From: Verrucomicrobiota bacterium
GTDB lineage: Bacteria; Verrucomicrobiota; Verrucomicrobiia; Chthoniobacterales; UBA10450
Direction: 5' to 3'
DNA: 64,000 bases
Assembly (NCBI GenBank): GCA_003218375.1
Contig: QHNH01000022.1
Span: forward strand, 1-64,000
Shown here: positions 1 through 64,000 of the stretch, piece by piece
Numbering within the stretch: position 1 is the stretch's first letter
How the letters are laid out: each line of letters opens with the position of its first letter
Program-made: the position numbers and the translations under genes
The notes under the pieces: generated by a model
Database searches by the model: none
The model's input: the letters and a program-made list of their open reading frames with translations, nothing else
Told to the model about the DNA's origin: nothing

Positions 1-1038
1 GAAGAGCTGCTCGAGAAAAAGCGGACGCGCCGGATGGATGATCCGCGTTTTTCGATTTGCGACACGGACGAAGAAATCGGTTCCGCGGAAACGATCCGCG
101 ACCATGAGCTGAAAGAGCGGCAGGCGACTGCGTTCGTTTCGATCATGCAGGGCTGCAACATGCATTGCACATTTTGCATCGTGCCCAGGACGCGGGGCCC
201 CGAACGCAGCCGCTCGATCGACGAGATCGTGCATGAGGCGCGGAATCTGGTCGCTCGCGGGGTGAAAGAAGTCACGCTCCTCGGACAAATCGTGAATCTT
301 TACGGCCGGCACGAATTCCCGGCGATCGGCGACAAGAGTCCGTTCGTGCAACTTCTCGAAGCCGTCCATGCAATCGAAGGCCTGGAGCGCCTCCGTTTCA
401 CCTCGCCGCATCCGATTGGATTCCGCGACGATTTGCTCCGGGCCTTGAGCGATCTGCCGAAATTGGTGGAGCACGTCCACCTTCCGCTGCAATCCGGTTC
501 GGACCGCATCTTGAAGTTGATGCATCGGCCCTACACGGCGGAAAAATATCGCGCGCTTGTGAAGCGCATTCGCGAAACTCGCGACGAAATCGCGATCACG
601 ACTGACGTGATTGTCGGTTTTCCAGGCGAAGAAGAGGACGATTACCAGCGGACCCGCGATCTCGTCGAGGAAATCCAATTCGATAACGCGTTCGTATTCC
701 GTTACTCGACCCGGCAGGAAACGCCGGCCGCCGCGATGCCGCAGATCGACGAGCGGGTGAAAGAGGCGCGCAACCAGGATCTACTGACCGTGGTCGACGC
801 GTCCGCGCAGCGCATCAACGCGCGGCTGGTCGGACGCGATCTCGAAATCCTGTGCGAAGGACCGAGCCGCACGAATGCGAGCCGGCTGATGGGGCGGACG
901 CGCACAAACAAGATCGTCGTCTTCGAAGGCGAACCGGAGCTCGCGGGTCAGCTCTTCGACATCCGCGTCGCGGAGGCGACTGGATTCAGCTTGTATGGGA
1001 CGCCGGTCATGCAACCGTCCTCTCCGGTTTTCGCATGA
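1..1038 (+). CDS. miaB: tRNA-2-methylthio-N6-dimethylallyladenosine synthase MiaB (5' truncated by window edge)
   Basis: The reading frame is open from the first base, so the N-terminal UPF0004 domain lies outside the window and the ATG at 34 is internal. The radical-SAM motif CNMHCTFC, whose three cysteines bind the [4Fe-4S] cluster used with SAM, is at 154-177. Downstream come the GVKEVTLLGQ, HVHLPLQSGS and TDVIVGFPGE segments typical of methylthiotransferases, and a C-terminal stretch of TRAM-domain size. MiaB adds a methylthio group to i6A37 of tRNAs that read codons starting with U. GQ(I/N)VN-type wording and the lack of a ribosomal-protein-specific pattern favour MiaB over RimO or MtaB. 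The stop overlaps the next gene's start (ATGA), suggesting translational coupling. Confidence 0.93.
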   Translation, partial: EELLEKKRTRRMDDPRFSICDTDEEIGSAETIRDHELKERQATAFVSIMQGCNMHCTFCIVPRTRGPERSRSIDEIVHEARNLVARGVKEVTLLGQIVNLYGRHEFPAIGDKSPFVQLLEAVHAIEGLERLRFTSPHPIGFRDDLLRALSDLPKLVEHVHLPLQSGSDRILKLMHRPYTAEKYRALVKRIRETRDEIAITTDVIVGFPGEEEDDYQRTRDLVEEIQFDNAFVFRYSTRQETPAAAMPQIDERVKEARNQDLLTVVDASAQRINARLVGRDLEILCEGPSRTNASRLMGRTRTNKIVVFEGEPELAGQLFDIRVAEATGFSLYGTPVMQPSSPVFA

Positions 1039-1586
1039 TCTATCATTTGTCGCTCCAAGCCGCCGGCTACATAGCCGGTATTTTCCTCTCCCTTTTTGGG
1101 TTGTGGGGATTAATTCGGCCGGGCGCGTCGCAGGCCGCCGCGCGAACTTTGCCGCGTTCCCGCGTGGCCGGCTTCGTCCTGCTGACGATCGCCTTCTTCT
1201 GGAGTTTCTGGCTTCTGGCCACTATGGAGATGGGTGAATTCTCCGGCTTCCGGAAACCGCTCCTCTTCATCTTGCCGGTCGGCTTTCTCCTGGTGTTGCG
1301 GTTCGTGGACGAATTTCTGGCGGCGCGCGCTCTCGGCATTCTCTTTCTGCTCGCGGCCGAGCCGTTGCTCGACGCCGCCTTTTTCCGGACCGAATCGACT
1401 CGGCTGCTCGTGACGGTGTTTGCTTATCTGCTGATCGTGATTGGATTGGTCTGGGTCACGATGCCTTATCTCTTGCGCGATCAAATTAGTTGGAGCGCGC
1501 GCACGAATAGCCGTTGGCGTTTCACTCACGGCCTGGTCTTTATCTACGGCGCAGCCATTCTCGCCTGCGCCGTGACGCGTTACTGA
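1035..1586 (+). CDS. Hypothetical multi-pass inner-membrane protein
   Basis: A 183-residue protein that I do not recognise. The ATG overlaps the miaB stop, which decides the start and implies coupled translation; a longer in-frame reading inside miaB is unlikely. Hydrophobic segments begin near the N-terminus (LSLQAAGYIAGIFLSLFGLW) and recur around residues 45-65, 75-90, 95-110, 120-145 and 160-180, giving about five or six membrane spans joined by short, basic loops. There are no metal-binding or catalytic motifs. Pairing with miaB may only reflect convenient co-transcription. Function is unassigned. Confidence 0.7.
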   Translation: MIYHLSLQAAGYIAGIFLSLFGLWGLIRPGASQAAARTLPRSRVAGFVLLTIAFFWSFWLLATMEMGEFSGFRKPLLFILPVGFLLVLRFVDEFLAARALGILFLLAAEPLLDAAFFRTESTRLLVTVFAYLLIVIGLVWVTMPYLLRDQISWSARTNSRWRFTHGLVFIYGAAILACAVTRY

Positions 1587-1589
1587 TTC

Positions 1590-1614
1590 CTGTAGCCGCG
1601 ATCGCTGATCGCGG
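1590..1614. repeat. Short palindromic repeat, CTGTAG-ended type
   Basis: CTGTAG is followed by a perfect 8-bp stem (CCGCGATC / GATCGCGG, loop GCT). It fills most of the 37-bp gap between two genes and starts with the same CTGTAGCCGC word as the longer elements at 2505, 40792 and 57954, so it may be a short relative of that family. Confidence 0.6.
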
Positions 1615-1623
1615 CCGGTTTCG

Positions 1624-2547
1624 ATGAATCGCATCCTCGTCATCCGCGGTGGGGCGATTGGCGACTTCGTCCTCACCCTGCCGTCAATCAAACTGCTGCG
1701 CGAACGGTTCCCCGAAGCGCAATTGGAAATCCTCGGCTCCAAGCACATCGCCGCGCTCGCGGAAAAGCGCTTCTATGCCGACGCGGTTCGTTCGATCGAG
1801 TCGGCCTCGCTCGCAAGATTTTTCGCGAAGAACTCCGAGCTGCCGGCGCTACTCGAATACTTCGGCAGCTTCGATTTGATCCTCAGTTATCTCTACGACG
1901 CGGACACGATTTTTGAAACGAATGTCAAGAAGTCTGGCCGCGGGACGTTCATCGCTGGGCCATCCAAACTCGACAATAGCGAGCACGCGGCCCTCCAACT
2001 GGCGCGTCCGCTCGCCGCTCTTGGCCTTTCTCTTACGAATCCGGCCGCGTACCTTTTTCCAACGGAGGACGATCGATATGCCATCAGAACTCTGCTCGCG
2101 AACTCAGCGAAAATGATCGCGCTCCATCCCGGCAGCGGCAGCGAGACCAAGAACTGGCCGATCGAGAACTGGATCAAACTCGGCGACGTTCTGCTCGCGA
2201 ATGATCATTGTCTGATGATCATCGCCGGCGAAGCGGATACGGCGCGGACACAGCAGCTCAAAATGGCTTGGGAAGAAAAGCGGGTTCGGTTCGTCGAGAA
2301 CGTTCCGTTGCCGCATCTCGCTGCTTTCTTGGAAGGCAACTTTTTCATTGGCCACGATAGCGGAGTCTCGCACATCGCCGCGGCTGCGGGCGCGCGCTGT
2401 CTTTTGCTTTTCGGCCGGACCGACCCGGCAATTTGGGCACCGGCGAACGCAAAAGTGAAAGTGCTTCGAGCGCCGGGAGGAAAAATGGAGCGCTTGGAAG
2501 TTGAAACTGTAGCAGCCGCCCTGTGGGCGGCTCGTGAGTTGCGATAA
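1624..2547 (+). CDS. Glycosyltransferase family 9 (heptosyltransferase-like) protein
   Basis: A 307-residue protein with the two-lobed GT9 architecture. The N-terminal RGGAIGDFVLTLP loop is the acceptor-side signature of ADP-heptose:LPS heptosyltransferases. The second lobe carries LHPGSGSETKNWP and FIGHDSGVSHIAAAAG, the nucleotide-sugar binding segments, followed by FGRTDPAIWAP. It probably transfers a sugar to lipopolysaccharide core at the cytoplasmic face of the inner membrane. Overall similarity to GT9 is clear; the exact sugar and acceptor are not. The last 12 or so residues (TVAAALWAARELR) are encoded by a palindromic repeat that begins at about 2505, so the natural C-terminus has probably been replaced. 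Confidence 0.85.
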   Translation: MNRILVIRGGAIGDFVLTLPSIKLLRERFPEAQLEILGSKHIAALAEKRFYADAVRSIESASLARFFAKNSELPALLEYFGSFDLILSYLYDADTIFETNVKKSGRGTFIAGPSKLDNSEHAALQLARPLAALGLSLTNPAAYLFPTEDDRYAIRTLLANSAKMIALHPGSGSETKNWPIENWIKLGDVLLANDHCLMIIAGEADTARTQQLKMAWEEKRVRFVENVPLPHLAAFLEGNFFIGHDSGVSHIAAAAGARCLLLFGRTDPAIWAPANAKVKVLRAPGGKMERLEVETVAAALWAARELR

Positions 2548-2592
2548 CTGCGAAGGTCGCTCTCGCGCTTCGCATAGCGAAGCGGCTGCAGA
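2505..2592. repeat. Palindromic repeat family A, copy 1
   Basis: It starts CTGTAGC and ends GCGGCTGCAGAA, with internal CGCTTCGCATAGCGAAGCG hairpin and a GCCGCCC/GGGCGGC hairpin. It lies between the convergent GT9 gene and dnaN and overlaps the last 14 codons of the GT9 gene. Copies with the same ends and the same inner hairpin occur at 40792-40865 and 57954-58033. It may double as a bidirectional terminator, although no clear T-tract follows. Confidence 0.8.
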
Positions 2593-2605
2593 AGAACCGT
2601 TACAG

Positions 2606-3703
2606 CTATGAGCTGATGCGCATCGGCATCAGGACGTAGAGGAATGGGGTCTGGATCTTGAGCACCCCGGGACTCATCTCGTCGATCAGATCGAGGAACA
2701 CTTCGTCCTCGGTCAGGGCGCGGAGCGGCGCCATGAAAAATTCCGGATTGAACGCGATCGAGAAATCCCGGCCTTTGTAAACGACCGCGAGCGATTCTTT
2801 CGCTTCGCCGACTTCCGGGGTATTCGCGGTGATGTCGATGTTGTTCTTGGTGAAATTGAGTTTGATCGAGTTCGACTTGTCGCTCGCCAGCAACGAAACG
2901 CGCCGCAGCGAATTCAAGAACGTCTCGCGCTCGAGCGTGACGCGTTCCTTCGTTTCGCTCGGGATCACCTGCTTGTAGTTCGGGTAATTTCCCTCGATCA
3001 ATTTCGAAACCAGGAAGGTGTTGTTCAGCTCGAACGCGATCTGGCCGCTGCCGACGCTCACCTTCACTTCGCCTTCGTCCGTCAGGAGCCGGCTTAACTC
3101 CGTGACCGCTTTCGTCGGCACGATGATGTCCGCCTCGTGGCTCCGCGGAAATTCCAATTCGATGTCGACCATCGCAAGGCGCCGTCCGTCCGTCGCCACC
3201 AGGGTCAGTTTGTTTTCCTTCAAACTGAAGAGGAGGCCATTGAGAACGTAGCGCGTTTCGTCGGTTGAGATCGCGTAAGAGGTCTTGCGCAAGCCATCGC
3301 GCAAATCCTTCTGCCGGATCGTGACGACCTTCGCGCTGTCGAACTTCGGCAACGGTGGAAATTCTTCCTCGGGCAACCCGAGAATCTTGAAAAAGCTCTG
3401 GCCACTGCGGATCGACGCCGCGTTTTTCGCGTCCACTTCGATGGAGACTTCGCTCGAGGGCAACTCGCGGATAATCGTGAAGAGCCGCCGTGCCGGCAGC
3501 GTTGTCGCGCCTTCCTTTTCGACATTCGCTTCGAAAGCGCCGCGCACACCGACGTCGAGATCGGTCGTGGTGAGCAGGACTTCGGTGCCTTTCGCCTGGA
3601 GCAGGACGTTGGAAAGAATCGGCAGGGTGGTGCGGGTGCTGACGACGTTCTGCACCTGTTGCAAACCTTCGAGCAGCTTTTCTTTGGTGGCGCTGAATTT
3701 CAT
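2606..3703 (-). CDS. dnaN: DNA polymerase III beta subunit (sliding clamp)
   Basis: A 365-residue protein, the usual clamp length, starting with ATG and MKFSATKEKLLEGLQQVQNV. It has the three repeated clamp domains. Recognisable segments are ALYEL-equivalent ATDGRRLAMVDIE near residue 170 and the C-terminal LKIQTPFLYVLMPMRI, matching the conserved end PVL..MPMR. The dimeric ring encircles DNA and holds polymerase III and other replication or repair factors on the template. It follows dnaA by 81 bp on the same strand, the classic dnaA-dnaN order. Its stop lies close to the convergent repeat at 2505-2592. Confidence 0.97.
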   Translation of the reverse strand: MKFSATKEKLLEGLQQVQNVVSTRTTLPILSNVLLQAKGTEVLLTTTDLDVGVRGAFEANVEKEGATTLPARRLFTIIRELPSSEVSIEVDAKNAASIRSGQSFFKILGLPEEEFPPLPKFDSAKVVTIRQKDLRDGLRKTSYAISTDETRYVLNGLLFSLKENKLTLVATDGRRLAMVDIELEFPRSHEADIIVPTKAVTELSRLLTDEGEVKVSVGSGQIAFELNNTFLVSKLIEGNYPNYKQVIPSETKERVTLERETFLNSLRRVSLLASDKSNSIKLNFTKNNIDITANTPEVGEAKESLAVVYKGRDFSIAFNPEFFMAPLRALTEDEVFLDLIDEMSPGVLKIQTPFLYVLMPMRISS

Positions 3704-3784
3704 GTCGGAACGGAAAGCTAAGATGTAAGGCTTACGATTTTATTCGGCAACCGCAATCTCGGAATGCGCGCGGGAGTTGTCTCC

Positions 3785-5152
3785 CTAACGCTGCAGCGCG
3801 CTGTCGATGAAAGAAATGGTCTGCCGAATATTATCCTGCTCCTGCATCCGCCGCTTCACCAGCTTGCACGCGTGCAGAACCGTACCGTGATCGCGACCGC
3901 CGAACGCGTCGCCGATTTCGTTGAGCGAAGCCTTTGTCAATTCGCGCGCGAGATACATCGCGATCTGGCGCGGGAAGGCGATGTTCGCCGGCCGGCGCTT
4001 GCTCGTCATGTCGGCCAGACGGACATCGAAATGCTCCGCCACCCGCCGCTGAATTTGCTCGATCGTGACCGCGTGCCGCGCTTCTTCCTGGAGAATGTCC
4101 TTGAGCAGATGCTCGACGACGTCGTTGGTCAGTTCCTTGCCGCTAAGCGAAGCGAACGAAGCGACTCGCATGAGAGCGCCCTCCAGCCGCCGCACATTGG
4201 TGCGGATGCGGTTCGCGAGAAATTCGAAAACTTCTTCGCGCAGTTTGATCTGAAGGGTGTGCGCCTTCTTGCGCAGGATCGCCATCCGCGTTTCCACGTC
4301 CGGTGGCTGCAACTCCGCGGTCAGGCCCCATTCGAAACGGGAAACGAGCCGATGCTCGAGGTTCGCAATTTCCGACGGCGGCCGGTCGCTCGAGAGCACG
4401 ATCTGTTTATGGCCGTCGAAGAGCGTGTTGAAAGTGTGGAAGAATTCCTCCTGCGAGCGTTCCTTGCCGCCGAGGAACTGGATGTCGTCGATCAAGAGAA
4501 GGTCGGCCTGGCGATAACGCTTCCGGAATTTGACGAGGTTATTGTGCTGGATCGCGTCGATGAATTCGTTGATGAAGACCTCGCTCGAGAGGTACATCAC
4601 CTTGGCGCCCTTTTTGTTCATCCCGACGTACTGGCCGATCGCCTGCATCAGGTGCGTTTTGCCCAGCCCCACGCCCCCGTAAATGAAGAGCGGGTTGTAG
4701 GTGCGCGCCGGCGTTTTGGCAACGGCCAGGCTCGCGGCGTGCGCGATCTCGTTGTTGGGGCCGACTACGAACGATTCGAAGTTGTTGCGCGGATTCAGGC
4801 CCGGCGCGCCGCCCGATTGCTTGCCGTCACGGCCGCTATCGCGGGCAAATTCCTTGTTCGAAATTTCCGGCAGCTCTTCCTCTTCCTTTTTGGCCGGTCC
4901 ATCCGAAGATGTGGTGAACTTCACGTCGCGCGGCGCCCCAAACGCCGTCACGATCGCGGCCTGCAACGCGGCCATGTGGTTACTCTCGATCCAAAACTGG
5001 TAGATGTTGTTCGGGACGCGAAAGGTGAACGCTTCGTCGGTCGCGTGCACGAGCCTCACCGCGGAAAACCAGCGCTTGAAAGTGTCCGGACTTACCTGCG
5101 GCTTGAGGGCTGCCGACAGTTTCTGCCATAGCTGCGAATGCTTCTCGTCCAT
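3785..5152 (-). CDS. dnaA: Chromosomal replication initiator DnaA
   Basis: A 455-residue protein with all four DnaA domains. Domain I (about 1-85) is the helicase/partner-binding region, followed by a charged linker with a Lys/Glu-rich run. Domain III is the AAA+ ATPase with Walker A GGVGLGKT at residues 159-166 and Walker B LLIDDIQF near 220. Domain IV carries the DNA-binding signature around AFGGRDHGTVLHACK near the C-terminus, which reads DnaA boxes. The ATG start fits family length. A long antisense reading frame on the plus strand is a shadow. The gene heads dnaA-dnaN; the replication origin may lie upstream (5153-5678). Confidence 0.97.
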   Translation of the reverse strand: MDEKHSQLWQKLSAALKPQVSPDTFKRWFSAVRLVHATDEAFTFRVPNNIYQFWIESNHMAALQAAIVTAFGAPRDVKFTTSSDGPAKKEEEELPEISNKEFARDSGRDGKQSGGAPGLNPRNNFESFVVGPNNEIAHAASLAVAKTPARTYNPLFIYGGVGLGKTHLMQAIGQYVGMNKKGAKVMYLSSEVFINEFIDAIQHNNLVKFRKRYRQADLLLIDDIQFLGGKERSQEEFFHTFNTLFDGHKQIVLSSDRPPSEIANLEHRLVSRFEWGLTAELQPPDVETRMAILRKKAHTLQIKLREEVFEFLANRIRTNVRRLEGALMRVASFASLSGKELTNDVVEHLLKDILQEEARHAVTIEQIQRRVAEHFDVRLADMTSKRRPANIAFPRQIAMYLARELTKASLNEIGDAFGGRDHGTVLHACKLVKRRMQEQDNIRQTISFIDSALQR

Positions 5153-5678
5153 GCCGACTTGTTAACAGCGTTAAACACCCCGCGATACGCTCGGCGAGAG
5201 CGAGATCGGCTGGGCGAAAGGTAACTCGGTCGCGTGGTTTCTCCGGAGAAATCGCGGCGACGTTCCTGGGGAAAACTGGGTTAAGGTGCGAAAATACGAG
5301 GGAAAAACGCGCGAGACGCTGCGGCGCGATGCGTTTCCCGGGACAAAGGAAAAATCTTCGAGGGAAACTTCGTTCGCTCTGGCGGGTGTTATACTCATTC
5401 TAGCTCTTTGTGATCTTCGAATTCTGTTCACATCTTATTAACACCGGCGCTCTTTGTTCCCTGCCAGCGGCTTGAGATTAGAAACCGCGCCCAGAGCCGA
5501 CAAGAAAAAACCTGAATTTTATTTTCGTCCGCGAATCAAAAAAATCTTGACGAAAAATCGCGTTCGGAATTGTCGAGAGCGCTCCACGATAGAGCTGAAG
5601 CGAACCAGTTGACCCAATCCGCTCGCACGCGCAACATTGCGGCGGATTCATCCTGCTGCCTGCAGCGCCACTGCCGCA
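5153..5678. other. 526-bp gene-free region upstream of dnaA; possible origin or dnaA leader
   Basis: No convincing gene is present. Features seen: an AT-rich stretch at about 5505-5560, a one-mismatch DnaA-box-like word TTATTAACA near 5432, a TTGTTAACA-like word near 5159, and a minus-strand -10-like TATAAC at 5388-5393 without a good -35. No perfect TTATCCACA box was found, so an origin here rests on gene order more than on boxes. Confidence 0.3.
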
Positions 5679-6242
5679 ATGTCGTCTCCTTTTTCCGGAA
5701 AAATTTCCAATTCACCGTCGCGGCTGCGGGCTTTTTGGCCGGCGCTGATCGTTCTCCTGCTTTCGTGCGCCATCGCGCCGGCAGCCGAAGACATTCCACC
5801 GCCGTTCGGATTTCATTGGAACGATTCGATGACGAAACTGGAACAGGTGCTCATCGGGGCGAAGGCCAAGATCATTTCGCGCGATCGAAAAGAGAAGCGC
5901 GAGGTGTGGACCGTCGAAGGTCTGGTCCAGCCGGGGTTGAAACGGACGCTCTTCAGCTTCCGGGATGGCTTTCTCGTGGAAGTGGAACTCCAATATGAGT
6001 ATCCGGATTGGACGATCGAGCGTTACAACGAGCGGATGGGCGAAATCCGCCGCTACTTCGACGCCAAGTTCGGCACCGGCAAACTCGTCTCCCGTTCCCG
6101 CGACACGGACTCGGACGTGATCCAGACGCTGGTCGGCTACCAATGGATTGTCGGCGGCACGATGCTCGAGCTCTTCTACTTTTCCGCTCAACGCGACAAG
6201 GACCTTTTCCGCAGCATCACCGTCTCCTACAAGGCGATTTGA
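5679..6242 (+). CDS. Hypothetical secreted protein
   Basis: A 187-residue protein that I do not recognise. I prefer the ATG at 5679 over the upstream TTG/ATG-type start at 5637 because it puts basic residues and the hydrophobic core (WPALIVLLLSCAIAPAAA-like segment) where a signal peptide should be, with a probable cleavage after A-P-A-A. The mature part is about 150 residues, with alternating beta-type segments (KREVWTVEGLVQPGLKRTLFSF, FLVEVELQYEYPDW split by charged turns) and ends in AI. There is a single-domain look and no catalytic motif. It is transcribed away from dnaA and is followed by an inverted repeat. Confidence 0.6.
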   Translation: MSSPFSGKISNSPSRLRAFWPALIVLLLSCAIAPAAEDIPPPFGFHWNDSMTKLEQVLIGAKAKIISRDRKEKREVWTVEGLVQPGLKRTLFSFRDGFLVEVELQYEYPDWTIERYNERMGEIRRYFDAKFGTGKLVSRSRDTDSDVIQTLVGYQWIVGGTMLELFYFSAQRDKDLFRSITVSYKAI

Positions 6243-6244
6243 GG

Positions 6245-6328
6245 AGCGTTAAATCGTGAATTGAGAATCGTGTCAGTTAGCCACGCCGTTTTCCGATTCA
6301 CGATTCACGGATCACAATTCACGCTTCA
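6245..6328. repeat. Inverted repeat of AATCGTGAATTG-type words
   Basis: The left arm has AATCGTGAATTGAGAATCGTG-like text (6251-6271) and the right arm its approximate complement, CGATTCACGATTCACGG then ACAATTCACGCTT (6294-6326). The element fills the gap between two convergent genes, and its right edge meets the stop codon of the deformylase gene. No second copy was found in the window. Confidence 0.6.
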
Positions 6329-6886
6329 GAGCCTCTCCGTTTCTTTCTGCAGCCGCTTCAACCGGCTCGAATGGCTCACCTTCGACGCTGAGCTCATCCG
6401 ATCGATGAACAGAATCCCATTGAGGTGATCGACTTCGTGCTGCAGCGCTCGCGACAACAGACCCGATGCTTCGATCCGGAGCTCTTCTCCCTCGAGCGTT
6501 TCCGCTTCCATCTCGATTGCGGTCGCCCGCTCGATGTCGGCCGTGATTTCCGGAAAACTCAGGCAGCCTTCGCTTCCCAAGTCCGTCTCTGCGCCCAGCT
6601 GGAGCGTTGGATTAACCAGGACCAACGGCATCGCCGTCGCCAGATCCGCAATCGGCTTGCCGTTTAGTTTCAGCGTACTCGGCCGATCTTCCACCTGCGA
6701 AATATCGAGGACCGTGAGTTGCAGAGCACGTCCCACCTGCTGGGCCGCGAGGCCAATGCCGTTGGCTGCGTGCATCGTGTCGAGCATGTTTTCGGCAAGC
6801 GCGCGGATGTCGTCGTCGACCGCTTCGATTCGTTTGCCTTTCGCCCGGAGGATCGGGTCGCCGTATTTCCTGATCGGCAATCTCAT
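6326..6886 (-). CDS. def: Peptide deformylase
   Basis: A 186-residue enzyme that removes the formyl group from the N-terminal methionine of nascent proteins at the ribosome. All three deformylase motifs are present: GIGLAAQQ (motif 1), EGCLSFP (motif 2, with the metal-binding cysteine) and QHEVDHLNG (motif 3, the HExxH metal site). The start MRLPIRKYGDPILR is the family N-terminus, and its ATG at 6886 overlaps the stop of the upstream exbD (ATGA), so a longer reading through exbD is rejected. It is the last gene of the ogg-tonB-exbB-exbD-def unit, an association that looks positional rather than functional. Confidence 0.96.
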   Translation of the reverse strand: MRLPIRKYGDPILRAKGKRIEAVDDDIRALAENMLDTMHAANGIGLAAQQVGRALQLTVLDISQVEDRPSTLKLNGKPIADLATAMPLVLVNPTLQLGAETDLGSEGCLSFPEITADIERATAIEMEAETLEGEELRIEASGLLSRALQHEVDHLNGILFIDRMSSASKVSHSSRLKRLQKETERL

Positions 6887-7290
6887 TTCCCCTCTCGCGT
6901 GAAGGCCGGCAGGTTCTTCACGCCGGCGAGCTTCAACGCGTCCATCACCTTGATGATCGTGCCGAACGACGATTTCTTGTCCGCCTGCAAAGCCAGCGCC
7001 GCCCGGCGGGTCGGCGGCAAATTGCGGACCGACGCCTCCAGTTCGTCCACGCTGATGATCTGCCCGTCGAGCCGCACCTCGTCGTTCTCGTTCACACTCA
7101 CGACCGCGTGCTCCTGCTCGGAGGAGGCTTTCGTCGAAGTCTTGGAGTCCGGCAGATTGATCTGCACCTCGGGCTGGTCGCGTTTGAATGTGGTCGAGAC
7201 GACGAAAAAGATGAGCAGGATCGTCAGGATATCGACGAGCGACACGATGATGATGGAGGGGGCGCGCCGTTTCCGGACTGCGATTTTCAT
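6883..7290 (-). CDS. exbD: ExbD/TolR-family biopolymer transport protein
   Basis: A 135-residue inner-membrane protein with a short basic N-terminus, one transmembrane helix containing the functional aspartate (SLVDILTILLIFFVVST), and a periplasmic domain of about 90 residues ending FGTIIKVMDALKLAGV. ExbD works with the ExbB ring to harvest the proton gradient and drive TonB. The upstream genes are exbB and a TonB-like gene, so this is one complete energy-transducing set. Its stop overlaps the def start. It is not closely similar to the two ExbD proteins at 22.4 and 23.5 kb. Confidence 0.92.
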   Translation of the reverse strand: MKIAVRKRRAPSIIIVSLVDILTILLIFFVVSTTFKRDQPEVQINLPDSKTSTKASSEQEHAVVSVNENDEVRLDGQIISVDELEASVRNLPPTRRAALALQADKKSSFGTIIKVMDALKLAGVKNLPAFTREGK

Positions 7291-7311
7291 GGCAGAAAAA
7301 CAACCGCCGCC

Positions 7312-8010
7312 TTACCCGACCGGCGCGCGGGCCGCGGTTGGCGCCGTCGTTCGCGATGTCGCCAGCGCTTCGCCGCTCGGGACGCGACCATAATAACATT
7401 TCGCGATGAGGTCGGAGACGAGCGACTCCATTTCGACCGACATGACCTCCACTTTTTTCGAGAAGTAGCTGAACGCAATCAGCGCCGGCACCGCAATCGA
7501 CAATCCGAAGATGGTGCAGTTGAGCGCCTCGGAGATTCCGAGCGCGACCGCTTTGGTGTCGGACGCGCCCGTGCTCAACCCGAGGCCGGAGAAAACATGG
7601 ACGAGACCCGAGACCGTGCCGATCAAGCCGATCAACGGCGCGATCCCGGTCACGACTTCGAGCACGATCAACCCGCGCTCGAGACGGACCAGCTCGCGGC
7701 GCGCCCGCGTTTGCACCGACTCGATGTTCTCCGAACGCGGCCAGCGCAGATGCTGCAACGCCGTCCGGACCACGCCCGCAAGCGATGAGCTGTCGTCATT
7801 CACGATCCGCATCAACCGCTCCGCGCTGCCGCCCGGCATCAGCCGCTCGATCTCGCTCTCGATTACGAGCGGAAGCACCTTGCGCTCGCGCAACGTCATC
7901 GTCGCCAGGACGATCGTCGCAACGGTCACGATCGAGCAGAGCAGGAGCGGCCACATGAACGGGCCGCCCTTGTTCATGAAGGTCATCATCGTATGGAGTA
8001 TCTCGTTCAT
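7312..8010 (-). CDS. exbB: ExbB/TolQ/MotA-family proton channel protein
   Basis: A 232-residue protein from the ATG at 8010 (a GTG at 8019 adds three residues). It has a first membrane helix (FMWPLLLCSIVTVATIVLATM), a cytoplasmic region, and the paired helices around VVTGIAPLIGLIGTVSGLVHVFSGL and SEALNCTIFGLSIAVPALIAF that define the TolQ/ExbB family. The GTVxGL and TxxGL segments are conserved. It forms the pentameric channel that surrounds ExbD helices in the inner membrane. It is separated by 21 bp from exbD and by 25 bp from the tonB-like gene, consistent with one operon. Confidence 0.92.
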   Translation of the reverse strand: MNEILHTMMTFMNKGGPFMWPLLLCSIVTVATIVLATMTLRERKVLPLVIESEIERLMPGGSAERLMRIVNDDSSSLAGVVRTALQHLRWPRSENIESVQTRARRELVRLERGLIVLEVVTGIAPLIGLIGTVSGLVHVFSGLGLSTGASDTKAVALGISEALNCTIFGLSIAVPALIAFSYFSKKVEVMSVEMESLVSDLIAKCYYGRVPSGEALATSRTTAPTAARAPVG

Positions 8011-8035
8011 TTGGAGCACGCGAACCGCGCAATCA

Positions 8036-9070
8036 TTAGTTCGCGTATAAGATAAACGTCAACTCCTGCTGCAAACCTTCCGGCGGCAAGGTGCTCGCCA
8101 CGTCTTCGGGAATCGGCGGCAGCTTCAGCTCTTGCACCGATTGCAGACAGACGATGGCGAACGCTTCGTTCGCCGTGTTCTCGATCACCTTGAGATTATT
8201 CACGCGGCCCGAGCGATCGATCGTGAACGTCAATCGCGTCGTCCCGATGCTGATCAAATCCTGGCGTTCATGAGTGTGCTGATACCAGCGCGCGCCGACC
8301 GCGTCGTACATCTTCTTTTGGTAAAGACCGAGCGGCGTCCCCACCGCGTTCACCGACGATGGCCCGTGATTCGTGATGCTGCCGGCGATGCGCGTCTGCT
8401 GCTTTTGCGGTTGATAACTGGAGCTGGGGGCTTCCGGCTTCGGGCGCGGCGGGACCGGGGCGACGGATGGCGCGATCTCGGGCGAAGGCGACGGCTCGGT
8501 TTCATCCGGCCCTTTGATCGGCGGCGGCGGAGTTGAGGTCAGCATAGCGAGCTGTTCCGGTTCCACGGTCGCGGTGGGCGCAGGGCTCGGCCTCGATTTC
8601 GGCGGTTCGGTCGGTTTGGCTTTTGGCGGCGGACTCTGGACCGGTTTGGATTCCGGCTGCTGAGGTTCTTGTGGCTGCGGCTGCGAGCCCTGAGTCTGCA
8701 ACGAGAAATCGTGCGTCTGGAGATCACGCATCGGCAGATCTTTTCCATCCTGGCTTGGCAATGGAAGGTCGCCGGTCGGAGCCTTTTCGCTGGCCGCGAG
8801 CGAATTCGCGTTCGACTCGAAGGTTTGGTCCTTCGGCTTCTCTGCCGACTCCTTCGATTTCTCGGTGTCGACGAATTGCGGATTTTTCTCCGGCGCCGGG
8901 GCGGGAGATAAGTCCATGAGCGTCAATTCCGCCGGCGTTTCCTCCGGAGGAATCGGCGGAGTGGAAACGTTGCCGAACGCGGCCAGGGAAAATCCGACCG
9001 CGAGATGCAGAATGAGCGAGATCAGGATCGCGAACCCGAGCTTACGGCTTTGTTTCTTTTCTTCGCTCAT
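8036..9070 (-). CDS. TonB-like energy transducer protein
   Basis: A 344-residue protein with a cytoplasmic basic start, a single membrane helix (LGFAILISLILHLAVGFSLA), a very Pro/Glu/Lys-rich periplasmic spacer from about residue 45 to 235, and a C-terminal domain of TonB type (TTRLTFTIDRSGRVNNLKVIENT, then the LPPIP turn). The SxxHL pattern in the helix is typical of TonB/TolA-like proteins. It should couple ExbB/ExbD motion to an outer-membrane transporter or, in a Tol-like setting, to the envelope. The start overlaps the end of the glycosylase gene by 29 bp. No TonB-dependent receptor is in the window. Confidence 0.85.
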   Translation of the reverse strand: MSEEKKQSRKLGFAILISLILHLAVGFSLAAFGNVSTPPIPPEETPAELTLMDLSPAPAPEKNPQFVDTEKSKESAEKPKDQTFESNANSLAASEKAPTGDLPLPSQDGKDLPMRDLQTHDFSLQTQGSQPQPQEPQQPESKPVQSPPPKAKPTEPPKSRPSPAPTATVEPEQLAMLTSTPPPPIKGPDETEPSPSPEIAPSVAPVPPRPKPEAPSSSYQPQKQQTRIAGSITNHGPSSVNAVGTPLGLYQKKMYDAVGARWYQHTHERQDLISIGTTRLTFTIDRSGRVNNLKVIENTANEAFAIVCLQSVQELKLPPIPEDVASTLPPEGLQQELTFILYAN

Positions 9071-10058
9071 TTCGGGGCAGCGGGGTGCTGCGCTTCACCG
9101 GCGAATCATATCGCAAATCGCCGGGGCTAACAACCTGCCCCGGCTTTCGAGCTTTTTGCCGCGCGCCCTTCCGGGCGTGATGGAAAAGATACTGCTGCGC
9201 ATAGCCACCGTGGTCGCCGAAATAACGGTCGCAAAAGTCGCGGAGCTGTTGCGCCGTGACCTTTCGCTTTCGAGGGAAATACTGCTGGCGCAGGACGCGC
9301 TCGATCCAGACATCGATCGGGAACGCGCGCAGCCGTTCGTAGGCGAAAAGCATCACGCAGTTCGCGACCTTCGGCCCTACGCCCGGCAGGTCGCAGAGTT
9401 GGCTGCGCAAAGCGTCGTTCGGCAGTGTGCTCCACGCCTCGAGGTTCGCCTCGCCGCCCGCGACCAGGCGCGCCGTCGCCCGAAGATTCTTCGCGCGATA
9501 CCCTAATGCGCACGCACGCAAGTCCTGTTCAGTCAGCTCCGCGATTCGCTCTGCCGACGGAAAAGTGAAAACCTGGTGCCCGAGTGTCTGCTTCGATTCC
9601 CCGTATCGCTTGCGCAGGGTGAGCGAAATATGCCGGATATGGGCCACCTGTTTCATCGACGAAGTAATGAACGTCGCCAGGCATTCCCAGTGCGGTTGCC
9701 GGATAATGCGGAGCCCGCGACAGAAATTCCGCGCGCCCGTCATGGCCGGGTCGCGCGGAAAGGCCGCGCAAATCTCCGCCAGCGGATGATCGAGTGAGAA
9801 ATAATGGGCGACCACCTCCTCAAGCTCCCGCCTTGCCTTTACGTTTCGCGCTCCCTCGGAACTCGACCGCTTTAAGCGGTCGAGTTCCATCGCGGCGCTG
9901 TGAATTTTCAGGGCGTTGGCTTGTTGCTCCACGCTGAGAGGCAGTTGGCCGATCGTTCCCCAAAATGCCTTTCCAATTTTCTGCCAATGAAAAACCTGTC
10001 CGGAATCGAGGGTCTTCTCCAGGTCGAAATCGGGCGCCAAAATCTGGGCGAATGTCAC
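9042..10058 (-). CDS. OGG1-type 8-oxoguanine DNA glycosylase (HhH-GPD) carrying an internal palindrome
   Basis: A 338-residue base-excision repair enzyme. The N-terminal FDLEKTLDSGQVFHW segment is that of the OGG1 beta domain. The helix-hairpin-helix is LPGVGPKVANCV with the candidate catalytic lysine, followed by the general-base aspartate in FPIDVWIERVL. The GTG start at 10058 is chosen because family homology starts immediately. A 31-bp perfect palindrome at 9858-9888 codes for ELDRLKRSS in the linker between the N-terminal and HhH domains and may be an in-frame insertion. The last residues overlap the start of the tonB-like gene by 29 bp. OGG1 assignment is favoured over AlkA because of the SGQxFxW start. 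Confidence 0.87.
   Translation of the reverse strand: MTFAQILAPDFDLEKTLDSGQVFHWQKIGKAFWGTIGQLPLSVEQQANALKIHSAAMELDRLKRSSSEGARNVKARRELEEVVAHYFSLDHPLAEICAAFPRDPAMTGARNFCRGLRIIRQPHWECLATFITSSMKQVAHIRHISLTLRKRYGESKQTLGHQVFTFPSAERIAELTEQDLRACALGYRAKNLRATARLVAGGEANLEAWSTLPNDALRSQLCDLPGVGPKVANCVMLFAYERLRAFPIDVWIERVLRQQYFPRKRKVTAQQLRDFCDRYFGDHGGYAQQYLFHHARKGARQKARKPGQVVSPGDLRYDSPVKRSTPLPRNERRKETKP
9858..9888. repeat. Perfect 31-bp palindrome inside the glycosylase gene
   Basis: Two 15-base arms (GGAACTCGACCGCTT and its exact complement) are separated by one base. It lies in frame in the coding sequence, translated as ELDRLKRSS plus flanking residues. Such a stem is far longer than expected by chance in a coding region. 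No flanking direct repeat was found. Confidence 0.85.
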
Positions 10059-10153
10059 GGTGACACCTTGCGCAGCCGAAAAATTCTGTCACCTAACTTC
10101 CCGTGGACAGCCGCCTCGCCATCGATATCGGCGTTCTTTTGTTTCTGCGATAA

Positions 10154-11863
10154 ATGTCCGACTCCGTTTTCAACTCGCGACTGTTGATCGATGCGATTGT
10201 CCTGGTCGCTTACTTCTTTGGGATCATCGTGCTGGGATTGTGGGCGGGAAGACGAAACAAGAATTTGCAGGATTTTTCCCTGGGTGGTCGCACGATTCCG
10301 TGGTGGGCGGTTCTCGCCTCAATCATTGCAGCTGAGACCAGCGCGGCCACATTTTTGGGAACGCCGGCGGAAGGTTTCAAAACACGGGGCTATTTCTATG
10401 GCCAATTGGTCATTGGCACGATCCTGGCCCGGATCATCGTCGCCTATACTTTCATCAAGCCATACTACGCTTACCGGGTGCAGAGCGTTTATGAGTTTCT
10501 TACCGTCCGCTTTGGCACGATGACCAAAAACATGGCGAGCGGTATTTTTCTTTTCACCCGCGTGCTCGGCATCGGCGTGCGGCTCTATCTTGGGGGCGCG
10601 ATCATGGTGGTCGTCTGGCGTTACCTCTTCCCAGATCTGCCCGTCAATCTCAACACCTATGTCTGGGGCATTATTTTCGTCACCGTCATCACTACGATCT
10701 ATACCGCAGTCGGTGGAATTAAAGCCGTCGTTTGGACCGATCTCATCCAGGCGGTCTTGATGTTCAGCTCGATCATTTTCGCCGTCTTTCTTCTCCTCCG
10801 AAACATTCCGGGCGGCTTGGCAACGGTCGAGCAAAACCTCGGCGGCCTCGGCCACATGAAACTTTTTCAGACCGGCTGGAATTCTGCGCTGCCGTTCGGG
10901 TCCGCGCTTAAAGCGATGTTTGAGGAGCCGTATACTCTCTTCGCGGCCTTCGTCGCATCGACCATGATCACGATGGCCACCCACGGGACCGACCAGGACA
11001 TGGTGCAACGCATGTTAACCACGCCTGATCCCAAGAAATCGCAGCTCTCGCTCATCCTCAGCGGCGTGATGGATATCCCGATCGCCGGCGCTTTTCTCAC
11101 CGTCGGAATTCTTCTTTCTGTTTACTACTCAGTCGTTCCCGGCACGACCTTGCCCGCGGCGGATAACGAAATCTTCGGCCATTACATCGTCCACGAAATG
11201 CCCGTTGTTTTTCGAGGACTAATCATTGCCGGCGTGTTCGCTACAATGATGGGCTCGACTTCGGCTGCGCTCAACGCGCTTGCCACCAGTTTCACGAAGG
11301 ATTTTTATCTTCCCTATATTAATCGCCAGGCGAGTGAGCGGCAGGCCATCCGCGCCGCGCGGATCGCCACTTCGGTTTTCGGAGTACTCATGATCCTCGT
11401 CGCCGCGATGGCGGCGAACGCGGTCTTGCAAAATTCAAAGCTGACGATCATTCCGATCGCCATCGGAATTTTTGGTTACACTTACGGCGCGTTGCTCGCG
11501 GTCTTCCTTCTCGGCATGCTGACCCGCAGCCGCGGCCGCGACGGCGCCAACGTCATCGCGATGATCATCGGGATCGGCTCGGTATTGATCCTCTGCAAAG
11601 TGGCCCTGCCGGCGTTCGATTGGGGCGCACTTCTGCACGGCCAATTCAGGCATGCGGAATGGGACTTCGGCTGGTTCATGCCGGCGTGGTGGCCGGCGAT
11701 TTCCTGGCCCTGGTTCGTCTTCGTCGGCTGCGTGGTGACGTTTGCGATCAGCGTTCTCTTTCGCACTCCTTTAAGCCAGGTCGCTGCCGCCAAAGCGCAC
11801 GTTGGAAATGCCTCCGCTCCGAGGGAGATCGGTAGCACTGCCTCATCGGACCCTCCAAGTTAA
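10154..11863 (+). CDS. Sodium:solute symporter (SSS family)
   Basis: A 569-residue polytopic protein of the SSS/SGLT family, which imports a solute with Na+. Family signatures include an N-terminal helix followed by LGGRTIPWWAVLASIIAAETSAATFLGTP, the Na+-site region, then GYFYGQLVIG, and YTAVGGIKAVVWTDLIQAVLM in the middle of the protein; the C-terminal half keeps the MGSTSAALNALATSFTKDFY segment. About 13-14 helices are predicted by eye. The substrate (sugar, amino acid, or organic acid) cannot be read from the sequence. The gene stands alone, divergent from the glycosylase gene and 95 bp from it. Confidence 0.9.
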   Translation: MSDSVFNSRLLIDAIVLVAYFFGIIVLGLWAGRRNKNLQDFSLGGRTIPWWAVLASIIAAETSAATFLGTPAEGFKTRGYFYGQLVIGTILARIIVAYTFIKPYYAYRVQSVYEFLTVRFGTMTKNMASGIFLFTRVLGIGVRLYLGGAIMVVVWRYLFPDLPVNLNTYVWGIIFVTVITTIYTAVGGIKAVVWTDLIQAVLMFSSIIFAVFLLLRNIPGGLATVEQNLGGLGHMKLFQTGWNSALPFGSALKAMFEEPYTLFAAFVASTMITMATHGTDQDMVQRMLTTPDPKKSQLSLILSGVMDIPIAGAFLTVGILLSVYYSVVPGTTLPAADNEIFGHYIVHEMPVVFRGLIIAGVFATMMGSTSAALNALATSFTKDFYLPYINRQASERQAIRAARIATSVFGVLMILVAAMAANAVLQNSKLTIIPIAIGIFGYTYGALLAVFLLGMLTRSRGRDGANVIAMIIGIGSVLILCKVALPAFDWGALLHGQFRHAEWDFGWFMPAWWPAISWPWFVFVGCVVTFAISVLFRTPLSQVAAAKAHVGNASAPREIGSTASSDPPS

Positions 11864-12000
11864 GACACCAAGCGCTGCCCGAGTTCGTCTTTCCCGCAGT
11901 TGTGTGCGCTCGCTCCTGTGACATCGCTTATCTGCGCCGTTTTGCGAATCGGATATGGGACGTTGGGCAATACGTGTTTAGTTTTCGCGACCAATGATCG

Positions 12001-12225
12001 CTAAGGCCACCACGGGTATAGCTCAGCCGGATTCATCCCGCGGCTGACCCAGCGCCGAAGTTCATCCATCACCTTTTCTTCAGTCCAGCCAGGGTGATGC
12101 GCGCGAGTCGAGGTCATCTTAAACTGCCTGACTTGGTTCGTGAAATCCAAAGCGCCCTCGAGCCGCTGTTGCAGGGTCATAGCGCGTAGCGCCTTAACGT
12201 CGTCTTCATCGGGCTCATAAGTCAT
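12001..12225 (-). CDS. Small hypothetical protein downstream of aspS
   Basis: A 74-residue acidic-to-neutral protein starting MTYEPDEDDVKALRAMT. It starts 10 bp after the aspS stop on the same strand, so it is likely to be the last gene of that transcription unit. The middle contains RAHHPGWTEEKVMDELRRW and the C-terminus is NPAELYPWWP, rich in Trp/His and giving the appearance of a conserved family rather than random text. No domain is recognised. The upstream in-frame start inside aspS is rejected because it would overlap the essential gene by over 100 bp. Confidence 0.6.
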   Translation of the reverse strand: MTYEPDEDDVKALRAMTLQQRLEGALDFTNQVRQFKMTSTRAHHPGWTEEKVMDELRRWVSRGMNPAELYPWWP

Positions 12226-12235
12226 ATCGGTCCTG

Positions 12236-14017
12236 CTAATGTTCTCCGGTTTTTCGTTCTGACGCGAGCTTGATTCCCAACTCGCGCAACTGTCGCGTGT
12301 CGACATCGCTCGGCGATTCGGACATGAGGTCGATGCCACGATTGTTTTTCGGGAAGGCGATCACTTCGCGGATGCTTTCTTCGCCGCAGATCATCATCAC
12401 GATCCGATCCAGCCCGAACGCGATGCCACCGTGGGGCGGGGCGCCGAGGCGGAACGCGCGCAGGATGTGGCCGAAAAGAGACTGCTGATCTTCTTCGCTG
12501 ACGCCGAGCGCGGCGAACGCTTTAGCCTGCAAATCGGGTTCGTGAATGCGGATGCTGCCGCCGCCGAGCTCGACGCCGTTCAGGACAACGTCGTACGCTT
12601 CAGCGCGCACCTGGCCAAACTCCCCGGCTTCGAGCTGAGCGACATCTTCCGCTTTAGGGCGCGTAAACGGATGATGGACGGCGTTCCATTTGTTTTCCGC
12701 GGCGTCGAAAGTCATCAAAGGAAAGTCGGTGACCCAGAGAAAATCGAGTTGTTCCGAGCCCGCCGTTAGTTGCTGCAGCTCCGCGATTCGGGAACGAATC
12801 CGACCGAGAACTTCGCAAACGATTTCCCACTTATCGGCCGCGAAGAGAATCAGGTCGCCTTCTTCGACGAGGAGCCTGGAGCGCAGAGCCTCCTTCTCGG
12901 CGTCGGTGAAGAACTTCACGATCGGCGATTTCCATTCGCCGTTTTCCACTTTGATGAAGGCCAGTCCTTTCGCGCCGTAAAGTTTCGCCATCGCGGTCAG
13001 CTCGTCGCTCTGACCGATCGTCAGCGAGGCGAATGCCTTGGCGTTGATTGCTTTCACGGCGCCGCCGGCATCGAGCGCACCGCGAAACATCTTGAAGGAG
13101 CTCGCGCGAAAAATTTCGGCGAGATCGGTGAGCCGCATCGCAAAACGGGGGTCGGGCTTATCGCTGCCGAATTCATCCATCGCCTGCGCGTGAGTCATTC
13201 GCGGGAACGGCGTCGAAATCTCGACGCCGCGGCCGGCGCGGAAAATGGCGGCGAGTAGTCCTTCCACGAGGGCAAAAATATCGTCGGGCACGACGAACGA
13301 TGCTTCGATATCGATCTGGGTGAACTCCGGCTGGCGATCCGAACGCAGATCTTCGTCCCGGAAACATTTCGCGATCTGGAAATATTTTTCAATCCCGCCC
13401 ACCATGAGGAGCTGCTTGTATTGCTGCGGCGCCTGGGGCAGCGCGTAAAATTTTCCTTTGAGCATCCGGCTCGGGACCAGGAAATCGCGCGCGCCTTCCG
13501 GCGTGCTCTTGGAAAGAATCGGCGTCTCGATTTCGACGAAGCCTTTTTCGTCGAGGAAATCGCGGGTCGCCTTTGTGACCTTGTGGCGGATGCGCAGGTT
13601 GCGGGTCATCTGCGGCCGGCGAAGATCGACGTAGCGATAGCTCAGCCGCAGATCTTCATTCGGCGTCTCAGCATCGATCGGGAACGGAAGAACATCCGCG
13701 CGATTTAGAATCGTGAGTTTGTTGGGAACGAGCTCCACGTCGCCAGTCGGCAACTTCGGATTTTCCGTTCCCGGCACGCGCGCCGACACCCTGCCTTCTA
13801 CCTGAATGACATCTTCATGCCGGAGATGATGTGCTTCTTTCGCGAGCTCGGCGTTCTCCTCGGGCCGGAAGACGACCTGCGTCAGTCCTTCGCGATCGCG
13901 CAGATCGATGAAGATAACGCCGCCATGATCGCGCACGATGTGGACCCAACCGGCGAGCATGGCCGTCTTGCCGCTGTCAGTCTTGCGCAACTGAGCGCAA
14001 TGATGCGTGCGATACAC
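12236..14017 (-). CDS. aspS: Aspartyl-tRNA synthetase (bacterial type)
   Basis: A 593-residue class II synthetase. The N-terminal OB-fold anticodon-binding domain starts YRTHHCAQL and contains AGWVHIVRDHGGVIFIDLRDREG. Motif 2 is FRDEDLRSDRQPEFTQID, and motif 3 is GIAFGLDRIVMMI near the C-terminus. The extra GAD domain of bacterial AspRS lies between them. The GTG at 14017 is the right start because the family begins with this RTHYC-like sequence. Whether it charges tRNA-Asp only or also tRNA-Asn cannot be settled here; no gatCAB genes are in the window. It sits downstream of hisS with a tiny gene between. Confidence 0.97.
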   Translation of the reverse strand: MYRTHHCAQLRKTDSGKTAMLAGWVHIVRDHGGVIFIDLRDREGLTQVVFRPEENAELAKEAHHLRHEDVIQVEGRVSARVPGTENPKLPTGDVELVPNKLTILNRADVLPFPIDAETPNEDLRLSYRYVDLRRPQMTRNLRIRHKVTKATRDFLDEKGFVEIETPILSKSTPEGARDFLVPSRMLKGKFYALPQAPQQYKQLLMVGGIEKYFQIAKCFRDEDLRSDRQPEFTQIDIEASFVVPDDIFALVEGLLAAIFRAGRGVEISTPFPRMTHAQAMDEFGSDKPDPRFAMRLTDLAEIFRASSFKMFRGALDAGGAVKAINAKAFASLTIGQSDELTAMAKLYGAKGLAFIKVENGEWKSPIVKFFTDAEKEALRSRLLVEEGDLILFAADKWEIVCEVLGRIRSRIAELQQLTAGSEQLDFLWVTDFPLMTFDAAENKWNAVHHPFTRPKAEDVAQLEAGEFGQVRAEAYDVVLNGVELGGGSIRIHEPDLQAKAFAALGVSEEDQQSLFGHILRAFRLGAPPHGGIAFGLDRIVMMICGEESIREVIAFPKNNRGIDLMSESPSDVDTRQLRELGIKLASERKTGEH

Positions 14018-14032
14018 AGCCGAGCGCTTAAC

Positions 14033-14248
14033 CTACGCTGGGGTTTCCCGCTCCTGCCAGCGGATGCGCGCAATATTCGCAGGGGCAAGAACATTTATAA
14101 CACCTCGATCGTCCTCGACTACGACCCGCTCCCGTCCGACAAGAATGTGATCCGGATGTGGCACTGGAAGGTCCGACCCGCTGGTAAGCTCGATCCAAAA
14201 TGGTTGGAACGGAATTCGGCGGACTGCTTCTCGAATGTCGTCAAGCAT
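14033..14248 (-). CDS. Small conserved-looking hypothetical protein between hisS and aspS
   Basis: A 71-residue protein, MLDDIREAVRRIPFQPFWIE..., of a short type often seen in soil bacteria: an N-terminal helix with R-(R/K)-xPFxPF, then SGSDLPVPHPDHILVGRE and a beta-strand pair VVVEDDRGVINVLAPANIARI. It lies 16 bp downstream of hisS and 15 bp upstream of aspS on the same strand, which argues that it is translated as part of this unit. Function is unknown. The ATG at 14248 was preferred over a longer reading that would overlap hisS. Confidence 0.65.
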   Translation of the reverse strand: MLDDIREAVRRIPFQPFWIELTSGSDLPVPHPDHILVGRERVVVEDDRGVINVLAPANIARIRWQERETPA

Positions 14249-14264
14249 GTGCCAACCTAGAGAA

Positions 14265-15545
14265 TTACGACGAAGGGTCAAAGATTTCAGAGAGGCGTAG
14301 CGCAATCGTCTCCGGCGGAACCAGCATCTGCTCGCCACTCGACATATGCTTGATTTTCACCTCCGGCCACTCGTCGCCGAACAGGATCGCGACGCGCGCG
14401 CCGAGTTGCTCGGCGGTTTGGAATTGTTTGCCGACCTTCGCGGGACTGAGCGGGTAATCGACGCGATAATCGGCATCGCGCAGGGACTGGACCTGGACGA
14501 GCGCGTCGGCGCGGCGCTCTTCCTTGGCGATGACGATGTAGATATCGAGATCCTGCTTTGACGCGATGGTGGTTTCCATCTGCGTTTTTGCGGCCGGGAT
14601 TTCGTTGATCAATTCGCCGAGGACCACATCGCCCATCGCGAAACCGATCGCGGGCAAGGAAACCGCGCCGTCGCTAAGCTGGTGAATCAGGTTGTCGTAA
14701 CGGCCGCCGCCGGCGAGAGCCCGCAATTTTCCGCCGCGATCGAACGCTTCGAAGACCACGCCGGTGTAGTAAGCAAGGCCGCGCACTAGGGAAAAATCGC
14801 GCTTTACAAAATCCGCGAATCCTCGCTCATCCAATCGCTGTAATACCGTGTTTAGCTTTGGCGAGAAGTCTTCGGGATATGCTGAGTTGTCGAGCATCGC
14901 CTGAACGTCGTACCACTCGACACCGAAGGGCTCTAAAGCCTTTCTTGTTTCGACGATCCCTCGGCGGTCGATTTTATCGATGACATGGAGGAACTCTACA
15001 ATCTGTTCGTTATCCAAGCCCCCGTTCGTCAGAAATTTTACCCAAGCTGCGCGATCATTGATCCTGACCACCACGTCGCTGCTGCCGAACCCAAAGGCGC
15101 GCAAAAGATCGATGCAAAGCGCGATCGACTCTACATCCGCGTCGAGCGACGCCTCGCCGATGATGTCGGCGTTGAATTGAAAATGTTCGCGGAGCCGGCC
15201 GCGCTGTTGCTTCTCGTAACGGAAACATTGCGGGATCGAAAACCATTTCAGCGGCTTCTTGAATTCGCGGTCATGGGCCGCCACGACGCGAGCGAGGGTA
15301 GGCGTCAGCTCCGGTCGCAGCGCCACTTCGCGTTCGCCTTTGTCGGTGAAATTGAAAAGCTGAGCGACGATTTCCGGGCCGCTTTTTTTTGTGTAAAGCT
15401 CCGTCGGTTCCAGGACCGGTCCGTCCCATTCGACAAAACCGTAACGGCGCGCGACTTCGCGCCATTTGCCGAAAACATAATTTCGCCGCGCGCAATCGTC
15501 CGGCAGGAAATCGCGAAATCCAGGCAGTGATTGGATTTGGGTCAT
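14265..15545 (-). CDS. hisS: Histidyl-tRNA synthetase
   Basis: A 426-residue class II synthetase. It opens with LPGFRDFLPDD, has motif 1 region ELYTKKSGPEIV, motif 2 FRYEKQQRGRLREHFQFN, the histidine-binding LVRGLAYYTG loop and the motif 3-like ALAGGGRYDNL, and ends with a C-terminal anticodon-binding domain with DIYIVIAKEE and RVAILFGDEWPEVKIKHM. All active-site segments are present and the length is normal. It is the promoter-proximal gene of hisS-(small gene)-aspS-(small gene). Confidence 0.97.
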   Translation of the reverse strand: MTQIQSLPGFRDFLPDDCARRNYVFGKWREVARRYGFVEWDGPVLEPTELYTKKSGPEIVAQLFNFTDKGEREVALRPELTPTLARVVAAHDREFKKPLKWFSIPQCFRYEKQQRGRLREHFQFNADIIGEASLDADVESIALCIDLLRAFGFGSSDVVVRINDRAAWVKFLTNGGLDNEQIVEFLHVIDKIDRRGIVETRKALEPFGVEWYDVQAMLDNSAYPEDFSPKLNTVLQRLDERGFADFVKRDFSLVRGLAYYTGVVFEAFDRGGKLRALAGGGRYDNLIHQLSDGAVSLPAIGFAMGDVVLGELINEIPAAKTQMETTIASKQDLDIYIVIAKEERRADALVQVQSLRDADYRVDYPLSPAKVGKQFQTAEQLGARVAILFGDEWPEVKIKHMSSGEQMLVPPETIALRLSEIFDPSS

Positions 15546-15669
15546 CGGCGGAGGCGGCCATGGGCGCGCCGGGTTACGAAAAGAGAGTGCAGTTGAATAA
15601 ACTCCAGCTTCAAGCAGTCGGATAAATGCACGACGGAGAGCATCCGTTTAACCAGAGCAAAGGACAAAT

Positions 15670-16110
15670 ATGAAAGAAAACAGATTGATCACATTATTGG
15701 CAGCCGGAGCCGTCAGCGCAATCGCGCTTACCACCGCTTTGGCGCAAACTTCATCGACCACCACGACCGTTAACCCGGCCGTGACGACCAACGCCTCGAC
15801 CACAACGTCGACGAGCAGCATCGATGCGACGGGCACTATCACGGCTTACACGCCGGGCTCGGACTATCTCTCATTCCGCACGACAACCAGTGCTGAGCCA
15901 GTGAGGTATTACTACAGCCCAAAGGAAACCGTCCTGGTTGATTCTGAAGGCGCGACGGTTGATTGGAAGTACCTGCGGACAGACATGCCGGTCAAGTACA
16001 CCTACGTGAAGGAAGGCGATCGCCTGATCGTTCGCAAAATCACACTGGTGAAGCCGGTGTCGTACTACGAAAAAGAGACGACGACCACCACGACTACGAC
16101 CAGGCCCTAA
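15670..16110 (+). CDS. Hypothetical exported Thr-rich protein
   Basis: A 146-residue protein with a clear signal peptide (RLITLLAAGAVSAIALTTALAQ, cleavage after ALA-Q likely). The mature N-terminus is a low-complexity Thr/Ser/Val stretch, followed by a compact beta-rich domain (ITAYTPGSDYLSFRTTTS, VRYYYSPKETVLVDSEG) and a Thr-rich tail. A Shine-Dalgarno AAAGGA lies 6 bp before the ATG. It looks like a periplasmic or surface protein; no family is assigned. A strong terminator follows at 16144. Confidence 0.75.
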   Translation: MKENRLITLLAAGAVSAIALTTALAQTSSTTTTVNPAVTTNASTTTSTSSIDATGTITAYTPGSDYLSFRTTTSAEPVRYYYSPKETVLVDSEGATVDWKYLRTDMPVKYTYVKEGDRLIVRKITLVKPVSYYEKETTTTTTTTRP

Positions 16111-16143
16111 GGCTGGTCCCGTAGATTCGAACTGAAATTCAAG

Positions 16144-16182
16144 AGCGCCCGCGGAACGTGTTTCCGCGGGCGCTTTTCTTTT
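16144..16182 (+). terminator. Rho-independent terminator
   Basis: A 13-bp GC-rich stem (AGCGCCCGCGGAA / TTCCGCGGGCGCT) with a short loop is followed by TTTTCTTTT. It ends the Thr-rich protein gene at 16110. Confidence 0.9.
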
Positions 16183-16277
16183 CAGGTAGGGACGCCTTTC
16201 CGAGGCGTCCGACTTCGAAAAGGGGTTGGCGTGCCATCAGAGAATAGTCGGACGCTTCGGAAAAGCGTCCCTACCTG
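16183..16277. repeat. Palindromic repeat family B, copy 1
   Basis: The ends are CAGGTAGGGACGC and GCGTCCCTACCTG; the arms continue as CTTTCCGAGGCGTCCGAC and its near-complement. The right end includes the galE stop codon (TAG at 16273-16271), so the element defines the galE C-terminus. A second copy is at 52988-53066. Confidence 0.85.
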
Positions 16278-17245
16278 TCCTCGTAACCGTTCGGGAACTT
16301 CTGGTGCCAACGCCAGGCGCTCTCGATGATGGCGTCGATGTTCTGGAACTTGGGCTGCCAATTCAGTGCGCGCTGAATTTTGTCCGAGGCCGCGACCAGC
16401 CGCGCGGGATCGCCGGGGCGACGCGGCTTTTCCACGACCGGGATTTTGTGGCCGGTAATTTTTCGGCAGGATTCGATGACCTCGCGCACGCTCGTTCCGC
16501 CGCCGGTGCCGAGATTGTAGAATTCACTCTTGGAGGCTCTCAGCGCGAGAATGTGAGCGCGCGACAGATCGAGAATGTGGATGTAATCGCGGATGCAGGT
16601 GCCGTCCGGCGTATCGTAACCGGTCCCGTAAATTTCGACGTGCGGTTTTTGGCCGAGCGCGACTTTCAAAACGTTTGGGATGAGATGGGTCTCGACGCGA
16701 TGGTCTTCGCCGAACTTTTCCGAAGCGCCCGCGGCGTTGAAGTAACGAAGCGAAACGAAGCGCAACCCGTGAATTTCGCCGTACCAACGCAGGATTTTTT
16801 CGAAGGCGAGCTTCGATTCGCCGTACGGATTGATGGGGCGCTTGGGCAAAGTCTCGTCGATCGGCAGGCGCTCGGGCGGACCGAAAATGGCGCAGGTCGA
16901 AGAGAAGACGAGCTGGTTCACGCCGGCGGCGACCATGGCATCGAGCAGATTCAAACCGTTGCCGATGTTGTTCCGAAAATATTTCGAGGGCTTCTCCATC
17001 GATTCGGCCACGAGCGCACTGGCCGCGAAATGCATGACCGCCTCCGGCTGGAACGCCTTCAGGGCCGATTGAATTTCGTTGGTGCCGGATAAATCGCCTT
17101 CGATGAATTCCGCGCGTGGATCGACAGCGGCCCGATGCCCTTCGGAAAGATTATCGAAGATGCAAACGGTGTGTCCTTCATCGAGGAGCAGTTCGGCGCA
17201 GACGCTGCCGATGTAGCCCGCGCCTCCGACCACGAGAATTCTCAT
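16271..17245 (-). CDS. galE: UDP-glucose 4-epimerase
   Basis: A 324-residue extended short-chain dehydrogenase. The NAD-binding GGAGYIGS is at residues 7-14 and the catalytic YxxxK is YGESK (residues near 147). SSTCAIFG supplies the active-site Ser/Thr and NLGTGGGTSVREV is typical of GalE. It interconverts UDP-glucose and UDP-galactose, which links it to the UDP-galactopyranose mutase gene at 50.4 kb and to envelope sugars. The stop codon lies inside the family B repeat, with the final arginine and stop contributed by repeat sequence; the enzyme length is normal so little has been lost. Confidence 0.95.
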   Translation of the reverse strand: MRILVVGGAGYIGSVCAELLLDEGHTVCIFDNLSEGHRAAVDPRAEFIEGDLSGTNEIQSALKAFQPEAVMHFAASALVAESMEKPSKYFRNNIGNGLNLLDAMVAAGVNQLVFSSTCAIFGPPERLPIDETLPKRPINPYGESKLAFEKILRWYGEIHGLRFVSLRYFNAAGASEKFGEDHRVETHLIPNVLKVALGQKPHVEIYGTGYDTPDGTCIRDYIHILDLSRAHILALRASKSEFYNLGTGGGTSVREVIESCRKITGHKIPVVEKPRRPGDPARLVAASDKIQRALNWQPKFQNIDAIIESAWRWHQKFPNGYEDR

Positions 17246-17338
17246 CGCGCAAGGTGTCGCGCCACGGCGTGCCGGTCAAAGCAAACCGCATTGCCGTTCC
17301 CAAGTGCAACTTGGGAACGAGGAGCGCGTTGCTGCCGC

Positions 17339-17869
17339 TCAGATTGTCTGTTGTTCCAATCCGGCAATCATCCGCCGGATCAGGCGATTTCTTCCACGCG
17401 GTTTCAGAACCTTGAGGCTTTGTTCCTTTGAGCCCCACGAGATAACGTCGATGTCCACGTGGCGCACGCCCCACTGGCGCATGGCTGAGCGGCTGGTTTT
17501 GTAAAGGTCGATCGTGTTGGTGCCGATCAACGCGCCACCGTAATCGTCGATGACGTATCGGTCCGAGGTGCCGACAATCTGAAAGCGTGTGCCGAGCGGA
17601 TAACGCGACCAATCCGACGCCGCGCTCATCACGCTCGATCCGGACAGGCGGATGCCGACGGCGTTGCGCCGACCGCCTTTTTCGGTGTGGGTGTAGGCGG
17701 TCGTCCGGACATTCGCGATCCGCCGCGCACCGGTGATGGTGGCCGGGCGCATTTGCGGCCCTTGCACGTTTGTGGTCGAGGGCGATTCACAACTCGCTGC
17801 GGCGCACGCTAAAACGCCGAGCACGATAACTTTGGGTAGAGTCTTCACGGGAGACGGAAAGCCGCTCAA
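17339..17869 (-). CDS. 3D-domain (RlpA/MltA-type) putative lipoprotein
   Basis: A 176-residue protein. The N-terminus has a hydrophobic stretch ending in a lipobox-like cysteine (VLACAAASC), so it is probably a lipoprotein. The C-terminal half has the 3D domain, named for three conserved aspartates: YVIDDYGGALIGTNTIDLY and RHVDIDV, as in MltA and the YuiC/Rpf-type peptidoglycan-active proteins. It may cleave or bind peptidoglycan. The start is TTG at 17869, or GTG at 17848, which leaves a signal peptide of better length; neither has a Shine-Dalgarno. It lies between galE and pdeM. Confidence 0.75.
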   Translation of the reverse strand: MSGFPSPVKTLPKVIVLGVLACAAASCESPSTTNVQGPQMRPATITGARRIANVRTTAYTHTEKGGRRNAVGIRLSGSSVMSAASDWSRYPLGTRFQIVGTSDRYVIDDYGGALIGTNTIDLYKTSRSAMRQWGVRHVDIDVISWGSKEQSLKVLKPRGRNRLIRRMIAGLEQQTI

Positions 17870-17924
17870 TAGCGATTGATGCGGATGCGCGCAAGCGATA
17901 ATTTGCGCAGCTCAGGGCCACTCG

Positions 17925-18578
17925 ATGAATTCATTACGCGCGAACCAGGCGCTCGTCGCCGATGAAATCCTGCTGGACGGGCGGCTCGCGCTTTACCACC
18001 AAACCGAGCGCTGGCTCGCCGTGGCGGACTTGCACTTCGGCTACGAACTGAGCCAGCGCGCGGCCGGCCGTCTCGTGCCGATGTGGGGAATGGCGTCGAT
18101 CTCTGAGCGGCTGATGCGACTGGTGGAGGAATACGCGCCGCGGTGTCTGATTGTTCTGGGCGATCTGGTTCACGATAAAACCGCCGCGCGCGAAGCGGCG
18201 CAACTTTTGCGTGAGATCGCGAGGCGCTGCGAGGTCGTGGTCGTGGCGGGAAATCACGACCGGCAGTTAGGCCGCCATGTCGAGCTGGTCGAATCGTGGC
18301 AGACGGACCGCTTCCATTTTCACCACGGCCATTGCGCCGCGGATGCCGCCGGTCGCATTCAAATCCTCGGGCATCATCATCCGGCGGCGGTGATTACCGA
18401 CGGCGCGGGGCTGCGCCTCAAATGCCCTGCGTTCGTTCAGCAATCCAGTTGCTGGATCATGCCGGCGTTTTCCCCTTGGGCCAGCGGTACGCGCTGGGAG
18501 CCGGATCAATCCAGTCGCATCTGGCTTTGCACGGAGGAGCGCGTCTTCGCGCTGCCGGACAAGGAGGCGGCGGCCTAG
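17925..18578 (+). CDS. pdeM: Ligase-associated DNA damage response endonuclease PdeM-like metallophosphoesterase
   Basis: A 217-residue calcineurin-like phosphoesterase with all metal-site motifs in order: DLHFG, GDLVHDK, GNHDR, HGH and GHHHPA. The N-terminal region with [20 protein letters not shown] is that of the small PdeM family, generally linked to an ATP-dependent DNA ligase, Lhr-type helicase and exonuclease module. None of those partners is in the window, so the subfamily name is inferred from the sequence alone. It is a two-metal phosphodiesterase in the cytoplasm. Its stop overlaps that of the convergent mscL by 4 bp. Confidence 0.8.
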
Positions 18579-19036
18579 GCGCGCGAGACGCTCGACAGCT
18601 CCGATGTGCAATGCGGACAGCGCGTTGCCTTGATCGGGATCGACATCGTGCAGGCCGGGCAATCTTTCACCACCGCCGGCGCATTCGGTTTCGGTTTCTT
18701 CATTCTGTTGAAGGCGCGGACCATCAGGAAAATCGCAAACGCCACAATCACAAAATTGACGATGAGGGTAATGAAGTTGCCGTAGTTCCAGGTCACGGCC
18801 CCGGCTTTGACGGCGTCCGCAATGTTCGTGAACGAATCGGCGCCGTCTTTTCCCGCCTTGAGCACGACGAATTTGTTCGAGAAATCCAGTCCGCCGGTGA
18901 GAAGGCTGATCGGGGGCATGATGATGTCTTTGACGAAGGAAGCGACGATCGAACCGAAGGCGGCGCCGATGATCACGCCAATGGCGAGATCGAACGCGTT
19001 TCCCTTGACCGCAAACTCCTTGAATTCCTTGAGCAT
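18575..19036 (-). CDS. mscL: Large-conductance mechanosensitive channel MscL with C-terminal zinc ribbon
   Basis: A 153-residue protein starting [21 protein letters not shown], the hallmark MscL N-terminal helix and first pore helix. The second helix is [22 protein letters not shown]. The pentamer opens under membrane tension to release osmolytes. The C-terminus adds a CPAC...CPHC segment (zinc-ribbon-like) after the usual cytoplasmic bundle; this extension is known in some MscL proteins but is not part of the classic form. It is convergent with pdeM and overlaps its stop. Confidence 0.93.
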
Positions 19037-19048
19037 GCCGAAGGCTAG

Positions 19049-21679
19049 TTAGGCCGCGACAACGTTGACAAGTTTATTGGCCACCACTACGACCTTGCGA
19101 ACGGTCTGGCTGCCGACTGCGTTCCGCACTTTTTCATTGCCGCGTGCGGCCGCGTCAAGCTGATCGTTTGTCGCATCGAGCGGCACTTTGATTCGATCGC
19201 GCACTTTGCCGTTTACCTGGAGCACGATCTCGATTTCGTCCTCGACGAGAAGCTTCTCATCATAGACCGGCCAGGTTTGTTCCGTGATAGCCCCGGGATT
19301 CTTGAGCTGCTGCCAGAGTTCCGAGCTGATGTGGGGCGCGAATGGATTCAGGAGCACGAGAAATGTGCGCATCGCGGAAACCGGAATGGCCTCCGTGTTT
19401 GTGAACGCGTTTACGAAAATCATCATCTGGGAGATCGCCGTGTTGAACGCGAGCCCTTCGATGTCTTCCGTGACTTTTTTCACCGTGGCGTGGGTGATCT
19501 TCTGTTGCGCCTTCGTCGGCTCGATCTCTTGCACCGCGGCGGACAGCTCCCATTCGCCGGCTTGGTTCTCCGTCATCATCAAACGCCAGACGCGCGCCAG
19601 GAATCGGGACACGCCTTCCACGCCTTTCATGCTCCACGGTTTCATCTGCTCGAGCGGTCCCATGAACATTTCGTAACAGCGGAACGCGTCCGCGCCGTAG
19701 ATTTCGATCACGTCGAGCGGATCGATCACGTTGCCCCAGCGCTTCGACATTTTGCGGTTGTCCTCGCCGAGGATCATTCCCTGATTCACGAGGCGCTGGA
19801 ACGGCTCCGGTTTCGAAACGTGGCCCAGATCGAAGAGCACCTTGTGCCAAAAGCGCGCGTAAAGCAGGTGGAGCACGGCATGCTCAACCCCGCCGATGTA
19901 CAAATCGACTCCTCCCGGAGTCGATTGAAATGACGAATGACGAATGACGAATGACGAAGAGCCTGTTGATTCGGGCTTCGTCATTCTTTCGTCATTCGTC
20001 ATTCGTGCTTCGTCATTGGCTCCTCCCATCCAGTATCGCTCCGTCTCCTCGCCGACGAAGCGCCTATCGTTTTGCGGATCGCAGAAGCGCAGGTAATACC
20101 AGCACGACCCGGCCCATTGCGGCATCGTGTTTGTTTCGCGCGTTGCCGCCTCCGAATAGCGCACCCAATCTTTCGCTTTCGCCAACGGCGGTTCGCCGGT
20201 GCCGGTCGGTTTGAAATCTTCGAGCGCGGGTGGTTCCAGCGGCAGCTCGCTTTCTGTCAACGCCTGATGCCGGCTGACTTGCCAAACGATCGGGAACGGT
20301 TCGCCCCAGTAACGCTGCCGGGAAAAAAGCCAGTCGCGCAGCTTGTAATTAATCGCGCCTTTACCCTGGCCTCGTTCTTCCAGCCATCTCGTGATCTTCT
20401 TTTTCGCTTCTGCCGTCGGCAGTCCATTGATGATCGGCGAATTGATGGCAATGCCGTCGCCGACAAACCCAAAGGCTGGCTGATCACCGAGAGGCTGGAC
20501 AACTTCGACAATCGGCAGATCGAATTTCTTCGCGAATTCCAAATCGCGTTCGTCATGCGCCGGCACACCGCCGATCGCGCCGGTGCCATAACCGAGCAGG
20601 ACATAATCGGCGATCCAGATTGGAATCTTCTGTTCGGTCGCGGGATTGATCGCGCAGGCGCCGGTAAAAACGCCGGTCTTTTCTTTCGTCAGCTCCGCTC
20701 GTTCCAGATCGCTTTTGCGCGCGGTCTTTTCGCGATATTCGCGCACATCCGGCCATTGCTCTTCGGTGACGATAAGATCGACGAGTGAATGCTCCGGGGC
20801 GAGGACCAAAAATGTCCCGCCATAAAGCGTGTCCGGTCGGGTCGTGAACACGCGGATCTTTCCTTCGTGCCTGTCGATCTTGAAATCGATTTCCGCGCCT
20901 TCGCTTTTTCCGATCCAATTTTGCTGGAGTAATTTTATTCCTTTGGGCCAGTCCAGATCCTCCAATCCGTCCAGGAGGCGATCGGCAAACGCGGTGATGC
21001 GCAGCATCCACTGCCGCATGGGACGGCGGACGACGGGGTAACCGCCCACTTCGCTTTTGCCGTCGATGACTTCTTCGTTGGCCAGGACGGTTCCCAGTTC
21101 CGGGCACCAGTTCACCGGCACTTCCGCGACGTAGGCGAGCCGCACACCATCGGGATCGTCACCGCGGTAGGTCGAGATCGGCTCGGCTTTTTTCGTCTTC
21201 GGGTTAAACCAGGAATTGTAAATCTGGAGGAAAATCCACTGGGTCCATTTGTAATAGGCGGGATCGGTCGTGTTGATCTCGCGTTCCCAATCGTAGGAAA
21301 ACCCGATCCGTTTCAGCTGCGCTTTGAACTTCGCCACGTTCTCGCGCGTGGTGACGGCAGGATGCTGGCCGGTCTTGATGGCGTATTGCTCCGCCGGCAA
21401 ACCGAACGCGTCCCAGCCCATCGGATGGAGGACGTTGAATCCGTTCAGCCGCTTGTAGCGCGCGATGATATCGGTGGCGGTGTAGCCTTCCGGATGGCCG
21501 ACGTGCAAGCCGGCGCCGCTCGGGTAGGGGAACATGTCGAGGACGTAGAATTTCGGTTTGTTCGGATCGAAATTATCTTCGCCGGGATTGGGCGCGTGAA
21601 AGGCGCGGGTCTCGTCCCAGATCGCCTGCCATTTCGGCTCGAGGCGATCGAATGGATAAGGTTTGCGCCGCTCGTTCAT
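19049..21679 (-). CDS. leuS: Leucyl-tRNA synthetase with in-frame palindromic insertion
   Basis: An 876-residue class I synthetase. It has the HIGH-like [18 protein letters not shown], the editing domain with [19 protein letters not shown], the KMSKRWGN signature, and a C-terminal anticodon-binding region plus tail. The catalytic domain is interrupted around residues 551-588 by about 37 extra residues ([18 protein letters not shown]..., ending ...QSTPGG), which are translated from a palindromic element at 19909-20027. Removing the 111 bp between two GGGAGGAG copies restores YWMGG followed directly by [20 protein letters not shown], the conserved family sequence. All core motifs and the frame are intact, so the protein may still be active. 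The ATG at 21679 fits the family. Confidence 0.95.
19909..20027. repeat. AATGACGAATGACG-type palindrome inserted in leuS, flanked by 8-bp direct repeats
   Basis: CTCCTCCC occurs at 19909-19916 and 20020-20027, bounding a 111-bp unit. Inside are tandem AATGACG units on the left (about 19929-19960) and their complement CGTCATT on the right (about 19976-20017), with a short central loop. A second perfect hairpin (AATCGACTCC / GGAGTCGATT) overlaps the left junction at 19903-19926, and its outer arm is leuS sequence. Confidence 0.9.
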
Positions 21680-21692
21680 CGAAAAGGAGATA

Positions 21693-21775
21693 GACAGGAT
21701 TTACAGGATTTACAGGATTGGTTTTCTGCGGCGCCGCTTCAAATTCTAATCCAGTTAATCCTGTAAATCCTGTCC
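21693..21775. repeat. Inverted repeat of ACAGGATTT-type words between leuS and rdgB
   Basis: The left arm is GACAGGATTTACAGGATTTACAGGATT-like (21693-21719) and the right arm ends ATCCTGTAAATCCTGTCC. It fills the gap between the divergent leuS and rdgB starts. It would be expected to lie in the promoter and leader of both genes. One copy only in this window. Confidence 0.8.
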
Positions 21776-21777
21776 AA

Positions 21778-22365
21778 GTGAATCGTTTCCTGCTCGCCAC
21801 GCGCAATCCGCATAAGACCCGGGAATTTTCCGAGATCCTCGGCGAGGAATTTGTCGTGCGCGATTTGTCAGCGGAACCGGATGCGCCATCGATCGAGGAA
21901 ACCGGCACGACCTTCGAGGAGAACGCGATCCTGAAAGCGGTCGCAATCTCGAAGCGGGTTCCCGGCCTGGTGGTCGCGGACGATTCCGGTCTCGAAGTGG
22001 ATGCGCTCGGGGGCGCACCGGGAATTTATTCCGCGCGCTATGCGGGCCCGGACGCGAAGGACAACGACAACGTCGCGCGATTGCTCCTGGAGCTGCGCAA
22101 ACTTTCGATCGAGCGCCCGTACCGGGCGCGATTTCGCTGTGTGCTGGCCGTCGCGCGCGACGGAAAATTACTCGATACCTTCGTGGGCGTGATCGAAGGG
22201 GCGATCGTCGAATCGCCTCGCGGCATCGGCGGCTTCGGTTACGATCCGGTGTTTCTGCCTGACGGATTAACCGAGACGTTTGGCGAGATGGATCCGGGAG
22301 AGAAAAACCGGATCAGCCATCGGGCGAGTGCGATCCGGCGGCTGCGAGCCGCGTTGCTCAAGTAA
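21778..22365 (+). CDS. rdgB: RdgB/HAM1-family non-canonical purine NTP pyrophosphatase
   Basis: A 195-residue enzyme that hydrolyses ITP, dITP and XTP to keep them out of nucleic acids. Motifs are LLATRNPHKTREF at the N-terminus, TFEENAILKA, the ADDSGLEVDAL substrate/metal loop, GGFGYDPVF and SHRASAIRRL. I choose GTG at 21778 (giving MNRFLLATRN) because the family starts precisely here. The longer reading from 21718 would translate the palindromic repeat ([10 protein letters not shown]) as a nonsense-like extension. The start lies only 2 bp after the repeat. Confidence 0.93.
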   Translation: MNRFLLATRNPHKTREFSEILGEEFVVRDLSAEPDAPSIEETGTTFEENAILKAVAISKRVPGLVVADDSGLEVDALGGAPGIYSARYAGPDAKDNDNVARLLLELRKLSIERPYRARFRCVLAVARDGKLLDTFVGVIEGAIVESPRGIGGFGYDPVFLPDGLTETFGEMDPGEKNRISHRASAIRRLRAALLK

Positions 22366-22366
22366 A

Positions 22367-22385
22367 GGACGGGCAGCGCCCGTCC
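22367..22385. terminator. Hairpin between convergent rdgB and exbD
   Basis: A perfect 8-bp GGACGGGC / GCCCGTCC stem with a 3-base loop lies in the 30-bp gap. It could terminate transcription from either side, although no clear T-run follows. Confidence 0.45.
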
Positions 22386-22395
22386 CTCCAGAAGA

Positions 22396-22875
22396 TTACT
22401 TCGGTGGCGGCGGGGGAGCGGCCGGGCCGGGAGGCGCAACCGTGCCCGGCGCGCCCTGGATAGCAGCCGTCTTGATCTGGTAACCAATCTTCGTGATTTC
22501 AGCGAGCCTGATCTTATCCAACAGTGCGATCACGTCGCCATGCATGGCGAGCGGCTCGGCGCTAAGCGAGACCTTGATGTCAGGATTCTGCTTTTTGAGG
22601 TCGTAGAGCTTGCCCATAACATCATCGGTTAAAACCATGACGTTATCGAAGTAGATGAGGCCGCCTCCGGTGACGCGAATATAGACGGACTCTTTTTTAT
22701 TTGGGTCTTCGGGCGGCACATTGACGTTTTGTGGCAGGTTGACCGGAATGCCCTTCATGTGGGTCTGGCTCAGGCTGACCATCATGAAGCTCGCCAGAAG
22801 GAAAAACATGATGTCGATCAACGGGATGATCTCGATCCGCGCGTGCTTCTTCGGGATGGGCGATCGCATTTTCAT
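22396..22875 (-). CDS. exbD: ExbD/TolR-family protein (second copy of the operon)
   Basis: A 159-residue protein with a basic N-terminus, one membrane helix with the functional aspartate (PLIDIMFFLLASFMMVSLS) and a periplasmic domain. The tail is Pro/Ala-rich (APPGPAAPPPPPK), an unusual addition for ExbD. It is the last gene of exbB-exbD-tonB-exbD. Residues 5-37 are identical to those of the ExbD at 23541-23975, while the rest differ strongly, so both copies descend from a duplication with the membrane helix kept alike. It should work with the upstream ExbB to power the TonB-like protein. Confidence 0.9.
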   Translation of the reverse strand: MKMRSPIPKKHARIEIIPLIDIMFFLLASFMMVSLSQTHMKGIPVNLPQNVNVPPEDPNKKESVYIRVTGGGLIYFDNVMVLTDDVMGKLYDLKKQNPDIKVSLSAEPLAMHGDVIALLDKIRLAEITKIGYQIKTAAIQGAPGTVAPPGPAAPPPPPK

Positions 22876-22888
22876 GGCTTTGTTCCCT

Positions 22889-23533
22889 CTAGTATTGCGC
22901 CCCGCTCATGGTGAAGGTGATCGGAGTTCGCACTTTCGACACCGTGCCCGGTTTAAATCGCCACCGTCGGAACGCGCTCGTCGCCGCGTTATCCAAAATC
23001 GGACTGCCGGTACTCTGCGCCATCTCCGCGCTGGTCACGGCCCCGCTTCCCGTATCAACGCTCATGACACACACGCCACTGCCGGTGGTCTTGGACCGGC
23101 GCGCTTCGTACGGATATTCCGGACGCGGAGCGCTGACGGCGACCGCTTTCGCGGAAGACATCGACATCGGGCCCACAGGGCCGACTGGTTTCGGCTTGGC
23201 CAGAGGCACGACAGGCGCAGTAGTCGGCGGGCGCTTCGGCGGCGGTGTCGGTTTTTCTTCGACGAACTCCGGCTGTTGCTCCGGAATCGCTTCCGGCGGC
23301 GGTGGTGGAGGGGGTTCTTCCTCCGGCGGTGGTGTCGGTTGCGGTTCTGCCTGCGTCTCGAGGGACATTTCCACGGTCGCTTCCGGGATTTGGCTGAGAT
23401 CTAAAATTTCTTCCTTCGGATGAATGGCGGCAATGGCGACCGCAGCAAGATGGACCGCGATCGCACCACCAAACGCAGTTACCGCCTGCCAGCGCGGCGC
23501 CGGACGGTAGAGAAGTGGTCCTGGTCCTTTCAT
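22889..23533 (-). CDS. TonB-family energy transducer
   Basis: A 214-residue protein read from ATG 23533, which is 7 bp past the upstream exbD stop. One membrane helix near the N-terminus (AVTAFGGAIAVHLAAVAIAA) carries the typical histidine. A Pro/Glu-rich spacer includes a run of seven prolines. The C-terminal domain has RPEYPYEARRSKTTGSGVCVMSV and ends with a FRRWRFKPGT segment, a standard TonB C-terminal fold that contacts TonB-box partners. It lies between two exbD genes. A longer start at 23587 would overlap exbD and is rejected. Confidence 0.88.
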   Translation of the reverse strand: MKGPGPLLYRPAPRWQAVTAFGGAIAVHLAAVAIAAIHPKEEILDLSQIPEATVEMSLETQAEPQPTPPPEEEPPPPPPPEAIPEQQPEFVEEKPTPPPKRPPTTAPVVPLAKPKPVGPVGPMSMSSAKAVAVSAPRPEYPYEARRSKTTGSGVCVMSVDTGSGAVTSAEMAQSTGSPILDNAATSAFRRWRFKPGTVSKVRTPITFTMSGAQY

Positions 23534-23540
23534 AAAAGCA

Positions 23541-23975
23541 TTATTGGGTCGGGCCGACGCCTTTTCCTGCCTTGCTTTTGATTTCAAACGACAACTTCAA
23601 GAAACCTGAGGAACGAATCTGGTCCAGCATGCGGGTCACGTTGCCGTGGACGGCCTCCGCATCGCCGCGAATAAAAATCTTCGCCTCTGGATTCGTCTTA
23701 TAAACCTGCTGCAACCTCGGGAGGATTTCCTCGAGCTTGATAACTTGTTTATCGAAATAGTAAGTGCCCTCTTTGTCCACCGATAAGCTCACGTAGTCCT
23801 TCTTCGATTGAACTTTCCCAGAGGAACCTTCAGGCAGGGTCACCTTCCAACCCTTCAGCGTGACCTGACTCAGGCTCACCATCATGAAGCTCGCGAGAAG
23901 AAAGAACATGATGTCGATCAACGGAATGATCTCGATCCGCGCGTGCTTCTTCGGGATGGGCGAAGTGACCTGCAT
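23541..23975 (-). CDS. exbD: ExbD/TolR-family protein (first copy of the operon)
   Basis: A 144-residue protein with the basic SPIPKKHARIEIIPL start, a single membrane helix with the conserved aspartate, and a periplasmic domain with IFIRGDAEAVHGNVTRMLDQIR typical of ExbD. It is 9 bp downstream of exbB and 7 bp upstream of the tonB-like gene. Its first third is nearly identical in both DNA and protein to the ExbD at 22396-22875. Two ExbD proteins per operon are seen in other verrucomicrobial or planctomycetal exb operons and may form a mixed complex. Confidence 0.92.
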   Translation of the reverse strand: MQVTSPIPKKHARIEIIPLIDIMFFLLASFMMVSLSQVTLKGWKVTLPEGSSGKVQSKKDYVSLSVDKEGTYYFDKQVIKLEEILPRLQQVYKTNPEAKIFIRGDAEAVHGNVTRMLDQIRSSGFLKLSFEIKSKAGKGVGPTQ

Positions 23976-23984
23976 CGTTGGCCT

Positions 23985-25016
23985 CTAGATGGATGAGCGA
24001 GTGGCCGCAGTGGGAGTCGTTCCGGGAATCTCCACCCCGCTGCTATGTTCAGCTTTGTTTTGTGCTTCGAGCATAACCTCCAGGTTCGTCGCAGCCGTCT
24101 GCAGTTCGAACTCTAAGTTAGACACGCGGGAAGAGAAAAAGTTAAACGGAATCAGCGCGAAGATCGCGATCCCGAGACCGCAGGCGGTGGCGATGAGCGC
24201 TTCCGCGATGCCGCCCGTCACAGCGACGACCGCAACCTCTTCGTTCTTGAGGGCGCCGAACGCCTTCATCAGACCGACGATTGTTCCCAGCAACCCAAGC
24301 AGCGGAGCCAGCGTCACGAGCGTGTCCATGACCACGACGAAACGACCGGCGCGTTTGATTTCGATGCCGGCCGCCACCTGTAACGCGCCCTGAAGCGACG
24401 CGTGCTGATGGTTCAACCCATTCCACATCATGCGCAGGACGGGGTCGCGCGAATCCCGGGAGAGCCGCGAGGCTTCCGCGACGTCTCCTACTTCGATGGC
24501 GGTGAAAACCTTCTCGATCCGTTTCGGATCACGGCGCATCCAGCGTCCCAGCCACCAAAAAACGCGTTCGAGGACGACGGCTAAAGCCACAATCGATACC
24601 ACCAGGATCGGCCACATGATCGGACCGCCGTGGTTGAAATTGTAAATGAAGAAGTTCTTATCCCACTCGCTCTCGGGCGTTGGTGCCGGGGTCGGTGTCC
24701 CGCTCGGAGACGGAGAAGTGCCGACTGCAGGCGCCGTTGTTGTCGTCGTGGTCGCGGGCGACATGCCTGGAACCGTCGCGGTCGCCGCGGGATTGATGGC
24801 GGGCGCCGTGGCTCCCGGGGCAGCGGGAACCGCCGGCGTCATGGCGGGCGCTGTCACCGGCGCTGTTGTCGGCGCGGTCGCTGGCGCAATTGCCGGACTG
24901 GTGGCCGTAGTGGGCGGTGCGCCCGGCGGCTTTGCCGGAGAGGTTGGCGGCGGCTGGCCGAAAGAAGTAAGTGCAAGAGCGACGGAGAAGAGGCTGGCGA
25001 TTAGCAGTGTTTTCAT
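23985..25016 (-). CDS. exbB: ExbB/TolQ/MotA-family proton channel with exported low-complexity N-terminus
   Basis: A 343-residue protein. Residues 1-22 form a signal-type hydrophobic segment (TLLIASLFSVALALTSFG). About 100 residues of Pro/Ala/Thr low complexity follow, with repeated ATxPA units, and only then the family core: a membrane helix (IMWPILVVSIVALAVVLERVFWW), AAGIEIKRAGRFVVVMD, TLVTLAPLLGLLGTIVGLMKAF, and ATACGLGIAIFALIPFNFF. Such extended ExbB proteins carry an extra periplasmic region. It heads a four-gene operon. The lead region upstream, 25017-25205, holds no gene. Confidence 0.9.
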   Translation of the reverse strand: MKTLLIASLFSVALALTSFGQPPPTSPAKPPGAPPTTATSPAIAPATAPTTAPVTAPAMTPAVPAAPGATAPAINPAATATVPGMSPATTTTTTAPAVGTSPSPSGTPTPAPTPESEWDKNFFIYNFNHGGPIMWPILVVSIVALAVVLERVFWWLGRWMRRDPKRIEKVFTAIEVGDVAEASRLSRDSRDPVLRMMWNGLNHQHASLQGALQVAAGIEIKRAGRFVVVMDTLVTLAPLLGLLGTIVGLMKAFGALKNEEVAVVAVTGGIAEALIATACGLGIAIFALIPFNFFSSRVSNLEFELQTAATNLEVMLEAQNKAEHSSGVEIPGTTPTAATRSSI

Positions 25017-25205
25017 AGGTTGATTAGAAAGTTGTCCCGACCACGAATTCCGATGAGTGAGATATCCTCATAAAGGAGATAAGTGCTAGTCGAGCAAAAC
25101 TTTCTTGTATGTCTTTTCGACGTTTCGGAGGAGCCACTAAATTAGTTCGCATCATCATCCCCCGTGGGATGTAGCTTAGGGTCAGGAAATTGCGCGAGGG
25201 AAGCA

Positions 25206-25982
25206 TTATTTTTCATCGCGCCGCGCCTGCGCGACCCGATTGCGCAGCGGCGGCCAATCGCCGATCCGGCCTTCCAATTCGTCGCCAGCCTTGATCGGCC
25301 CGACGCCCGAGGGCGTGCCAGTCATTATCAGATCGCCCGGCAAGAGCGTCAGCCCCTGGCTGGCGAACGAGACGATCTCGGCCACGGAATAAATCATCTG
25401 GCTGGTGCGTGCCTGCTGTTTCACTTCGCCATTTTGCCGCAGCGTGATCGGCAGATCGCTCACGTCGACCCCGGTGTAAACGAAAGGGCCGATGGGCGAA
25501 TACGTGTCGAAAGATTTGGCGCGGCCAAATTGTTTCTCGGAGCTTTGCAGATCGCGGTCGCTGATGTCCTCGGCCACGGTGTAACCGAAAACGTGGTCGA
25601 GCGCGCGCTCCACGCTGACGTTCTTGGTACGGGCACCGACGACGATCGCTAACTCCACTTCGAAATCGGTTTTGTGTTCGGGGAACGCGATCTCGATGGC
25701 GCCTTCGTGGGGCAGGAGCGACGTGGGCGCCTTGAACCAGATCAGCGGGGTGCCGAGCGGCGTCCGTTTCATTTCCGCGATGTGATCGGCATAGTTCAAG
25801 CCGACCGCCATGAGCTTGCTCGGCGCGACTGGAACGTCGATTTGCAGTTCCCGCAGGGGAACGGTCGCGCCGGTAAAATCGAGGCCAAGCCAGTAAGGCT
25901 TTGAGAGCAGGTGGACCTCGTCTCCGCGCGCTTCGCCGTACAGGAATTCCTCACCGAATCTGAAGCCACCGAAAATTCGCAT
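25206..25982 (-). CDS. Fumarylacetoacetate hydrolase family protein
   Basis: A 258-residue protein with the FAH fold signature. The core is MAVGLNYADHIAEM, then the metal ligands in KTDFEVELAIVVG and in the AEDISDRDLQ segment, followed by FDTYSPIGPF and the catalytic-loop LLPGDLIMTGTPSGVGPIKAGD. This family hydrolyses or decarboxylates C-C bonds of beta-diketo acids (fumarylpyruvate, acylpyruvates, 2-oxo-hept-3-ene-dioate). The substrate cannot be fixed from this. The gene is minus strand, 106 bp upstream of the NAGPA-like gene, separated by an inverted repeat. Confidence 0.88.
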   Translation of the reverse strand: MRIFGGFRFGEEFLYGEARGDEVHLLSKPYWLGLDFTGATVPLRELQIDVPVAPSKLMAVGLNYADHIAEMKRTPLGTPLIWFKAPTSLLPHEGAIEIAFPEHKTDFEVELAIVVGARTKNVSVERALDHVFGYTVAEDISDRDLQSSEKQFGRAKSFDTYSPIGPFVYTGVDVSDLPITLRQNGEVKQQARTSQMIYSVAEIVSFASQGLTLLPGDLIMTGTPSGVGPIKAGDELEGRIGDWPPLRNRVAQARRDEK

Positions 25983-25987
25983 GTTGC

Positions 25988-26075
25988 ATCCGCAGATTAC
26001 GCAGATTTCCGCAGATTAAAGAAGGCAGGAACTCATTTCTCAGAAAATCTGCGTCGATCTGCGAAATCTGCGGAT
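25988..26075. repeat. Inverted repeat of CCGCAGATT-type words
   Basis: The left arm is ATCCGCAGATTACGCAGATT-like with a further GCAGATT unit; the right arm is AATCTGCG...ATCTGCGGAT. It fills the gap between the FAH and phosphodiester glycosidase genes and starts 5 bp from the FAH start codon, so it lies in that gene's leader or promoter. One copy in this window. Confidence 0.85.
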
Positions 26076-26081
26076 ATTTTT

Positions 26082-26855
26082 TTACTTCGGCACAATCGCC
26101 ACAAAATCGCGCACGGTTTTTTGCTCTGGGATCGAGAACACGCCGCGCTCTCCCGCGAACCAGAACGCGCTGGACGATCCGCCATCGAGATTGAGGGCGC
26201 GCTGAACTTTCAGCTCAGGCGTCAGGCGGACGGTTGCCAGGATTTCACCAAGTTGCGCCAGCGTCACCGGTGAGCAGAATCCGATCGCGGCGCGGTCCGA
26301 TCCGGTGGTCAGAACAAATGTCCGCCGAGCGGGCCTGGTATTATTGAGGCCGGAAACGGCGGCGCTACCGTCCACGAGGAACGGCCCGCATTGCAAAGCG
26401 GCGGTCGCGGTCTTGCGCGAAGAGTATTCAGCCGCCCGAAGTAATTCGAGGCGTCCCTTGGTGGTGACGAGCACGCCGCTGAGGAGCCGCGCTTTTCGGA
26501 ATGGCGCGATCAATTTCCCATCGCTGATTAGCAATCCCACGGGCGCGTTCTGTGGATCGAAGTAACCGCCGTTCACGCCGGCGACGCCGCGCCTCCGCCG
26601 CATCATGGAAGCGAGGTCCTCATTACCCGTCGGGTTATCCGTTACGCGGACGATGGCGGATTTGGTGGAGAAAAGCGCGAGGTCAAGTGTTGCCTCGTCA
26701 CTGTTTGCGGTTTCGGCGAGCAGGATATGCCGATGCTCGGCACCAGCCGCGGAACTCTTCTCGGTTTCGGACGAACTCACGCTCCACGCCGCGCTCGCCG
26801 AATGCGCAAGCAGCAGAAAGATCAGCGTGCCGGTTAGCGAAACTCTAACCGCCAT
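26082..26855 (-). CDS. Phosphodiester glycosidase (NAGPA) domain protein, exported
   Basis: A 257-residue protein with a signal peptide (SLTGTLIFLLLAHSASAAW). The NAGPA signature is GVNGGYFDP followed, about 110 residues on, by ALNLDGGSSSAFW, both at the active site of GlcNAc-1-phosphodiester alpha-GlcNAcase (uncovering enzyme) and bacterial relatives; the latter remodel polysaccharides or peptidoglycan phosphodiesters. The ATG at 26855 overlaps the end of the upstream TolB-N/TPR gene by 11 bp, arguing for coupled translation. An upstream TTG start at 26873 is possible but less likely. It ends the minus-strand cluster of three TPR genes. Confidence 0.82.
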   Translation of the reverse strand: MAVRVSLTGTLIFLLLAHSASAAWSVSSSETEKSSAAGAEHRHILLAETANSDEATLDLALFSTKSAIVRVTDNPTGNEDLASMMRRRRGVAGVNGGYFDPQNAPVGLLISDGKLIAPFRKARLLSGVLVTTKGRLELLRAAEYSSRKTATAALQCGPFLVDGSAAVSGLNNTRPARRTFVLTTGSDRAAIGFCSPVTLAQLGEILATVRLTPELKVQRALNLDGGSSSAFWFAGERGVFSIPEQKTVRDFVAIVPK

Positions 26856-28836
26856 GCTTTTGGAGCATCGCAATGAAGCGCGGGTCTTGACGGACCGAAT
26901 CCCAGAGCGGGTTGATCTTCAACTGCGCCACCGTCATTTGCGTCGGTCGCGAGAGCAGCCCGTCCGTGATCGCGAGGGCATTGTCGTAATCGCCGGTCAT
27001 CACGTAAATTTCCGCCAGGGTCTGGGTGCAGCCAGGGCCATCAAAGGCATCGACGCTTTCCGGCAACATCTCGGTGGCGCGTTTGGCCTCGGCGATCGCC
27101 GCCTCTTTCTCGCCGAGCCAGACTAGGGCTTCCGCCAGGCGCGAATGCCGCTTCGCTTCGTCCGGTGCCGCCTTTACATTTTGCTCCGCATATTGTTTCG
27201 CTTTTAGGAACGCCTCTCGGGCTCCCGTTTCATCGCCCAGGTTCTTTTTTGAAATACCGATGACCATGTATTTCCCGATCCAATTTTCCGCGTTGGCGTG
27301 CGCGTCGTCCTTCAAATTTTCCGCGGCCTGGAGCGCTTCGGCATACCTTCGTTGTGCAAGACGCGTCTGGGCGATCGCTGAGGCGAGGTTATTCTTTTGC
27401 TCGTCGCTCAGTTTCCGCGAAGAAAGAGTCTGGATTCCGCGCTCGGCGATCTCGCAGGTGCCTTTTTGCGAAATCTCCATCTGCGCCTTCAGCGACCAGA
27501 GGTTGAACGACTCCGGCGCCAGCTTCAGGGCGCGATCGAGCGCGGCGTTCGCGGCGTCGAAGTTTCGTTGAATTTGATAATTCAGGACCAGATTCTGGAG
27601 GGGCCACGTGTCGTTAGGGCTCAGGTTCGCTGCCTTTTCCAGGTTCGCGTTCGACTCTTGCCACTTTCCCTGTCGTCGCTGGATCGCGCCGGTCGCAAGA
27701 TAAACCTCGGCGTCGTTGGGCAGCCCATTTTGCGCGAGGGCGAATTCGGCCAGGGCGCGCAGATAATCGCGGTCCACATAATAAACCGAGAATCCCAGGG
27801 CCAGGTGGCCCTCCGCCAAATCCGGCTGCATCTGGAGAGCGCGTTCCGCGAGGGTGCGGGATTTTTCCTTTCGTTCCGCGGTCGGCTCGAAAGTGTGATA
27901 GATCCAGCTTTGCAATTGCGAGAGGCGCGCGCAGGCCAGCGCAAAGTTGGGATCGAGCTGCAAGGCGCGCTCGTAGAGTTGCTCGGCCTGTTTCAGCTTC
28001 GGGAAATCCTCCAGGTCCATGTTGAGATTGTGTGCCTCGACAAACGCGAGGTAGGCCTCGCCGTTCTCCGTCGGCTTCCGCGTCATCTGCTCTTTCTCGG
28101 TCGGCGAAAGTTTCGCGTGCAGCTCCTGCGCGATTTTCTGTGCGAGATCGGTCTGGATGGCGAACACATCCGTGAGATCGCGATCGTAACCCTCGGACCA
28201 GATGTGCTCGTCGTACAACGCGTTGATGAGCTGCACATTCACGTGCACGCGGTTGCCGGACTTTTGCACGCTCCCTTCGAGGATCGCCGAGACGCCGAGC
28301 GCTTTGCCGATTTCCCGCACGTTTATTTTTTTGTCGCGATATGGGGCCACCGAGGTGCGCGAGATCACTTTCAGGTCGCCGATCTTCGAGAGGTTTGTGA
28401 GAATGTCGTCCTGGATACCGTCGGCGAAGTAGGCGTTCTCCTTGTCGTCGCTGCGGTTTTCGAAGGGCAGGACAGCGATTGATTTGTCCATCTTGCGCGC
28501 GGAAGCGCGAGGGAGCAGGAAAAAGCCGGCCGCGGCGGAGACGATGACCCCGACGCCGACAAGCGCCACGATGTTACGCCGTCGACGCGGGGCCGCCGGC
28601 GCGCTGGGCGTCGCGCGAATTCCTTCCGGAGTAACTTCCAGCGCCCACGCCAGGATAAGTGAAATCGGGAAGCCGATGAGCAACACGATGATCACCAGCC
28701 GCAACGCCCACGAGGGAAGATCCCAGGCCGGGAAAACCGCCGACGCGAGCTGGATCGCGCCGCCCGCGCCCACCGCATAAGCCACGGCGACGCGATAAAC
28801 TTTGCGCCGCTTAATTTCTTCGAAAAACCCGCTCAT
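26845..28836 (-). CDS. Membrane-anchored TolB-N/TPR protein, copy 1
   Basis: A 663-residue protein. The N-terminus opens FFEEIKRRKVYRVAVAYAVG, then a membrane hairpin (LRLVIIVLLIGFPISLILAWALEVTPEG) and another helix near residue 90. Next comes the TolB-type N-terminal domain (KSIAVLPFENRSDDKENAYFADG split by LEGSVQKSGNRVHVNVQLI), and then around ten tetratricopeptide repeats with DPNFALACARLSQLQ and LAEGHLALG units. COG5616-type proteins of this architecture are abundant in soil bacteria and are thought to be signalling or scaffolding proteins; no catalytic residues are seen. The ATG at 28836 is supported by homology to the copies at 28995 and 32788. The gene overlaps the NAGPA-like gene. Confidence 0.85.
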   Translation of the reverse strand: MSGFFEEIKRRKVYRVAVAYAVGAGGAIQLASAVFPAWDLPSWALRLVIIVLLIGFPISLILAWALEVTPEGIRATPSAPAAPRRRRNIVALVGVGVIVSAAAGFFLLPRASARKMDKSIAVLPFENRSDDKENAYFADGIQDDILTNLSKIGDLKVISRTSVAPYRDKKINVREIGKALGVSAILEGSVQKSGNRVHVNVQLINALYDEHIWSEGYDRDLTDVFAIQTDLAQKIAQELHAKLSPTEKEQMTRKPTENGEAYLAFVEAHNLNMDLEDFPKLKQAEQLYERALQLDPNFALACARLSQLQSWIYHTFEPTAERKEKSRTLAERALQMQPDLAEGHLALGFSVYYVDRDYLRALAEFALAQNGLPNDAEVYLATGAIQRRQGKWQESNANLEKAANLSPNDTWPLQNLVLNYQIQRNFDAANAALDRALKLAPESFNLWSLKAQMEISQKGTCEIAERGIQTLSSRKLSDEQKNNLASAIAQTRLAQRRYAEALQAAENLKDDAHANAENWIGKYMVIGISKKNLGDETGAREAFLKAKQYAEQNVKAAPDEAKRHSRLAEALVWLGEKEAAIAEAKRATEMLPESVDAFDGPGCTQTLAEIYVMTGDYDNALAITDGLLSRPTQMTVAQLKINPLWDSVRQDPRFIAMLQKHGG

Positions 28837-28913
28837 TACTCGATTCAAATTAGCAGACTGACACCGAATCTGAGACAAGATTCTTCCCCGGACGTTGCAG
28901 CATGGTTTTATTC

Positions 28914-28994
28914 CCGGAGGGATGTGCTTCTGCACGTCCCACTTTTTGTTGTCAACCGCCGGATGAGTCGGACTCGCCGCGGCGAGTCCCTCCG
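28914..28994. repeat. Inverted repeat between two TPR genes
   Basis: The outer arms are CGGAGGGA and TCCCTCCG. Inside are a 20-bp perfect palindrome GGACTCGCCGCGGCGAGTCC (28970-28989) and an imperfect GGATGTGC...GCACGTCC hairpin. It directly follows the stop of copy 2 and precedes copy 1 by about 80 bp on the minus strand. It might act as a terminator or an attenuator between the two genes. Confidence 0.75.
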
Positions 28995-31037
28995 TTATTT
29001 CTGGGCGCCGAATTTTGCCAGCATTTGCTGGAACCGCGAATCCGCGCGGAGCGGATCCCAGATTGGGTCTAAGCGTAGCTCGTGGATGGTGATGCCGGAA
29101 GGCGTTTGGAGCGATCGGTCCAAAAGCGCGAACGCGGTGTCGAGGTCGCCAGACAGCATGTGGATGCGGGCGCGGCTGATCACGAGAATCGGCCCGTCGA
29201 ACGCGTCTTTCGTTTCTGGGAGTAAATCGACCGCGCGCTTGGCTTCGGCCTTTGCCTCCTCGCCGCGCCCGAGTCCGGCATAAATCAGCCCGAGCAACGC
29301 GTGGCGCGGCCCGTCCTCCGGACTTTCCTGCACGGCCTTCTCGGCTTTCACGCGCGCTTCCAGATAGCTGGCCTGCGCCCGGACCTCGTCTTTCATCGCG
29401 GCGTAGACGGTCGCCTGGAGAAATTCCTTCGAGATCGGAGCGCTCGTCTCGCCGCGCGATTTTTCGGCCGGGCTCCGCTGCAGAATCTCGATCAGCTCCT
29501 GGAATTTCCGTTCGTACATTTTCAAATTGTAGCGCGACAGCGTGATGGTTCCATTCGGATCGATGTTCTCCGGCCAGGAGCCGAGCAGGGATTGCATCGC
29601 GCGCAGGTCGCCTTTCGAATACAAATCCACGCGCGCGCGCAATTCCTGGATCGTGAAAGTTTCCGGCGCGGCTTTCACAGCGCGATCGAAAATGCGCGCA
29701 GCAGTCGCGTAATCTCGCGTCGCCAGATAATTCATGCCCATGTTCTCGAGCAGGATCGGATCTTTCGGGTCGAGCGAGACCGCCTTCGCGTAGCTGGCGC
29801 TCGATTCCTGCCATTTTCCCTGGCGCCGCTGGATCGCGGCCATCGCTCGAAAAATGCCGGGGTCGTTAGGCAGCCCTCCCCGCGCGACAGCGAACTCTCC
29901 CAGGGCCGAATCGTAATCGCGATCTACATAATAATCGACGTAGCCCATCGCGAGATGGCTCTCCGGCAGGTCGGGCTGGAGGCGGAGCGCTTCTTCCGCG
30001 GCGGCTCGCGCCTTTTGCGCCCGCGCCGGCAACGGCTCGATCGCGTAGAACATCCAGCTTTCCAGGTGCGACAGGCGGGCCTGGGCGAGCGCGAAGTTCG
30101 GATCGAGCGTGATCGCCTTCTCGTAGAGCCCTTCCACGCGCGCCAGATCGTCGTGATGGCGGTCCGGCCGGCTAAAGATTTCGTGCGCCTCCTGGTAAAG
30201 CAGATAAGCGTCGCCGTTTTGGGTGGGCTTGCGGTCGATCCGCTCCTGCTCGGCCGGCGCCAGGGTTGCCCTCAACGCTCCGGCAATTTCGCGCGCCAGC
30301 TCGCTTTGCACCGCAAACATGTCAGTCAGCTCGCGATCATAAACCTGGGCCCAAAGATGCCGGTCGTTCGATGCGTCGATGAGCTGGACGTTGATGCGGA
30401 CGCGCTTGCCTTCGCGGCGGACGCTGCCTTCGAGCACGGTCGCGACGTTCAGCGCCTTGCCGATCTCACGAATGTTGTGGGTTTGCCCGCGATACGGCAG
30501 CACTGAGGTGCGCGAGATGACTTTGAGCGCGCTGATCTTGGCGAGGTTCGTCAGGACATCGTCCTGGATGCCGTCCGCGAAATACGCGTTCGCCTGGTCG
30601 TCGCTGAAATTCGCGAACGGAAGCACTGCGATGGATTTCTCCATCTTCCGCGATGAGCCGCGGGCCAGGACGAAGTAGCCGATGACGGCCGAGATCAGCA
30701 GACCAACGACGGCCAGTGTGAAAATATTTCGGCGCCGGCCGGGCAAGGCGGGCGGACATTCCGCGACGGGTGCCGGGTCCGGGGTGCGAGTGATTCCGCC
30801 CGAGCCGAGATCGAACGCCCAAGCCAGGATCAGCGCGATCGGAAATCCCGCCAGCACCAGAATGATAACCAGGCGTGTCGACCATGCTGGCAGCGTCAGG
30901 GCGGGCAGGACCGTGGCCGCGAACTGGATGATCAACCAGCCGACGACGCCGTAGCCGGCCGCGACGCGGTAAACCTTGGGCCGGCGCAGCTCACAAAAAA
31001 AACCGTAAAGACGTGAGGATTTGAATGAATTTCCCAA
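28995..31037 (-). CDS. Membrane-anchored TolB-N/TPR protein, copy 2
   Basis: A 680-residue paralogue of copy 1. The start TTG at 31037 is taken because the family text (GFFCELRRPKVYRVAAGYGVVGW) follows closely and no ATG is available. It has the same layout: N-terminal membrane hairpin with FPIALILAWAFDLGSGGI, an additional helix, a TolB-N domain (KSIAVLPFANFSDDQANAYF), TPRs (DPNFALAQARLSHLE, PESHLAMGYV). It lies 37 bp after the LanKC-like gene stop and is separated from copy 1 by 158 bp with a hairpin. Copies 1 and 2 share a similar C-terminal half and seem to be a tandem duplication. Confidence 0.85.
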   Translation of the reverse strand: MGNSFKSSRLYGFFCELRRPKVYRVAAGYGVVGWLIIQFAATVLPALTLPAWSTRLVIILVLAGFPIALILAWAFDLGSGGITRTPDPAPVAECPPALPGRRRNIFTLAVVGLLISAVIGYFVLARGSSRKMEKSIAVLPFANFSDDQANAYFADGIQDDVLTNLAKISALKVISRTSVLPYRGQTHNIREIGKALNVATVLEGSVRREGKRVRINVQLIDASNDRHLWAQVYDRELTDMFAVQSELAREIAGALRATLAPAEQERIDRKPTQNGDAYLLYQEAHEIFSRPDRHHDDLARVEGLYEKAITLDPNFALAQARLSHLESWMFYAIEPLPARAQKARAAAEEALRLQPDLPESHLAMGYVDYYVDRDYDSALGEFAVARGGLPNDPGIFRAMAAIQRRQGKWQESSASYAKAVSLDPKDPILLENMGMNYLATRDYATAARIFDRAVKAAPETFTIQELRARVDLYSKGDLRAMQSLLGSWPENIDPNGTITLSRYNLKMYERKFQELIEILQRSPAEKSRGETSAPISKEFLQATVYAAMKDEVRAQASYLEARVKAEKAVQESPEDGPRHALLGLIYAGLGRGEEAKAEAKRAVDLLPETKDAFDGPILVISRARIHMLSGDLDTAFALLDRSLQTPSGITIHELRLDPIWDPLRADSRFQQMLAKFGAQK

Positions 31038-31074
31038 GCGCTGCGAAGTAAAGAGGAAATTACTCTACACGACG

Positions 31075-32349
31075 TTACCCAGACTTCGAACTCAGCAGGT
31101 TCTCGATCTGCTTTTGGAGTCGATCCGGACAGCGCGTCGAGCGATAAATCGCATTTCGCTCACGAGATTTTTCCGGCGGAAACTTCCCGGTCCCGAATTG
31201 GAACGCGATCACACCGAGGGCGTGACGGTCCTCAAAAACACCGGGGCGCCGGGTAAAGCTATCGTAATAATCCCGCGGCAAATAATTGGCTGAACCCCAG
31301 GTGAGGACTTCTGTTTCGTCGATGGGGCAAGCTCCTTCAAAATCGAGTAACCGAACCACGCCGCGATGGAGGAAAATGTGAGACGGCTTGCAATCGCGCC
31401 AGACCCATCCAGCTGCGTGAATCTGGCTTAACACCGGTTCGAGTCGTTCCAGAAACCTCGCCGCCCGGCGCCAGGAAATGGTCCGTGGTTGCAGTGCCCC
31501 GCGCGGAAATAATGGCCGGCCGGCGATCTTCTCCAGGACGAGATAGCAGGCTCCATTCTGGCTGAACGTCCGACGAATCTCCGGCACCGAAACGCCCGCC
31601 TTGCGCAACGAGCGGAGAACGTGCGCTTCGTGTTGCACGCGAGCATATCCGTCTGCGCCATTCCATGCCGTCTCCCCGTCCCGGCGTCCTTCTTTGATGA
31701 TTACGACACGCGCGGGTGAGACCGACAAGTCGACCGCTTCGTAAATGCCGCCCTTTCCTCGCTGAGCGAATGCTTTGTAGGGAAGATATTCGACGCCAAT
31801 CGGACCGAGTGATCGCGCTTTTTTCTGGTGTGCGCCCGACTCTCGGAAAGGGTCCTTGAGCCACCGCGGGATGGCATGGCCAGCCTCTCGCCGATCCGGA
31901 TGACGATGCCCGGCGGTGTCAAACACCACCCCTGATCTAGCCGAACTCTTGCGCGATCTTCGAAAAACCCCATAGCGATAATAAACCAGACTGTTTTTCC
32001 GATACCGGACGTCGAACGGAATTTCCGGTCCGCGCAAACCGCGCGTAACGGAGTGGAGCACGCGCGCGAGTTCGATCGCCTCGGCAGTTGAGCTCGGATA
32101 GACCGTCAGAAATTTTCCGACCTGCGAAAATTGTCCGACCCCGGAGTTAAGCCCCCCAAGCAATTCGAGGCGAGCCGGGACTTTAAACAATACGTCGCGC
32201 CCTGCGAGGATGGGTCGCACCCGGGAGAAAACCTGGTTCGCTGACAGGCGAGTAGCGGAAACATGAATTTTCCACCCTTGCGCCGGATCGCTCCTAAGGC
32301 CCGGTCGCGAATAGCACCACCTTCCGTCCGAGGCGGCCAGCTTCTTCAC
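31075..32349 (-). CDS. LanKC-like lyase-kinase protein without cyclase domain
   Basis: A 424-residue protein matching the first two domains of class III lanthipeptide synthetases. Residues 1-135 resemble the N-terminal phospho-Ser/Thr lyase region: GWKIHVSAT (25-33, with candidate catalytic Lys27 and His29), GKFLTVYP (78-85), SLVYYRYGVF (120-129). A linker contains AIPRWLKDPF as in that family. Residues 195-390 are a kinase: Lys219 in VVIIKEGR, hinge VLEKI, catalytic Asp319 in WRDCKPSHIF, and DFE (336-338) for the usual DFG. The Asn of the catalytic loop is His324. The chain ends about where the LanC-type cyclase would begin, so it could dehydrate but not ring-close. GTG start; the frame is open upstream to 32437. 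It is 46 bp after the candidate precursor gene. Confidence 0.75.
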   Translation of the reverse strand: MKKLAASDGRWCYSRPGLRSDPAQGWKIHVSATRLSANQVFSRVRPILAGRDVLFKVPARLELLGGLNSGVGQFSQVGKFLTVYPSSTAEAIELARVLHSVTRGLRGPEIPFDVRYRKNSLVYYRYGVFRRSRKSSARSGVVFDTAGHRHPDRREAGHAIPRWLKDPFRESGAHQKKARSLGPIGVEYLPYKAFAQRGKGGIYEAVDLSVSPARVVIIKEGRRDGETAWNGADGYARVQHEAHVLRSLRKAGVSVPEIRRTFSQNGACYLVLEKIAGRPLFPRGALQPRTISWRRAARFLERLEPVLSQIHAAGWVWRDCKPSHIFLHRGVVRLLDFEGACPIDETEVLTWGSANYLPRDYYDSFTRRPGVFEDRHALGVIAFQFGTGKFPPEKSRERNAIYRSTRCPDRLQKQIENLLSSKSG

Positions 32350-32395
32350 ACGACTAAGCCACTGGCGCTGGAGGCTGCGAGCGATCCTGGCGGTC

Positions 32396-32716
32396 TTAAT
32401 TTTTTTTCCGTTTTTTCGGCCAGACGTGCACCGGCGTCACGAATTCAAAGAGGTTGGTCGTGGTGCCGGTGGTATCTGTGCAGGCCCCGCTGCAACTTCC
32501 AAATCCCTTCGGCAACTTCAGCGCCTTGAGTTCTTCGGGCCGAAATTTAAAATGCGCCCGGACAATTGCTTCGGCTTTCTTATTTCCCTTCCGTGCCTTG
32601 ACTATTTCGCCACGAAAGAATTTGGCGTAGTCGGCGTCGTCGAGAATCTTTTTCACCACTTCCTTGAAGGAAAGCGGTTTGGCCGGTTTCTTGAACTGCG
32701 GTGTACCTTTAGCCAT
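32396..32716 (-). CDS. Candidate RiPP precursor-like small protein, Cys/Thr-rich C-terminus
   Basis: A 106-residue protein. Residues 1-70 are Lys-rich with amphipathic helices (FKEVVKKILDDADYAKFF, then KAEAIVRAHFKFRPEELKAL), like a long leader. Residues 71-88 form a small-residue segment GFGSCSGACTDTTGTTTN with Cys75, Cys79, Ser74, Ser76 and six Thr. The tail is LFEFVTPVHVWP and a basic KKRKKN. A Shine-Dalgarno GAGG is 7 bp before the ATG. It is directly upstream of the LanKC-like gene on the same strand. The leader resembles leader helices of other RiPP precursor groups only in a general way. A DNA- or metal-binding small protein is the main alternative. Confidence 0.6.
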   Translation of the reverse strand: MAKGTPQFKKPAKPLSFKEVVKKILDDADYAKFFRGEIVKARKGNKKAEAIVRAHFKFRPEELKALKLPKGFGSCSGACTDTTGTTTNLFEFVTPVHVWPKKRKKN

Positions 32717-32787
32717 AATTGAACCTCGGTTAGAGCAATTTGACCTTCCGGGTTCCGTTAGGTCAAGCTTTCTCGTTAGGCGGAAAC

Positions 32788-34539
32788 TTAGCGGTGCGGG
32801 GTCATGCGCGCCACAATCTCTTGGAAGCCGGGCTTATCCCGGATCGGGTCAAGTCTCGGATCGACCCGGATCCAGACTACATCGACCGAGCGCTGCTCGA
32901 TGGCTTTGTCGAGCCAGTGAAAAGCCGCCGCGTGGTCGCCCCACGCCGTGCAAATCGTCGCCATGTCATAGGGCGAGAAAGGTCCGGATCCCGTCGTTAC
33001 TTCCTTTACGATTTGCTCGGAGCTGGTCTTGTCGCCGGCGATGGCGTGCGCATAGGCGAGCTCCAGCTTGGCGAAGCCAGTGCCGTTTGAGAGCTCGACA
33101 AATTTTTTCGCGGTTTCAACTCCCTGCGAATATTGTTGGAGATGGAGATAAGCCTGCGCGAGAACAGAAAAAGCCAGCGCGAAATTGCCGTCGATCTCAA
33201 TGGCCCGGCGACACTCCTCGTTTGCTTCCTGATAGCGGTGGGCTGCGCCAAGAATCTTTGCTTTTGACGTTCGAATGAACGGGGAGCGCGGATCGAGCTT
33301 CCCGGCGGCGTCGATTTCTCGGGACGCCTCATCCAATCGTCCAATCTCCCCAAGAGCCCGCCCGTACCAATGGTGGGCGCTGGCGCTGTTTGAGTTCAAC
33401 TCGAGCGCCCGGCGATAATCCTTTTCGGCTGCCGCCCAGTTCCACTCGAATTCCGCCAGGAGAATTCCGCGAGAAACATGTCCCTCCGCGAGATTATCGT
33501 CGATGGCCAGGGCCGAAGAGACTTCCGTCCAGGCTTTCGAAGATGCCTCTGCTGGTGAGATCACCCCCAGCTTACCCAGCAGGATATAGGAGTCCGCGAT
33601 TCCCGCATGTCCCAGCGCAAAGCTCGGGTCTTGCGCGACCGCTTGTTCGAATAGCCCGCGTCCTTCTTGAATGGAATCGGCCGTGCGCTTGTTCAACAAA
33701 TAGCGTCCGCGCAAGTAAGAGTCGTAGGCTTCCGGACTCTGGGTGGGCGACTTGGCCAATTGCGTGTTCTCGGCCAGGTGCAATTCGATTTTCAGCGCGG
33801 CGGCCACCTTCCTGGCTATGTCGCTCTGCAAGGAGAGAAGGTCTTTCTCCGTGGAGTCATAGGTTTCGGACCAAAGATGGAATCCCGTCCCAACATCGAT
33901 GAGCTGCGCTGCGACCCGCACCTTGTCCTTGCCGTGCCTGACGCTGCCTTCCAGGACATGCGTGACCTGAAGCTGCCGTCCGATGTCGCGAATGTCGCTG
34001 TTCTTGTTCTTGAACGAGAAAGCGGTGGTCCGGGCCACCACGAAAAGGCCGTGAATGTGCGCAAGCGAATCGATGATCTGTTCGGTGATCCCGTCGCTGA
34101 AATATTCCTGATCTTTGGCCGGACTGATGTCCAGAAACGGGAGAATGGCGATACTCTTTTCCGCATTCTTTATGAGGTTCGGCTCGGCCGGGTGATAATG
34201 GCGCCATGCCATGATCGCGATGACCGTGAGCAGCACGCCGATGATCACAAAATCGATCTTTCGTCCGGTGCCGCGGGCAATGGACTTTCCGGGCGCCACT
34301 TCCTCGGTGCGTTGTAAGCCTTCCGGTGTCAGCTCATAGACCCACGCAATGATCACGGCGACGGGGAAACCCAGCATCAACACCACAATGACCATTCGCG
34401 TCGCCCAATTCGGAATCTCGAAAAATGGGAAAACCTGCGTGGCAATCTGGACGAGCAACCAGCCTACGACTCCATAAGCGACCGCTACCCGGTAGACATT
34501 CCGCCGCTGCAATTCGGCGAAAAACTTTTTTAGATTCAC
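32788..34539 (-). CDS. Membrane-anchored TolB-N/TPR protein, copy 3
   Basis: A 583-residue relative of copies 1 and 2 with a more divergent TPR part. GTG start, then FFAELQRRNVYRVAVAYGVVGW, a membrane hairpin (TRMVIVVLMLGFPVAVIIAWVYELTPEG split by loops), a further helix (IDFVIIGVLLTVIAIMAW), a TolB-N domain with KSIAILPFLDISPAKDQEYF and LEGSVRHGKDKVRVAAQLID, and TPRs (DPSFALGHAGIADSYILLGK, AEGHVSRGILLAEFEW). It is promoter-proximal in the cluster, 71 bp upstream of the candidate precursor gene. The three copies probably sense or scaffold something at the inner membrane. Confidence 0.85.
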   Translation of the reverse strand: MNLKKFFAELQRRNVYRVAVAYGVVGWLLVQIATQVFPFFEIPNWATRMVIVVLMLGFPVAVIIAWVYELTPEGLQRTEEVAPGKSIARGTGRKIDFVIIGVLLTVIAIMAWRHYHPAEPNLIKNAEKSIAILPFLDISPAKDQEYFSDGITEQIIDSLAHIHGLFVVARTTAFSFKNKNSDIRDIGRQLQVTHVLEGSVRHGKDKVRVAAQLIDVGTGFHLWSETYDSTEKDLLSLQSDIARKVAAALKIELHLAENTQLAKSPTQSPEAYDSYLRGRYLLNKRTADSIQEGRGLFEQAVAQDPSFALGHAGIADSYILLGKLGVISPAEASSKAWTEVSSALAIDDNLAEGHVSRGILLAEFEWNWAAAEKDYRRALELNSNSASAHHWYGRALGEIGRLDEASREIDAAGKLDPRSPFIRTSKAKILGAAHRYQEANEECRRAIEIDGNFALAFSVLAQAYLHLQQYSQGVETAKKFVELSNGTGFAKLELAYAHAIAGDKTSSEQIVKEVTTGSGPFSPYDMATICTAWGDHAAAFHWLDKAIEQRSVDVVWIRVDPRLDPIRDKPGFQEIVARMTPHR

Positions 34540-34607
34540 GGCGTTTTTCCGCGACTGACGAAATGAGTCCTACCAACGCCTTTCGCCGATGACGAGTGAA
34601 ATCAAAA

Positions 34608-34623
34608 GGGGGCTGCGGCCCCC
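34608..34623. repeat. Short GC hairpin
   Basis: GGGGGC / GCCCCC with a 4-base loop lies 4 bp from the truncated methyltransferase fragment. It may be a remnant terminator, but no T-run follows. Confidence 0.4.
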
Positions 34624-34626
34624 GCG

Positions 34627-34792
34627 CTATTTCACACCGGTGGCAAAAACCGTTTGGAAATGCGGGCTCTGTTTCTCGCGCGAGACGACGGTCACTTCGA
34701 TCTGTTTGAACCCGGCGGCTTCAAGAAATTGATGGAGCTGCACTTCGCTGAAGCCGAGCCAGTGATCGGCGTAAAGCTCGCGAGCGCGCTCG
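34627..34792 (-). pseudogene. 3' fragment of an ArsR-methyltransferase gene
   Basis: Read on the minus strand this gives the last 55 codons of a protein ending ...ARELYADHWLGFSEVQLHQF...VVSREKQSPHFQTVFATGVK and a TAG stop. The stretch is colinear without gaps with 36636-36801, the 3' end of the intact gene, at about 80% identity by eye (about 32 differences in 166 bp). Most differences fall at minus-strand third codon positions, so it comes from a diverged functional homologue and not from recent copying. There is no upstream part. It marks the left border of the restriction-modification island. Confidence 0.85.
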
Positions 34793-34862
34793 TCGGGCGT
34801 GAATGCGTGAAAGTTTTTTTGCGTTTGCTTAGAGAGGCGAGAGGCACAGAATCATTTTGGAA

Positions 34863-36008
34863 ATGAGTTACGAATCTGTCGATGCGTTGCAAAAGGTTCT
34901 TGTTGAATCCGTGTTTCATTATGCTCAGGACAGGAAAAAAGCGGCGGGCCGAGCCCTTGGGACGCTCGTGGAAATCATTACCTATTACGGACTAAAAGCG
35001 TGGGGTTTCCGCGACAACGTTGCGATTGAGCGTCCGCTTCCAGAGTACGGAAATCCCGCGATTACACATAATGTGGAGTTTTCTCTTCACCCGGTTCTTC
35101 GTCGGCAATCGATGAAACTGCAACGATTCGCGCTACCGCTAACTTCGAAGAAATTGCGTGCTGCGCTAGACGCTGTGGGATTTGCACATTCGGATCTTAC
35201 AGCGAAGGCCGCACAGGTGTTGAGCAAGCAAGGTGTCTTGCGAAATGCTTGCACTTTCGGAGAATCTCCAAACGCATTCTGCATCGTAAGCGTCGATGAA
35301 AATGAAGAAGATCGCTATGCTCTGACTGTCAGCGTCCTTAGCCGCCACCCTTTTGCCATCTTTGAATGCAAACGGGTCGGAATCGAAGAGGGGACGAAAA
35401 AAGGTCCCCAGTCGATCGAGAAAGCGAAGCAAGGGGCATATGTGGCGCGAACAGTATCGTCTCTTCAGAAAATTCGATACTCGGATGGACAAATTGGCGG
35501 CGTAATTCATCTGCCCAACGGCAGACTTTATCACAAACCTTACGACGAACTACTGGAGGAGGTTGTGGCATCGAGGGATGGCGCGGTCTTGCGCGATTTC
35601 ATCTTGACCGTTGGTGTCGTGAGCAATCACGGAAATTGGTTCACGGATAAAGACCACAACAAAGAACTCAAAGTTTTGGCACAATCTTACGATTGGCTCC
35701 TTTTTCTAACGGACCGCGGCCTATCAGAGTTCGTGAGCGAAATGTTGCTTAAACCCACTCCTGAACTGACGGATGCCAGAGAAGCATTTCTCAAGAGCTA
35801 CGGCCCTGAGAATTCAGGGAACCGATTCACGAAAGTGAAAATGGACATGAAAGCCGACCTCGTTCTTAGAAATTATTTTGCGGCCCACAAGAAGAAAATC
35901 GAGTCCTGGTTCAATGTAATCGCTCCAGCGAAACGCACAGTGAAAACGCTCCAAGCAGAACTCAGAGCTCTGAATGACAAAGATTGGAGCAAGATATTGA
36001 AGAAATGA
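34863..36008 (+). CDS. Putative PD-(D/E)XK restriction endonuclease
   Basis: A 381-residue protein that I do not recognise by family. It contains VEFSLHPV and, later, PFAIFECKRVGIEEGTKKGPQSIEKAKQGAY, which fits the E...ExK core of PD-(D/E)XK nucleases, with a helix after it. The ATG at 34863 is preferred to an upstream TTG two codons earlier. It overlaps the start of the adenine methyltransferase gene (ATGA), the expected organisation of a type II restriction-modification pair. Base composition is visibly AT-richer than the surrounding genes. The function is inferred mainly from the context. Confidence 0.65.
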   Translation: MSYESVDALQKVLVESVFHYAQDRKKAAGRALGTLVEIITYYGLKAWGFRDNVAIERPLPEYGNPAITHNVEFSLHPVLRRQSMKLQRFALPLTSKKLRAALDAVGFAHSDLTAKAAQVLSKQGVLRNACTFGESPNAFCIVSVDENEEDRYALTVSVLSRHPFAIFECKRVGIEEGTKKGPQSIEKAKQGAYVARTVSSLQKIRYSDGQIGGVIHLPNGRLYHKPYDELLEEVVASRDGAVLRDFILTVGVVSNHGNWFTDKDHNKELKVLAQSYDWLLFLTDRGLSEFVSEMLLKPTPELTDAREAFLKSYGPENSGNRFTKVKMDMKADLVLRNYFAAHKKKIESWFNVIAPAKRTVKTLQAELRALNDKDWSKILKK

Positions 36009-36601
36009 CGGCGGGACGGACAATTAATACATCGAGCCAACATTGGGGCACTCCCCGAAAATATGTTAGCGCAGTAAAACGCGTATTCGGAGGGGAGATA
36101 GACCTCGATCCCTGCTCAAACGAATACTCTTTGGTAGAAGCGAGGCTCGAATACATCTTGCCTCACAAAGATGGACTGAAGGAGTCGTGGAATTTCCGCA
36201 CAATTTTTGTAAATCCACCGTACGGCATCGATAAGGGACGGGAAACGTCGATTAAGCATTGGCTTTATCGATGCGCCGCGGCCCATCGAAACTACGATGC
36301 GGAGGTAATAGCGCTCGTTCCGGTCGCTACCAACACGGGGCATTGGAAGAAATATGTATTCGGCCGCGCAACCGCCGTCTGTTTTTTGTACGACACCCGG
36401 TTACGTTTTCTAGTCAATGGCCGAGACGAAGGAAAGGGGGCTCCAATGTCCTGTGCGATGGTTTATTGGGGGCCTCAGTTTGATCGTTTCTTCGAAGTTT
36501 TTTCAGGCCACGGCGCCGTTATCGATTTGCGACCTCTCGCTGGGAAGCCAATTGGGGAAACCGATCGTCTCGTTGAGCCTGTGTTGCTTTCGGAATTTTG
36601 A
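36005..36601 (+). CDS. DNA N6-adenine methyltransferase (phage Dam-type)
   Basis: A 198-residue protein. The start is HWGTPRKYVSAVKRVFGGEIDLDPCSNEYS, as in phage-type Dam proteins (PF05869-like), and the catalytic motif IV is FVNPPYG, the NPPY of adenine N6 methyltransferases. GRETSIKHWLYR and IALVPVATNTGHWKKYVF follow the family. The ATG at 36005 overlaps the upstream stop, so expression is likely to be coupled to the nuclease gene. It would protect host DNA from the neighbouring nuclease. Base composition again differs from the flanking genes, consistent with acquisition. Confidence 0.87.
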   Translation: MTAGRTINTSSQHWGTPRKYVSAVKRVFGGEIDLDPCSNEYSLVEARLEYILPHKDGLKESWNFRTIFVNPPYGIDKGRETSIKHWLYRCAAAHRNYDAEVIALVPVATNTGHWKKYVFGRATAVCFLYDTRLRFLVNGRDEGKGAPMSCAMVYWGPQFDRFFEVFSGHGAVIDLRPLAGKPIGETDRLVEPVLLSEF

Positions 36602-36635
36602 CTATCATCTTATTGCCACACGGGGCTGAAGCGAT

Positions 36636-37571
36636 TCATTTGATGCCTGTCGCAAGGACTGTCTGGAAGTGCGGGCTCTGTTTTTCCCGAGAGACGACAG
36701 TTACTTCGATGTTCTTGAATCGCCGCGCTTCGAGCAACTCGTGGAGCTGCACTTCGCTGAAGCCGAGCCAGTGATCGGCGTAAAGTTCGCGAGCGCGCTC
36801 GAAACGGTGGCTCAGCAAATCCAGGATCACGATCCGGCCGCCCTTTCGCAGGATGCGGTGAGCGCTGGCGATCGCGCGCTCGGGATGGATCGCGTGATGC
36901 AAGGCCTGGCTGAGAATCGCAAGATCGACTGTGCCCTTCGCGATGGGCGGATCTTCGATGTCCCCCAGGCGATATTCGAGGTTCGCGAAGCCGTGTCGTT
37001 TCGCAAGCTGCGCGCCGAACTCCACCATCTTCGGCGCGTTATCCACGGCGATCACTTTGCGCGCGGTCTTGGCGAGAAGCTGCGAGAGCGTTCCTTCGCC
37101 CGCCCCGAGATCGGCGACGGTCAGTGCCGGCAAGAGTGAGATCAGGGTGTGGGCAAGCGCCTGCCAGGAACGTCCCGGCACGTAACTGCGTCCGAATTTT
37201 CCCGCCAACTCGTCGAAATATTCGCGCGCCTTGTCCCGGCGTTTGCGCAGAGCAAGCTGGAGCGCGGTGCGGTCGCGCGCTGTTTCCGGCATTTCCCGCG
37301 CGAGCGCGCGGATCAGTTCATTCACTTTCGCGCGGGCGGCGTTGCGCCCCTGTTTCGCGGTCAGGCCGTAGTAAACGTTTTTCCCCGAGCGCCGGTCCTC
37401 GACGACTCCGGCGCGTTTCAACTGGGCCAGATGACTCGAGATCCGTGATTGGCCCATCCCGAGAATTTTCTGGAGCTCGGCCACGGAAAGCTCGTCCTCC
37501 TCGAGGAGAAGGAGGAGCCGGAGCCGGGTTGGATCCGCCAGGAGTTTGAGAAAATTAATGGTTGACGCCAT
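36636..37571 (-). CDS. ArsR-family regulator fused to a SAM-dependent methyltransferase (SahR-like)
   Basis: A 311-residue protein. Residues 1-90 are an ArsR winged helix-turn-helix (LADPTRLRLLLLLEEDELSV, then GMGQSRISSHLAQLKRAGVV). The rest is a class I methyltransferase with VADLGAGEGTLSQLL for SAM, VDLAILSQALHH and ILRKGGRIVILDLL. This fusion is the architecture of the S-adenosylhomocysteine-responsive regulator SahR, which controls metK and ahcY in some Proteobacteria. Here it is divergent from metK with ahcY next, which supports the same role. A nested dyad lies between the two genes. It may also have methyltransferase activity on its own. Confidence 0.85.
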   Translation of the reverse strand: MASTINFLKLLADPTRLRLLLLLEEDELSVAELQKILGMGQSRISSHLAQLKRAGVVEDRRSGKNVYYGLTAKQGRNAARAKVNELIRALAREMPETARDRTALQLALRKRRDKAREYFDELAGKFGRSYVPGRSWQALAHTLISLLPALTVADLGAGEGTLSQLLAKTARKVIAVDNAPKMVEFGAQLAKRHGFANLEYRLGDIEDPPIAKGTVDLAILSQALHHAIHPERAIASAHRILRKGGRIVILDLLSHRFERARELYADHWLGFSEVQLHELLEARRFKNIEVTVVSREKQSPHFQTVLATGIK

Positions 37572-37594
37572 TTTGCACCTCCACGATATATCGA

Positions 37595-37634
37595 CGCATC
37601 ATGATTGGTCAATATGTTGATCGAGCGTGATGCG
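37595..37634. promoter_or_regulatory. Nested dyad, candidate operator of the ArsR-type regulator
   Basis: CGCATCA at 37595-37601 pairs with TGATGCG at 37628-37634, and TCAATATGTTGA (10 of 12 symmetric) is centred at the same point, 37614.5. It lies between the divergent regulator start (37571) and metK (37714). Overall 15 of 20 half-site positions are symmetric. An ArsR-type dimer could bind it and control both directions. Confidence 0.6.
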
Positions 37635-37706
37635 TTGAAGGGTTACAGCGTTAAAGCGATTTGTCTTTCCACGCTGAAACCCTTCAACCCTTATCGCTTC
37701 AACGAT
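37634..37706. repeat. Inverted repeat of GTTGAAGGGTT-type words upstream of metK
   Basis: The left arm GTTGAAGGGTTACAGCGT and the right arm ACGCTGAAACCCTTCAAC match at 17 of 18 positions; the outer word CAACCCTTATCGCTTCAAC follows. It occupies the rest of the metK leader and starts where the operator dyad ends. Confidence 0.75.
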
Positions 37707-37713
37707 TCACAAC

Positions 37714-38889
37714 ATGCTCCGACGTTTCATTTTTGCTTCCGAATCCGTAGGCGAAGGCCATCCGGATAAAGTGTGCGACACCATTTCCGACGCGGTCCTC
37801 GACGCCTGCCTGACCGTCGACAAAAAGAGCCGGGTCGCCTGCGAGACCTACGCCAAGAGCAACGTGGTGGTGGTGGGCGGCGAGATCACGACCAAGGCGA
37901 ACCTCGATTACGTCCAGATCGTGCGTGATGCCGTGCGCGAGATCGGTTACGTGAACGACGACGATGTTTTCCACGCGGACCGGTTGTTCGTGCAAAACAT
38001 CATTACCTGCCAGTCGGCTGATATCTCGCAAGGAGTGGACGCGAAGAAGGCCAAGGGAAAGAAGACGGCGGAGCAAGGCGCGGGCGACCAGGGCCTGATG
38101 TTCGGTTTCGCGTGCGATGATACTCCGGAACTGATGCCGGCTCCGATCATGTTCGCCCATCGGCTCGGCCGCGAGCTGACGCGGATTCGCAAGAGCGGCA
38201 AAGCCGATTGGCTCCGGCCCGACGCGAAGTCGCAGGTCTCGGTGATTTACGAGAACGGAAAACCGGTCGGCATTTCCAACGTCGTTATCTCCACCCAGCA
38301 CACCGAGAAAGTCGATCACAAGGAAATCGAAAAGTTTTGCATCGAGAAGGTGATTCGGAAGGTGCTTCCGAAATCGATGGTCAACGGCACCACCCAATTT
38401 CTCATCAACCCAACCGGACGTTTCGTCATCGGCGGTCCGCAGGGCGATACGGGCCTGACCGGCCGCAAGATTATCGTCGACAGCTACGGCGGCTGGGGCC
38501 GGCACGGCGGCGGCGCGTTTTCCGGGAAGGACCCGAGTAAGGTCGATCGCAGCGCCGCTTACATGGGCCGCTGGGTCGCCAAGAATGTCGTCTCGGCTGG
38601 CCTCGCCACGCGTTGCGAAATTCAGTTCGCCTACGCGATCGGCTATCCCGATCCCGTCAGCATGAACATCAACACTTTCGGCACGAACACCGTGGCCGAA
38701 GAAGCAATCGAGCGCGCCGTGAACCGCACCTTTTCGTTCAAGCCGGCCGATATCATCCAGCAGCTCGACCTGCTCCGACCTATTTACACCAAGACCACGA
38801 ACTACGGGCACTTCGGCAAAGTTGGGGACCCCGACATTACCTGGGAACAAACCGACAAAGCCGCCGCGCTGAAACGCGCGGCGCGCTAG
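37714..38889 (+). CDS. metK: S-adenosylmethionine synthetase
   Basis: A 391-residue enzyme that makes SAM from methionine and ATP. The N-terminal [16 protein letters not shown] is the ATP-binding signature, [16 protein letters not shown] is the second, and [19 protein letters not shown] is the P-loop-like phosphate motif. Length and ends are normal. It is divergent from the SahR-like gene and followed by a four-helix-bundle gene and ahcY; the three metabolic/regulatory genes together run the SAM cycle. An antisense reading frame is a shadow. Confidence 0.97.
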
Positions 38890-38917
38890 GATTCAGGATT
38901 CAGAGTTCAGGTTTCAG
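38888..38917. repeat. Left inverted repeat of the four-helix-bundle cassette
   Basis: Words ATTCAGG, ATTCAG, GTTCAGG and TTTCAG run from the metK stop codon to 2 bp before the four-helix-bundle start. Its complement is found at 39301-39330, beyond that gene. Confidence 0.8.
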
Positions 38918-38919
38918 AT

Positions 38920-39312
38920 ATGGCCTTTCAATCATTCGAAAATTTAGAAGTGTGGCAACGGGGGTGTCGATTAGCCGTTGATGTTTTCAAGGCATTTGCG
39001 AGCTGCCGGAATTTCACGATGCAAGATCAAGTGCAGCGAGCCTCCCTTTCCGTTCCCTCCAACGTCGCGGAAGGTTATGAGCGCAACAGTAACAAAGAAT
39101 TCGTGCGGTTTCTGAATATCGCAAAAGGGTCGTGCGGCGAACTTCGCACGCAGCTTTACATTTCCCGCAAGCTTGATTTCCTAAAAAAGGCGGACTTCGA
39201 CCATCTCATCAGCGAAGCGAAGGAAATCTCCGCGATGCTTCATGGCCTTTCCCGCGCGGTCTCAAAACGCGTTCCCGCGAAACCAACTACGCGTCCGAAA
39301 TCTGAACCCTGA
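38920..39312 (+). CDS. Four-helix-bundle protein (S23/IVP family)
   Basis: A 130-residue helical protein, [24 protein letters not shown]..., with the family hallmarks: the LEVWQRG start, [20 protein letters not shown] and [15 protein letters not shown]. The family was first seen in 23S rRNA intervening sequences, and its members (and the Avd protein of diversity-generating retroelements) form pentameric barrels, usually without known function. It starts 3 bp after the left inverted repeat, and its stop TGA is inside the right one. It separates metK from ahcY, so it is likely to be an insertion. Confidence 0.88.
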
Positions 39313-39330
39313 ATCCCGAAACCTGAACTC
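39301..39330. repeat. Right inverted repeat of the four-helix-bundle cassette
   Basis: TGAACCCTGAATCC and AAACCTGAACTC are the complement of the left repeat words at 38888-38917. It supplies the TGA stop of the four-helix-bundle gene and ends 10 bp before the ahcY ATG. Confidence 0.8.
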
Positions 39331-39340
39331 TCTTCATATT

Positions 39341-40774
39341 ATGAGCACCACAACGACGCAACAGATCACCAAGCAGGATTTCAAAGTTCGCGACATCATG
39401 CTCGCGGATTGGGGACGGAAAGAAATTTCCATCGCCGAGAAAGAGATGCCGGGATTGATGGCGATTCGTGAGAAATATGCCCCGGGCAAACCGCTTCTGG
39501 GCGTGCGGATCACTGGTTCGCTCCACATGACCATCCAAACGGCGGTGCTCATCGAGACACTCGTCGCGCTCGGCGCGCAAGTGCGCTGGGCGAGCTGCAA
39601 CATTTTCTCGACCCAGGATCACGCCGCGGCCGCGATCGCCAAGACCGGTGTGCCGGTATTCGCGTGGAAGGGCGAGACCCTCGAGGAATATTGGTGGTGC
39701 ACGAACCAGGCGATCTCGTTTCCGGACGGCAAAGGTCCGCAACTTGTGGTCGACGATGGCGGCGACGTGACGCTCTTCATTCACAAGGGTTACGAACTGG
39801 AAGAAGGCGGCGAGTGGGCGAAGTCCAAGTCGGCGAGCAAAGAGGAACAAGTCATCAAGGACCTGTTACTCGAAGTGCAGCGCGAGAATCCTTATCGCTG
39901 GCATGAGATGGTGAAGGATTGGCGCGGGGTGTCCGAGGAAACGACGACGGGCGTGCATCGCCTCTACAAAATGCAGCAGCAGAATCAGCTGCTCGTCCCG
40001 GCCATCAACGTCAACGACTCCGTCACCAAGTCGAAGTTCGACAATCTCTACGGCTGCCGGCATTCGCTCGTAGACGGCCTCAACCGCGCGCTCGATGTGA
40101 TGATCGCGGGCAAGGTCGCAGTCATCTGCGGCTACGGCGATGTCGGCAAAGGCTGCGCCCAATCGTTGCGCGGTCAGGGCGCCCGCGTCGTGATCACCGA
40201 GATCGACCCTATCAACGCGCTCCAGGCCGCGATGGAAGGCTACGAAGTAACAACCGTGGAAGACACGCTCGGCCGCGGCGACATTTACGTCAGCACGACC
40301 GGCAACGTCGACATCATCACCCTCGAGCACATGGAGCGGATGAAAGACCAGGCGATCGTCTGCAACATCGGCCACTTCGACAATGAGATTCAGGTCGAGC
40401 CGCTCAATGCGCGCAAAGACGTCAAGCGGACGAACATTAAGCCGCAGGTGGACAAATATACTTTCCCCGACGACCACGAGATCTTCATGCTGGCGGAAGG
40501 CCGGCTGGTGAATCTGGGCTGCGCCACCGGTCATCCAAGCTTCGTGATGTCGAACTCGTTCTCGAACCAGGTTCTGGCGCAGCTCGATCTCTGGAAGAAC
40601 CGCGACACCTACAAGGTCGGTGTCTACGTCCTATCGAAGCAGCTCGATGAAGAAGTGGCGCGTCTCCACCTGGAAAAGATCGGCGTGAGACTAACGAAGC
40701 TCAGCGACAAGCAAGCCGAGTATCTCGGCGTGCCAATCGAAGGACCGTATAAGTCAGAGCACTACCGCTACTAG
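39341..40774 (+). CDS. ahcY: S-adenosylhomocysteine hydrolase
   Basis: A 477-residue NAD-dependent enzyme that splits S-adenosylhomocysteine into adenosine and homocysteine, relieving product inhibition of methyltransferases. It has [15 protein letters not shown] at the start, [14 protein letters not shown], the NAD-binding [17 protein letters not shown], and [15 protein letters not shown], with the C-terminal (Y)KSEHYRY needed for cofactor binding. The length matches the long (plus ~40 residue insertion) bacterial form. The ATG at 39341 fits; an upstream frame reaches back into the repeat and is rejected. It completes metK-(four-helix)-ahcY. Confidence 0.97.
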
Positions 40775-40791
40775 AACGTTCTTCTGTAGCC

Positions 40792-40865
40792 GCCGCCCTG
40801 TGGGCGACGTGAGAGCGATCGATCGCCTGTTCGTGGCGCTTTCGCACAGCGAAGCGGCTACAGAA
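40792..40865. repeat. Palindromic repeat family A, copy 2
   Basis: The ends are TTCTGTAGCCGC and GCGGCTACAGAA (12-bp perfect inverted ends); inner words GTGGGCGAC, GCGCTTTCGCACAGCGAAGC are shared in kind with copies at 2505 and 57954. It lies between convergent ahcY and the secreted protein gene and may act as their terminator. Confidence 0.85.
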
Positions 40866-40886
40866 AGCGCGGGCGAGCTCCATCGC

Positions 40887-41516
40887 TTATTTTTGAGGCT
40901 TCTTCTTGAAGCTGTAGTCCGTTAGCTCCGAGCCGTACTTGATCTGGCCGCCTTCGGTGGTCGTCTTCACCAGACCGACGCCGTCGGCGTACCAGGAAGT
41001 CTTTATCATTGGAACAGCGCCACCGCTTACTTCGGTTACCACTTTCATCGCGCGAAACTTGCCGGCAGCCACCCTTACGTTCTCGAAGCCGATGACGCGA
41101 TTACTTTCGTGGTGCTCCATCTGGGTAGGATCTTTTCCGGTCCATTCCCACTTTTGCCCGGCGACGAGGGGATTGGGCAGGTATTGCTTCGGGGGTTCGT
41201 AGGTGGCCTTGAGACCTTCATGCTCGGGATAGCTCTCAGCATGAAAGAGCACCCAGCCGCCCGCCTTCGAAAACAGTTTCTGAATTATTACGTCGGAGCG
41301 CAGCTCGACCACATAACGGGCGGGGCCGCCTTCCCGGGGCTCCTCGCTCAAGACCTTCAAGGTGTACCCGCCGGCTTCGCTGTTGCGATAGGTCCAGGAA
41401 TCCCCGACGCGTAACGGAAAGTAATCGACGCTCCTTTGCGATTTTTGCGTCGCCCCACTCATCGCCATGAGTGACGCCAGAAATGCGATAGTCGAAAGCA
41501 TGCTGGTCCTGTTCAT
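40887..41516 (-). CDS. Hypothetical exported protein
   Basis: A 209-residue protein with an N-terminal signal peptide (MLSTIAFLASLMAMSGATQ). The mature part begins DYFPLRVGDSWTYRNSEAGGY and later has AGQKWEWTGKDPTQMEHHESN and VRVAAGKFRAMKVVTEVSGG, a pattern (LxxGxxWxY ... GxFxxxxV) that occurs in secreted beta-rich proteins of soil bacteria. No catalytic motif. It is 12 bp downstream of the TIR-protein gene on the same strand, so it may be co-transcribed with it. Confidence 0.65.
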   Translation of the reverse strand: MNRTSMLSTIAFLASLMAMSGATQKSQRSVDYFPLRVGDSWTYRNSEAGGYTLKVLSEEPREGGPARYVVELRSDVIIQKLFSKAGGWVLFHAESYPEHEGLKATYEPPKQYLPNPLVAGQKWEWTGKDPTQMEHHESNRVIGFENVRVAAGKFRAMKVVTEVSGGAVPMIKTSWYADGVGLVKTTTEGGQIKYGSELTDYSFKKKPQK

Positions 41517-41528
41517 CTCTGCCTGGCT

Positions 41529-42536
41529 CTATTTGCGTGGTCGAGCGATTGAGACCGGGAAGACACGTTTGTCCGGCGGTGTGTTGTACATGGTTCCCTG
41601 CCACCGGACTTCGCTGCTGGAGCCACTCAATGTGAGCTCAAGGTGGGCACTAAGGCGTTCGCGAGTGTATTCGTCCAAGAATAACTTTCCTTCAGGATTC
41701 CGACCTTCGAGCCGTAACACAAGATCCTTGTTCACCGGCATGGTATAGGTGCCGCTCACTCGACCGTCGGCATCGAAGCGCAACTGAAAGGTTGCATCGT
41801 AAGGTCCGACCTTACCGCGATAGGTGTATTCACCGAATGGTTCCGAGTCGCCGGGTGATGGCGCCGGAATAAGAGAAGGGCCGGCCGATTGCTCGGCTGC
41901 GGGGGAAGTGGCCGTTTGGCCAGGCGTACGAACAAAAAAATACCACGTCATCACTCCGCCTGGCACTAAGGCCAATAACAGAATAGTAATTGCAAGAAGC
42001 GTCGACTTCTGACGGAGAACGGCACTTTTCGAAGGACCGGGCGGGGCTTGAGGAAGAGGCGCCGGTGCGAGTTCCCTGGGCGGATCCATCACGCGATGAA
42101 TGCCTCCAATAAGTCGATCGGCATGGTGGTGAAAATCGATGCCGGCGTCGAGCGCTAGTCCATTGCGGAAAGCGAGTCCTTGCAAATCCGGAGGCAGGCT
42201 GTTCGCTTCCGGCATCGGAGTGTTGTTGACTAGAACGGGAATAACCGGAATGCCATTCTCCAGAGCAGTTGCGACTTCGAGTCGGACAAAGTCGGTCGGG
42301 TCGTCGATGCGACGATTCAGAGATTCCTTACCGCCGCACCATTCCGGACCGATGATCGCAACGACGACCTTCGCGCTTTGCAGCGTCTGCTTGATGTGTT
42401 CGCGGAAATCGACGCCGTACGGGATGGAATCGAAATCCATGAAGACGCTGCCTTTGCCGAACTCGGCTTGGAGCCGATCGTAAAGCCGGCCGGCGATTGG
42501 GCTGGAATCCTGCCGGCGATAGGAGATGGCGATCAT
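41529..42536 (-). CDS. Membrane-tethered TIR-domain protein
   Basis: A 335-residue protein. Residues 1-150 form a TIR domain: IAISYRRQDSSPIAGRLYDRL, VFMDFDSIPYGVDFREHI, AKVVVAIIGPEWCG and DFVRLEVATAL, where Glu87 occupies the place of the catalytic glutamate of TIR NADases. A Pro/Ala linker follows, then one membrane helix (about 178-201) and an outside domain of about 130 residues with GEYTYRGKVGPYDATFQLRF, ending in beta strands. The TIR domain would be cytoplasmic. The ATG at 42536 overlaps the stop of the PAP2 gene. It could be an NADase effector or an adaptor. A 467-bp upstream frame extension is antisense-like text inside the PAP2 gene and is rejected. Confidence 0.85.
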   Translation of the reverse strand: MIAISYRRQDSSPIAGRLYDRLQAEFGKGSVFMDFDSIPYGVDFREHIKQTLQSAKVVVAIIGPEWCGGKESLNRRIDDPTDFVRLEVATALENGIPVIPVLVNNTPMPEANSLPPDLQGLAFRNGLALDAGIDFHHHADRLIGGIHRVMDPPRELAPAPLPQAPPGPSKSAVLRQKSTLLAITILLLALVPGGVMTWYFFVRTPGQTATSPAAEQSAGPSLIPAPSPGDSEPFGEYTYRGKVGPYDATFQLRFDADGRVSGTYTMPVNKDLVLRLEGRNPEGKLFLDEYTRERLSAHLELTLSGSSSEVRWQGTMYNTPPDKRVFPVSIARPRK

Positions 42537-43171
42537 CGGCTTGTTCGGTTGCTCATAGCCGGTTTCATTCGGAAGAGCCAGATGAAAACCAGCGTTATTA
42601 ACGCAGCCAAGCCGGCCGAAGCGATAACATCGCTGCACCAGTGATCGTTCACACCGATTCGCGCGATGGAAATGAAAATTGGGATGATGAGTAACGGAAG
42701 GCGATAGCGCGGAAAGACGAAGGCAAGCGGAAAGAAAAGTCCCCAGAAGAAGGCCGAATGTCCGGAAGGGAAAGCGTTGCCGTGGCCGGAGAAGAATTCC
42801 CAATCCCAGTTTCCCGCCTGAATGACCTCGAACGGTCGCAACCGTCCGAAGACTCCTTTCAGCCCGGCCGCTGCGAGGCGAACCACCACCTGCGCGCCGG
42901 CGACGAAGAACAGGATCCAGGCAATCGGCCGGCGGGCTTTCGCAAGGAAGAGGACCGCAGCCAGACCTAACAAAAGGTAGGTGAGAAAATATCGCGCGAT
43001 GGACAATCCCGTCGCGATCTCCAGCCCGCGTGTTCCCTCTTGGAGAATCACCGATTGTCGTCCGCCTGCATGTTGAACAAACGCGGCGATCGGCTGATCG
43101 AGAAAGAAGATACTCAGCAGCGTCAAGACGAGCGCGACCAGGACGGTGTATCCAAGCTGTCGTCGGTTCAT
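42533..43171 (-). CDS. PAP2-family membrane phosphatase
   Basis: A 212-residue integral membrane protein with the three PAP2 motifs: KGVFGRLRP (motif 1, KxxxxxxRP), FPSGHSAF (motif 2) and ARIGVNDHWCSDV (motif 3, RxxxxxHxxxD-like). About six membrane helices are seen. These enzymes remove phosphates from undecaprenyl pyrophosphate or phosphatidic acid. The ATG at 43171 is preferred; an ORF extension upstream reads into the methyltransferase gene region and is rejected. It is coupled (ATGA) to the TIR-protein gene and lies 10 bp from the methyltransferase stop. Confidence 0.9.
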   Translation of the reverse strand: MNRRQLGYTVLVALVLTLLSIFFLDQPIAAFVQHAGGRQSVILQEGTRGLEIATGLSIARYFLTYLLLGLAAVLFLAKARRPIAWILFFVAGAQVVVRLAAAGLKGVFGRLRPFEVIQAGNWDWEFFSGHGNAFPSGHSAFFWGLFFPLAFVFPRYRLPLLIIPIFISIARIGVNDHWCSDVIASAGLAALITLVFIWLFRMKPAMSNRTSR

Positions 43172-43181
43172 CCGCTGCGTT

Positions 43182-44000
43182 TTAGCCGCGTCGCGCGATG
43201 ATTTCGAGAAAAAGCGGAGTCGTGAACAATGTCGCCGGATCGGCTTCGGCTTCCTTGAACTCCCGGCGGACCGATTCGCACCATCCTTCCGTGACCCGGC
43301 CAAGGTCGCGCAGCCGGACGAGATTGATCTCGATGAAACTTGCCGGCCATTGCCAGACGTAGCTGCGCGGCGACACGGTCAGGATGCGCGGATGCGCTTC
43401 CACCACTTCCAGCCCAGCGTCACGAAAAAGCGACGGGAACTGGAGCGCAACGTTCGGTTCGCCGCCCGCGGCGCGCCAGCTCTTCATCACCTCGTCGGCG
43501 AAGGCTTCCATAGCCGGACGGCGCGGCACGAATCGGAACGTTTCGTAGTGGCTGTATTCATGGAAAATTCCGAGTCCGCCGGGCCGCAGCGCGCCGGCAA
43601 TGTTGTTGATCAACTTTTCTGGAGAGGCGACGAAGGAGGCGACCCAGCGGCACCAGGTGAAGTCGAAGTCGAGACGGCCTAACGACTCTTCCATCAGGTC
43701 GGCCTGGCGAAAGCGGACCTGCGAAAGGCCGCGCGCGGCGCGGGCTTGTTGTGCGACTTCGAGGAACCGCGCGGAACGTTCTACCGCCAGCACTTCACCG
43801 GTCGGCCCGACGATCTCCGCCAGATCCACCGTCGCGTATCCGGGTCCGGCGCCGACGTCGATAACGCGCGAGCCAATGGTGATCCCGGCGCGTCGCCAGC
43901 AATCAGTGGCGATCGGCCGCCAGACGCGATGCTGCAAACCCAGGCGCGCTACTTCTTCAGCGTGCGTGCCGAGCACGTAATCCGCGTCGCCCTTAGCCAT
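43182..44000 (-). CDS. SAM-dependent methyltransferase
   Basis: A 272-residue class I methyltransferase. The SAM-binding motif is VIDVGAGPGYATVDLA near residue 45, then GEVLAVERSARFLE and LDFDFTWCRWVASFV, with ALRPGGLGIFHEYS as the usual post-motif. Start MAKGDADYVLG at ATG 44000; the upstream extension is rejected. The substrate is unknown, perhaps a quinone-, lipid- or small-molecule acceptor. It is 10 bp from the PAP2 gene on the same strand, so the two (and the TIR gene) are likely to form one operon. Confidence 0.85.
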   Translation of the reverse strand: MAKGDADYVLGTHAEEVARLGLQHRVWRPIATDCWRRAGITIGSRVIDVGAGPGYATVDLAEIVGPTGEVLAVERSARFLEVAQQARAARGLSQVRFRQADLMEESLGRLDFDFTWCRWVASFVASPEKLINNIAGALRPGGLGIFHEYSHYETFRFVPRRPAMEAFADEVMKSWRAAGGEPNVALQFPSLFRDAGLEVVEAHPRILTVSPRSYVWQWPASFIEINLVRLRDLGRVTEGWCESVRREFKEAEADPATLFTTPLFLEIIARRG

Positions 44001-44052
44001 GGCTGCAGTCACGCGCCTCGCAGCAGGCAAGGCAAGGACGGAATTCCGGCAT

Positions 44053-44161
44053 GGAATTCAAAGCTCCAAATTCCAAGCTCCAAGCACCAGAGAAGCACCA
44101 AGCACCAAACCAGCCGCGCCGGCGTTTGGAGCTTCTATGGAGCTTGGATTTTGGAGCTTGC
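44053..44161. repeat. Inverted repeat of AAGCTCCAA-type words, copy 1
   Basis: The left arm is built from AAGCTCCAA, TTCCAAGCTCC, AAGCACCA words and the right arm from their complements GTTTGGAGCTT, GGAGCTTGG, TTGGAGCTTG. It fills the gap between convergent/flanking genes. A second copy is at 55397-55512. Confidence 0.85.
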
Positions 44162-44218
44162 AGCCGAACCCTCGGCGCGCTACGCCAGCCTCGGGATGAC
44201 GCGCTGTTGAGCTAGACT

Positions 44219-45610
44219 TCAGTCCGCGTCGCGCGCGTACCAATCGACTTTCCGCGTCACCCACATCACGACGCCCAGCAGGATAAAGAGCCCGACGGTT
44301 CCCATGAGCAACGCGTAATCCTGTTGCCGCAGAGTGATGTAAAGGAACGTGTAAACGCCGATCAGTCCGCCGCCGATGATCAGGGTGCGCCCGCCGCCGC
44401 CGAGAAAATGGCTGCAGTACCAGGTGATCAGCCCGGTCGCCGCGACCGTGGCGATAAAGTAGGAAGCCGTGAACCCGATGAACTCGGAGGCCGAAAGCAG
44501 CGCCAGATAAAAGAGACAGAGCGCGGCGCCGACCATGAGGTATTGGAGCGGATGGATTTTCTGGCGCGCGGTGACCTCGAAGAGGAAGAAAGTCGTGAAG
44601 ACGAGGACAAAAAAGAGGACGCCGTATTTGATCGAGCGTTCGACATAGCGGTAGGCATCGAGCACGCTGAGGAATTGGGCGCCGAAGAGTGAGTTGCTCA
44701 CCGCGGTGGTGGTGAAACGCTCGTTGCCAGAGCGGCTCGTCCAGCGCTGCGGATAATCGCGGCCGTAATAGGAGACCTTCCAGTTCGCTTCGAATCCGTC
44801 CGGCCGCACGTTGCGATCGGCGGGCAGGAACGCCCCGCGGAACCCGGGATCGGGCCAATTCGATTTGAGCGCCACCACATTTTGAATTCCGAACGGCGCG
44901 AAATAAATTCCGCTGCTGCCGTTGAGATCTAGCGTGATCGCAAACGTCGTCGGCGCGGCAATCGGCTGATCGCTTGCGAGCGGCGCGGTGATGCCGGTTG
45001 TGTAGCCAGGTAATTGCGAGCCCGGCTGGAGCTGAATTTTCTTTCCGCCCCAATCGAGTACGAGACTTTCGCGCGTGCCGCGCAGGTCGGTCACTGCCAG
45101 CGTCACGGCCGCGTCTTTGCAAAGGACATCTTTCGGATCGATCTTGAGCGCCGCCATGTCGGGCACGGGAAATTTTCCCGAGAGATTGATGAGGCCGCGA
45201 AAGACCGCTGCATCATAGATGCCGCGGTGGAGTGTCTGGGTTTGGACATCGCCCGTGATTTCGAGCGTGTCCGGCAGAAAATAAGCGAACGCCACCGTCG
45301 TTTCCGCCACCTCCCGCGTCTCGACCCGTCCGTCCGGCAACGTCACCGAACGAACGACTGTTCCATGATGCAGGTACGGCACCACCAAAACCGGCCCGAT
45401 GATATGCTGGTCTTTCCCCCACGAAGAGGTGATGTCATCGACCGCTTCATTCCTTCGGGCGAGCCGATCGCTCAGCACGCCCTGGATCATCAGGAGCGGG
45501 ATCAGCATGATCAGAATGAGCCCGCCGACGCCGAACAACTTCAGCATCGTGCTATGGCGGCGCTTGAAAAACGGCTGCGACTTCGGCAGTGGTGGAGGTG
45601 CGTCGGGCAT
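44219..45610 (-). CDS. creD: Inner-membrane protein CreD
   Basis: A 463-residue protein. It begins with MLKLFGVGGLILIMLIPLLMI after a basic stretch, the CreD N-terminal membrane helix, followed by a large periplasmic domain (QGVLSDRLARRNEAVDDI, WGKDQHIIGPVLVVPYL) and C-terminal membrane helices (HPLQYLMVGAALCLFYLALL, FIATVAATGLITWY). CreD is linked to envelope integrity and colicin tolerance in enterobacteria and to CreBC-type responses; its mechanism is unclear. It is transcribed alone here; no CreB/CreC two-component genes are present. Start ATG 45610. Confidence 0.85.
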   Translation of the reverse strand: MPDAPPPLPKSQPFFKRRHSTMLKLFGVGGLILIMLIPLLMIQGVLSDRLARRNEAVDDITSSWGKDQHIIGPVLVVPYLHHGTVVRSVTLPDGRVETREVAETTVAFAYFLPDTLEITGDVQTQTLHRGIYDAAVFRGLINLSGKFPVPDMAALKIDPKDVLCKDAAVTLAVTDLRGTRESLVLDWGGKKIQLQPGSQLPGYTTGITAPLASDQPIAAPTTFAITLDLNGSSGIYFAPFGIQNVVALKSNWPDPGFRGAFLPADRNVRPDGFEANWKVSYYGRDYPQRWTSRSGNERFTTTAVSNSLFGAQFLSVLDAYRYVERSIKYGVLFFVLVFTTFFLFEVTARQKIHPLQYLMVGAALCLFYLALLSASEFIGFTASYFIATVAATGLITWYCSHFLGGGGRTLIIGGGLIGVYTFLYITLRQQDYALLMGTVGLFILLGVVMWVTRKVDWYARDAD

Positions 45611-45732
45611 TGGTAGAGGTTGCTAGAGTTGAGTTTGGATGAGCAACAACAATACGCGTAATCAACCGGCGCTTGCGGAGAGAGTTGGACGCGCGTTGAG
45701 AATTCTGAGACTTGATATTCCGTCGAGGAAAA

Positions 45733-46971
45733 ATGAAACCACGCAAAGCCGCTGTCATTTTCATCTTCATTACGGTCACGCTCGACATGCTGGCGCTGGG
45801 GTTGATCGCGCCGGTGTTGCCGAAACTGGTCCTGAACTTTCTCGGCGGCGACGCGCCGAACGCGGCGAAAATGTTCGGAATTTTCGGGACCGTCTTTGCC
45901 CTGATGCAGTTTGTTTTTTCGCCGATGCTCGGGGTGTTGTCGGACCGGTTCGGGCGCCGGCCGGTGGTGTTACTGTCGAATTTCGGGCTGGGACTCGATT
46001 ACGTCGTCATGGCGCTGGCGCCGACGCTCGGCTGGCTCTTCGTCGGCCGCGTTATTTCTGGAATCACGGCGGCGAGTATTACAACCGGGACGGCCTATGT
46101 CGCGGACGTCGTTCCGCCGGAAAAACGGGCGGGCGCGTTCGGCATGATTGGTGCGGCGTTTGGCGTGGGGTTCGTGCTCGGCCCGGCCCTCGGCGGCTTG
46201 CTCGGCAATTCCGATCCGCGGCTCCCGTTTTGGGTCGCCGGCGGATTGAGTCTGGCCAATGCGCTCTACGGATATTTCGTTTTGCCCGAATCGCTCCCGG
46301 CCGAAAAACGGAAACGCTTCACGTTGCGCCGCGCGAATCCTGTCGGCTCGCTCGTGCTGTTGCGCTCGCATCCGGAATTATTTCGGCTCGCCACGATCCA
46401 GTTCATCGGCTACGTCGCGCACGAAGTCTTCAACGTCTGGGCGCTCTACACGATCTTTCGTTACGCCTGGCGGGAAGGGACCATCGGCCTGTCGCTCGCC
46501 CTCGTCGGACTTTGTTCCATCGTGATTTCGAGTTGGATGGTGCCGGCGATGGTCTCGCGGTTCGGCGAACGACGCACCCTCTACATCGGGCAATTTTTTG
46601 GAGCGCTCGGCATGGTCTTCGCGGGTCTCGCGACCAGCGGCACATTTTTCTTTCTCTCGATTCCGGTGATGATGCTCTGGACGATCTCGAGCCCGGCGGC
46701 GCAGGGAATGATGACGCGCCGGGTGAGCGAATCGGAGCAGGGCGAACTTCAGGGCGCGATCGGCAGTCTATGCAGCCTGGCGTGGATCATCGGGCCGGGT
46801 CTGTTCACGTTCACGTTCGCGTATTTCATCGACTCGGCCAAAGGCTCGAACCTTCCCGGCGCGCCTTGGTATCTCGGCGCCTTCCTTCTTTTCGTCGCGA
46901 TGTTCATGGCGACCCGAATTCCGAAGCTCATCGCACAAGCCGAGCCTTTGCCGGCGACGCCGAGCGTGTGA
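45733..46971 (+). CDS. MFS transporter, TetA-like drug exporter family
   Basis: A 412-residue polytopic protein with 12 predicted helices. The motif A loop GVLSDRFGRRPVVLLSNFG between helices 2 and 3 and the LDMLALGLIAPVLPKL first helix are those of TetA/Bmr-type proton antiporters. The helix 5 segment GMIGAAFGVGFVLGPALGG (motif C) is typical of exporters. It could export a drug or metabolite; a clinical role is not implied. A GAGG Shine-Dalgarno lies just before the ATG at 45733. It is divergent from creD. The long antisense-like ORF over it is a shadow. Confidence 0.9.
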   Translation: MKPRKAAVIFIFITVTLDMLALGLIAPVLPKLVLNFLGGDAPNAAKMFGIFGTVFALMQFVFSPMLGVLSDRFGRRPVVLLSNFGLGLDYVVMALAPTLGWLFVGRVISGITAASITTGTAYVADVVPPEKRAGAFGMIGAAFGVGFVLGPALGGLLGNSDPRLPFWVAGGLSLANALYGYFVLPESLPAEKRKRFTLRRANPVGSLVLLRSHPELFRLATIQFIGYVAHEVFNVWALYTIFRYAWREGTIGLSLALVGLCSIVISSWMVPAMVSRFGERRTLYIGQFFGALGMVFAGLATSGTFFFLSIPVMMLWTISSPAAQGMMTRRVSESEQGELQGAIGSLCSLAWIIGPGLFTFTFAYFIDSAKGSNLPGAPWYLGAFLLFVAMFMATRIPKLIAQAEPLPATPSV

Positions 46972-47117
46972 GGCGTGCTCGCGATTCCTCCCGGAAATGC
47001 AATTCGCATTCCGCAAACAATGCACGAAGATGCGCAGGCTTAGGGGGTTGCGGCAGAAGAGTTGCTGCCTGACAGGTGCTTGAATCTGTCGTCCTCCGCA
47101 GCCGCGAAACTCTAACT

Positions 47118-47951
47118 GTGTCGAAAAAATCGCTCATTCTTTTTTTGCTTTGCGCGCTGGCTGGCTTTCGAAGTGCGTTCGCGGACGAGGAGACGCGCCA
47201 GGTGCAGGAGGAATTGCGAAAACGCCATCTGTTCTTTCGCGATATCGATGGCCGCCAGAGCCCGGAGTATTCGATGGCACTCAAGCGTTATCAGCAACGG
47301 CAGGGCTTCGCCCAGACCGGCTTTGCGGATGAGGTGACGCTTTACTCGCTCGGAATCGGCGAAGCCGCGCCGCCGGCCGAAGGCGCCCGCGATCTTCCTG
47401 ATGTCCCGGTCCTGAAGAGCGACGCGGCCTTGCGCGAACCGCGCCCGACTACGCCGCCCGTCCCGACCAAAGCGCAAAACGCCGGCGACGTGGCGAAGGC
47501 GGAGATCCGCAATTTTTTGCTCCGTTATTTCGACGCCTGCCAGTCCCAGAATCCGGATGATGAACTCGCGTTCTACGCGGAGCGAATCGAGTACTTCGAT
47601 CACGGTGTGGTCGACAAGCCGTATATTCGTAACGAGCTGGCGGTTTACGACCAGCGCTGGCCGAGCCGGAAATACACCCTCGGCGATTCGCTGCGGGTGG
47701 TCCGCATCGGGAACAACACCATCGCAAAGATTCGGGTCGCATTCGACGTCGCGAATCCTGAACACGACCGCAGAGCAAATGGCCGGACCGACGATACCAT
47801 TAACCTCGCCAAGCGCGGCGATTCACTCGAGATCGTCTCGATCAAGGAAGCGCGGGTGCGGCGACCGTCCCGTCATCGCCGGCGTCCGCCAAATTTTCCG
47901 GCGGCGGTCGGTCGGACAATTCACCACGTTTTCCGCAGCATCTTTCATTAA
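47118..47951 (+). CDS. Exported protein with peptidoglycan-binding-like repeat and NTF2-like region
   Basis: A 277-residue protein. GTG at 47118 is preferred because it starts a good signal peptide (SLILFLLCALAGFRSAFA, cleavage before DEE). Residues about 35-75 (VQEELRKRHLFFRDIDGRQS, ALKRYQQRQGFAQTGFADEVT) look like a PG-binding_1 repeat, found in cell-wall hydrolases. After a proline-rich linker, residues 130-230 (LLRYFDACQSQNPDDELAFY, VRIGNNTIAKIRVAFD) have a SnoaL/NTF2-like appearance. The C-terminus is very basic. It overlaps the convergent glycosyltransferase gene by 4 bp. Confidence 0.65.
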   Translation: MSKKSLILFLLCALAGFRSAFADEETRQVQEELRKRHLFFRDIDGRQSPEYSMALKRYQQRQGFAQTGFADEVTLYSLGIGEAAPPAEGARDLPDVPVLKSDAALREPRPTTPPVPTKAQNAGDVAKAEIRNFLLRYFDACQSQNPDDELAFYAERIEYFDHGVVDKPYIRNELAVYDQRWPSRKYTLGDSLRVVRIGNNTIAKIRVAFDVANPEHDRRANGRTDDTINLAKRGDSLEIVSIKEARVRRPSRHRRRPPNFPAAVGRTIHHVFRSIFH

Positions 47952-50236
47952 GGACATTGGCCTTGGCCGAAGTCAGTAGAAATTTCTCCGGTGCTTGATT
48001 GACGAAGCTCCAAGACGCGAACAGGCCCAAACTGCGCGGTGACGTGATAACCGCTGCCGCTCAACCAGCCGAGATACGCGTAATCACGTCGCTCGGGCAG
48101 CACGATAAATCTGGGCGGCTTGGATTGCAGAGCTTCAGCTAGGGTGTTGTTAAAACCGGGCACGAAGGTTGACACATAGTCATACAGATACTTCGTCGCC
48201 GGCTGAAGAGAAGATTGCCAGTAAAAACCTGGCTCTGCGCCGGCAACAAACAACCTGTCCTTAGCATTCGAATGAGCGCGCAACCACGTCCCCACGCGCT
48301 TTTGGTAATTCCAGGGGACGCTCTCCACATCGAACATCCGCCACCCAATTTGCGCGGGAGTTAATCCGTAGCCGCCGCTCACGTCACGAAGGAAGGGAAT
48401 CGCGACCCCGATCACGGCGGCCACTCTGATGAAGTTGAAACAGCGCCGCGACGACTTGCGATCAAATCGAACAGGCATGCAAACCAGTATCGCTGCCGGT
48501 GGAACTATCGGCGCAAAGTAGTGCGGGAAATCACCGCGACCGATTTTTGCTCCGGCAGCGGCTCCGACTAGCCAGAGTAATGCCGTCCAGCAAATTCGAT
48601 CCCGCGCGCCAAACGTCAGAAGGCGGATAGCGCCGACTGTTATTGCCACCACCAAAAGAGCGTTTATGGATGCTCCAAAGAACAGGTACTGCGGTCTTAA
48701 TGTGGCCACGTAATTGATATTGTAGCCGATGTTCGCCCAAAGGAGGTCTGTTAGCCCGCCATCCGCAGCATAAAACAATATCAAGATCATCCACGGCGCG
48801 CTAACACCCAGTGCGAACATGCCGACCTTCGCGAACCAGCGATCCCGAACGTGTAACGGATGACAGAAAAGTGGTAGCATAACGGCCGGCATCGCCAGCA
48901 CCGCAACGGCCTTTGCACCTACTGCGAATGCCGCAATGATTCCTGCAATGGCCGCGTTTCGAAGAGTAACGGGACTGCGGAATGAAAGAGGTAACAGGAC
49001 AGCCAGGCACATCACAGTCGCGAGTAGATGCTCCGTGTTGAGATCTGTTCCTTCGAACGCTCGCGCTGCGCCTATCGTGACAAGGAGAAAGGCGGCTGCT
49101 AATGCCGCGGAAAATCCGATCAGCCGATGGAGAACTCCCCAAACAATCACTCCGCCAAAACCGGCGATGAGCACTGCCGTAATTTGAATCGCTACGTTAC
49201 TCCGCGGCGCAATCGCCCCAAGTAGCCAAAACACCGCATAGATTAGCGGCTGCTTATGGTCGAACAAATCGCGATACGGCCACTGGCCATCGTGCATCCT
49301 CGCTCCAATGGTGGCGTACGCCGAAATATCCCGGTTCACCGGCTGGTGAAGGTTAGGCCAGCGCACAACCAAAGCCGCGACGAAAAGCAGCACAATGACG
49401 GGGAAAACGGATCGGCGGACGAGTAACCATTTCGGCTCTGCCCGCAAGTTACCTGGCGACTCAGAGCGCGCGGGCGGCGTGACCGTATTTGCCCTCAAGA
49501 GCGGCGGCTTAGACGCCAGTTTAATTGAGAAGAAGAGAATCTGCCATAGAGCCCGGGCAGCTCCGAACAAGATGGATAGCTCACGCTTAATGGAAATGCC
49601 TGTCTGCCGAGGGCGGTTGCGCAGCGGATGATTGTAGACGCGCAGCTCGGATTGGGCGAATGCAGCGGCGATCATTACATTGGGCGCAAAACTCTTCGGC
49701 GGAATCGCCGGGAGAAGCGCGCGTAGCAAATGCGAAGGGATAAGGCGAAATGGGACGTTTACGTCCTTAACTGCATCACCGAACAATAGCCTAACCATCC
49801 AGCGTGAAATCGCGGTGATTGCACGCCGCACCGCCCCGCGCTGGCTGCGTTGCCTTACACCAAATCCTGCCTCGAATCTGTCTTTTCGCTGCCAGAGCGT
49901 GGGGAAGTCGGCCGGATCCATTTCGTCATCACTGTCAGTTTGAAATACCCACGCAGCCAGCTGAACGGCGTGCGCGTACGCGGTGAGGAGAGCCGGTCCG
50001 TGACCGGCATTTTTTTGGGTAATAATGTCGATCCATGGCTCGCCGCCGAGGGATTCCAGGATTTTAGCGGTGCCATCGGTCGAGCCATCATCTATCACGA
50101 CGAGGCGGAAACGAATGCGAAGCTGCGTAAGCGTGGATGTCCAGGAAGTGAGGACTTGTTTAATACATGCCGCCTCGTTATAGACGGGCATGACCACCGC
50201 CAAATCGACGAACGGTGTGCTAGCGAGATCTGCCAC
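47948..50236 (-). CDS. Family 2 glycosyltransferase fused to a PMT/ArnT-like membrane domain
   Basis: A 762-residue protein. The first 230 residues are a GT2 domain with MPVYNEAACIKQVL, VIDDGSTDGTAKIL and the QTDSDDEMDPADF metal-binding D-x-D region, resembling dolichyl-phosphate or undecaprenyl-phosphate sugar transferases. Residues from about 270 are polytopic membrane segments starting NRDISAYATIGARMHDGQWPY, as in the PMT/ArnT superfamily (with the catalytic-type Asp-Arg and a YRDLFDHKQPL loop). One polypeptide could load a lipid-linked sugar and transfer it to a periplasmic acceptor. GTG start at 50236, with another GTG further in. It is divergent from glf. Confidence 0.85.
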   Translation of the reverse strand: MADLASTPFVDLAVVMPVYNEAACIKQVLTSWTSTLTQLRIRFRLVVIDDGSTDGTAKILESLGGEPWIDIITQKNAGHGPALLTAYAHAVQLAAWVFQTDSDDEMDPADFPTLWQRKDRFEAGFGVRQRSQRGAVRRAITAISRWMVRLLFGDAVKDVNVPFRLIPSHLLRALLPAIPPKSFAPNVMIAAAFAQSELRVYNHPLRNRPRQTGISIKRELSILFGAARALWQILFFSIKLASKPPLLRANTVTPPARSESPGNLRAEPKWLLVRRSVFPVIVLLFVAALVVRWPNLHQPVNRDISAYATIGARMHDGQWPYRDLFDHKQPLIYAVFWLLGAIAPRSNVAIQITAVLIAGFGGVIVWGVLHRLIGFSAALAAAFLLVTIGAARAFEGTDLNTEHLLATVMCLAVLLPLSFRSPVTLRNAAIAGIIAAFAVGAKAVAVLAMPAVMLPLFCHPLHVRDRWFAKVGMFALGVSAPWMILILFYAADGGLTDLLWANIGYNINYVATLRPQYLFFGASINALLVVAITVGAIRLLTFGARDRICWTALLWLVGAAAGAKIGRGDFPHYFAPIVPPAAILVCMPVRFDRKSSRRCFNFIRVAAVIGVAIPFLRDVSGGYGLTPAQIGWRMFDVESVPWNYQKRVGTWLRAHSNAKDRLFVAGAEPGFYWQSSLQPATKYLYDYVSTFVPGFNNTLAEALQSKPPRFIVLPERRDYAYLGWLSGSGYHVTAQFGPVRVLELRQSSTGEISTDFGQGQCP

Positions 50237-50384
50237 ACGCGCATTTTCTCCAGTGGGGTTCGAACGGCAACCACAAAGCGACGCTCGTGAAATGCGAGCC
50301 TCGAAGTTCTATCCGTGCCTGGATTGGACGGCTAATGTAGTCGGCTATCTCGGCGCGGTTCGTCGTCGTGTCTGATCTTGAAGA

Positions 50385-51494
50385 ATGTCGGGAAAGTGGC
50401 ATCTTTGCGTCGGCGCGGGCTTCGCCGGCAGTGTGGTCGCACGAGAGCTGGCTGAAGCCGGCCATCGATGCCTGGTTATCGATCAGCGAAGCCACGTTGG
50501 TGGAAATTGTCACACCCAGCGCGATACGGAGACCGGAGTTCTAGAACACGTATATGGACCGCATATCTTCAACACGAACGATCGTTCCGTGTGGGATTAC
50601 GTGTGCCGGTTTTGTGTCATGCGACCGTACGTCAACCGAGTAAAAGCTGATACCTCGCGAGGTATATTCTCTTTCCCAATTAATCTCCACACGATCAACC
50701 AATTTTTTGGTCGAAAACTCAATCCAACACAGGCGAAAGAGTTCATTGCCGCAAAAGGGGATCGAACAATCCAGCAGCCAAAAAACTTCGAGGAGCAAGC
50801 GCTCCAAATGGTCGGGCGAGAGCTGTATGAGACTTTCCTTTACGGCTATACCAAGAAGCAATGGGGCTGCGAGCCGCGAGAGTTGTCCGCGGATATTTTA
50901 AAACGACTGCCGGTTCGATTCAACTACAACGATGCGTATTACGACACGACCTACCAAGGCATACCTGATGAAGGTTACACGTCGATGATAAGCAAACTTC
51001 TCGAGCACCCGAACATCGAAGTGAAACTTCAGTGTGCATGGCAACCAACGATGGCCAGCGAGTTCATCAAGATTTTCTATACCGGTACGGTCGATTCTTT
51101 CTACGGATTGTGCTTCGGTCGGTTGAGGTATAGAACGGTGTATTGGAATCGCGCCATCTACAATGGAGACTACCAGGGAAACGCGGTAATCAATTACCCA
51201 GAAATTGGTCCGGCCCATACGCGAGTCCACGAACACAAACACTTCGCTCCTTGGGAATCTCACGAGAAGACACTTGTTCTTACAGAGTTCAGCAAAGAGA
51301 CTGGACCCGAGGACGACCCCTACTATCCGAAGCGCTTACCGGCGGACTTGGACATCTTCGAGAAATATCGCACTCTTTCGGAGCTGAATCCGAAAGTAAC
51401 GTTTCTAGGCCGGCTTGCGACTTATCGCTATCTCAACATGGACGCCGTAATCGCGCAGGCGATTAGGGTCGCGCGTGATTACTTGAAACGATAA
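50385..51494 (+). CDS. glf: UDP-galactopyranose mutase
   Basis: A 369-residue flavoenzyme that interconverts UDP-Galp and UDP-Galf, the donor for galactofuranose in cell-surface glycans. The FAD-binding motif is VGAGFAGSVVARELAEAG near the N-terminus. Family segments are YGPHIFNTND, FPINLHTINQFFG, GYTKKQWG and IPDEGYTSMISKLL. It probably uses UDP-galactose from GalE (16.3 kb). The gene and its divergent neighbour look AT-richer than most of the window, which may reflect acquisition of a glycan module. ATG at 50385. Confidence 0.95.
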   Translation: MSGKWHLCVGAGFAGSVVARELAEAGHRCLVIDQRSHVGGNCHTQRDTETGVLEHVYGPHIFNTNDRSVWDYVCRFCVMRPYVNRVKADTSRGIFSFPINLHTINQFFGRKLNPTQAKEFIAAKGDRTIQQPKNFEEQALQMVGRELYETFLYGYTKKQWGCEPRELSADILKRLPVRFNYNDAYYDTTYQGIPDEGYTSMISKLLEHPNIEVKLQCAWQPTMASEFIKIFYTGTVDSFYGLCFGRLRYRTVYWNRAIYNGDYQGNAVINYPEIGPAHTRVHEHKHFAPWESHEKTLVLTEFSKETGPEDDPYYPKRLPADLDIFEKYRTLSELNPKVTFLGRLATYRYLNMDAVIAQAIRVARDYLKR

Positions 51495-51681
51495 ACTGTG
51501 ATCCTCGCGATCCTTCTGCCAACGTAAAATATCATAGGAACGCGCTTGTTGTTACAAATACCCGAACTTGCTAATCCAGAGTCGAGGGGAAGGAGCGAAG
51601 CCGCATTAATTGTGTGCGTCAATCTTGTTTAATCGATTGGCCGGGCCTTGCCAATCGACCATTGAATGCGATTGAAGAATC

Positions 51682-52062
51682 ATGCGTGAGCGAGCGGCGA
51701 AGGTGAACGGGACGCGGTCGGTGTTCGCGCTCGTGACGATCGCCGCCTGGTTTTGTCTTTCGAATCATTGCGCGCTCGGCCTGGCATTGCCCGCGCCGGA
51801 AACGGCCACGACGGCCGAAACTGGCGGCTGTCCGATGCATTCGGCGCCGGCGAAAAAGATGCCGGTTTCGAAAACGCCCTGCTGCAAAGATGCCATTGTG
51901 GCGAAATGCCTGACGAAGGCGACGCCGTTCGCGTTGCGCTTTGTCGGACCATGCGACTATGCAGCGGAAATTTTCGGCAGGCGTGTCGCCTGCATTCGCT
52001 TAGGCAAAACTCCGGTCGGCCATTCTGCCGGCCGGTTCACCAATTCTCAGGAATCAAGATGA
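51682..52062 (+). CDS. Small exported Cys/His-rich protein
   Basis: A 126-residue protein with a signal-type segment (FALVTIAAWFCLSNHCALGLA) and a mature part with GGCPMHSAPAKK and TPCCKDAIVAK, a Cys/His/Met spacing that could bind a soft metal. I do not recognise it, but similar small exported proteins occur next to metal-efflux genes in related bacteria. Its stop overlaps the ATG of the following (broken) gene at 52059, so the two were translated together. Confidence 0.6.
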   Translation: MRERAAKVNGTRSVFALVTIAAWFCLSNHCALGLALPAPETATTAETGGCPMHSAPAKKMPVSKTPCCKDAIVAKCLTKATPFALRFVGPCDYAAEIFGRRVACIRLGKTPVGHSAGRFTNSQESR

Positions 52063-52987
52063 AGAAACTAATTTTATTGATGTTCGCGATGACGGCGATC
52101 TTTGGAGCGACTCCGGTCATCGCAGAAACGGGAAGGCGTTGCACGACCGGCAGCATCCGCACGATCTGTTCGATGAGGTCTCGGTCAGCTACTCGCAAAA
52201 GTTCGGCAACGATTTTTCGGCCTACCTCTATGCTGGTCATCCCGGCGAACCAGCGCTCGGGCCGCCGGCTTTCATGCATCGGCTTTCCGCGATGGACGAT
52301 CCGGACGCACCGCTCAGCCATCACTGGCAGGACTCGACCCACGTGACCTTTGGGGTCGTGACGCTGGGTCTGGTCTGGCGCGATTTCAAAATCGAAGGCT
52401 CGACGTTCAAGGGGCGCGAACCGGACGAGCACCGTTACGATTTCGATTCGCCGAAGCTCGATTCGTTCAGCGGACGACTCTCCTGGAACCCGACGAAGAA
52501 TCTCGCATTGCAGGTTTCGCACGGCTTCATGCACAGCCCGGAAGAGCTGGAGCCGGAGCCAAACCGGCACCGCACGACGGCGTCGCTCATATATAATAGA
52601 CCGCTCGGTCCCGATGCAAACTGGTCCACCTCTTTGGTCTGGGGGCAGAACCGGGACGGCGGCCGCGGGAAAACGCAGTCGGTATTGGTGGAGACGAATT
52701 ACCAGCGCGGGCGGGACACGTTTTATGCGCGGTTCGAGCACGTCGAGAAGCCCGGGCATGAACTGGTCCTCGATCCGATCGATGAAGAACGAGTTTTCCC
52801 GATCAACGCCTACAGTGTCGGTTACGTGCGCGATCTCTCGCATGGCAGCGGCATCGATGTCAGGCTTGGTGGGCAGGTCACGATCAACGATGTTCCTGGC
52901 GATCTCGACCGTTATTACGGCGACGCAGTTCCGGTCGCGTTCCAGGTTTTCCTGCGAGTGCGTCCGTCGCTGATGGCGCATCAATAA
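52059..52987 (+). pseudogene. Frameshifted and internally deleted outer-membrane-type protein gene
   Basis: A signal peptide MKKLILLMFAMTAIFGATP is in frame from ATG 52059, followed by AETG; the remaining protein (LHDRQHPHDLFDEVSVSYS..., ending VFLRVRPSLMAHQ) is in another frame from about 52139. The family normally has about 120 residues between the signal peptide and HDRQHPHDLF. Adding one A in the GGGAAGG at 52130-52136 would join AETG directly to KALHDRQHPHDLF. So an internal deletion and a one-base loss are both implied. The beta-strand-rich body contains ALGPPAFMHRLSAMDDP and HHWQDSTHVTFGVVTLG. Translation from TTG 52139 would lack a signal peptide. Confidence 0.75.
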
Positions 52988-53066
52988 CAGGTAGGGACGC
53001 TTTTCCGAAGCGTCCGACTTTTCGAAATCAGATTCGACGGACGCTTCGGAAAAGCGTCCCTACCTG
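52988..53066. repeat. Palindromic repeat family B, copy 2
   Basis: The ends are CAGGTAGGGACGC and GCGTCCCTACCTG, with TTTTCCGAAGCGTCCGAC arms and a short centre. It begins 1 bp after the stop of the broken gene. It matches the copy at 16183-16277, which has a longer centre. Confidence 0.9.
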
Positions 53067-53110
53067 AAAGGCTTGTGAGCTCGGCCGCTTCTGCGCAGAT
53101 TAATCGCTCC

Positions 53111-55396
53111 ATGAACAATCGGCTTCTTTCACGTTTTCTGTTCACGCTCGTCGCTGTTGGCGCTTCGTTGACCGCCACCGCCGCGGACAAACGCAATATC
53201 ACAGAAAAAGATCTCTGGGATTTTGTCTGGGTCGGCGACACCCAGGTTTCGTCGGATGGCGAGCGGGTCGCGTTTGTGCGGGTGGCGGTGAATGAAAAGA
53301 AGGAAGGCTACAACACTTCGATCTGGATGGTGTCGACTAACGGCAAGGAACTACCGCATCGATTGACCACCGGTGAGCGCGACTCCACGCCGCGCTGGTC
53401 GCCGGATGGAAAATATCTCGCCTTTACCCGTGCGACGGAGAAGGACGGCAAACCTGAGCCAGCGCAACTCTGCATGCTCTCGATGGCAGGCGGCGACGCG
53501 TTCTTGTTTACGAGCCTGCCGAAAGGCGCGGGCGATCCGAAATGGTCGCCGGACGGGAAGCTGATCGTTTTCACCAGCTCATCGAATCCGGAAGACCTCG
53601 AGAAGCAGGAGAAGAAAAAGCGGAAGGAAGAAGAGCAGAAGCGCGCGTCCAACGGCTCTCCTTCTCCTTCTCCTTCGCCCTCACCCTCGTCCGAAGCAGC
53701 GAAGAAGCCCGACGCCGACAACGAGCGGGAGAGCGACGTTCACGTGGTGACCCGCGCGGTCTATCGCTCGAACAACGAGGGGTATCTCGACTTCAAGCGC
53801 CCGCAGCATTTCTGGATCGTGACCGCGCCGCATAACCCGGACGAAAAAGTGCAGCCGAAGCAACTGACCCGCGGCCGGTTCGATGAAGGTGACGCGGCCT
53901 GGTCGAAGGATGGTTCGCAGATTTATTTTACGACCCAGCATAACGACGAGCCCTACTACGATCTCCCGAAGACGGAGCTTTATTCCATTTCGCCGAATGG
54001 CGGCGAACCGGCGAAGATCACCACGATCGACATGGACACCGGCGCGATGGCGTTAAGTCCCGATGGAAAGCAGGTCGCGTTTACGGGTTCGGTCGAACAG
54101 CCGGTCAATTCTTATACGCAACCCGATTTGTGGGTGCTCGATCTGGTGAAGGACGCGAAGCCGCGCAATCTGACCGAGAAATTCGACTGGGACGTTGGCA
54201 GCAGCGTCTTCGGCGACAATAGCTCGCCGCGCGCGGGCGGCGGGAACGAGCCGATCTGGACCGCCGACGGAAAAGGGATCGTCGAGAACTTCGCGAAGGA
54301 AGGGCGGACGAACCTTGGGCTTTTCGACGTGGCGACGGGCGCGATGACCGAGATCACAAAAGGCGACCAGGCCGTGCCGCGTTTTCGCGCGGCGCCGGAT
54401 ACGTCAAAGTTGGTGTATCTGGTTTCAACTCCGACTCGGATCGGCGATCTATTCTGGCTCGATCGCACGAGCGGCGAAGCGCGGCAGTTGACCCACAGCA
54501 ACGACGAACTCTTCGGCCAGCTCAACCTCACCGAGCCGGAAGAAATCCGTTACAAAAGTTTCGATGGAAAAATGATCCAGGCGTGGCTGCAGCGGCCGCC
54601 AGGTTTTGATAAGACGAAGAAATATCCGCTCATCCTAAACATCCACGGCGGGCCGCATACCGCTTACGGATTCGTTTTCTCGCACGAATTCCAATGGATG
54701 GCGGCGAAAGGTTACGTGGTCCTCTATCCGAATCCGCGCGGAAGCACGAGCTACGGCCAGGAGTTTGGGAACGTGATCCAGTATCATTATCCCGGCGACG
54801 ATTTTAAGGACCTGATGATCGGCGTGGACGAAACGATCAAGCGCGGGTTCGTCGATGAGAAGAAGCTCGGGGTCACCGGCGGGAGCGGCGGCGGGTTGCT
54901 GACGAACTGGGTGGTCGGGCACACCGATCGTTTCGCCGCGGCGGTTTCGCAGCGGGATATCGCGAGCTGGACGGATTGGTGGTACACGGCGGACTTCACG
55001 TTGTTTCAACCGCGGTGGTTTAAGGCGCCGCCCTTCCAGGACCCGGAAGATTTCAAAGCCCGCTCGCCGATCACTTACATCAACGACGTGAAGACACCGA
55101 TGATGTTCATCCTCGGCGAAACGGATACGCGCACGCCTCCCGGCGCGGGCGGCGAACAGATGTTTCGAGCGTTGAAGTTCCGCAAAATCCCGACGGTGAT
55201 GGTGAAGTTTCCGAATGAGACGCACGAGCTGTCGCGTTCCGGTCAGCCGTGGCATCGCATCGAGCGGCTGCAACACCTCGTCGGCTGGTTCGATCGCTGG
55301 CTCATGGGCGTGGCGAAGCCGGAATACGATGTCGCGCCGAGCGATGTGCCGGTGAAACCGAGCGCCGCGCCGAAAGCGAAACCACCGGGAAATTAA
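53111..55396 (+). CDS. Prolyl oligopeptidase family (S9) peptidase, exported
   Basis: A 761-residue serine peptidase with an N-terminal signal peptide (LLSRFLFTLVAVGASLTATAA, ATG at 53111). The first two thirds form a beta-propeller with repeated SPDGKxLAF-like blades, and a Lys/Glu plus Ser-Pro repeat insertion around residues 160-200. The catalytic domain has GVTGGSGGGLLTNW (nucleophile Ser in GGSGG, with G where most have Y), the Asp in ILGETDTRTPPGAG and the His in NETHELSR. It probably degrades oligopeptides in the periplasm. The family B repeat lies just upstream. Confidence 0.92.
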   Translation: MNNRLLSRFLFTLVAVGASLTATAADKRNITEKDLWDFVWVGDTQVSSDGERVAFVRVAVNEKKEGYNTSIWMVSTNGKELPHRLTTGERDSTPRWSPDGKYLAFTRATEKDGKPEPAQLCMLSMAGGDAFLFTSLPKGAGDPKWSPDGKLIVFTSSSNPEDLEKQEKKKRKEEEQKRASNGSPSPSPSPSPSSEAAKKPDADNERESDVHVVTRAVYRSNNEGYLDFKRPQHFWIVTAPHNPDEKVQPKQLTRGRFDEGDAAWSKDGSQIYFTTQHNDEPYYDLPKTELYSISPNGGEPAKITTIDMDTGAMALSPDGKQVAFTGSVEQPVNSYTQPDLWVLDLVKDAKPRNLTEKFDWDVGSSVFGDNSSPRAGGGNEPIWTADGKGIVENFAKEGRTNLGLFDVATGAMTEITKGDQAVPRFRAAPDTSKLVYLVSTPTRIGDLFWLDRTSGEARQLTHSNDELFGQLNLTEPEEIRYKSFDGKMIQAWLQRPPGFDKTKKYPLILNIHGGPHTAYGFVFSHEFQWMAAKGYVVLYPNPRGSTSYGQEFGNVIQYHYPGDDFKDLMIGVDETIKRGFVDEKKLGVTGGSGGGLLTNWVVGHTDRFAAAVSQRDIASWTDWWYTADFTLFQPRWFKAPPFQDPEDFKARSPITYINDVKTPMMFILGETDTRTPPGAGGEQMFRALKFRKIPTVMVKFPNETHELSRSGQPWHRIERLQHLVGWFDRWLMGVAKPEYDVAPSDVPVKPSAAPKAKPPGN

Positions 55397-55512
55397 GAAA
55401 GCTCCAAACTTCAAGCTCCAGAGAAGCTCCAAGCACCAAACATCAGGGGCTTTTCTTTGGAGCTTGATGTTTGGAATTTCTCTGGTGCCTGGTGCTTGGA
55501 ATTTGGAGCTTT
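55397..55512. repeat. Inverted repeat of AAGCTCCAA-type words, copy 2
   Basis: The left arm has AAAGCTCCAAACTTCAAGC-like words and the right arm TTTGGAGCTTGATGTTTGG and TTGGAATTTGGAGC. It starts at the S9 peptidase stop. The frame of glpX is open across its right half, so an upstream ATG at 55464 is a false start. The first copy is at 44053. Confidence 0.88.
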
Positions 55513-55550
55513 TGCTTCCCAGCTTGCCCGTTCCTTCGCCGGAATGCACA

Positions 55551-56624
55551 GTGTCCCCGGTGAGATTGCGCACCCAAAACTACCACGACATCGAACGCAT
55601 CATTGAGTTCGATTTCGTGCGGGCCACGGAAGCGGCGGCGCTCAATTCACTCCCCTGGCTCGGCCGCGGCGAAAAGGAGAAAGCGGATGCGGCTGCCTGC
55701 GACGCGATGCGCGGCATGTTCGACCTGATGAACATTTGCGGCGAAGTCGTGATCGGCGAGGGGATCAAGGACGACGCGCCCGGAATTTTCAAAGGCGAAC
55801 AACTCGGCACCTGGTTGCCCGGCACGCCGCAGTTCGACATCGCGATCGACCCGATCGACGGCACAACGAACATCTCGAAGGGCGCGCCGAACTCAATCAG
55901 TTGCATCGCGGCGGCGAGCCCCGAGCAGGGGGTAAAGGTCGCGCTCCGCGATATCCCGTCGTTTTACATGACGAAACTTTCCTACGGTCCCCGAGTGCTC
56001 GAGCACATGCAGATCAAAGGCATGGAGCTGCTCCGGATCGAGAGCCCGATTGAAGAAACGCTCCGGATCGTGGCGCAATGTTTGAACAAACGGGTCCAGG
56101 ATGTGGTGGTGATGATGCTCGACCGGCCGAGGCACAAAGACATGGTCGAGGAAATCCGGCGCGTGGGCGCGTCGCTGCGCATGATCAGTGATGGAGATAT
56201 TGCGGCCGCGATGGCGCCGGCGATCCAGGACAGCGGGATCGATCTTTACATGGGTATCGGCGGTGCGCCCGAAGCGGTCCTCGCGGCCGCGGGCATCAAA
56301 TGTCTCGGCGGCGACATGCAATGCGTCATGTGGCCGCGGGACGACAAGGAGCGCAAGAGCTTGATCGCCGCCGGCCACAAAGCAGATCTCGGCCGCGTCT
56401 TTTTCGCCGACGACCTGGCGAATGGCGAGAACATCATCTTTTGTGCGACCGGCATCAGCGACAGCGCGATGTTGCGCGGGGTGAAGACGCAGGGAGCGAG
56501 CGCGACCACCTATTCGCTCCTGATGCGCGCGAAAAGCCGGACGGTGCGTTTCATTCGGGCGTCGCACGATTTGAAAAGCAAAACGATCCGGCTTCGGTCG
56601 GATAATCGCGAGCACCGGATCTGA
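55551..56624 (+). CDS. glpX: Class II fructose-1,6-bisphosphatase (GlpX)
   Basis: A 357-residue enzyme (GTG at 55551; another GTG at 55560). Core motifs are EFDFVRATEAAAL, GEGIKDDAPGIF (metal ligands), IAIDPIDGTTN, and ALGIGGAPEAVLAAAGIKCLGGDMQ. It dephosphorylates fructose 1,6-bisphosphate in gluconeogenesis. The frame extends upstream to 55464 only because the repeat is open; I reject that start. A Shine-Dalgarno is not obvious. Confidence 0.93.
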   Translation: MSPVRLRTQNYHDIERIIEFDFVRATEAAALNSLPWLGRGEKEKADAAACDAMRGMFDLMNICGEVVIGEGIKDDAPGIFKGEQLGTWLPGTPQFDIAIDPIDGTTNISKGAPNSISCIAAASPEQGVKVALRDIPSFYMTKLSYGPRVLEHMQIKGMELLRIESPIEETLRIVAQCLNKRVQDVVVMMLDRPRHKDMVEEIRRVGASLRMISDGDIAAAMAPAIQDSGIDLYMGIGGAPEAVLAAAGIKCLGGDMQCVMWPRDDKERKSLIAAGHKADLGRVFFADDLANGENIIFCATGISDSAMLRGVKTQGASATTYSLLMRAKSRTVRFIRASHDLKSKTIRLRSDNREHRI

Positions 56625-56705
56625 TTTCGAATTCCTTCAGAGGGTGAAACATCTCGGCTCGACATCCTCCCAAGGCTCTGGTCAAATTCCGGGACAACTG
56701 CGCTT

Positions 56706-57101
56706 ATGAGACAAACACCGAAAACCGAGCTGTCGCCAGACAATGGCTGTATCATCGACACGAAATGGAAAGTCGCCCCCTTGAGTTACCACTCCTGCGC
56801 GAGCGAGGCCGGGGCCCCGCACACGCTGCATGACGCGAGATTGCCAGAGGTGGTCGTATACGATCACGTCGGTTTCAAAGGCGCCTTCGCGCGGACGAAT
56901 CTCAGCTTCCATTACCTCGGCGATTTTTGGAATGACCGCATCAGTTGTCTCATCATCGTCAGCGGCGTCTGGCGTTTTCACCGCGACGAATATTACAAAG
57001 GTGACCACTGGGATCTCGGCCCGGGCTTCTATGAATGTTTCTTCAAGGACAAAGGTCCGGATGACGTCATCAGTTCCTTCCAGGCGATCAAGCTGACTTG
57101 A
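56706..57101 (+). CDS. Beta/gamma-crystallin-like protein
   Basis: A 131-residue protein with two crystallin-type Greek-key motifs: VVVYDHVGFKGAFARTNLS with FWNDRISCLIIVSG, then WRFHRDEYYKGDHWDLGPG with PDDVISSFQAI. The NDRIS and DDVISS segments are the N/D-N/D-x-x-S/T-S type calcium-binding motif. Bacterial members bind calcium and stabilise against stress. No signal peptide is seen. The stop overlaps the TTG start of the alpha/beta hydrolase gene (TTGA), suggesting coupled expression. Confidence 0.8.
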   Translation: MRQTPKTELSPDNGCIIDTKWKVAPLSYHSCASEAGAPHTLHDARLPEVVVYDHVGFKGAFARTNLSFHYLGDFWNDRISCLIIVSGVWRFHRDEYYKGDHWDLGPGFYECFFKDKGPDDVISSFQAIKLT

Positions 57102-57961
57102 GCCGAATCGGCTTCATCGCGCTATTGATCGTATCGGCGGCGATCTTACGGGCGGAAAACGCTCCGGAGATGGGCTCGTCGCGCTCAACGCAAGTAGACG
57201 GCGCGAAAGTCCATTACACCGAGCACGGCGCAGGCGACAACGCATTGCTATTCGTCCATGGCTGGAGCTGCGACGAAACATTCTGGGCCGCCCCAGCGCA
57301 AGCACTGGGCGCGAAGTTCCACGTCATCACGATCGATCTGCCTGGACACGGGCAAAGTGACAAGCCGCAGATTGCCTACACGATGGATCTTTACGCGCGT
57401 GCGATCGATGCGGTCCTGCGCGATGCGAAGGTCAAAGCGGCGACGCTCATCGGCCACAGCAACGGCACCCCGGTCATCCGGCAATTTTACCGGAAGTTTC
57501 CTGAAAAGACGCGGGCGCTCGTGATCGTGGAGGGTGGGCTGCGACCGTTCGGCGACAAGGCGATGATGGAAAAATTCCTCGCGCGATTGAAAGAGCCGAA
57601 CTACGAAGAAAACACCAGCAAACTGATCGACAGCATGACGCGCTCGATCCAGGACACGGCGCTGCGCGAGAAAATCAAGACGGCGATGTTACGGACGCCG
57701 CCGTACGTCGCTGCGAGTGAATTCGAGGCAACGCTCGATCCGAATTTGTGGAAGCCGGATAAGATTAACGTGCCGGTGTTAATGGTGCTGGCGAAGCAAC
57801 CGACATGGTCAGCAGAGTACGAACAGTTCGTGCGCGGGATCGTGCCCGATCTTGATTACCAAGTCTGGGAAGGGGTCAGCCGTTTCCTGATGATGGAAAA
57901 ACCGGAGCAGATCAACAGCGCCGTCGTCGCCTTTCTGGAAAAGCATCAACTTCTTCTGTAG
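57098..57961 (+). CDS. Alpha/beta hydrolase, exported, with a substituted catalytic histidine
   Basis: A 287-residue protein starting at TTG 57098 (overlap TTGA with the crystallin gene). The N-terminus is a signal-type segment (IGFIALLIVSAAILRAE). The hydrolase fold is clear: LLFVHGWSCDETFW (oxyanion HG), LPGHGQSDKPQ, and the nucleophile elbow TLIGHSNGTPVI with Ser121. The region that usually reads VSHFLMMEKP here is VSRFLMMEKP: Arg262 takes the place of the catalytic His, so the enzyme may be inactive unless another His serves. The stop codon comes from the family A repeat (CTGTAG). Confidence 0.85.
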   Translation: MSRIGFIALLIVSAAILRAENAPEMGSSRSTQVDGAKVHYTEHGAGDNALLFVHGWSCDETFWAAPAQALGAKFHVITIDLPGHGQSDKPQIAYTMDLYARAIDAVLRDAKVKAATLIGHSNGTPVIRQFYRKFPEKTRALVIVEGGLRPFGDKAMMEKFLARLKEPNYEENTSKLIDSMTRSIQDTALREKIKTAMLRTPPYVAASEFEATLDPNLWKPDKINVPVLMVLAKQPTWSAEYEQFVRGIVPDLDYQVWEGVSRFLMMEKPEQINSAVVAFLEKHQLLL

Positions 57962-58033
57962 CCGCTTCGCTGGGCGAAGCGTTGTTGCGGCGTGAATCTC
58001 TCTCGCGCTTCGCATAGCGAAGCGGCTACAGAA
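57954..58033. repeat. Palindromic repeat family A, copy 3
   Basis: The ends are TTCTGTAGCCGC and GCGGCTACAGAA with inner CGCTTCGC/GCGAAGCG words. It lies between two convergent genes, and each end provides the TAG stop of the gene that runs into it. Copies at 2505 and 40792. Confidence 0.9.
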
Positions 58034-58973
58034 AACCGCGCGCCAGCTCGAGGACGGTTTGGGCGCAGCCCCAGGAAAGGGTAAAGCCGGCGCCGCCATG
58101 GCCGTAATTGTGAATGACGGTGCCGCCGTCGCCCAGTTTCTCGGCGGCGACGCGAACACCGCTTTTCCGGCACGGACGCAAACCGACGCGTTCGCGCAGC
58201 AGGACGGCCTTCGAAGATTCCAGGACCCGCTCGCATTCTTTGATGATGCGGGCCGTCTGGGTGGGATCCGGTTGCCGGTCTTCGCTGATGTCATTCGTTC
58301 CGCCGAAAACACAATCGGCCGATCGCGGAATCGCGTACATCAACGGCGGATCGTCGCAGACCACGGCATAAGACAGATCGAGTTTTTCGACGATCGCGAC
58401 CTGCCCGCGATGGGGCTCCAGCTCCGGATCGGGCGCGAGTTCGCGCGCGCCAACGCCGGCGCAATTAACGACGAGGTCGAAGCTGTTTCCGAGTTCGCTT
58501 AGATCGTTGAAGCGGACCGCTCTCGTGATCAAGCCGCCGGCGTTCGTTAGGCGTGATTTGAGATACGCGAGATATTTCGTTGTCTCGATCAACGGGACGC
58601 GAATCGAAAAGCCGCCGACGAACGCCGCCGGAATCTCGCCGGCTTCGAGGGCGCGAGTGGCGAATGGCTGGGCCCACTCCGGCGGCATGATCGGGCCGGT
58701 GCGTGAGAAGACGCGCAATTCCACAAGCGAGACCCCGGTTTGTGGATCGCGCGCGAGTTCGAGGAACCGGCCATAACTGATGAGCGCCCACGGAACGACT
58801 TCAGCGCCTGGACCAACGTCGTACGGATACCAGATGGCGCCCGCCGCGGCGGAATTTGTTTCGTCGCCGATTTCCTCAGCGAGGACCGCGGTCTCGAATC
58901 CGTTCTCGGCGAAAAGAATCGCAGAGGTCAAACCGGAGACGCCGGCGCCGACGATGGCCACGCTGCGTTTCAT
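58026..58973 (-). CDS. FAD-dependent amino-acid oxidase (D-amino-acid oxidase family)
   Basis: A 315-residue flavoprotein with a GAGVSGLTSAILFAENG dinucleotide-binding loop, AAGAIWYPYDVGPG, the substrate-side Arg region and GLRPCRKSGVRV, ending NYGHGGAGFTLSWGCA, the DAAO signature. It oxidises D-amino acids or related amines to imino acids and hydrogen peroxide. The stop codon TAG is in the family A repeat, which leaves a C-terminal ARGFL. Start ATG 58973. Confidence 0.9.
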   Translation of the reverse strand: MKRSVAIVGAGVSGLTSAILFAENGFETAVLAEEIGDETNSAAAGAIWYPYDVGPGAEVVPWALISYGRFLELARDPQTGVSLVELRVFSRTGPIMPPEWAQPFATRALEAGEIPAAFVGGFSIRVPLIETTKYLAYLKSRLTNAGGLITRAVRFNDLSELGNSFDLVVNCAGVGARELAPDPELEPHRGQVAIVEKLDLSYAVVCDDPPLMYAIPRSADCVFGGTNDISEDRQPDPTQTARIIKECERVLESSKAVLLRERVGLRPCRKSGVRVAAEKLGDGGTVIHNYGHGGAGFTLSWGCAQTVLELARGFL

Positions 58974-58980
58974 TTCAACG

Positions 58981-59107
58981 GGCCCTCATCCTAACCTTCT
59001 CCCTCAGGGAGAAGGAACTGCTGACATGTGCAAGGTCATTCAACCTGTAATCACGGTGCGCCGAATTTCCTCTCCCTGAGGGAGAGGGCAAGGGCAAGGG
59101 CGAGGGC
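58981..59107. repeat. Large inverted repeat of CTTCTCCCTCAGGGAG-type words
   Basis: The left arm has GGCCCTCATCC, CTTCTCCCTCAGGGAGAAGG; the right arm has CTCTCCCTGAGGGAGAGGG and GGGCAAGGGCGAGGGCC. Each arm is itself palindromic. It fills the gap between divergent amino-acid oxidase and mqnC genes. One copy in the window. Confidence 0.85.
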
Positions 59108-59160
59108 CACCAGAGCCGGGTCGCTTTCACGGGATGGCTTGGATTCACTAGCTCCATCAT

Positions 59161-60291
59161 ATGCGTGCAGAATCGGGGCGCGTCAGCTACAATGTCGGCG
59201 TGGTCGCGTTATCGGAAAAATCGCTGACGGAGAAAGTGCTCGCGGGAGAGCGGATCTCGCCGGAGGAGGCGCTTGAGCTTTATCGGCGGCCGCTCGCGGA
59301 ACTCGGCCAGCTCGCCAACGCGCGGCGCGACCTCGCCAAGGCCGCGAGCTACGATAACCGCGGCCGCGAGATCGTGACTTACATCATCGATCGCAACATC
59401 AATTACACCAACGTCTGCAATGTTTACTGCAAGTTCTGCGCGTTTTATCGCACCGAAAAAGACGACGACCACTACGTCCTGAGCCGGGAAGAGCTTGACC
59501 AAAAACTCGATGAACTTTCCGCAGCGGGCGGGGTTCAAATCCTGATGCAGGGCGGGCACCATCCGAAATTGTCGTTCGACTGGTATCTGGAATTGCTCCG
59601 GCACATTCGCGAAAAATACCCGCATATTAATATCCACGGGTTCAGCCCGCCGGAGCTTCAGCATTTCGCGCAGCTCTTCGGCATGCCGCTGCGAGAAGTG
59701 ATTTCGCAATTCAAGGAAGCCGGTCTCGGTTCGGTCCCGGGCGGCGGTGGTGAGATTCTGGTCGATCGGGTGCGGGACCGGATCGCGCCGCTCAAATGCA
59801 AGACCGATGCATGGCTCGAAGTGATGCAGACCGCGCACGAGCTGGGATTGAAGTCGAGCGCGACCATGATGTTCGGCCACGTCGAGACGATCGAAGACCG
59901 GATCGAACATCTCCGGCGTTTGCGCGAGCAGCAGGATAAAAGCGGCGGGTTCACCGCCTTCATCTGCTGGACGTTTCAGCCGGAGAATACCGTGCTCAAA
60001 ATCGAGCATCGCACCGGCGTAGTGGAATATCTGCGGACGCAGGCGCTCTCCCGCGTTTTCCTGGACAACTTCCCCAACGTGCAAAGCTCATGGGTCACGC
60101 AGGGCCCGGACATCGGGCAAGTGGCCTTGAAGTACGGGGCGAACGACTTTGGTTCCGTCATGATGGAGGAGAATGTCGTGAGCAGCGCCGGCACGACTTT
60201 TCGGCTGGACGCGGCGCAAATCGAAACGCTGATTCGCGATGCCGGTTATGAGCCCCGGCAGCGGAATAATTGGTACCAGCTCTTGAATTAG
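59161..60291 (+). CDS. mqnC: Cyclic dehypoxanthinyl futalosine synthase MqnC
   Basis: A 376-residue radical-SAM enzyme of the futalosine menaquinone pathway. The cluster motif is CNVYCKFCAFYR, and later VPGGGGEILVDRVRDRI and GLKSSATMMFGHVET are typical for MqnC. It cyclises dehypoxanthine futalosine. The presence means menaquinone is made without the MenFDHCEB route. ATG at 59161 starts before a short low-complexity N-terminus. Other mqn genes are not in the window. It is followed at 135 bp by bamA. Confidence 0.94.
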   Translation: MRAESGRVSYNVGVVALSEKSLTEKVLAGERISPEEALELYRRPLAELGQLANARRDLAKAASYDNRGREIVTYIIDRNINYTNVCNVYCKFCAFYRTEKDDDHYVLSREELDQKLDELSAAGGVQILMQGGHHPKLSFDWYLELLRHIREKYPHINIHGFSPPELQHFAQLFGMPLREVISQFKEAGLGSVPGGGGEILVDRVRDRIAPLKCKTDAWLEVMQTAHELGLKSSATMMFGHVETIEDRIEHLRRLREQQDKSGGFTAFICWTFQPENTVLKIEHRTGVVEYLRTQALSRVFLDNFPNVQSSWVTQGPDIGQVALKYGANDFGSVMMEENVVSSAGTTFRLDAAQIETLIRDAGYEPRQRNNWYQLLN

Positions 60292-60426
60292 CCGCGACTG
60301 GTGCGTTCTTCTCCGTCCAGCGCCTCGGCGCAAAGCGAAATCCGCCTTGACGATGCCCAGGTTATTCACCATCAATACCACCCGCGCCGCGTCGGGGACG
60401 AAGGACGCCAGGGGACTTTTCAAGTT

Positions 60427-62760
60427 ATGAAGCAATTTTTCGGTTCGATCCGCGGCTGCACACCGGCTCCTTTACTCGCCCTAGTTCTAATGTTTGGGGC
60501 GAGCCTGTCGCTGCCGGCCCAGACCGCGCCCGAGCAACAGGGACCGCCGATCATCAAGTCGGTCGAGATTCAATACGTCGGGCCGCAGACGCTTTCGCGG
60601 GAGAAAATCTTGTCGCAAATGCGGACCAAGCCGGGCCAGCCGTATTCCGAATCGCTCGTCGAAGAGGACATCAAGGCGCTTTATCGGACCGGCCAGGTGC
60701 AGAACGTCCGCATTTTTGGACAGCCGGAGGGCGAAGGCGTGAAGGTGATGGTCGTCCTGCAGACGCGGTCGCTCGTCAACGAAATCGAGATCGAAGGCGC
60801 GGAGCGGATCAGCGCGAAGAAATTGCGAAAACAGATTGCGCTCAAGATCAACGGACCGCTGAGCGAAGACGAGTTGCAGAAAGCGCGGGAAAAAATCGTC
60901 GAGACTTATCAGGCGAAAGGGTTCACCGACATCGACGTAAAGTACAAGGTTGAGACTAACGAAGAACGAGGCACGTCACGCGTGATCTACACCATCACCG
61001 AAGGCACCAAAGGCGCGATCAGCGCCGTCCGGTTCGAGGGCAACACAAAATTTGGCGATCGGATTTTGCGCAAGCAGATGAAGACCAAAGGCAAGACCTT
61101 CTATTCCTTCCTCGATAAATCCGGACGGCTCGACGAGACGCAACTCGAACAGGATATCAACGCGGTCAAAGAGTACTACCAGGATCACGGCTACATCGAC
61201 GTGGAAGTGAAGGAAGTCCGGCGCGAACGCGCGCGGGGCAAGATGACGCTTGTCGTGGTGCTCGTGGAAGGACCGATCTATCGCGTCGGCAAGATCAAAA
61301 TCAGCGGCACGAAAGCGGCCCCCGAAAGCAAGGTCCGGTCCCTTCTGAAAATGAAGGAAGGCGGGGTCTATTCGCCGAAACAAATCCGGGACGACTCGAA
61401 GAAAATCGCGGACGCCTATGGGAGCGGCGGGTACGTCGACCTGCAGGTTACGCCCACGGGAGTCCCGGCAGGCGAGGGCAAGATCGACGTCCATTATCAA
61501 ATCCAGGAAGGCGGGCCCTCCTTCGTCCAGCGGATCAATATCGTCGGCAACACGCGCACCAAGGACAAGGTCATCCGCCGCGAAGTGTTGATCGCACCGG
61601 GCGACGTTCTGAACAGTGTGCGCGTCGAGACGACGAAGAAGCGCCTGGATAACCTCGGCTATTTTGAAAAGGTCGAAACCTACCCCGAAGACACCGGGGT
61701 GACCGGGCGAAAAGACCTGACCATCCAGGTGCAGGAGAAACGCACCGGCTCGCTCAATTTCGGCGCCGGTTTCAGCACGATCGATCAACTGGTCGGGTTC
61801 ATCGAGATGTCGCAGGGAAATTTCGATTTGCTTAACTGGCCGAACTTCACCGGCGCCGGCCAGAAATTCCGGTTCCGGATTCAATACGGAAACACCCGCA
61901 AGGACGTGACGCTGTCGCTGACCGAGCCGTATTTCCTCGATCGGAGGTTATCGCTGGGGGGAGAACTCTTTTTCCGGGAGGCGGATTATCTCAGTTCGAT
62001 TTACTCGCAACGAAACTACGGGTTCTCGCTCGAAACTCGAAAGGCGGTCGCTCCCTTCACCGCCGTGAGCCTCCAATACAGGATCGAGGTGATCGAGCTG
62101 TTCAACGTCAACCCCGGTTCCTCGAGCCAGATTTTGCTCGAGCAAGGTCAGACCACCAAGAGCCAGATCACGGCCGGAATTTCCAACGACACGCGCGATA
62201 ATCCTTTCCTGACCCGCACCGGGCATCGGGTCTCGTTAACGCCTTACTTCTCCGGCGGGTTCCTCGGGGGAACCGAGCAGATTGTCGGAGCGTCGCTGGA
62301 TGCGCGGCAATATTTCCATCTCTGGAAGGATTCGATCCTGTTGTTCAGCGGCGAAGTCGCGTCAGTCGATACCTGGGGCGACGGGACGCGCGTGCGCATT
62401 TATGACCGGCTCTTCCTCGGCGGGTCGAATGATCTGCGCGGATTCAATTTCCGGGACGTCAGCCCACGAGACATCAATGGCGAGCCTTTGGGCGGCCAAA
62501 GCATGGCGGCCTTCACCATCGAGTACACCATGCCGATTATCGAAAAGGCCCGCTTCGCGGTCTTCTACGACACCGGCTTCGTGAATGCGGCTCCCTGGGA
62601 TTTCTCTACCAACCACGTCGTCTCCGATGCCGGCGTCGGTTTGCGTCTCGATCTTCCCATCGGGCCGCTGCGGATCGACTATGGCATCCCGATCCAGAAG
62701 AATGGCTTCAAGGACAGCGGCAGCGGGAAATTCAATTTCAGCGTCGGCTATCAATTTTGA
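60427..62760 (+). CDS. bamA: Outer membrane protein assembly factor BamA
   Basis: A 777-residue protein (ATG at 60427 starts a signal peptide: APLLALVLMFGASLSLPAQ). Five POTRA domains run to about residue 420, with SRVIYTITEG, VEVKEVRRERARGKM and KISGTKAAPESKVRSLL segments. The C-terminal 16-strand barrel contains the LRGFNFRDV (RGF) motif of the Omp85 family and ends in a barrel-type FSVGYQF with terminal Phe. It inserts outer-membrane proteins. The downstream skp chaperone gene is the expected partner. Confidence 0.96.
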   Translation: MKQFFGSIRGCTPAPLLALVLMFGASLSLPAQTAPEQQGPPIIKSVEIQYVGPQTLSREKILSQMRTKPGQPYSESLVEEDIKALYRTGQVQNVRIFGQPEGEGVKVMVVLQTRSLVNEIEIEGAERISAKKLRKQIALKINGPLSEDELQKAREKIVETYQAKGFTDIDVKYKVETNEERGTSRVIYTITEGTKGAISAVRFEGNTKFGDRILRKQMKTKGKTFYSFLDKSGRLDETQLEQDINAVKEYYQDHGYIDVEVKEVRRERARGKMTLVVVLVEGPIYRVGKIKISGTKAAPESKVRSLLKMKEGGVYSPKQIRDDSKKIADAYGSGGYVDLQVTPTGVPAGEGKIDVHYQIQEGGPSFVQRINIVGNTRTKDKVIRREVLIAPGDVLNSVRVETTKKRLDNLGYFEKVETYPEDTGVTGRKDLTIQVQEKRTGSLNFGAGFSTIDQLVGFIEMSQGNFDLLNWPNFTGAGQKFRFRIQYGNTRKDVTLSLTEPYFLDRRLSLGGELFFREADYLSSIYSQRNYGFSLETRKAVAPFTAVSLQYRIEVIELFNVNPGSSSQILLEQGQTTKSQITAGISNDTRDNPFLTRTGHRVSLTPYFSGGFLGGTEQIVGASLDARQYFHLWKDSILLFSGEVASVDTWGDGTRVRIYDRLFLGGSNDLRGFNFRDVSPRDINGEPLGGQSMAAFTIEYTMPIIEKARFAVFYDTGFVNAAPWDFSTNHVVSDAGVGLRLDLPIGPLRIDYGIPIQKNGFKDSGSGKFNFSVGYQF

Positions 62761-62815
62761 ACGAAGAAAGGGGGTTGCGGTCTAACCCCTTTCCTGCGAC
62801 CTGTAACGCTTCGTT

Positions 62816-63472
62816 ATGAAAAAATTTCTTCTTCTCACGGTGGTTTTGGCCCTGGGTCTCCCGGCCGCAACCTATGCTCAAGGCACTCTTAAAGTCGGCA
62901 CGGTCGATATGAACCGCGCCTTCAAGGAGTTCAATAAAACCAAGGACTCGGAGAAGAAAATCAACGACGCCAAGGACGCCGCGAAAAAGGAATACGACGA
63001 TCGCGCTGAGAACTACAAGAAGGCGCTGGAAGAAATCAACAAGCTCAGCCAACAGCTGGAAGCGCCCGCCTTGAGCCAGGATGCCAAGAGCGCCAAGGCC
63101 AAGGAGCGCGACGAGAAGATCGCGAACATAAAGAATATGGAGCGCGAGATCAATGACTTCCGCCAGACTCGCGAGCGGCAGTTACAGGAGCAGGCGATGC
63201 GGATGCGCGAAAACCTCGTCAAGGAAATTACCGACGTGATCATGGAGCGGGTGAAGGCCTCCGGTTACGACCTGGTTTTCGATAAATCCGGCCAGAGCAC
63301 GAACTTCATCGCGGTGCTGATGTATTCCAAGGACAGCATGGATTTCACGACCGACGTGATCACGGCGCTGAACAAGAGGCCGGTCACGACGACGACAACC
63401 GAGAAGCCGGCGACAAGCCCGGCGACGACCACGACCACCACTTCGCCCGCCGCCAGCCCGAAAAAGCCGTAA
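62816..63472 (+). CDS. skp: Skp/OmpH-family periplasmic chaperone
   Basis: A 218-residue protein with a signal peptide (LLLTVVLALGLPAATYAQ). The mature N-terminus is KVGTVDMNRAFKEF, followed by long Lys/Glu-rich coiled-coil helices (residues about 40-130) that form the chaperone arms, then TDVIMERVKASGYDLVFDKSG. The C-terminal extension is Thr/Pro/Ala-rich, which is unusual for Skp. It follows bamA by 55 bp, consistent with joint delivery of outer-membrane proteins, and is closed by a terminator. Confidence 0.92.
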   Translation: MKKFLLLTVVLALGLPAATYAQGTLKVGTVDMNRAFKEFNKTKDSEKKINDAKDAAKKEYDDRAENYKKALEEINKLSQQLEAPALSQDAKSAKAKERDEKIANIKNMEREINDFRQTRERQLQEQAMRMRENLVKEITDVIMERVKASGYDLVFDKSGQSTNFIAVLMYSKDSMDFTTDVITALNKRPVTTTTTEKPATSPATTTTTTSPAASPKKP

Positions 63473-63498
63473 AACGGTCTTCAGTTTTTCTGCGAGAG

Positions 63499-63527
63499 AA
63501 CACGCGGCATCCCCGCGTGTTTTTTTC
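63499..63527 (+). terminator. Rho-independent terminator after skp
   Basis: A 9-bp stem AACACGCGG / CCGCGTGTT with a five-base loop is followed by TTTTTTCTTC. It lies 26 bp after the skp stop. Confidence 0.88.
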
Positions 63528-63596
63528 TTCCACTGCGATATGACGGCGGCGCTGGTAGTTTAGAACTCAAGGCCGCCGCCGGAGTTTTTTGTGAGA

Positions 63597-64000
63597 ATGA
63601 TCATCACGCGAACAGGATTGCTGGCAGTCCTGTGGTTGTTGTTGCTGCCGGGGCACACGGTCGCCGCAGCCGGGTCCTGGGAATCGACTCTCACCGCGTC
63701 CTCGCCGCCATCATTCCCGAATCCGCGACCGATGCATGCGAAGTACGGTTTCGGTTGGAGCGGCTTCCCCTGCGCGACGGCCGAGATCCGCTTGAACAAA
63801 GCCGGCAACGAGCGGTTGCAACTCGAAGTCACCGCGCGGACCGCCGGTCTGGTTCGCGCGCTCTGGAAGTTCGACGCGACGCATACGTCGATGGTCAACG
63901 CCGGCTCTCTCCACCCGATTTCCGTCCGGCAGGTCGAAAACGATCGCGGTAAGAAAATCGTGACCGAGCTTTCGTTCGCTTCCGGCGGTGTCGTTTCCAA
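63597..64000 (+). CDS. DUF3108-like exported protein (3' truncated by window edge)
   Basis: The frame opens at GTG 63591 or ATG 63597 and has no stop before the window ends. The N-terminus is a signal peptide (GLLAVLWLLLLPGHTVAAA). The mature part has KYGFGWSGFPCATAEIRLNK and LWKFDATHTSMVNAGSLHP, the general pattern of DUF3108 proteins, which are periplasmic and of unknown function. It starts after the skp terminator and is probably a separate unit. Confidence 0.75.
   Translation, partial: MIITRTGLLAVLWLLLLPGHTVAAAGSWESTLTASSPPSFPNPRPMHAKYGFGWSGFPCATAEIRLNKAGNERLQLEVTARTAGLVRALWKFDATHTSMVNAGSLHPISVRQVENDRGKKIVTELSFASGGVVS

Follow-up and report, generated by a model that had tools for sequence, protein, structure and literature searches.

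A lyase-kinase without LanC beside a precursor-like gene: a candidate dehydratase-only RiPP system in Verrucomicrobiota

Goto et al. proposed in 2010 that the class IV lanthipeptide synthetase LanL arose when three parts, kinase, lyase and cyclase, were joined (PMC2843593). The lyase-kinase half of the class IV enzyme VenL is on its own able to dehydrate the precursor VenA fourfold, and VenA dehydrated by VenL without the cyclase retains every Cys in free form (PMC2843593). For the class III enzyme ThurKC, mutation has shown that K65, H67, K94, K117, D152, R163 and R191 matter for dehydration, and its excised lyase-kinase half is inactive without the cyclase domain (PMC10604976). Ring formation without LanC is also known. 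In RosA1, for example, a Lan ring closes non-enzymatically, in a substrate-directed manner, after dehydration by kinase and lyase in a system that has no LanC (PMC12291118).

No description of a cyclase-less LanKC/LanL family was found in a search of an open-access library; subscription papers, including the primary reports on lipolanthines and class VI, lie outside this scope. Large surveys of class III and class IV lanthipeptides have fished for candidates with LANC_like and set aside ORFs lacking Cys (PMC7268733). Because such surveys take LanC as their starting point and discard Cys-less precursors, a family of this kind could be overlooked.

Here, we describe a gene pair within a 64,000-nucleotide stretch of a Verrucomicrobiota genome (hereafter the window). 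An initial reading of the sequence alone had proposed that a lyase-kinase and a precursor form a minimal RiPP system in the window, and this proposal is supported by the domains, the active-site residues and the pairing with the precursor. In our judgement, the pair is probably a dehydratase-only RiPP system that forms Dhb/Dha, with thioethers, if there are any, arising without LanC.

Gene pair and domain make-up of the enzyme

The two ORFs named in the sequence-only reading are both present on the minus strand. The precursor-like gene (32396-32716, ATG start) encodes 106 aa and is followed, after an intergenic gap of 46 bp (32350-32395), by the enzyme gene (31075-32349, GTG start), which encodes 424 aa. 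Both genes are probably co-transcribed. The next gene downstream begins only 38 bp past the enzyme gene, and a LanC remnant would not fit in between. Neither leader-cleavage nor export genes are seen beside the window pair.

TPR/TolB-like membrane proteins flank the pair on the same strand (28995-31037 and 32788-34539), and do likewise in most Chthoniobacterales relatives. This conserved order suggests either vertical inheritance or a functional link.

Pfam places RamC_N (PF25816) at enzyme residues 7-177 (E 1.5e-41) and a protein kinase at residues 214-406, with Pkinase as the best profile for the kinase part. A lyase is thus followed by a kinase, as had been claimed, and the GWKIHVSAT, GKFLTVYP and YYRYG segments to which that claim referred all occur in the protein. 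The phospho-Ser/Thr lyase domain covers residues 1-177 (31819-32349, minus strand) and the kinase domain about residues 188-421 (31087-31788, minus strand). The class IV LanL model of NCBIfam aligns residues 6-397 with its positions 4-401 of 851 (284 bits, cut-off 650), while the class III LanKC model aligns residues 7-384 with its first half (228 bits, cut-off 575). The missing LanC half explains why both scores fall far under their cut-offs, and the end of the alignment at position 401 of the class IV model agrees with the earlier view that the enzyme stops where LanC would begin. Searches with Pfam and NCBIfam gave no LANC_like match in the 424-aa protein. Since the defining LanC domain was looked for and not found, the enzyme is not a LanKC or LanL.

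The predicted enzyme structure (mean pLDDT 80.7) leads to the same assignment. Its closest solved structures are CuvL (408 residues aligned, Z 28.7, rmsd 6.2 A, chain 13-457 of 860) and ThurKC (400 residues aligned, Z 21.8, rmsd 3.5 A), in keeping with the two-domain form proposed. The profile and structure matches are both to the LanKC/LanL lyase domain, and the likeness that had been seen between residues 1-135 and the LanKC lyase therefore stands.

By alignment, the ThurKC residues that matter for dehydration correspond to K27, H29, K56, K79, D113, R125 and R154 of the window enzyme. All 33 sequences compared have the same residues at these positions, except that D113 is Glu in two. The sole mutationally tested lyase residue that is not kept is ThurKC Lys108, which is Gly70 in the window enzyme and Ala in CuvL. 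In the kinase domain, K219, E241, D319 and the DFE motif (residues 336-338) are retained. Judging by substitutions relative to the nearest relative (82% identity; dN 0.11, dS 0.56), the enzyme gene is under purifying selection, and its active sites look used.

Distribution and phylogeny of the cyclase-less enzymes

Within the taxonomic family of the window, RamC_N was found above cut-off in 18 of 83 genomes, where the complete frames are about 410-520 residues long. In a sample of 388 genomes from the phylum, matches above cut-off were confined to members of this family; a match of 20 bits in G017 was under cut-off and was dropped. A scan of GTDB genomes identified relatives in Spartobacteria/Chthoniobacterales, Opitutaceae, Acidobacteriota and Fictibacillus gelatini, none of them with a LanC domain. 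Within the acidobacterial class, 15 of 162 genomes had RamC_N above cut-off, and the loci comprised 13 complete, cyclase-less enzymes (469-551 residues) and two fragments. One acidobacterial genome additionally encodes a full-length synthetase of 896 residues. An alphaproteobacterial member, annotated merely as a protein kinase, is carried by a complete Salipiger plasmid. The family is therefore present in at least four phyla: Verrucomicrobiota, Acidobacteriota, Alphaproteobacteria (the Salipiger plasmid) and Bacillota (F. gelatini).

A maximum-likelihood tree built from 38 lyase-kinase regions puts the cyclase-less proteins (31 of 31) on one side of a branch with support of 100/99; LanL, LanKC and the full-length protein of Acidobacteriota lie apart from them. 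The cyclase-less enzymes are a monophyletic, conserved family, and the window enzyme is no truncated oddity. As the tree is unrooted, it fits an early stand-alone form and a single loss of the cyclase equally. Homologous loci bear out the cyclase-less reading, with LanC missing from the enzyme's own gene across the clade.

A separate LanC acting in trans is ruled out in G019, G003, G006 and F. gelatini, where none is present; in the well-assembled G019 and F. gelatini, there is no LANC_like protein anywhere in the genome. LanC is thus dispensable in G019 and F. gelatini, while the window genome itself has one LANC_like protein, a kinase-LanC fusion on another contig that is unrelated to the enzyme. 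This unusual 829-residue open frame (L095, G000:C10:145777-146814) combines a kinase with LANC_like, is without a RamC_N lyase and is absent from the sister genome G003. It might complement a cyclase-less system.

Elsewhere, an acidobacterium (L148, G587:C16) has a full-length class III-like synthetase together with a cyclase-less enzyme at another place in its genome. The full-length synthetase is accompanied by three near-identical short precursors (GG-WST..CSSD..ACSSASN.CG).

Precursors within and beyond the window's lineage

Homologues of the window precursor at E < 1e-3, searched for in 58 related genomes, all stand directly before an enzyme gene. A weaker, partial match (E 1.4e-3) occurs in G039, a genome without the enzyme. 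The 17 precursors of the window's lineage share a helical N-terminal part and have a variable tail, in which C79 is invariant, position 80 is Thr in 16 of 17 and Ser in one, and no other position is fixed. This Cys79-Thr80 pair (32477-32482, minus strand) lies in the core-like tail, residues 74-106 (GSCSGACTDTTGTTTN...; 32399-32497, minus strand). In the predicted structure, residues 17-65 form a bundle of short helices (pLDDT about 80), and residues 71-106, including the Cys/Thr segment, are disordered (pLDDT about 42); the leader-like helical part corresponds to about residues 15-66 (32519-32674, minus strand). The leader-like N-terminal region and the Cys/Thr segment described in the sequence-only reading were both recovered, but the N-terminal half is not merely Lys-rich, as it is predicted to be a short-helix bundle. 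With its helical leader, its disordered and variable tail and its constant place beside the enzyme, the small gene makes a persuasive case for encoding a RiPP precursor.

Profile searches with the small protein found nothing significant in Pfam or NCBIfam, and the NHLP/Os17-type (Nif11-like) leader profile did not match the window precursor; its matches in F. gelatini (E 0.018) and Salipiger (E 0.024) were both far under cut-off. A fold search with the precursor model returned no chain at Z >= 2 among nine compared, which is uninformative for a model that is small and half disordered.

Two further observations concern this gene in the window's lineage. Between the window precursor gene (32396-32716) and its counterpart at L098:5634-5951, dS is 1.7-2.6, a rough figure for so short a gene, while dS for the adjacent enzyme gene is 0.56; the high value hints that precursor cassettes may be replaced or recombined. 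At L089 (about 1-980), a TPR protein is in frame with the precursor as a single ORF, and elsewhere the two are separate adjacent genes.

The precursors of Acidobacteriota (104-142 aa) belong to a different N-terminal family from those of the window's lineage. The leaders of the two lineages align in the same register, but with hhalign E 0.03 and a probability of 1.7%, kinship is not claimed. All 14 acidobacterial precursors contain Cys-x3-Thr/Ser, while Ser/Thr occurs at other tail positions in at most 6 of 14, and conservation extends beyond the motif. Shuffling within sequences gave such a Ser/Thr column at +4 in 0 of 20,000 trials, although this is a rough guide since the sequences are related. 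At two acidobacterial loci (L140:5853-7361 and L142:8589-10235), the gene directly before the precursor encodes an animal-type haem peroxidase, a possible tailoring enzyme.

The two Salipiger precursors have Thr/Cys-rich cores, and their leader is a homologue of that of Acidobacteriota (hhalign E 9e-12). On its plasmid (L150:8074-8480), an overlapping ORF at 8074-8358 encodes the second precursor, with the core ACTCNSTTVTTTTSPICTGTTTTGSG, and the annotated hypothetical protein WP_066112330.1 is probably in the wrong frame. F. gelatini has one precursor, whose Thr-rich core is without Cys. In a sister lineage within the window's family, the precursors are of a double-glycine type (DLTPKKDARGG), several per locus and mostly without Cys, and at one locus the enzyme and these precursors are neighbours of an HlyD gene and of an ABC exporter with a C39 peptidase. 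Small genes with the DLTPKKDARGG-type leader are arrayed around the cyclase-less enzyme in L085 (G094), which has up to six, as well as in L084, L086 and L087. The exporter that accompanies HlyD in this group of loci is of a C39-peptidase/cNMP-binding ABC type, and a second enzyme copy in the L085 group (1431-2595) is split and apparently decaying.

Proposed chemistry, alternatives and known systems

In the dehydratase-only explanation that we favour, the precursor would be recruited to the enzyme through its helical leader, the kinase domain would phosphorylate Ser/Thr of the C-terminal tail, and elimination of the phosphate by the RamC_N lyase domain would give Dhb/Dha. The likeliest conserved target would be Thr80 beside Cys79 and, in Acidobacteriota, the Ser/Thr four residues past the Cys. 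That a Cys and one Ser/Thr are kept at fixed spacing, most clearly in the acidobacterial C-x3-T/S, argues that the pair matters. LanC would take no part, and the Cys thiol would either stay free or add to the dehydro residue with no cyclase devoted to this step; leader cleavage and export are presumed. The lyase-kinase half of VenL, active by itself, is a precedent for this explanation. Points that count against it are His324, the inactive ThurKC half, the weak leader likeness, the lack of an adjoining export or protease gene and the kinase-LanC protein elsewhere in the window genome.

Dehydration could also be followed by formation of a true (methyl)lanthionine in which the Cys is N-terminal to the dehydro residue, with closure occurring spontaneously or on the kinase-lyase surface. 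With the acidobacterial C-x3-T/S spacing, the ring would have the usual size of five residues but run in reverse order, the +4 Ser/Thr is invariant among variable neighbours, and the Cys is invariant in both lineages. Precedent is provided by class Va, which is without LanC, and by the non-enzymatic closure shown for RosA1 (PMC12291118). On the other hand, every Cys stayed free in VenA dehydrated by cyclase-less VenL (PMC2843593), the adjacent Cys-Thr of the window's lineage would form a strained seven-membered ring, and the cores of F. gelatini and most sister-lineage precursors have no Cys to close one. We consider such rings possible, at rather less than an even chance.

Another concern is the kinase itself. 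As the sequence-only reading had observed, K219 and D319 are present and His324 (codon 31378-31380, minus strand) stands in for the usual Asn, which in the catalytic loop binds Mg; His is found in 12 of 12 complete relatives of the window's lineage and Asn in 20 of 20 other sequences. If this exchange cripples the kinase, the enzyme could act as a lyase on a peptide that a different kinase has phosphorylated, or it could serve as a pseudokinase scaffold or cyclase like RosX/KinH-type homologues, and inactive kinase homologues are indeed involved in thioether formation elsewhere. However, the retention of K219, E241, D319 and D336 in a gene that appears to be under purifying selection makes this unlikely, and His can in principle bind metal. 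The weakness that had been attached to His324 is thus reduced but not removed, given that the residue is fixed in the lineage and the other catalytic residues are intact.

About as improbable is an intracellular small protein whose Thr is irreversibly altered by phospho-lyase signalling, perhaps tied to the flanking TPR/TolB-like membrane proteins. The window pair has no adjoining transporter or protease, TPR proteins flank the pair in most relatives and are joined to the precursor in one ORF at L089, and the acidobacterial precursors are long (104-142 aa) and conserved past the motif. These points are opposed by the variable tails, by the Thr/Cys-rich cores of Salipiger and the Thr-rich core of F. 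gelatini, by clusters with several precursor genes and by the C39/ABC/HlyD exporter adjoining a sister enzyme. Such TPR proteins also seem to be common in these genomes, as several copies in the window indicate. Finally, although the window comes from a 52-contig assembly, a broken LanKC/LanL is refuted as an explanation, at a negligible residual probability, by a short form conserved at equal length across one clade in 18 family genomes, 13 complete acidobacterial loci, the complete Salipiger plasmid and the Fictibacillus genome.

If the dehydratase-only explanation holds, the family would be a naturally LanC-free, single-protein dehydratase, useful for installing Dha/Dhb in peptides. The monophyletic lyase-kinase clade would be the intermediate expected from the proposed origin of LanL or, as its mirror image, the outcome of a single ancient loss, and the question becomes testable. 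The conserved C-T and C-x3-T/S motifs likewise provide concrete ring predictions. A bolder and rather doubtful proposition is that these proteins constitute a separate RiPP class in at least four phyla, in which a RamC_N lyase-kinase that stands alone, no product of LanKC decay but possibly the pre-fusion ancestor of LanL/LanKC, would introduce Dhb/Dha into leader-guided precursors and permit reverse-order thioether rings between the invariant Cys and Ser/Thr at +1 or +4 without LanC.

Among known systems, class IV LanL (VenL) scores highest in NCBIfam, with 284 bits for residues 6-397. The window enzyme differs in being without the zinc LanC domain, in belonging to a separate clade and in scoring far below the 650-bit equivalog cut-off, and the window precursor has a larger, helical leader where that of LanL is short. 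Class III LanKC enzymes (CuvL, ThurKC, PneKC) share the fold of the first about 460 residues, the lyase catalytic set and the kinase DFE. However, the LanC-like domain, which ThurKC requires even for dehydration, is absent from the window enzyme, and Lys108 of ThurKC is Gly70. The lipolanthine synthetase MicKC, counted as class III and likened here by description, acts with the decarboxylase MicD to give avionin. A genome-mining rule quoted in PMC13289728 lists micKC apart from LANC_like + Pkinase, which suggests that its LanC is missing or unrecognised; MicKC may be a further case of a class III enzyme in which no LanC has been recognised. The class VI LanKCb of streptococci is described as having shortened domains around its kinase (PMC10676316) and is reported to keep a truncated cyclase and a truncated lyase; going by this description, it differs from the window enzyme, which has a complete lyase and no cyclase.

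Class Va (LanK + LanY + LanD + LanX, e.g. rosin) is similar in that a kinase and a lyase dehydrate, the cluster is without LanC and ring closure can be non-enzymatic (PMC12291118). Its APH-type kinase and HopA1-type lyase are separate proteins accompanied by a Cys decarboxylase, whereas the window pair has one fused RamC_N-kinase and no decarboxylase is seen beside it. From its sequence, the window system would work like class Va dehydration but be built from class III/IV parts.

Follow-up and report, generated by a model that had tools for sequence, protein, structure and literature searches.

A restriction-modification-like gene pair in the 3' end of a regulator gene, flanked by a mosaic direct repeat, in a Verrucomicrobiota bacterium

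The window analyzed here, a stretch of 64,000 nucleotides that is part of a 3.96-Mb genome in 52 contigs, contains a regulator gene that adjoins metK and ahcY. On the opposite strand, two further genes separate it from a second copy of its own 3' end (Table 1). An initial annotation of this DNA had called the regulator SahR-like, which, judged from its domains and its place beside metK-ahcY, is a fair name. The two intervening genes overlap by an ATGA (36005-36008), and the unit of 2009 bp has room for these two genes only. Comparison with homologues makes the ATG at 34863 the more likely start of the first one, rather than the TTG at 34857.

Table 1. Features of the locus, in positions of the window.
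Feature	Positions	Strand	Description
TPR1 gene	32788..34539	-	in congeners, lies natively downstream of the regulator
Copy A	34627..34792	-	orphan 3' end of the regulator gene: 54 final codons and stop
Copy A core, near-identical	34733..34792	-	59/60 with copy B; stops at the junction with the island
Island DNA preceding the nuclease gene	34793..34862	+	no similarity to the regulator
Putative restriction endonuclease	34863..36008	+	381 aa; PD-(D/E)XK-like; invariant FECKRVG.EEG and KGP..EKAKQGAYVA
DNA N6-adenine methyltransferase	36005..36601	+	Dam family PF05869; DPCSN and NPPYG motifs
Copy B	36636..36801	-	3' end of the intact regulator gene
Copy B core, near-identical	36742..36801	-	pairs with the core of copy A
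Regulator	36636..37571	-	311 aa; ArsR-type HTH and SAM-dependent methyltransferase domain; intact

The product of the second gene matched the Dam family of Pfam with an E-value of 4.1e-15 and 56.3 bits (cut-off 28.1). Like the phage-type N6-adenine methyltransferases of this family (PF05869), it carries DPCS and NPPYG motifs and scores above the Pfam cut-off; unlike them, it is linked to a dedicated nuclease and stays below the cut-off of the NCBIfam model phage_N6A_met. Regarding the nuclease, we obtained no sequence match in Pfam, NCBIfam, PADLOC or the PDB. Its AlphaFold2 model has a mean pLDDT of 81, and a search with Foldseek alone gave no significant match to it. In the structural comparison, PD-(D/E)XK nucleases were among the best but weak matches (PfoI with a Z-score of 5.9, NucC and Cdn1 with 5.2 each). 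The ECKRVG motif is invariant across the homologues. Together, the structural matches to the model and this motif make a PD-(D/E)XK restriction enzyme the likely identity of the protein.

The initial annotation had described the pair as overlapping, AT-richer than its surroundings, foreign and of the restriction-modification type. The overlap and the AT-richness were confirmed, and a foreign, restriction-modification-like pair is supported. The GC content of the nuclease and methyltransferase genes is 0.487 and 0.511, respectively, against 0.574-0.615 in the neighbours (0.50 against 0.58 for the two-gene unit), and GC3 follows the same trend, with 0.51-0.53 against 0.70-0.78. Among 82 other genomes of the family we found neither the linked pair nor any nuclease homologue, and one distant Dam-like match. 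The two genes do occur together in six other distant loci, including some in Verrucomicrobiota and Bacteroidota, with nucleases that are 50-76% identical and with different neighbours. We found no match to the nuclease among phages, plasmids and viral contigs. A putative nuclease gene with an adjacent methyltransferase of a recognised family is kept as a unit across distant genomes. Since the pair recurs in unrelated neighbourhoods, it very probably represents a mobile type II restriction-modification system, and by family and linkage the two proteins would act as an ordinary restriction-modification pair.

One homologous locus, from a cyanobacterium (L063), has the nuclease beside a gene that we read from its sequence as C5 methyltransferase-like; the nuclease gene there has an internal stop codon. 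This locus is flanked by a direct repeat of about 200 bp (4766-4969/7540-7745, 93-94% identity), which occurs at full length only there in that genome, and we found no empty site among the relatives of the cyanobacterium. None of the other homologous restriction-modification loci, several of which have short flanks, showed a convincing flanking repeat.

Copies A and B form a gapless direct repeat with an offset of 2009, in which 134 of 166 bases are the same (80.7% identity; 82% over the 164 nt delimited by a repeat search). The match is far beyond chance (blastn E-value of 1e-43) and agrees with the gapless match of about 80% reported initially. Each copy codes for the 54 C-terminal residues of the regulator, and copy A has no gene in front. 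The 32 mismatches fall 6, 2 and 24 times at codon positions 1, 2 and 3, respectively, so that they are mostly synonymous, as had also been noted. Similarity ends sharply at 34792/36801, with no regulator likeness past 34792. A terminator-like hairpin on the minus strand (34608-34623) follows copy A; a terminator scan of the whole region gave 7 hits against 5.0 in shuffled sequences, which is no excess, and the hairpin was not used as evidence.

What the initial annotation missed is that identity is not uniform along the repeat. The inner 60 bp, next to the unit, contain a single mismatch (at 34777), while the outer 106 bp contain 31, that is, 98% (59/60) against 71% (75/106) identity. In order to contextualize these values, we compared the 1711 pairs of regulator genes of the family. 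A core with at most one mismatch was present in four pairs, with at most 17 outer mismatches as compared to the 31 between A and B, and a contrast between core and outer part like that of A and B was present in none. When mismatches were spread according to site variability, about 10 of the 32 were expected in the core, and zero or one fell there in at most 1 of 20,000 draws (P at most 5e-5 with either weighting). Such unequal divergence points to two parental sequences for the outer parts of A and B and, for the core, to a single or a matched one.

These figures bear on a simple account of the repeat, a long target duplication made in the present lineage, with copies that then diverged in place. 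Restriction-modification genes with long direct repeats on either side have been reported (PMC3031569), the cyanobacterial homologue has such a repeat, and here as well the unit is flanked by a direct repeat that corresponds to a single copy in the empty sites of congeners. The two copies do not, however, stem from one target sequence. Changes are confined to the outer 106 bp apart from the one core mismatch and are mostly synonymous, even though A has lost the rest of the gene, and uniform decay would not give 59/60 beside 75/106. Divergence in place could still hold if gene conversion had acted on the core only, at the cost of an extra assumption, and we regard this account as very improbable.

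We then looked at the neighbourhood of the regulator in related genomes. In congeners G021 and G024 it is directly followed by TPR1, with no unit in between, and in G026 one extra gene of about 540 codons separates them. TPR1 and a kinase-like gene follow the regulator in other genera too (G038, G039 and G042), which makes the order regulator-TPR1-kinase-like gene probably ancestral and, in that case, lost in G020, G022, G023 and G025. The sister species G020 has TPR2 after the regulator and lacks TPR1; its TPR2 gene is in fragments through an internal deletion (L048:12230-12795). Across about 60 loci surveyed, the genes that follow the regulator are native TPR genes, cyclase-domain genes and one recurrent gene for a protein of about 510 aa. 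We considered whether the 3' end of the regulator is a hotspot for islands and found no integrase islands in these loci. Neither of the two situations that the initial annotation had named as contradicting it occurred in the relatives: we saw no second full regulator gene at this place, and the pair itself was absent from them.

The survey also returned regulator fragments and irregular copies elsewhere. G033 and G036 contain a second, partial 3' end covering residues 193-311 (L036:4827-5485 and L038:1723-2342), in a stretch of about 660 bp that is 91% identical between these two genera in spite of differing gene neighbourhoods, and each genome has an intact regulator elsewhere. In G010, a degenerate, frameshifted 3' end lies before a TPR gene, with unrelated genes upstream (L042:4782-5040), and is a candidate for another displaced end. 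G053 has a decayed remnant (residues 148-191 and 258-311) between kinase-like and TPR genes (L044:2332-2648), with an intact regulator on another contig. In G068, the regulator match is part of a 1008-residue open frame, as though the regulator and the TPR protein that follows had been joined (L074, C214:1384-2283). Finally, contig breaks within the G073 regulator were considered and rejected as a sign of duplication, given that the contig ends overlap by about 111 identical bases, which points to assembly or strain variation.

To decide which copy is native, we compared both with the congeners. A single alignment to G021 covers A, the spacer and TPR1, which provides the empty site for the border of the island. 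Over the outer 106 bp, B has 13 private bases that are absent from congeners, A has 3, and the congeners themselves have 1 to 7. Relative to the sister G020, B shows 28 mismatches in these 106 positions against an expectation of 14.3 derived from the 5' part of the gene (P=0.0003), and A shows 22 (P=0.02). A tree of the outer 106 bp gave a branch of 0.017 to A, among the genus, against 0.29 to B, with forks so poorly resolved that neither copy is placed firmly. Sites supported within the genus favour A over B by 20 to 11, which is not significant on its own (P=0.15). With A colinear with the regulator-to-TPR1 order and B excessively divergent, A is the better candidate for the native copy and B for the imported one. 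According to these sequence comparisons, A is probably the displaced native end and B the end brought with the island and now used by the working gene, so that by our reading the regulator would be chimeric.

The initial annotation had proposed the opposite, that A is the piece of the donor's gene and B is native, and such a scheme could include TPR1 and the following genes on the donor side. There is some basis for it: the sister G020 has its regulator followed by TPR2 and not TPR1, so TPR1 and A could have arrived with the island, and the outer part of A is nearest to G021 and G026 rather than to G020. Against this, private sites are most numerous in B, which is also the copy farther from G020, and the regulator is followed by TPR1 and the kinase-like gene in G038, G039 and G042 as well, so that this order is probably ancestral. 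We consider this assignment quite unlikely. The part of the initial claim that is supported is the presence, alongside the island, of a regulator piece from a related organism; its identification with A is probably wrong, and B is the likelier piece. We found no donor genome with the 3' end of B, nor one with the island in the same site.

With A as the displaced native end, we lean towards an entry in two steps, by which the mobile two-gene unit would have reached its place within the regulator's 3' end together with a donor gene end. In the likeliest route, the unit would first have inserted into this gene in a related donor, duplicating a long stretch of the target, and would then have passed to the present lineage through homologous exchange. 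One crossover would have taken place in the regulator, up to the core, and the other at the boundary between core and outer part of the duplicated copy. A crossover at that boundary accounts for identical cores with unlike outer parts: both cores would be donor-derived and nearly identical, the outer part of B would come from the donor and that of A would be native. In this way, the donor's 3' end would have joined the 5' part of the resident gene in the same reading frame. The regulator would have remained complete, and the resident 3' end would have been displaced by 2 kb, as a remnant that lacks a start. The flanking repeat of about 200 bp at the cyanobacterial homologue is an independent hint for the target-duplication step. 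For restriction-modification systems, target duplications that are long and variable have been reported (PMC3031569). As in those systems (Nobusato, Furuta and Kobayashi), we see here a two-gene unit with a flanking direct repeat of 100-200 bp; unlike in them, the copies are unequal, with a near-identical part and a strongly diverged one. Several points speak against the two-step entry: A is also somewhat far from G020 (22 mismatches against 14.3, P=0.02); the site count of 20 to 11 is not significant on its own; G020 lacks TPR1, so that A and TPR1 may have been acquired; our searches gave no donor genome; and among the homologous loci, the cyanobacterial one alone has a convincing flanking repeat.

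The closest known arrangement is that of prophage e14 in E. coli K-12, which is inserted in the 3' end of the housekeeping gene icd and supplies a replacement for the 54 C-terminal residues, with mostly silent changes and the frame kept; the displaced original end, icdC, is left as 165 bp on the far side of e14 (PMC11148124). Our locus likewise has an insertion in a gene 3' end and, by our reading, an in-frame replacement end of 54 residues and a displaced original end left over. On the other hand, e14 has its own putative integrase and excises at 11-bp direct repeats (PMC4759930), whereas the unit described here is 2 kb long, has two genes and a near-identical core of 60 bp, and no site-specific recombinase is present in its 2009 bp. 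This likeness suggests a Campbell-type integration, in which a circle of about 2 kb with the replacement 3' end would have entered by a single crossover in a 60-bp attachment core, with an integrase acting in trans or since lost. The anatomy is almost that of e14 in icd (PMC11148124), and a direct-repeat core does lie at the junction. However, the only two tyrosine-recombinase (PF00589) matches in the whole assembly, which we would guess to be XerC/XerD-like, are not near the unit, and the surveyed relatives have no integrase island at the site. Moreover, a core from a donor whose gene is 29% diverged beyond it should show more than one difference, unless selected as an attachment site. Integration of this type therefore seems unlikely to us.

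An element in a gene 3' end that replaces the gene end is already known from the E. coli prophage, and no new mechanism is required here. What the locus adds is a clean empty site together with a mosaic repeat, which make it a good example of a restriction-modification islet in a gene 3' end, show how a small defence unit that brings no recombinase can occupy a chromosomal gene and leave it unbroken, and correct the likely direction of the exchange with respect to the initial annotation. It also draws attention to a nuclease family for which Pfam and NCBIfam have no model and whose partners are methyltransferases of the Dam type and apparently also of the C5 type. As a broader proposal, to which we give little credence for now, minimal restriction-modification islets of this kind might move between species by using the conserved 3' end of a methyl-cycle regulator as a homology arm, repairing the gene that they enter. 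If the islet does carry such a repairing gene end, its insertion would cost the host little.
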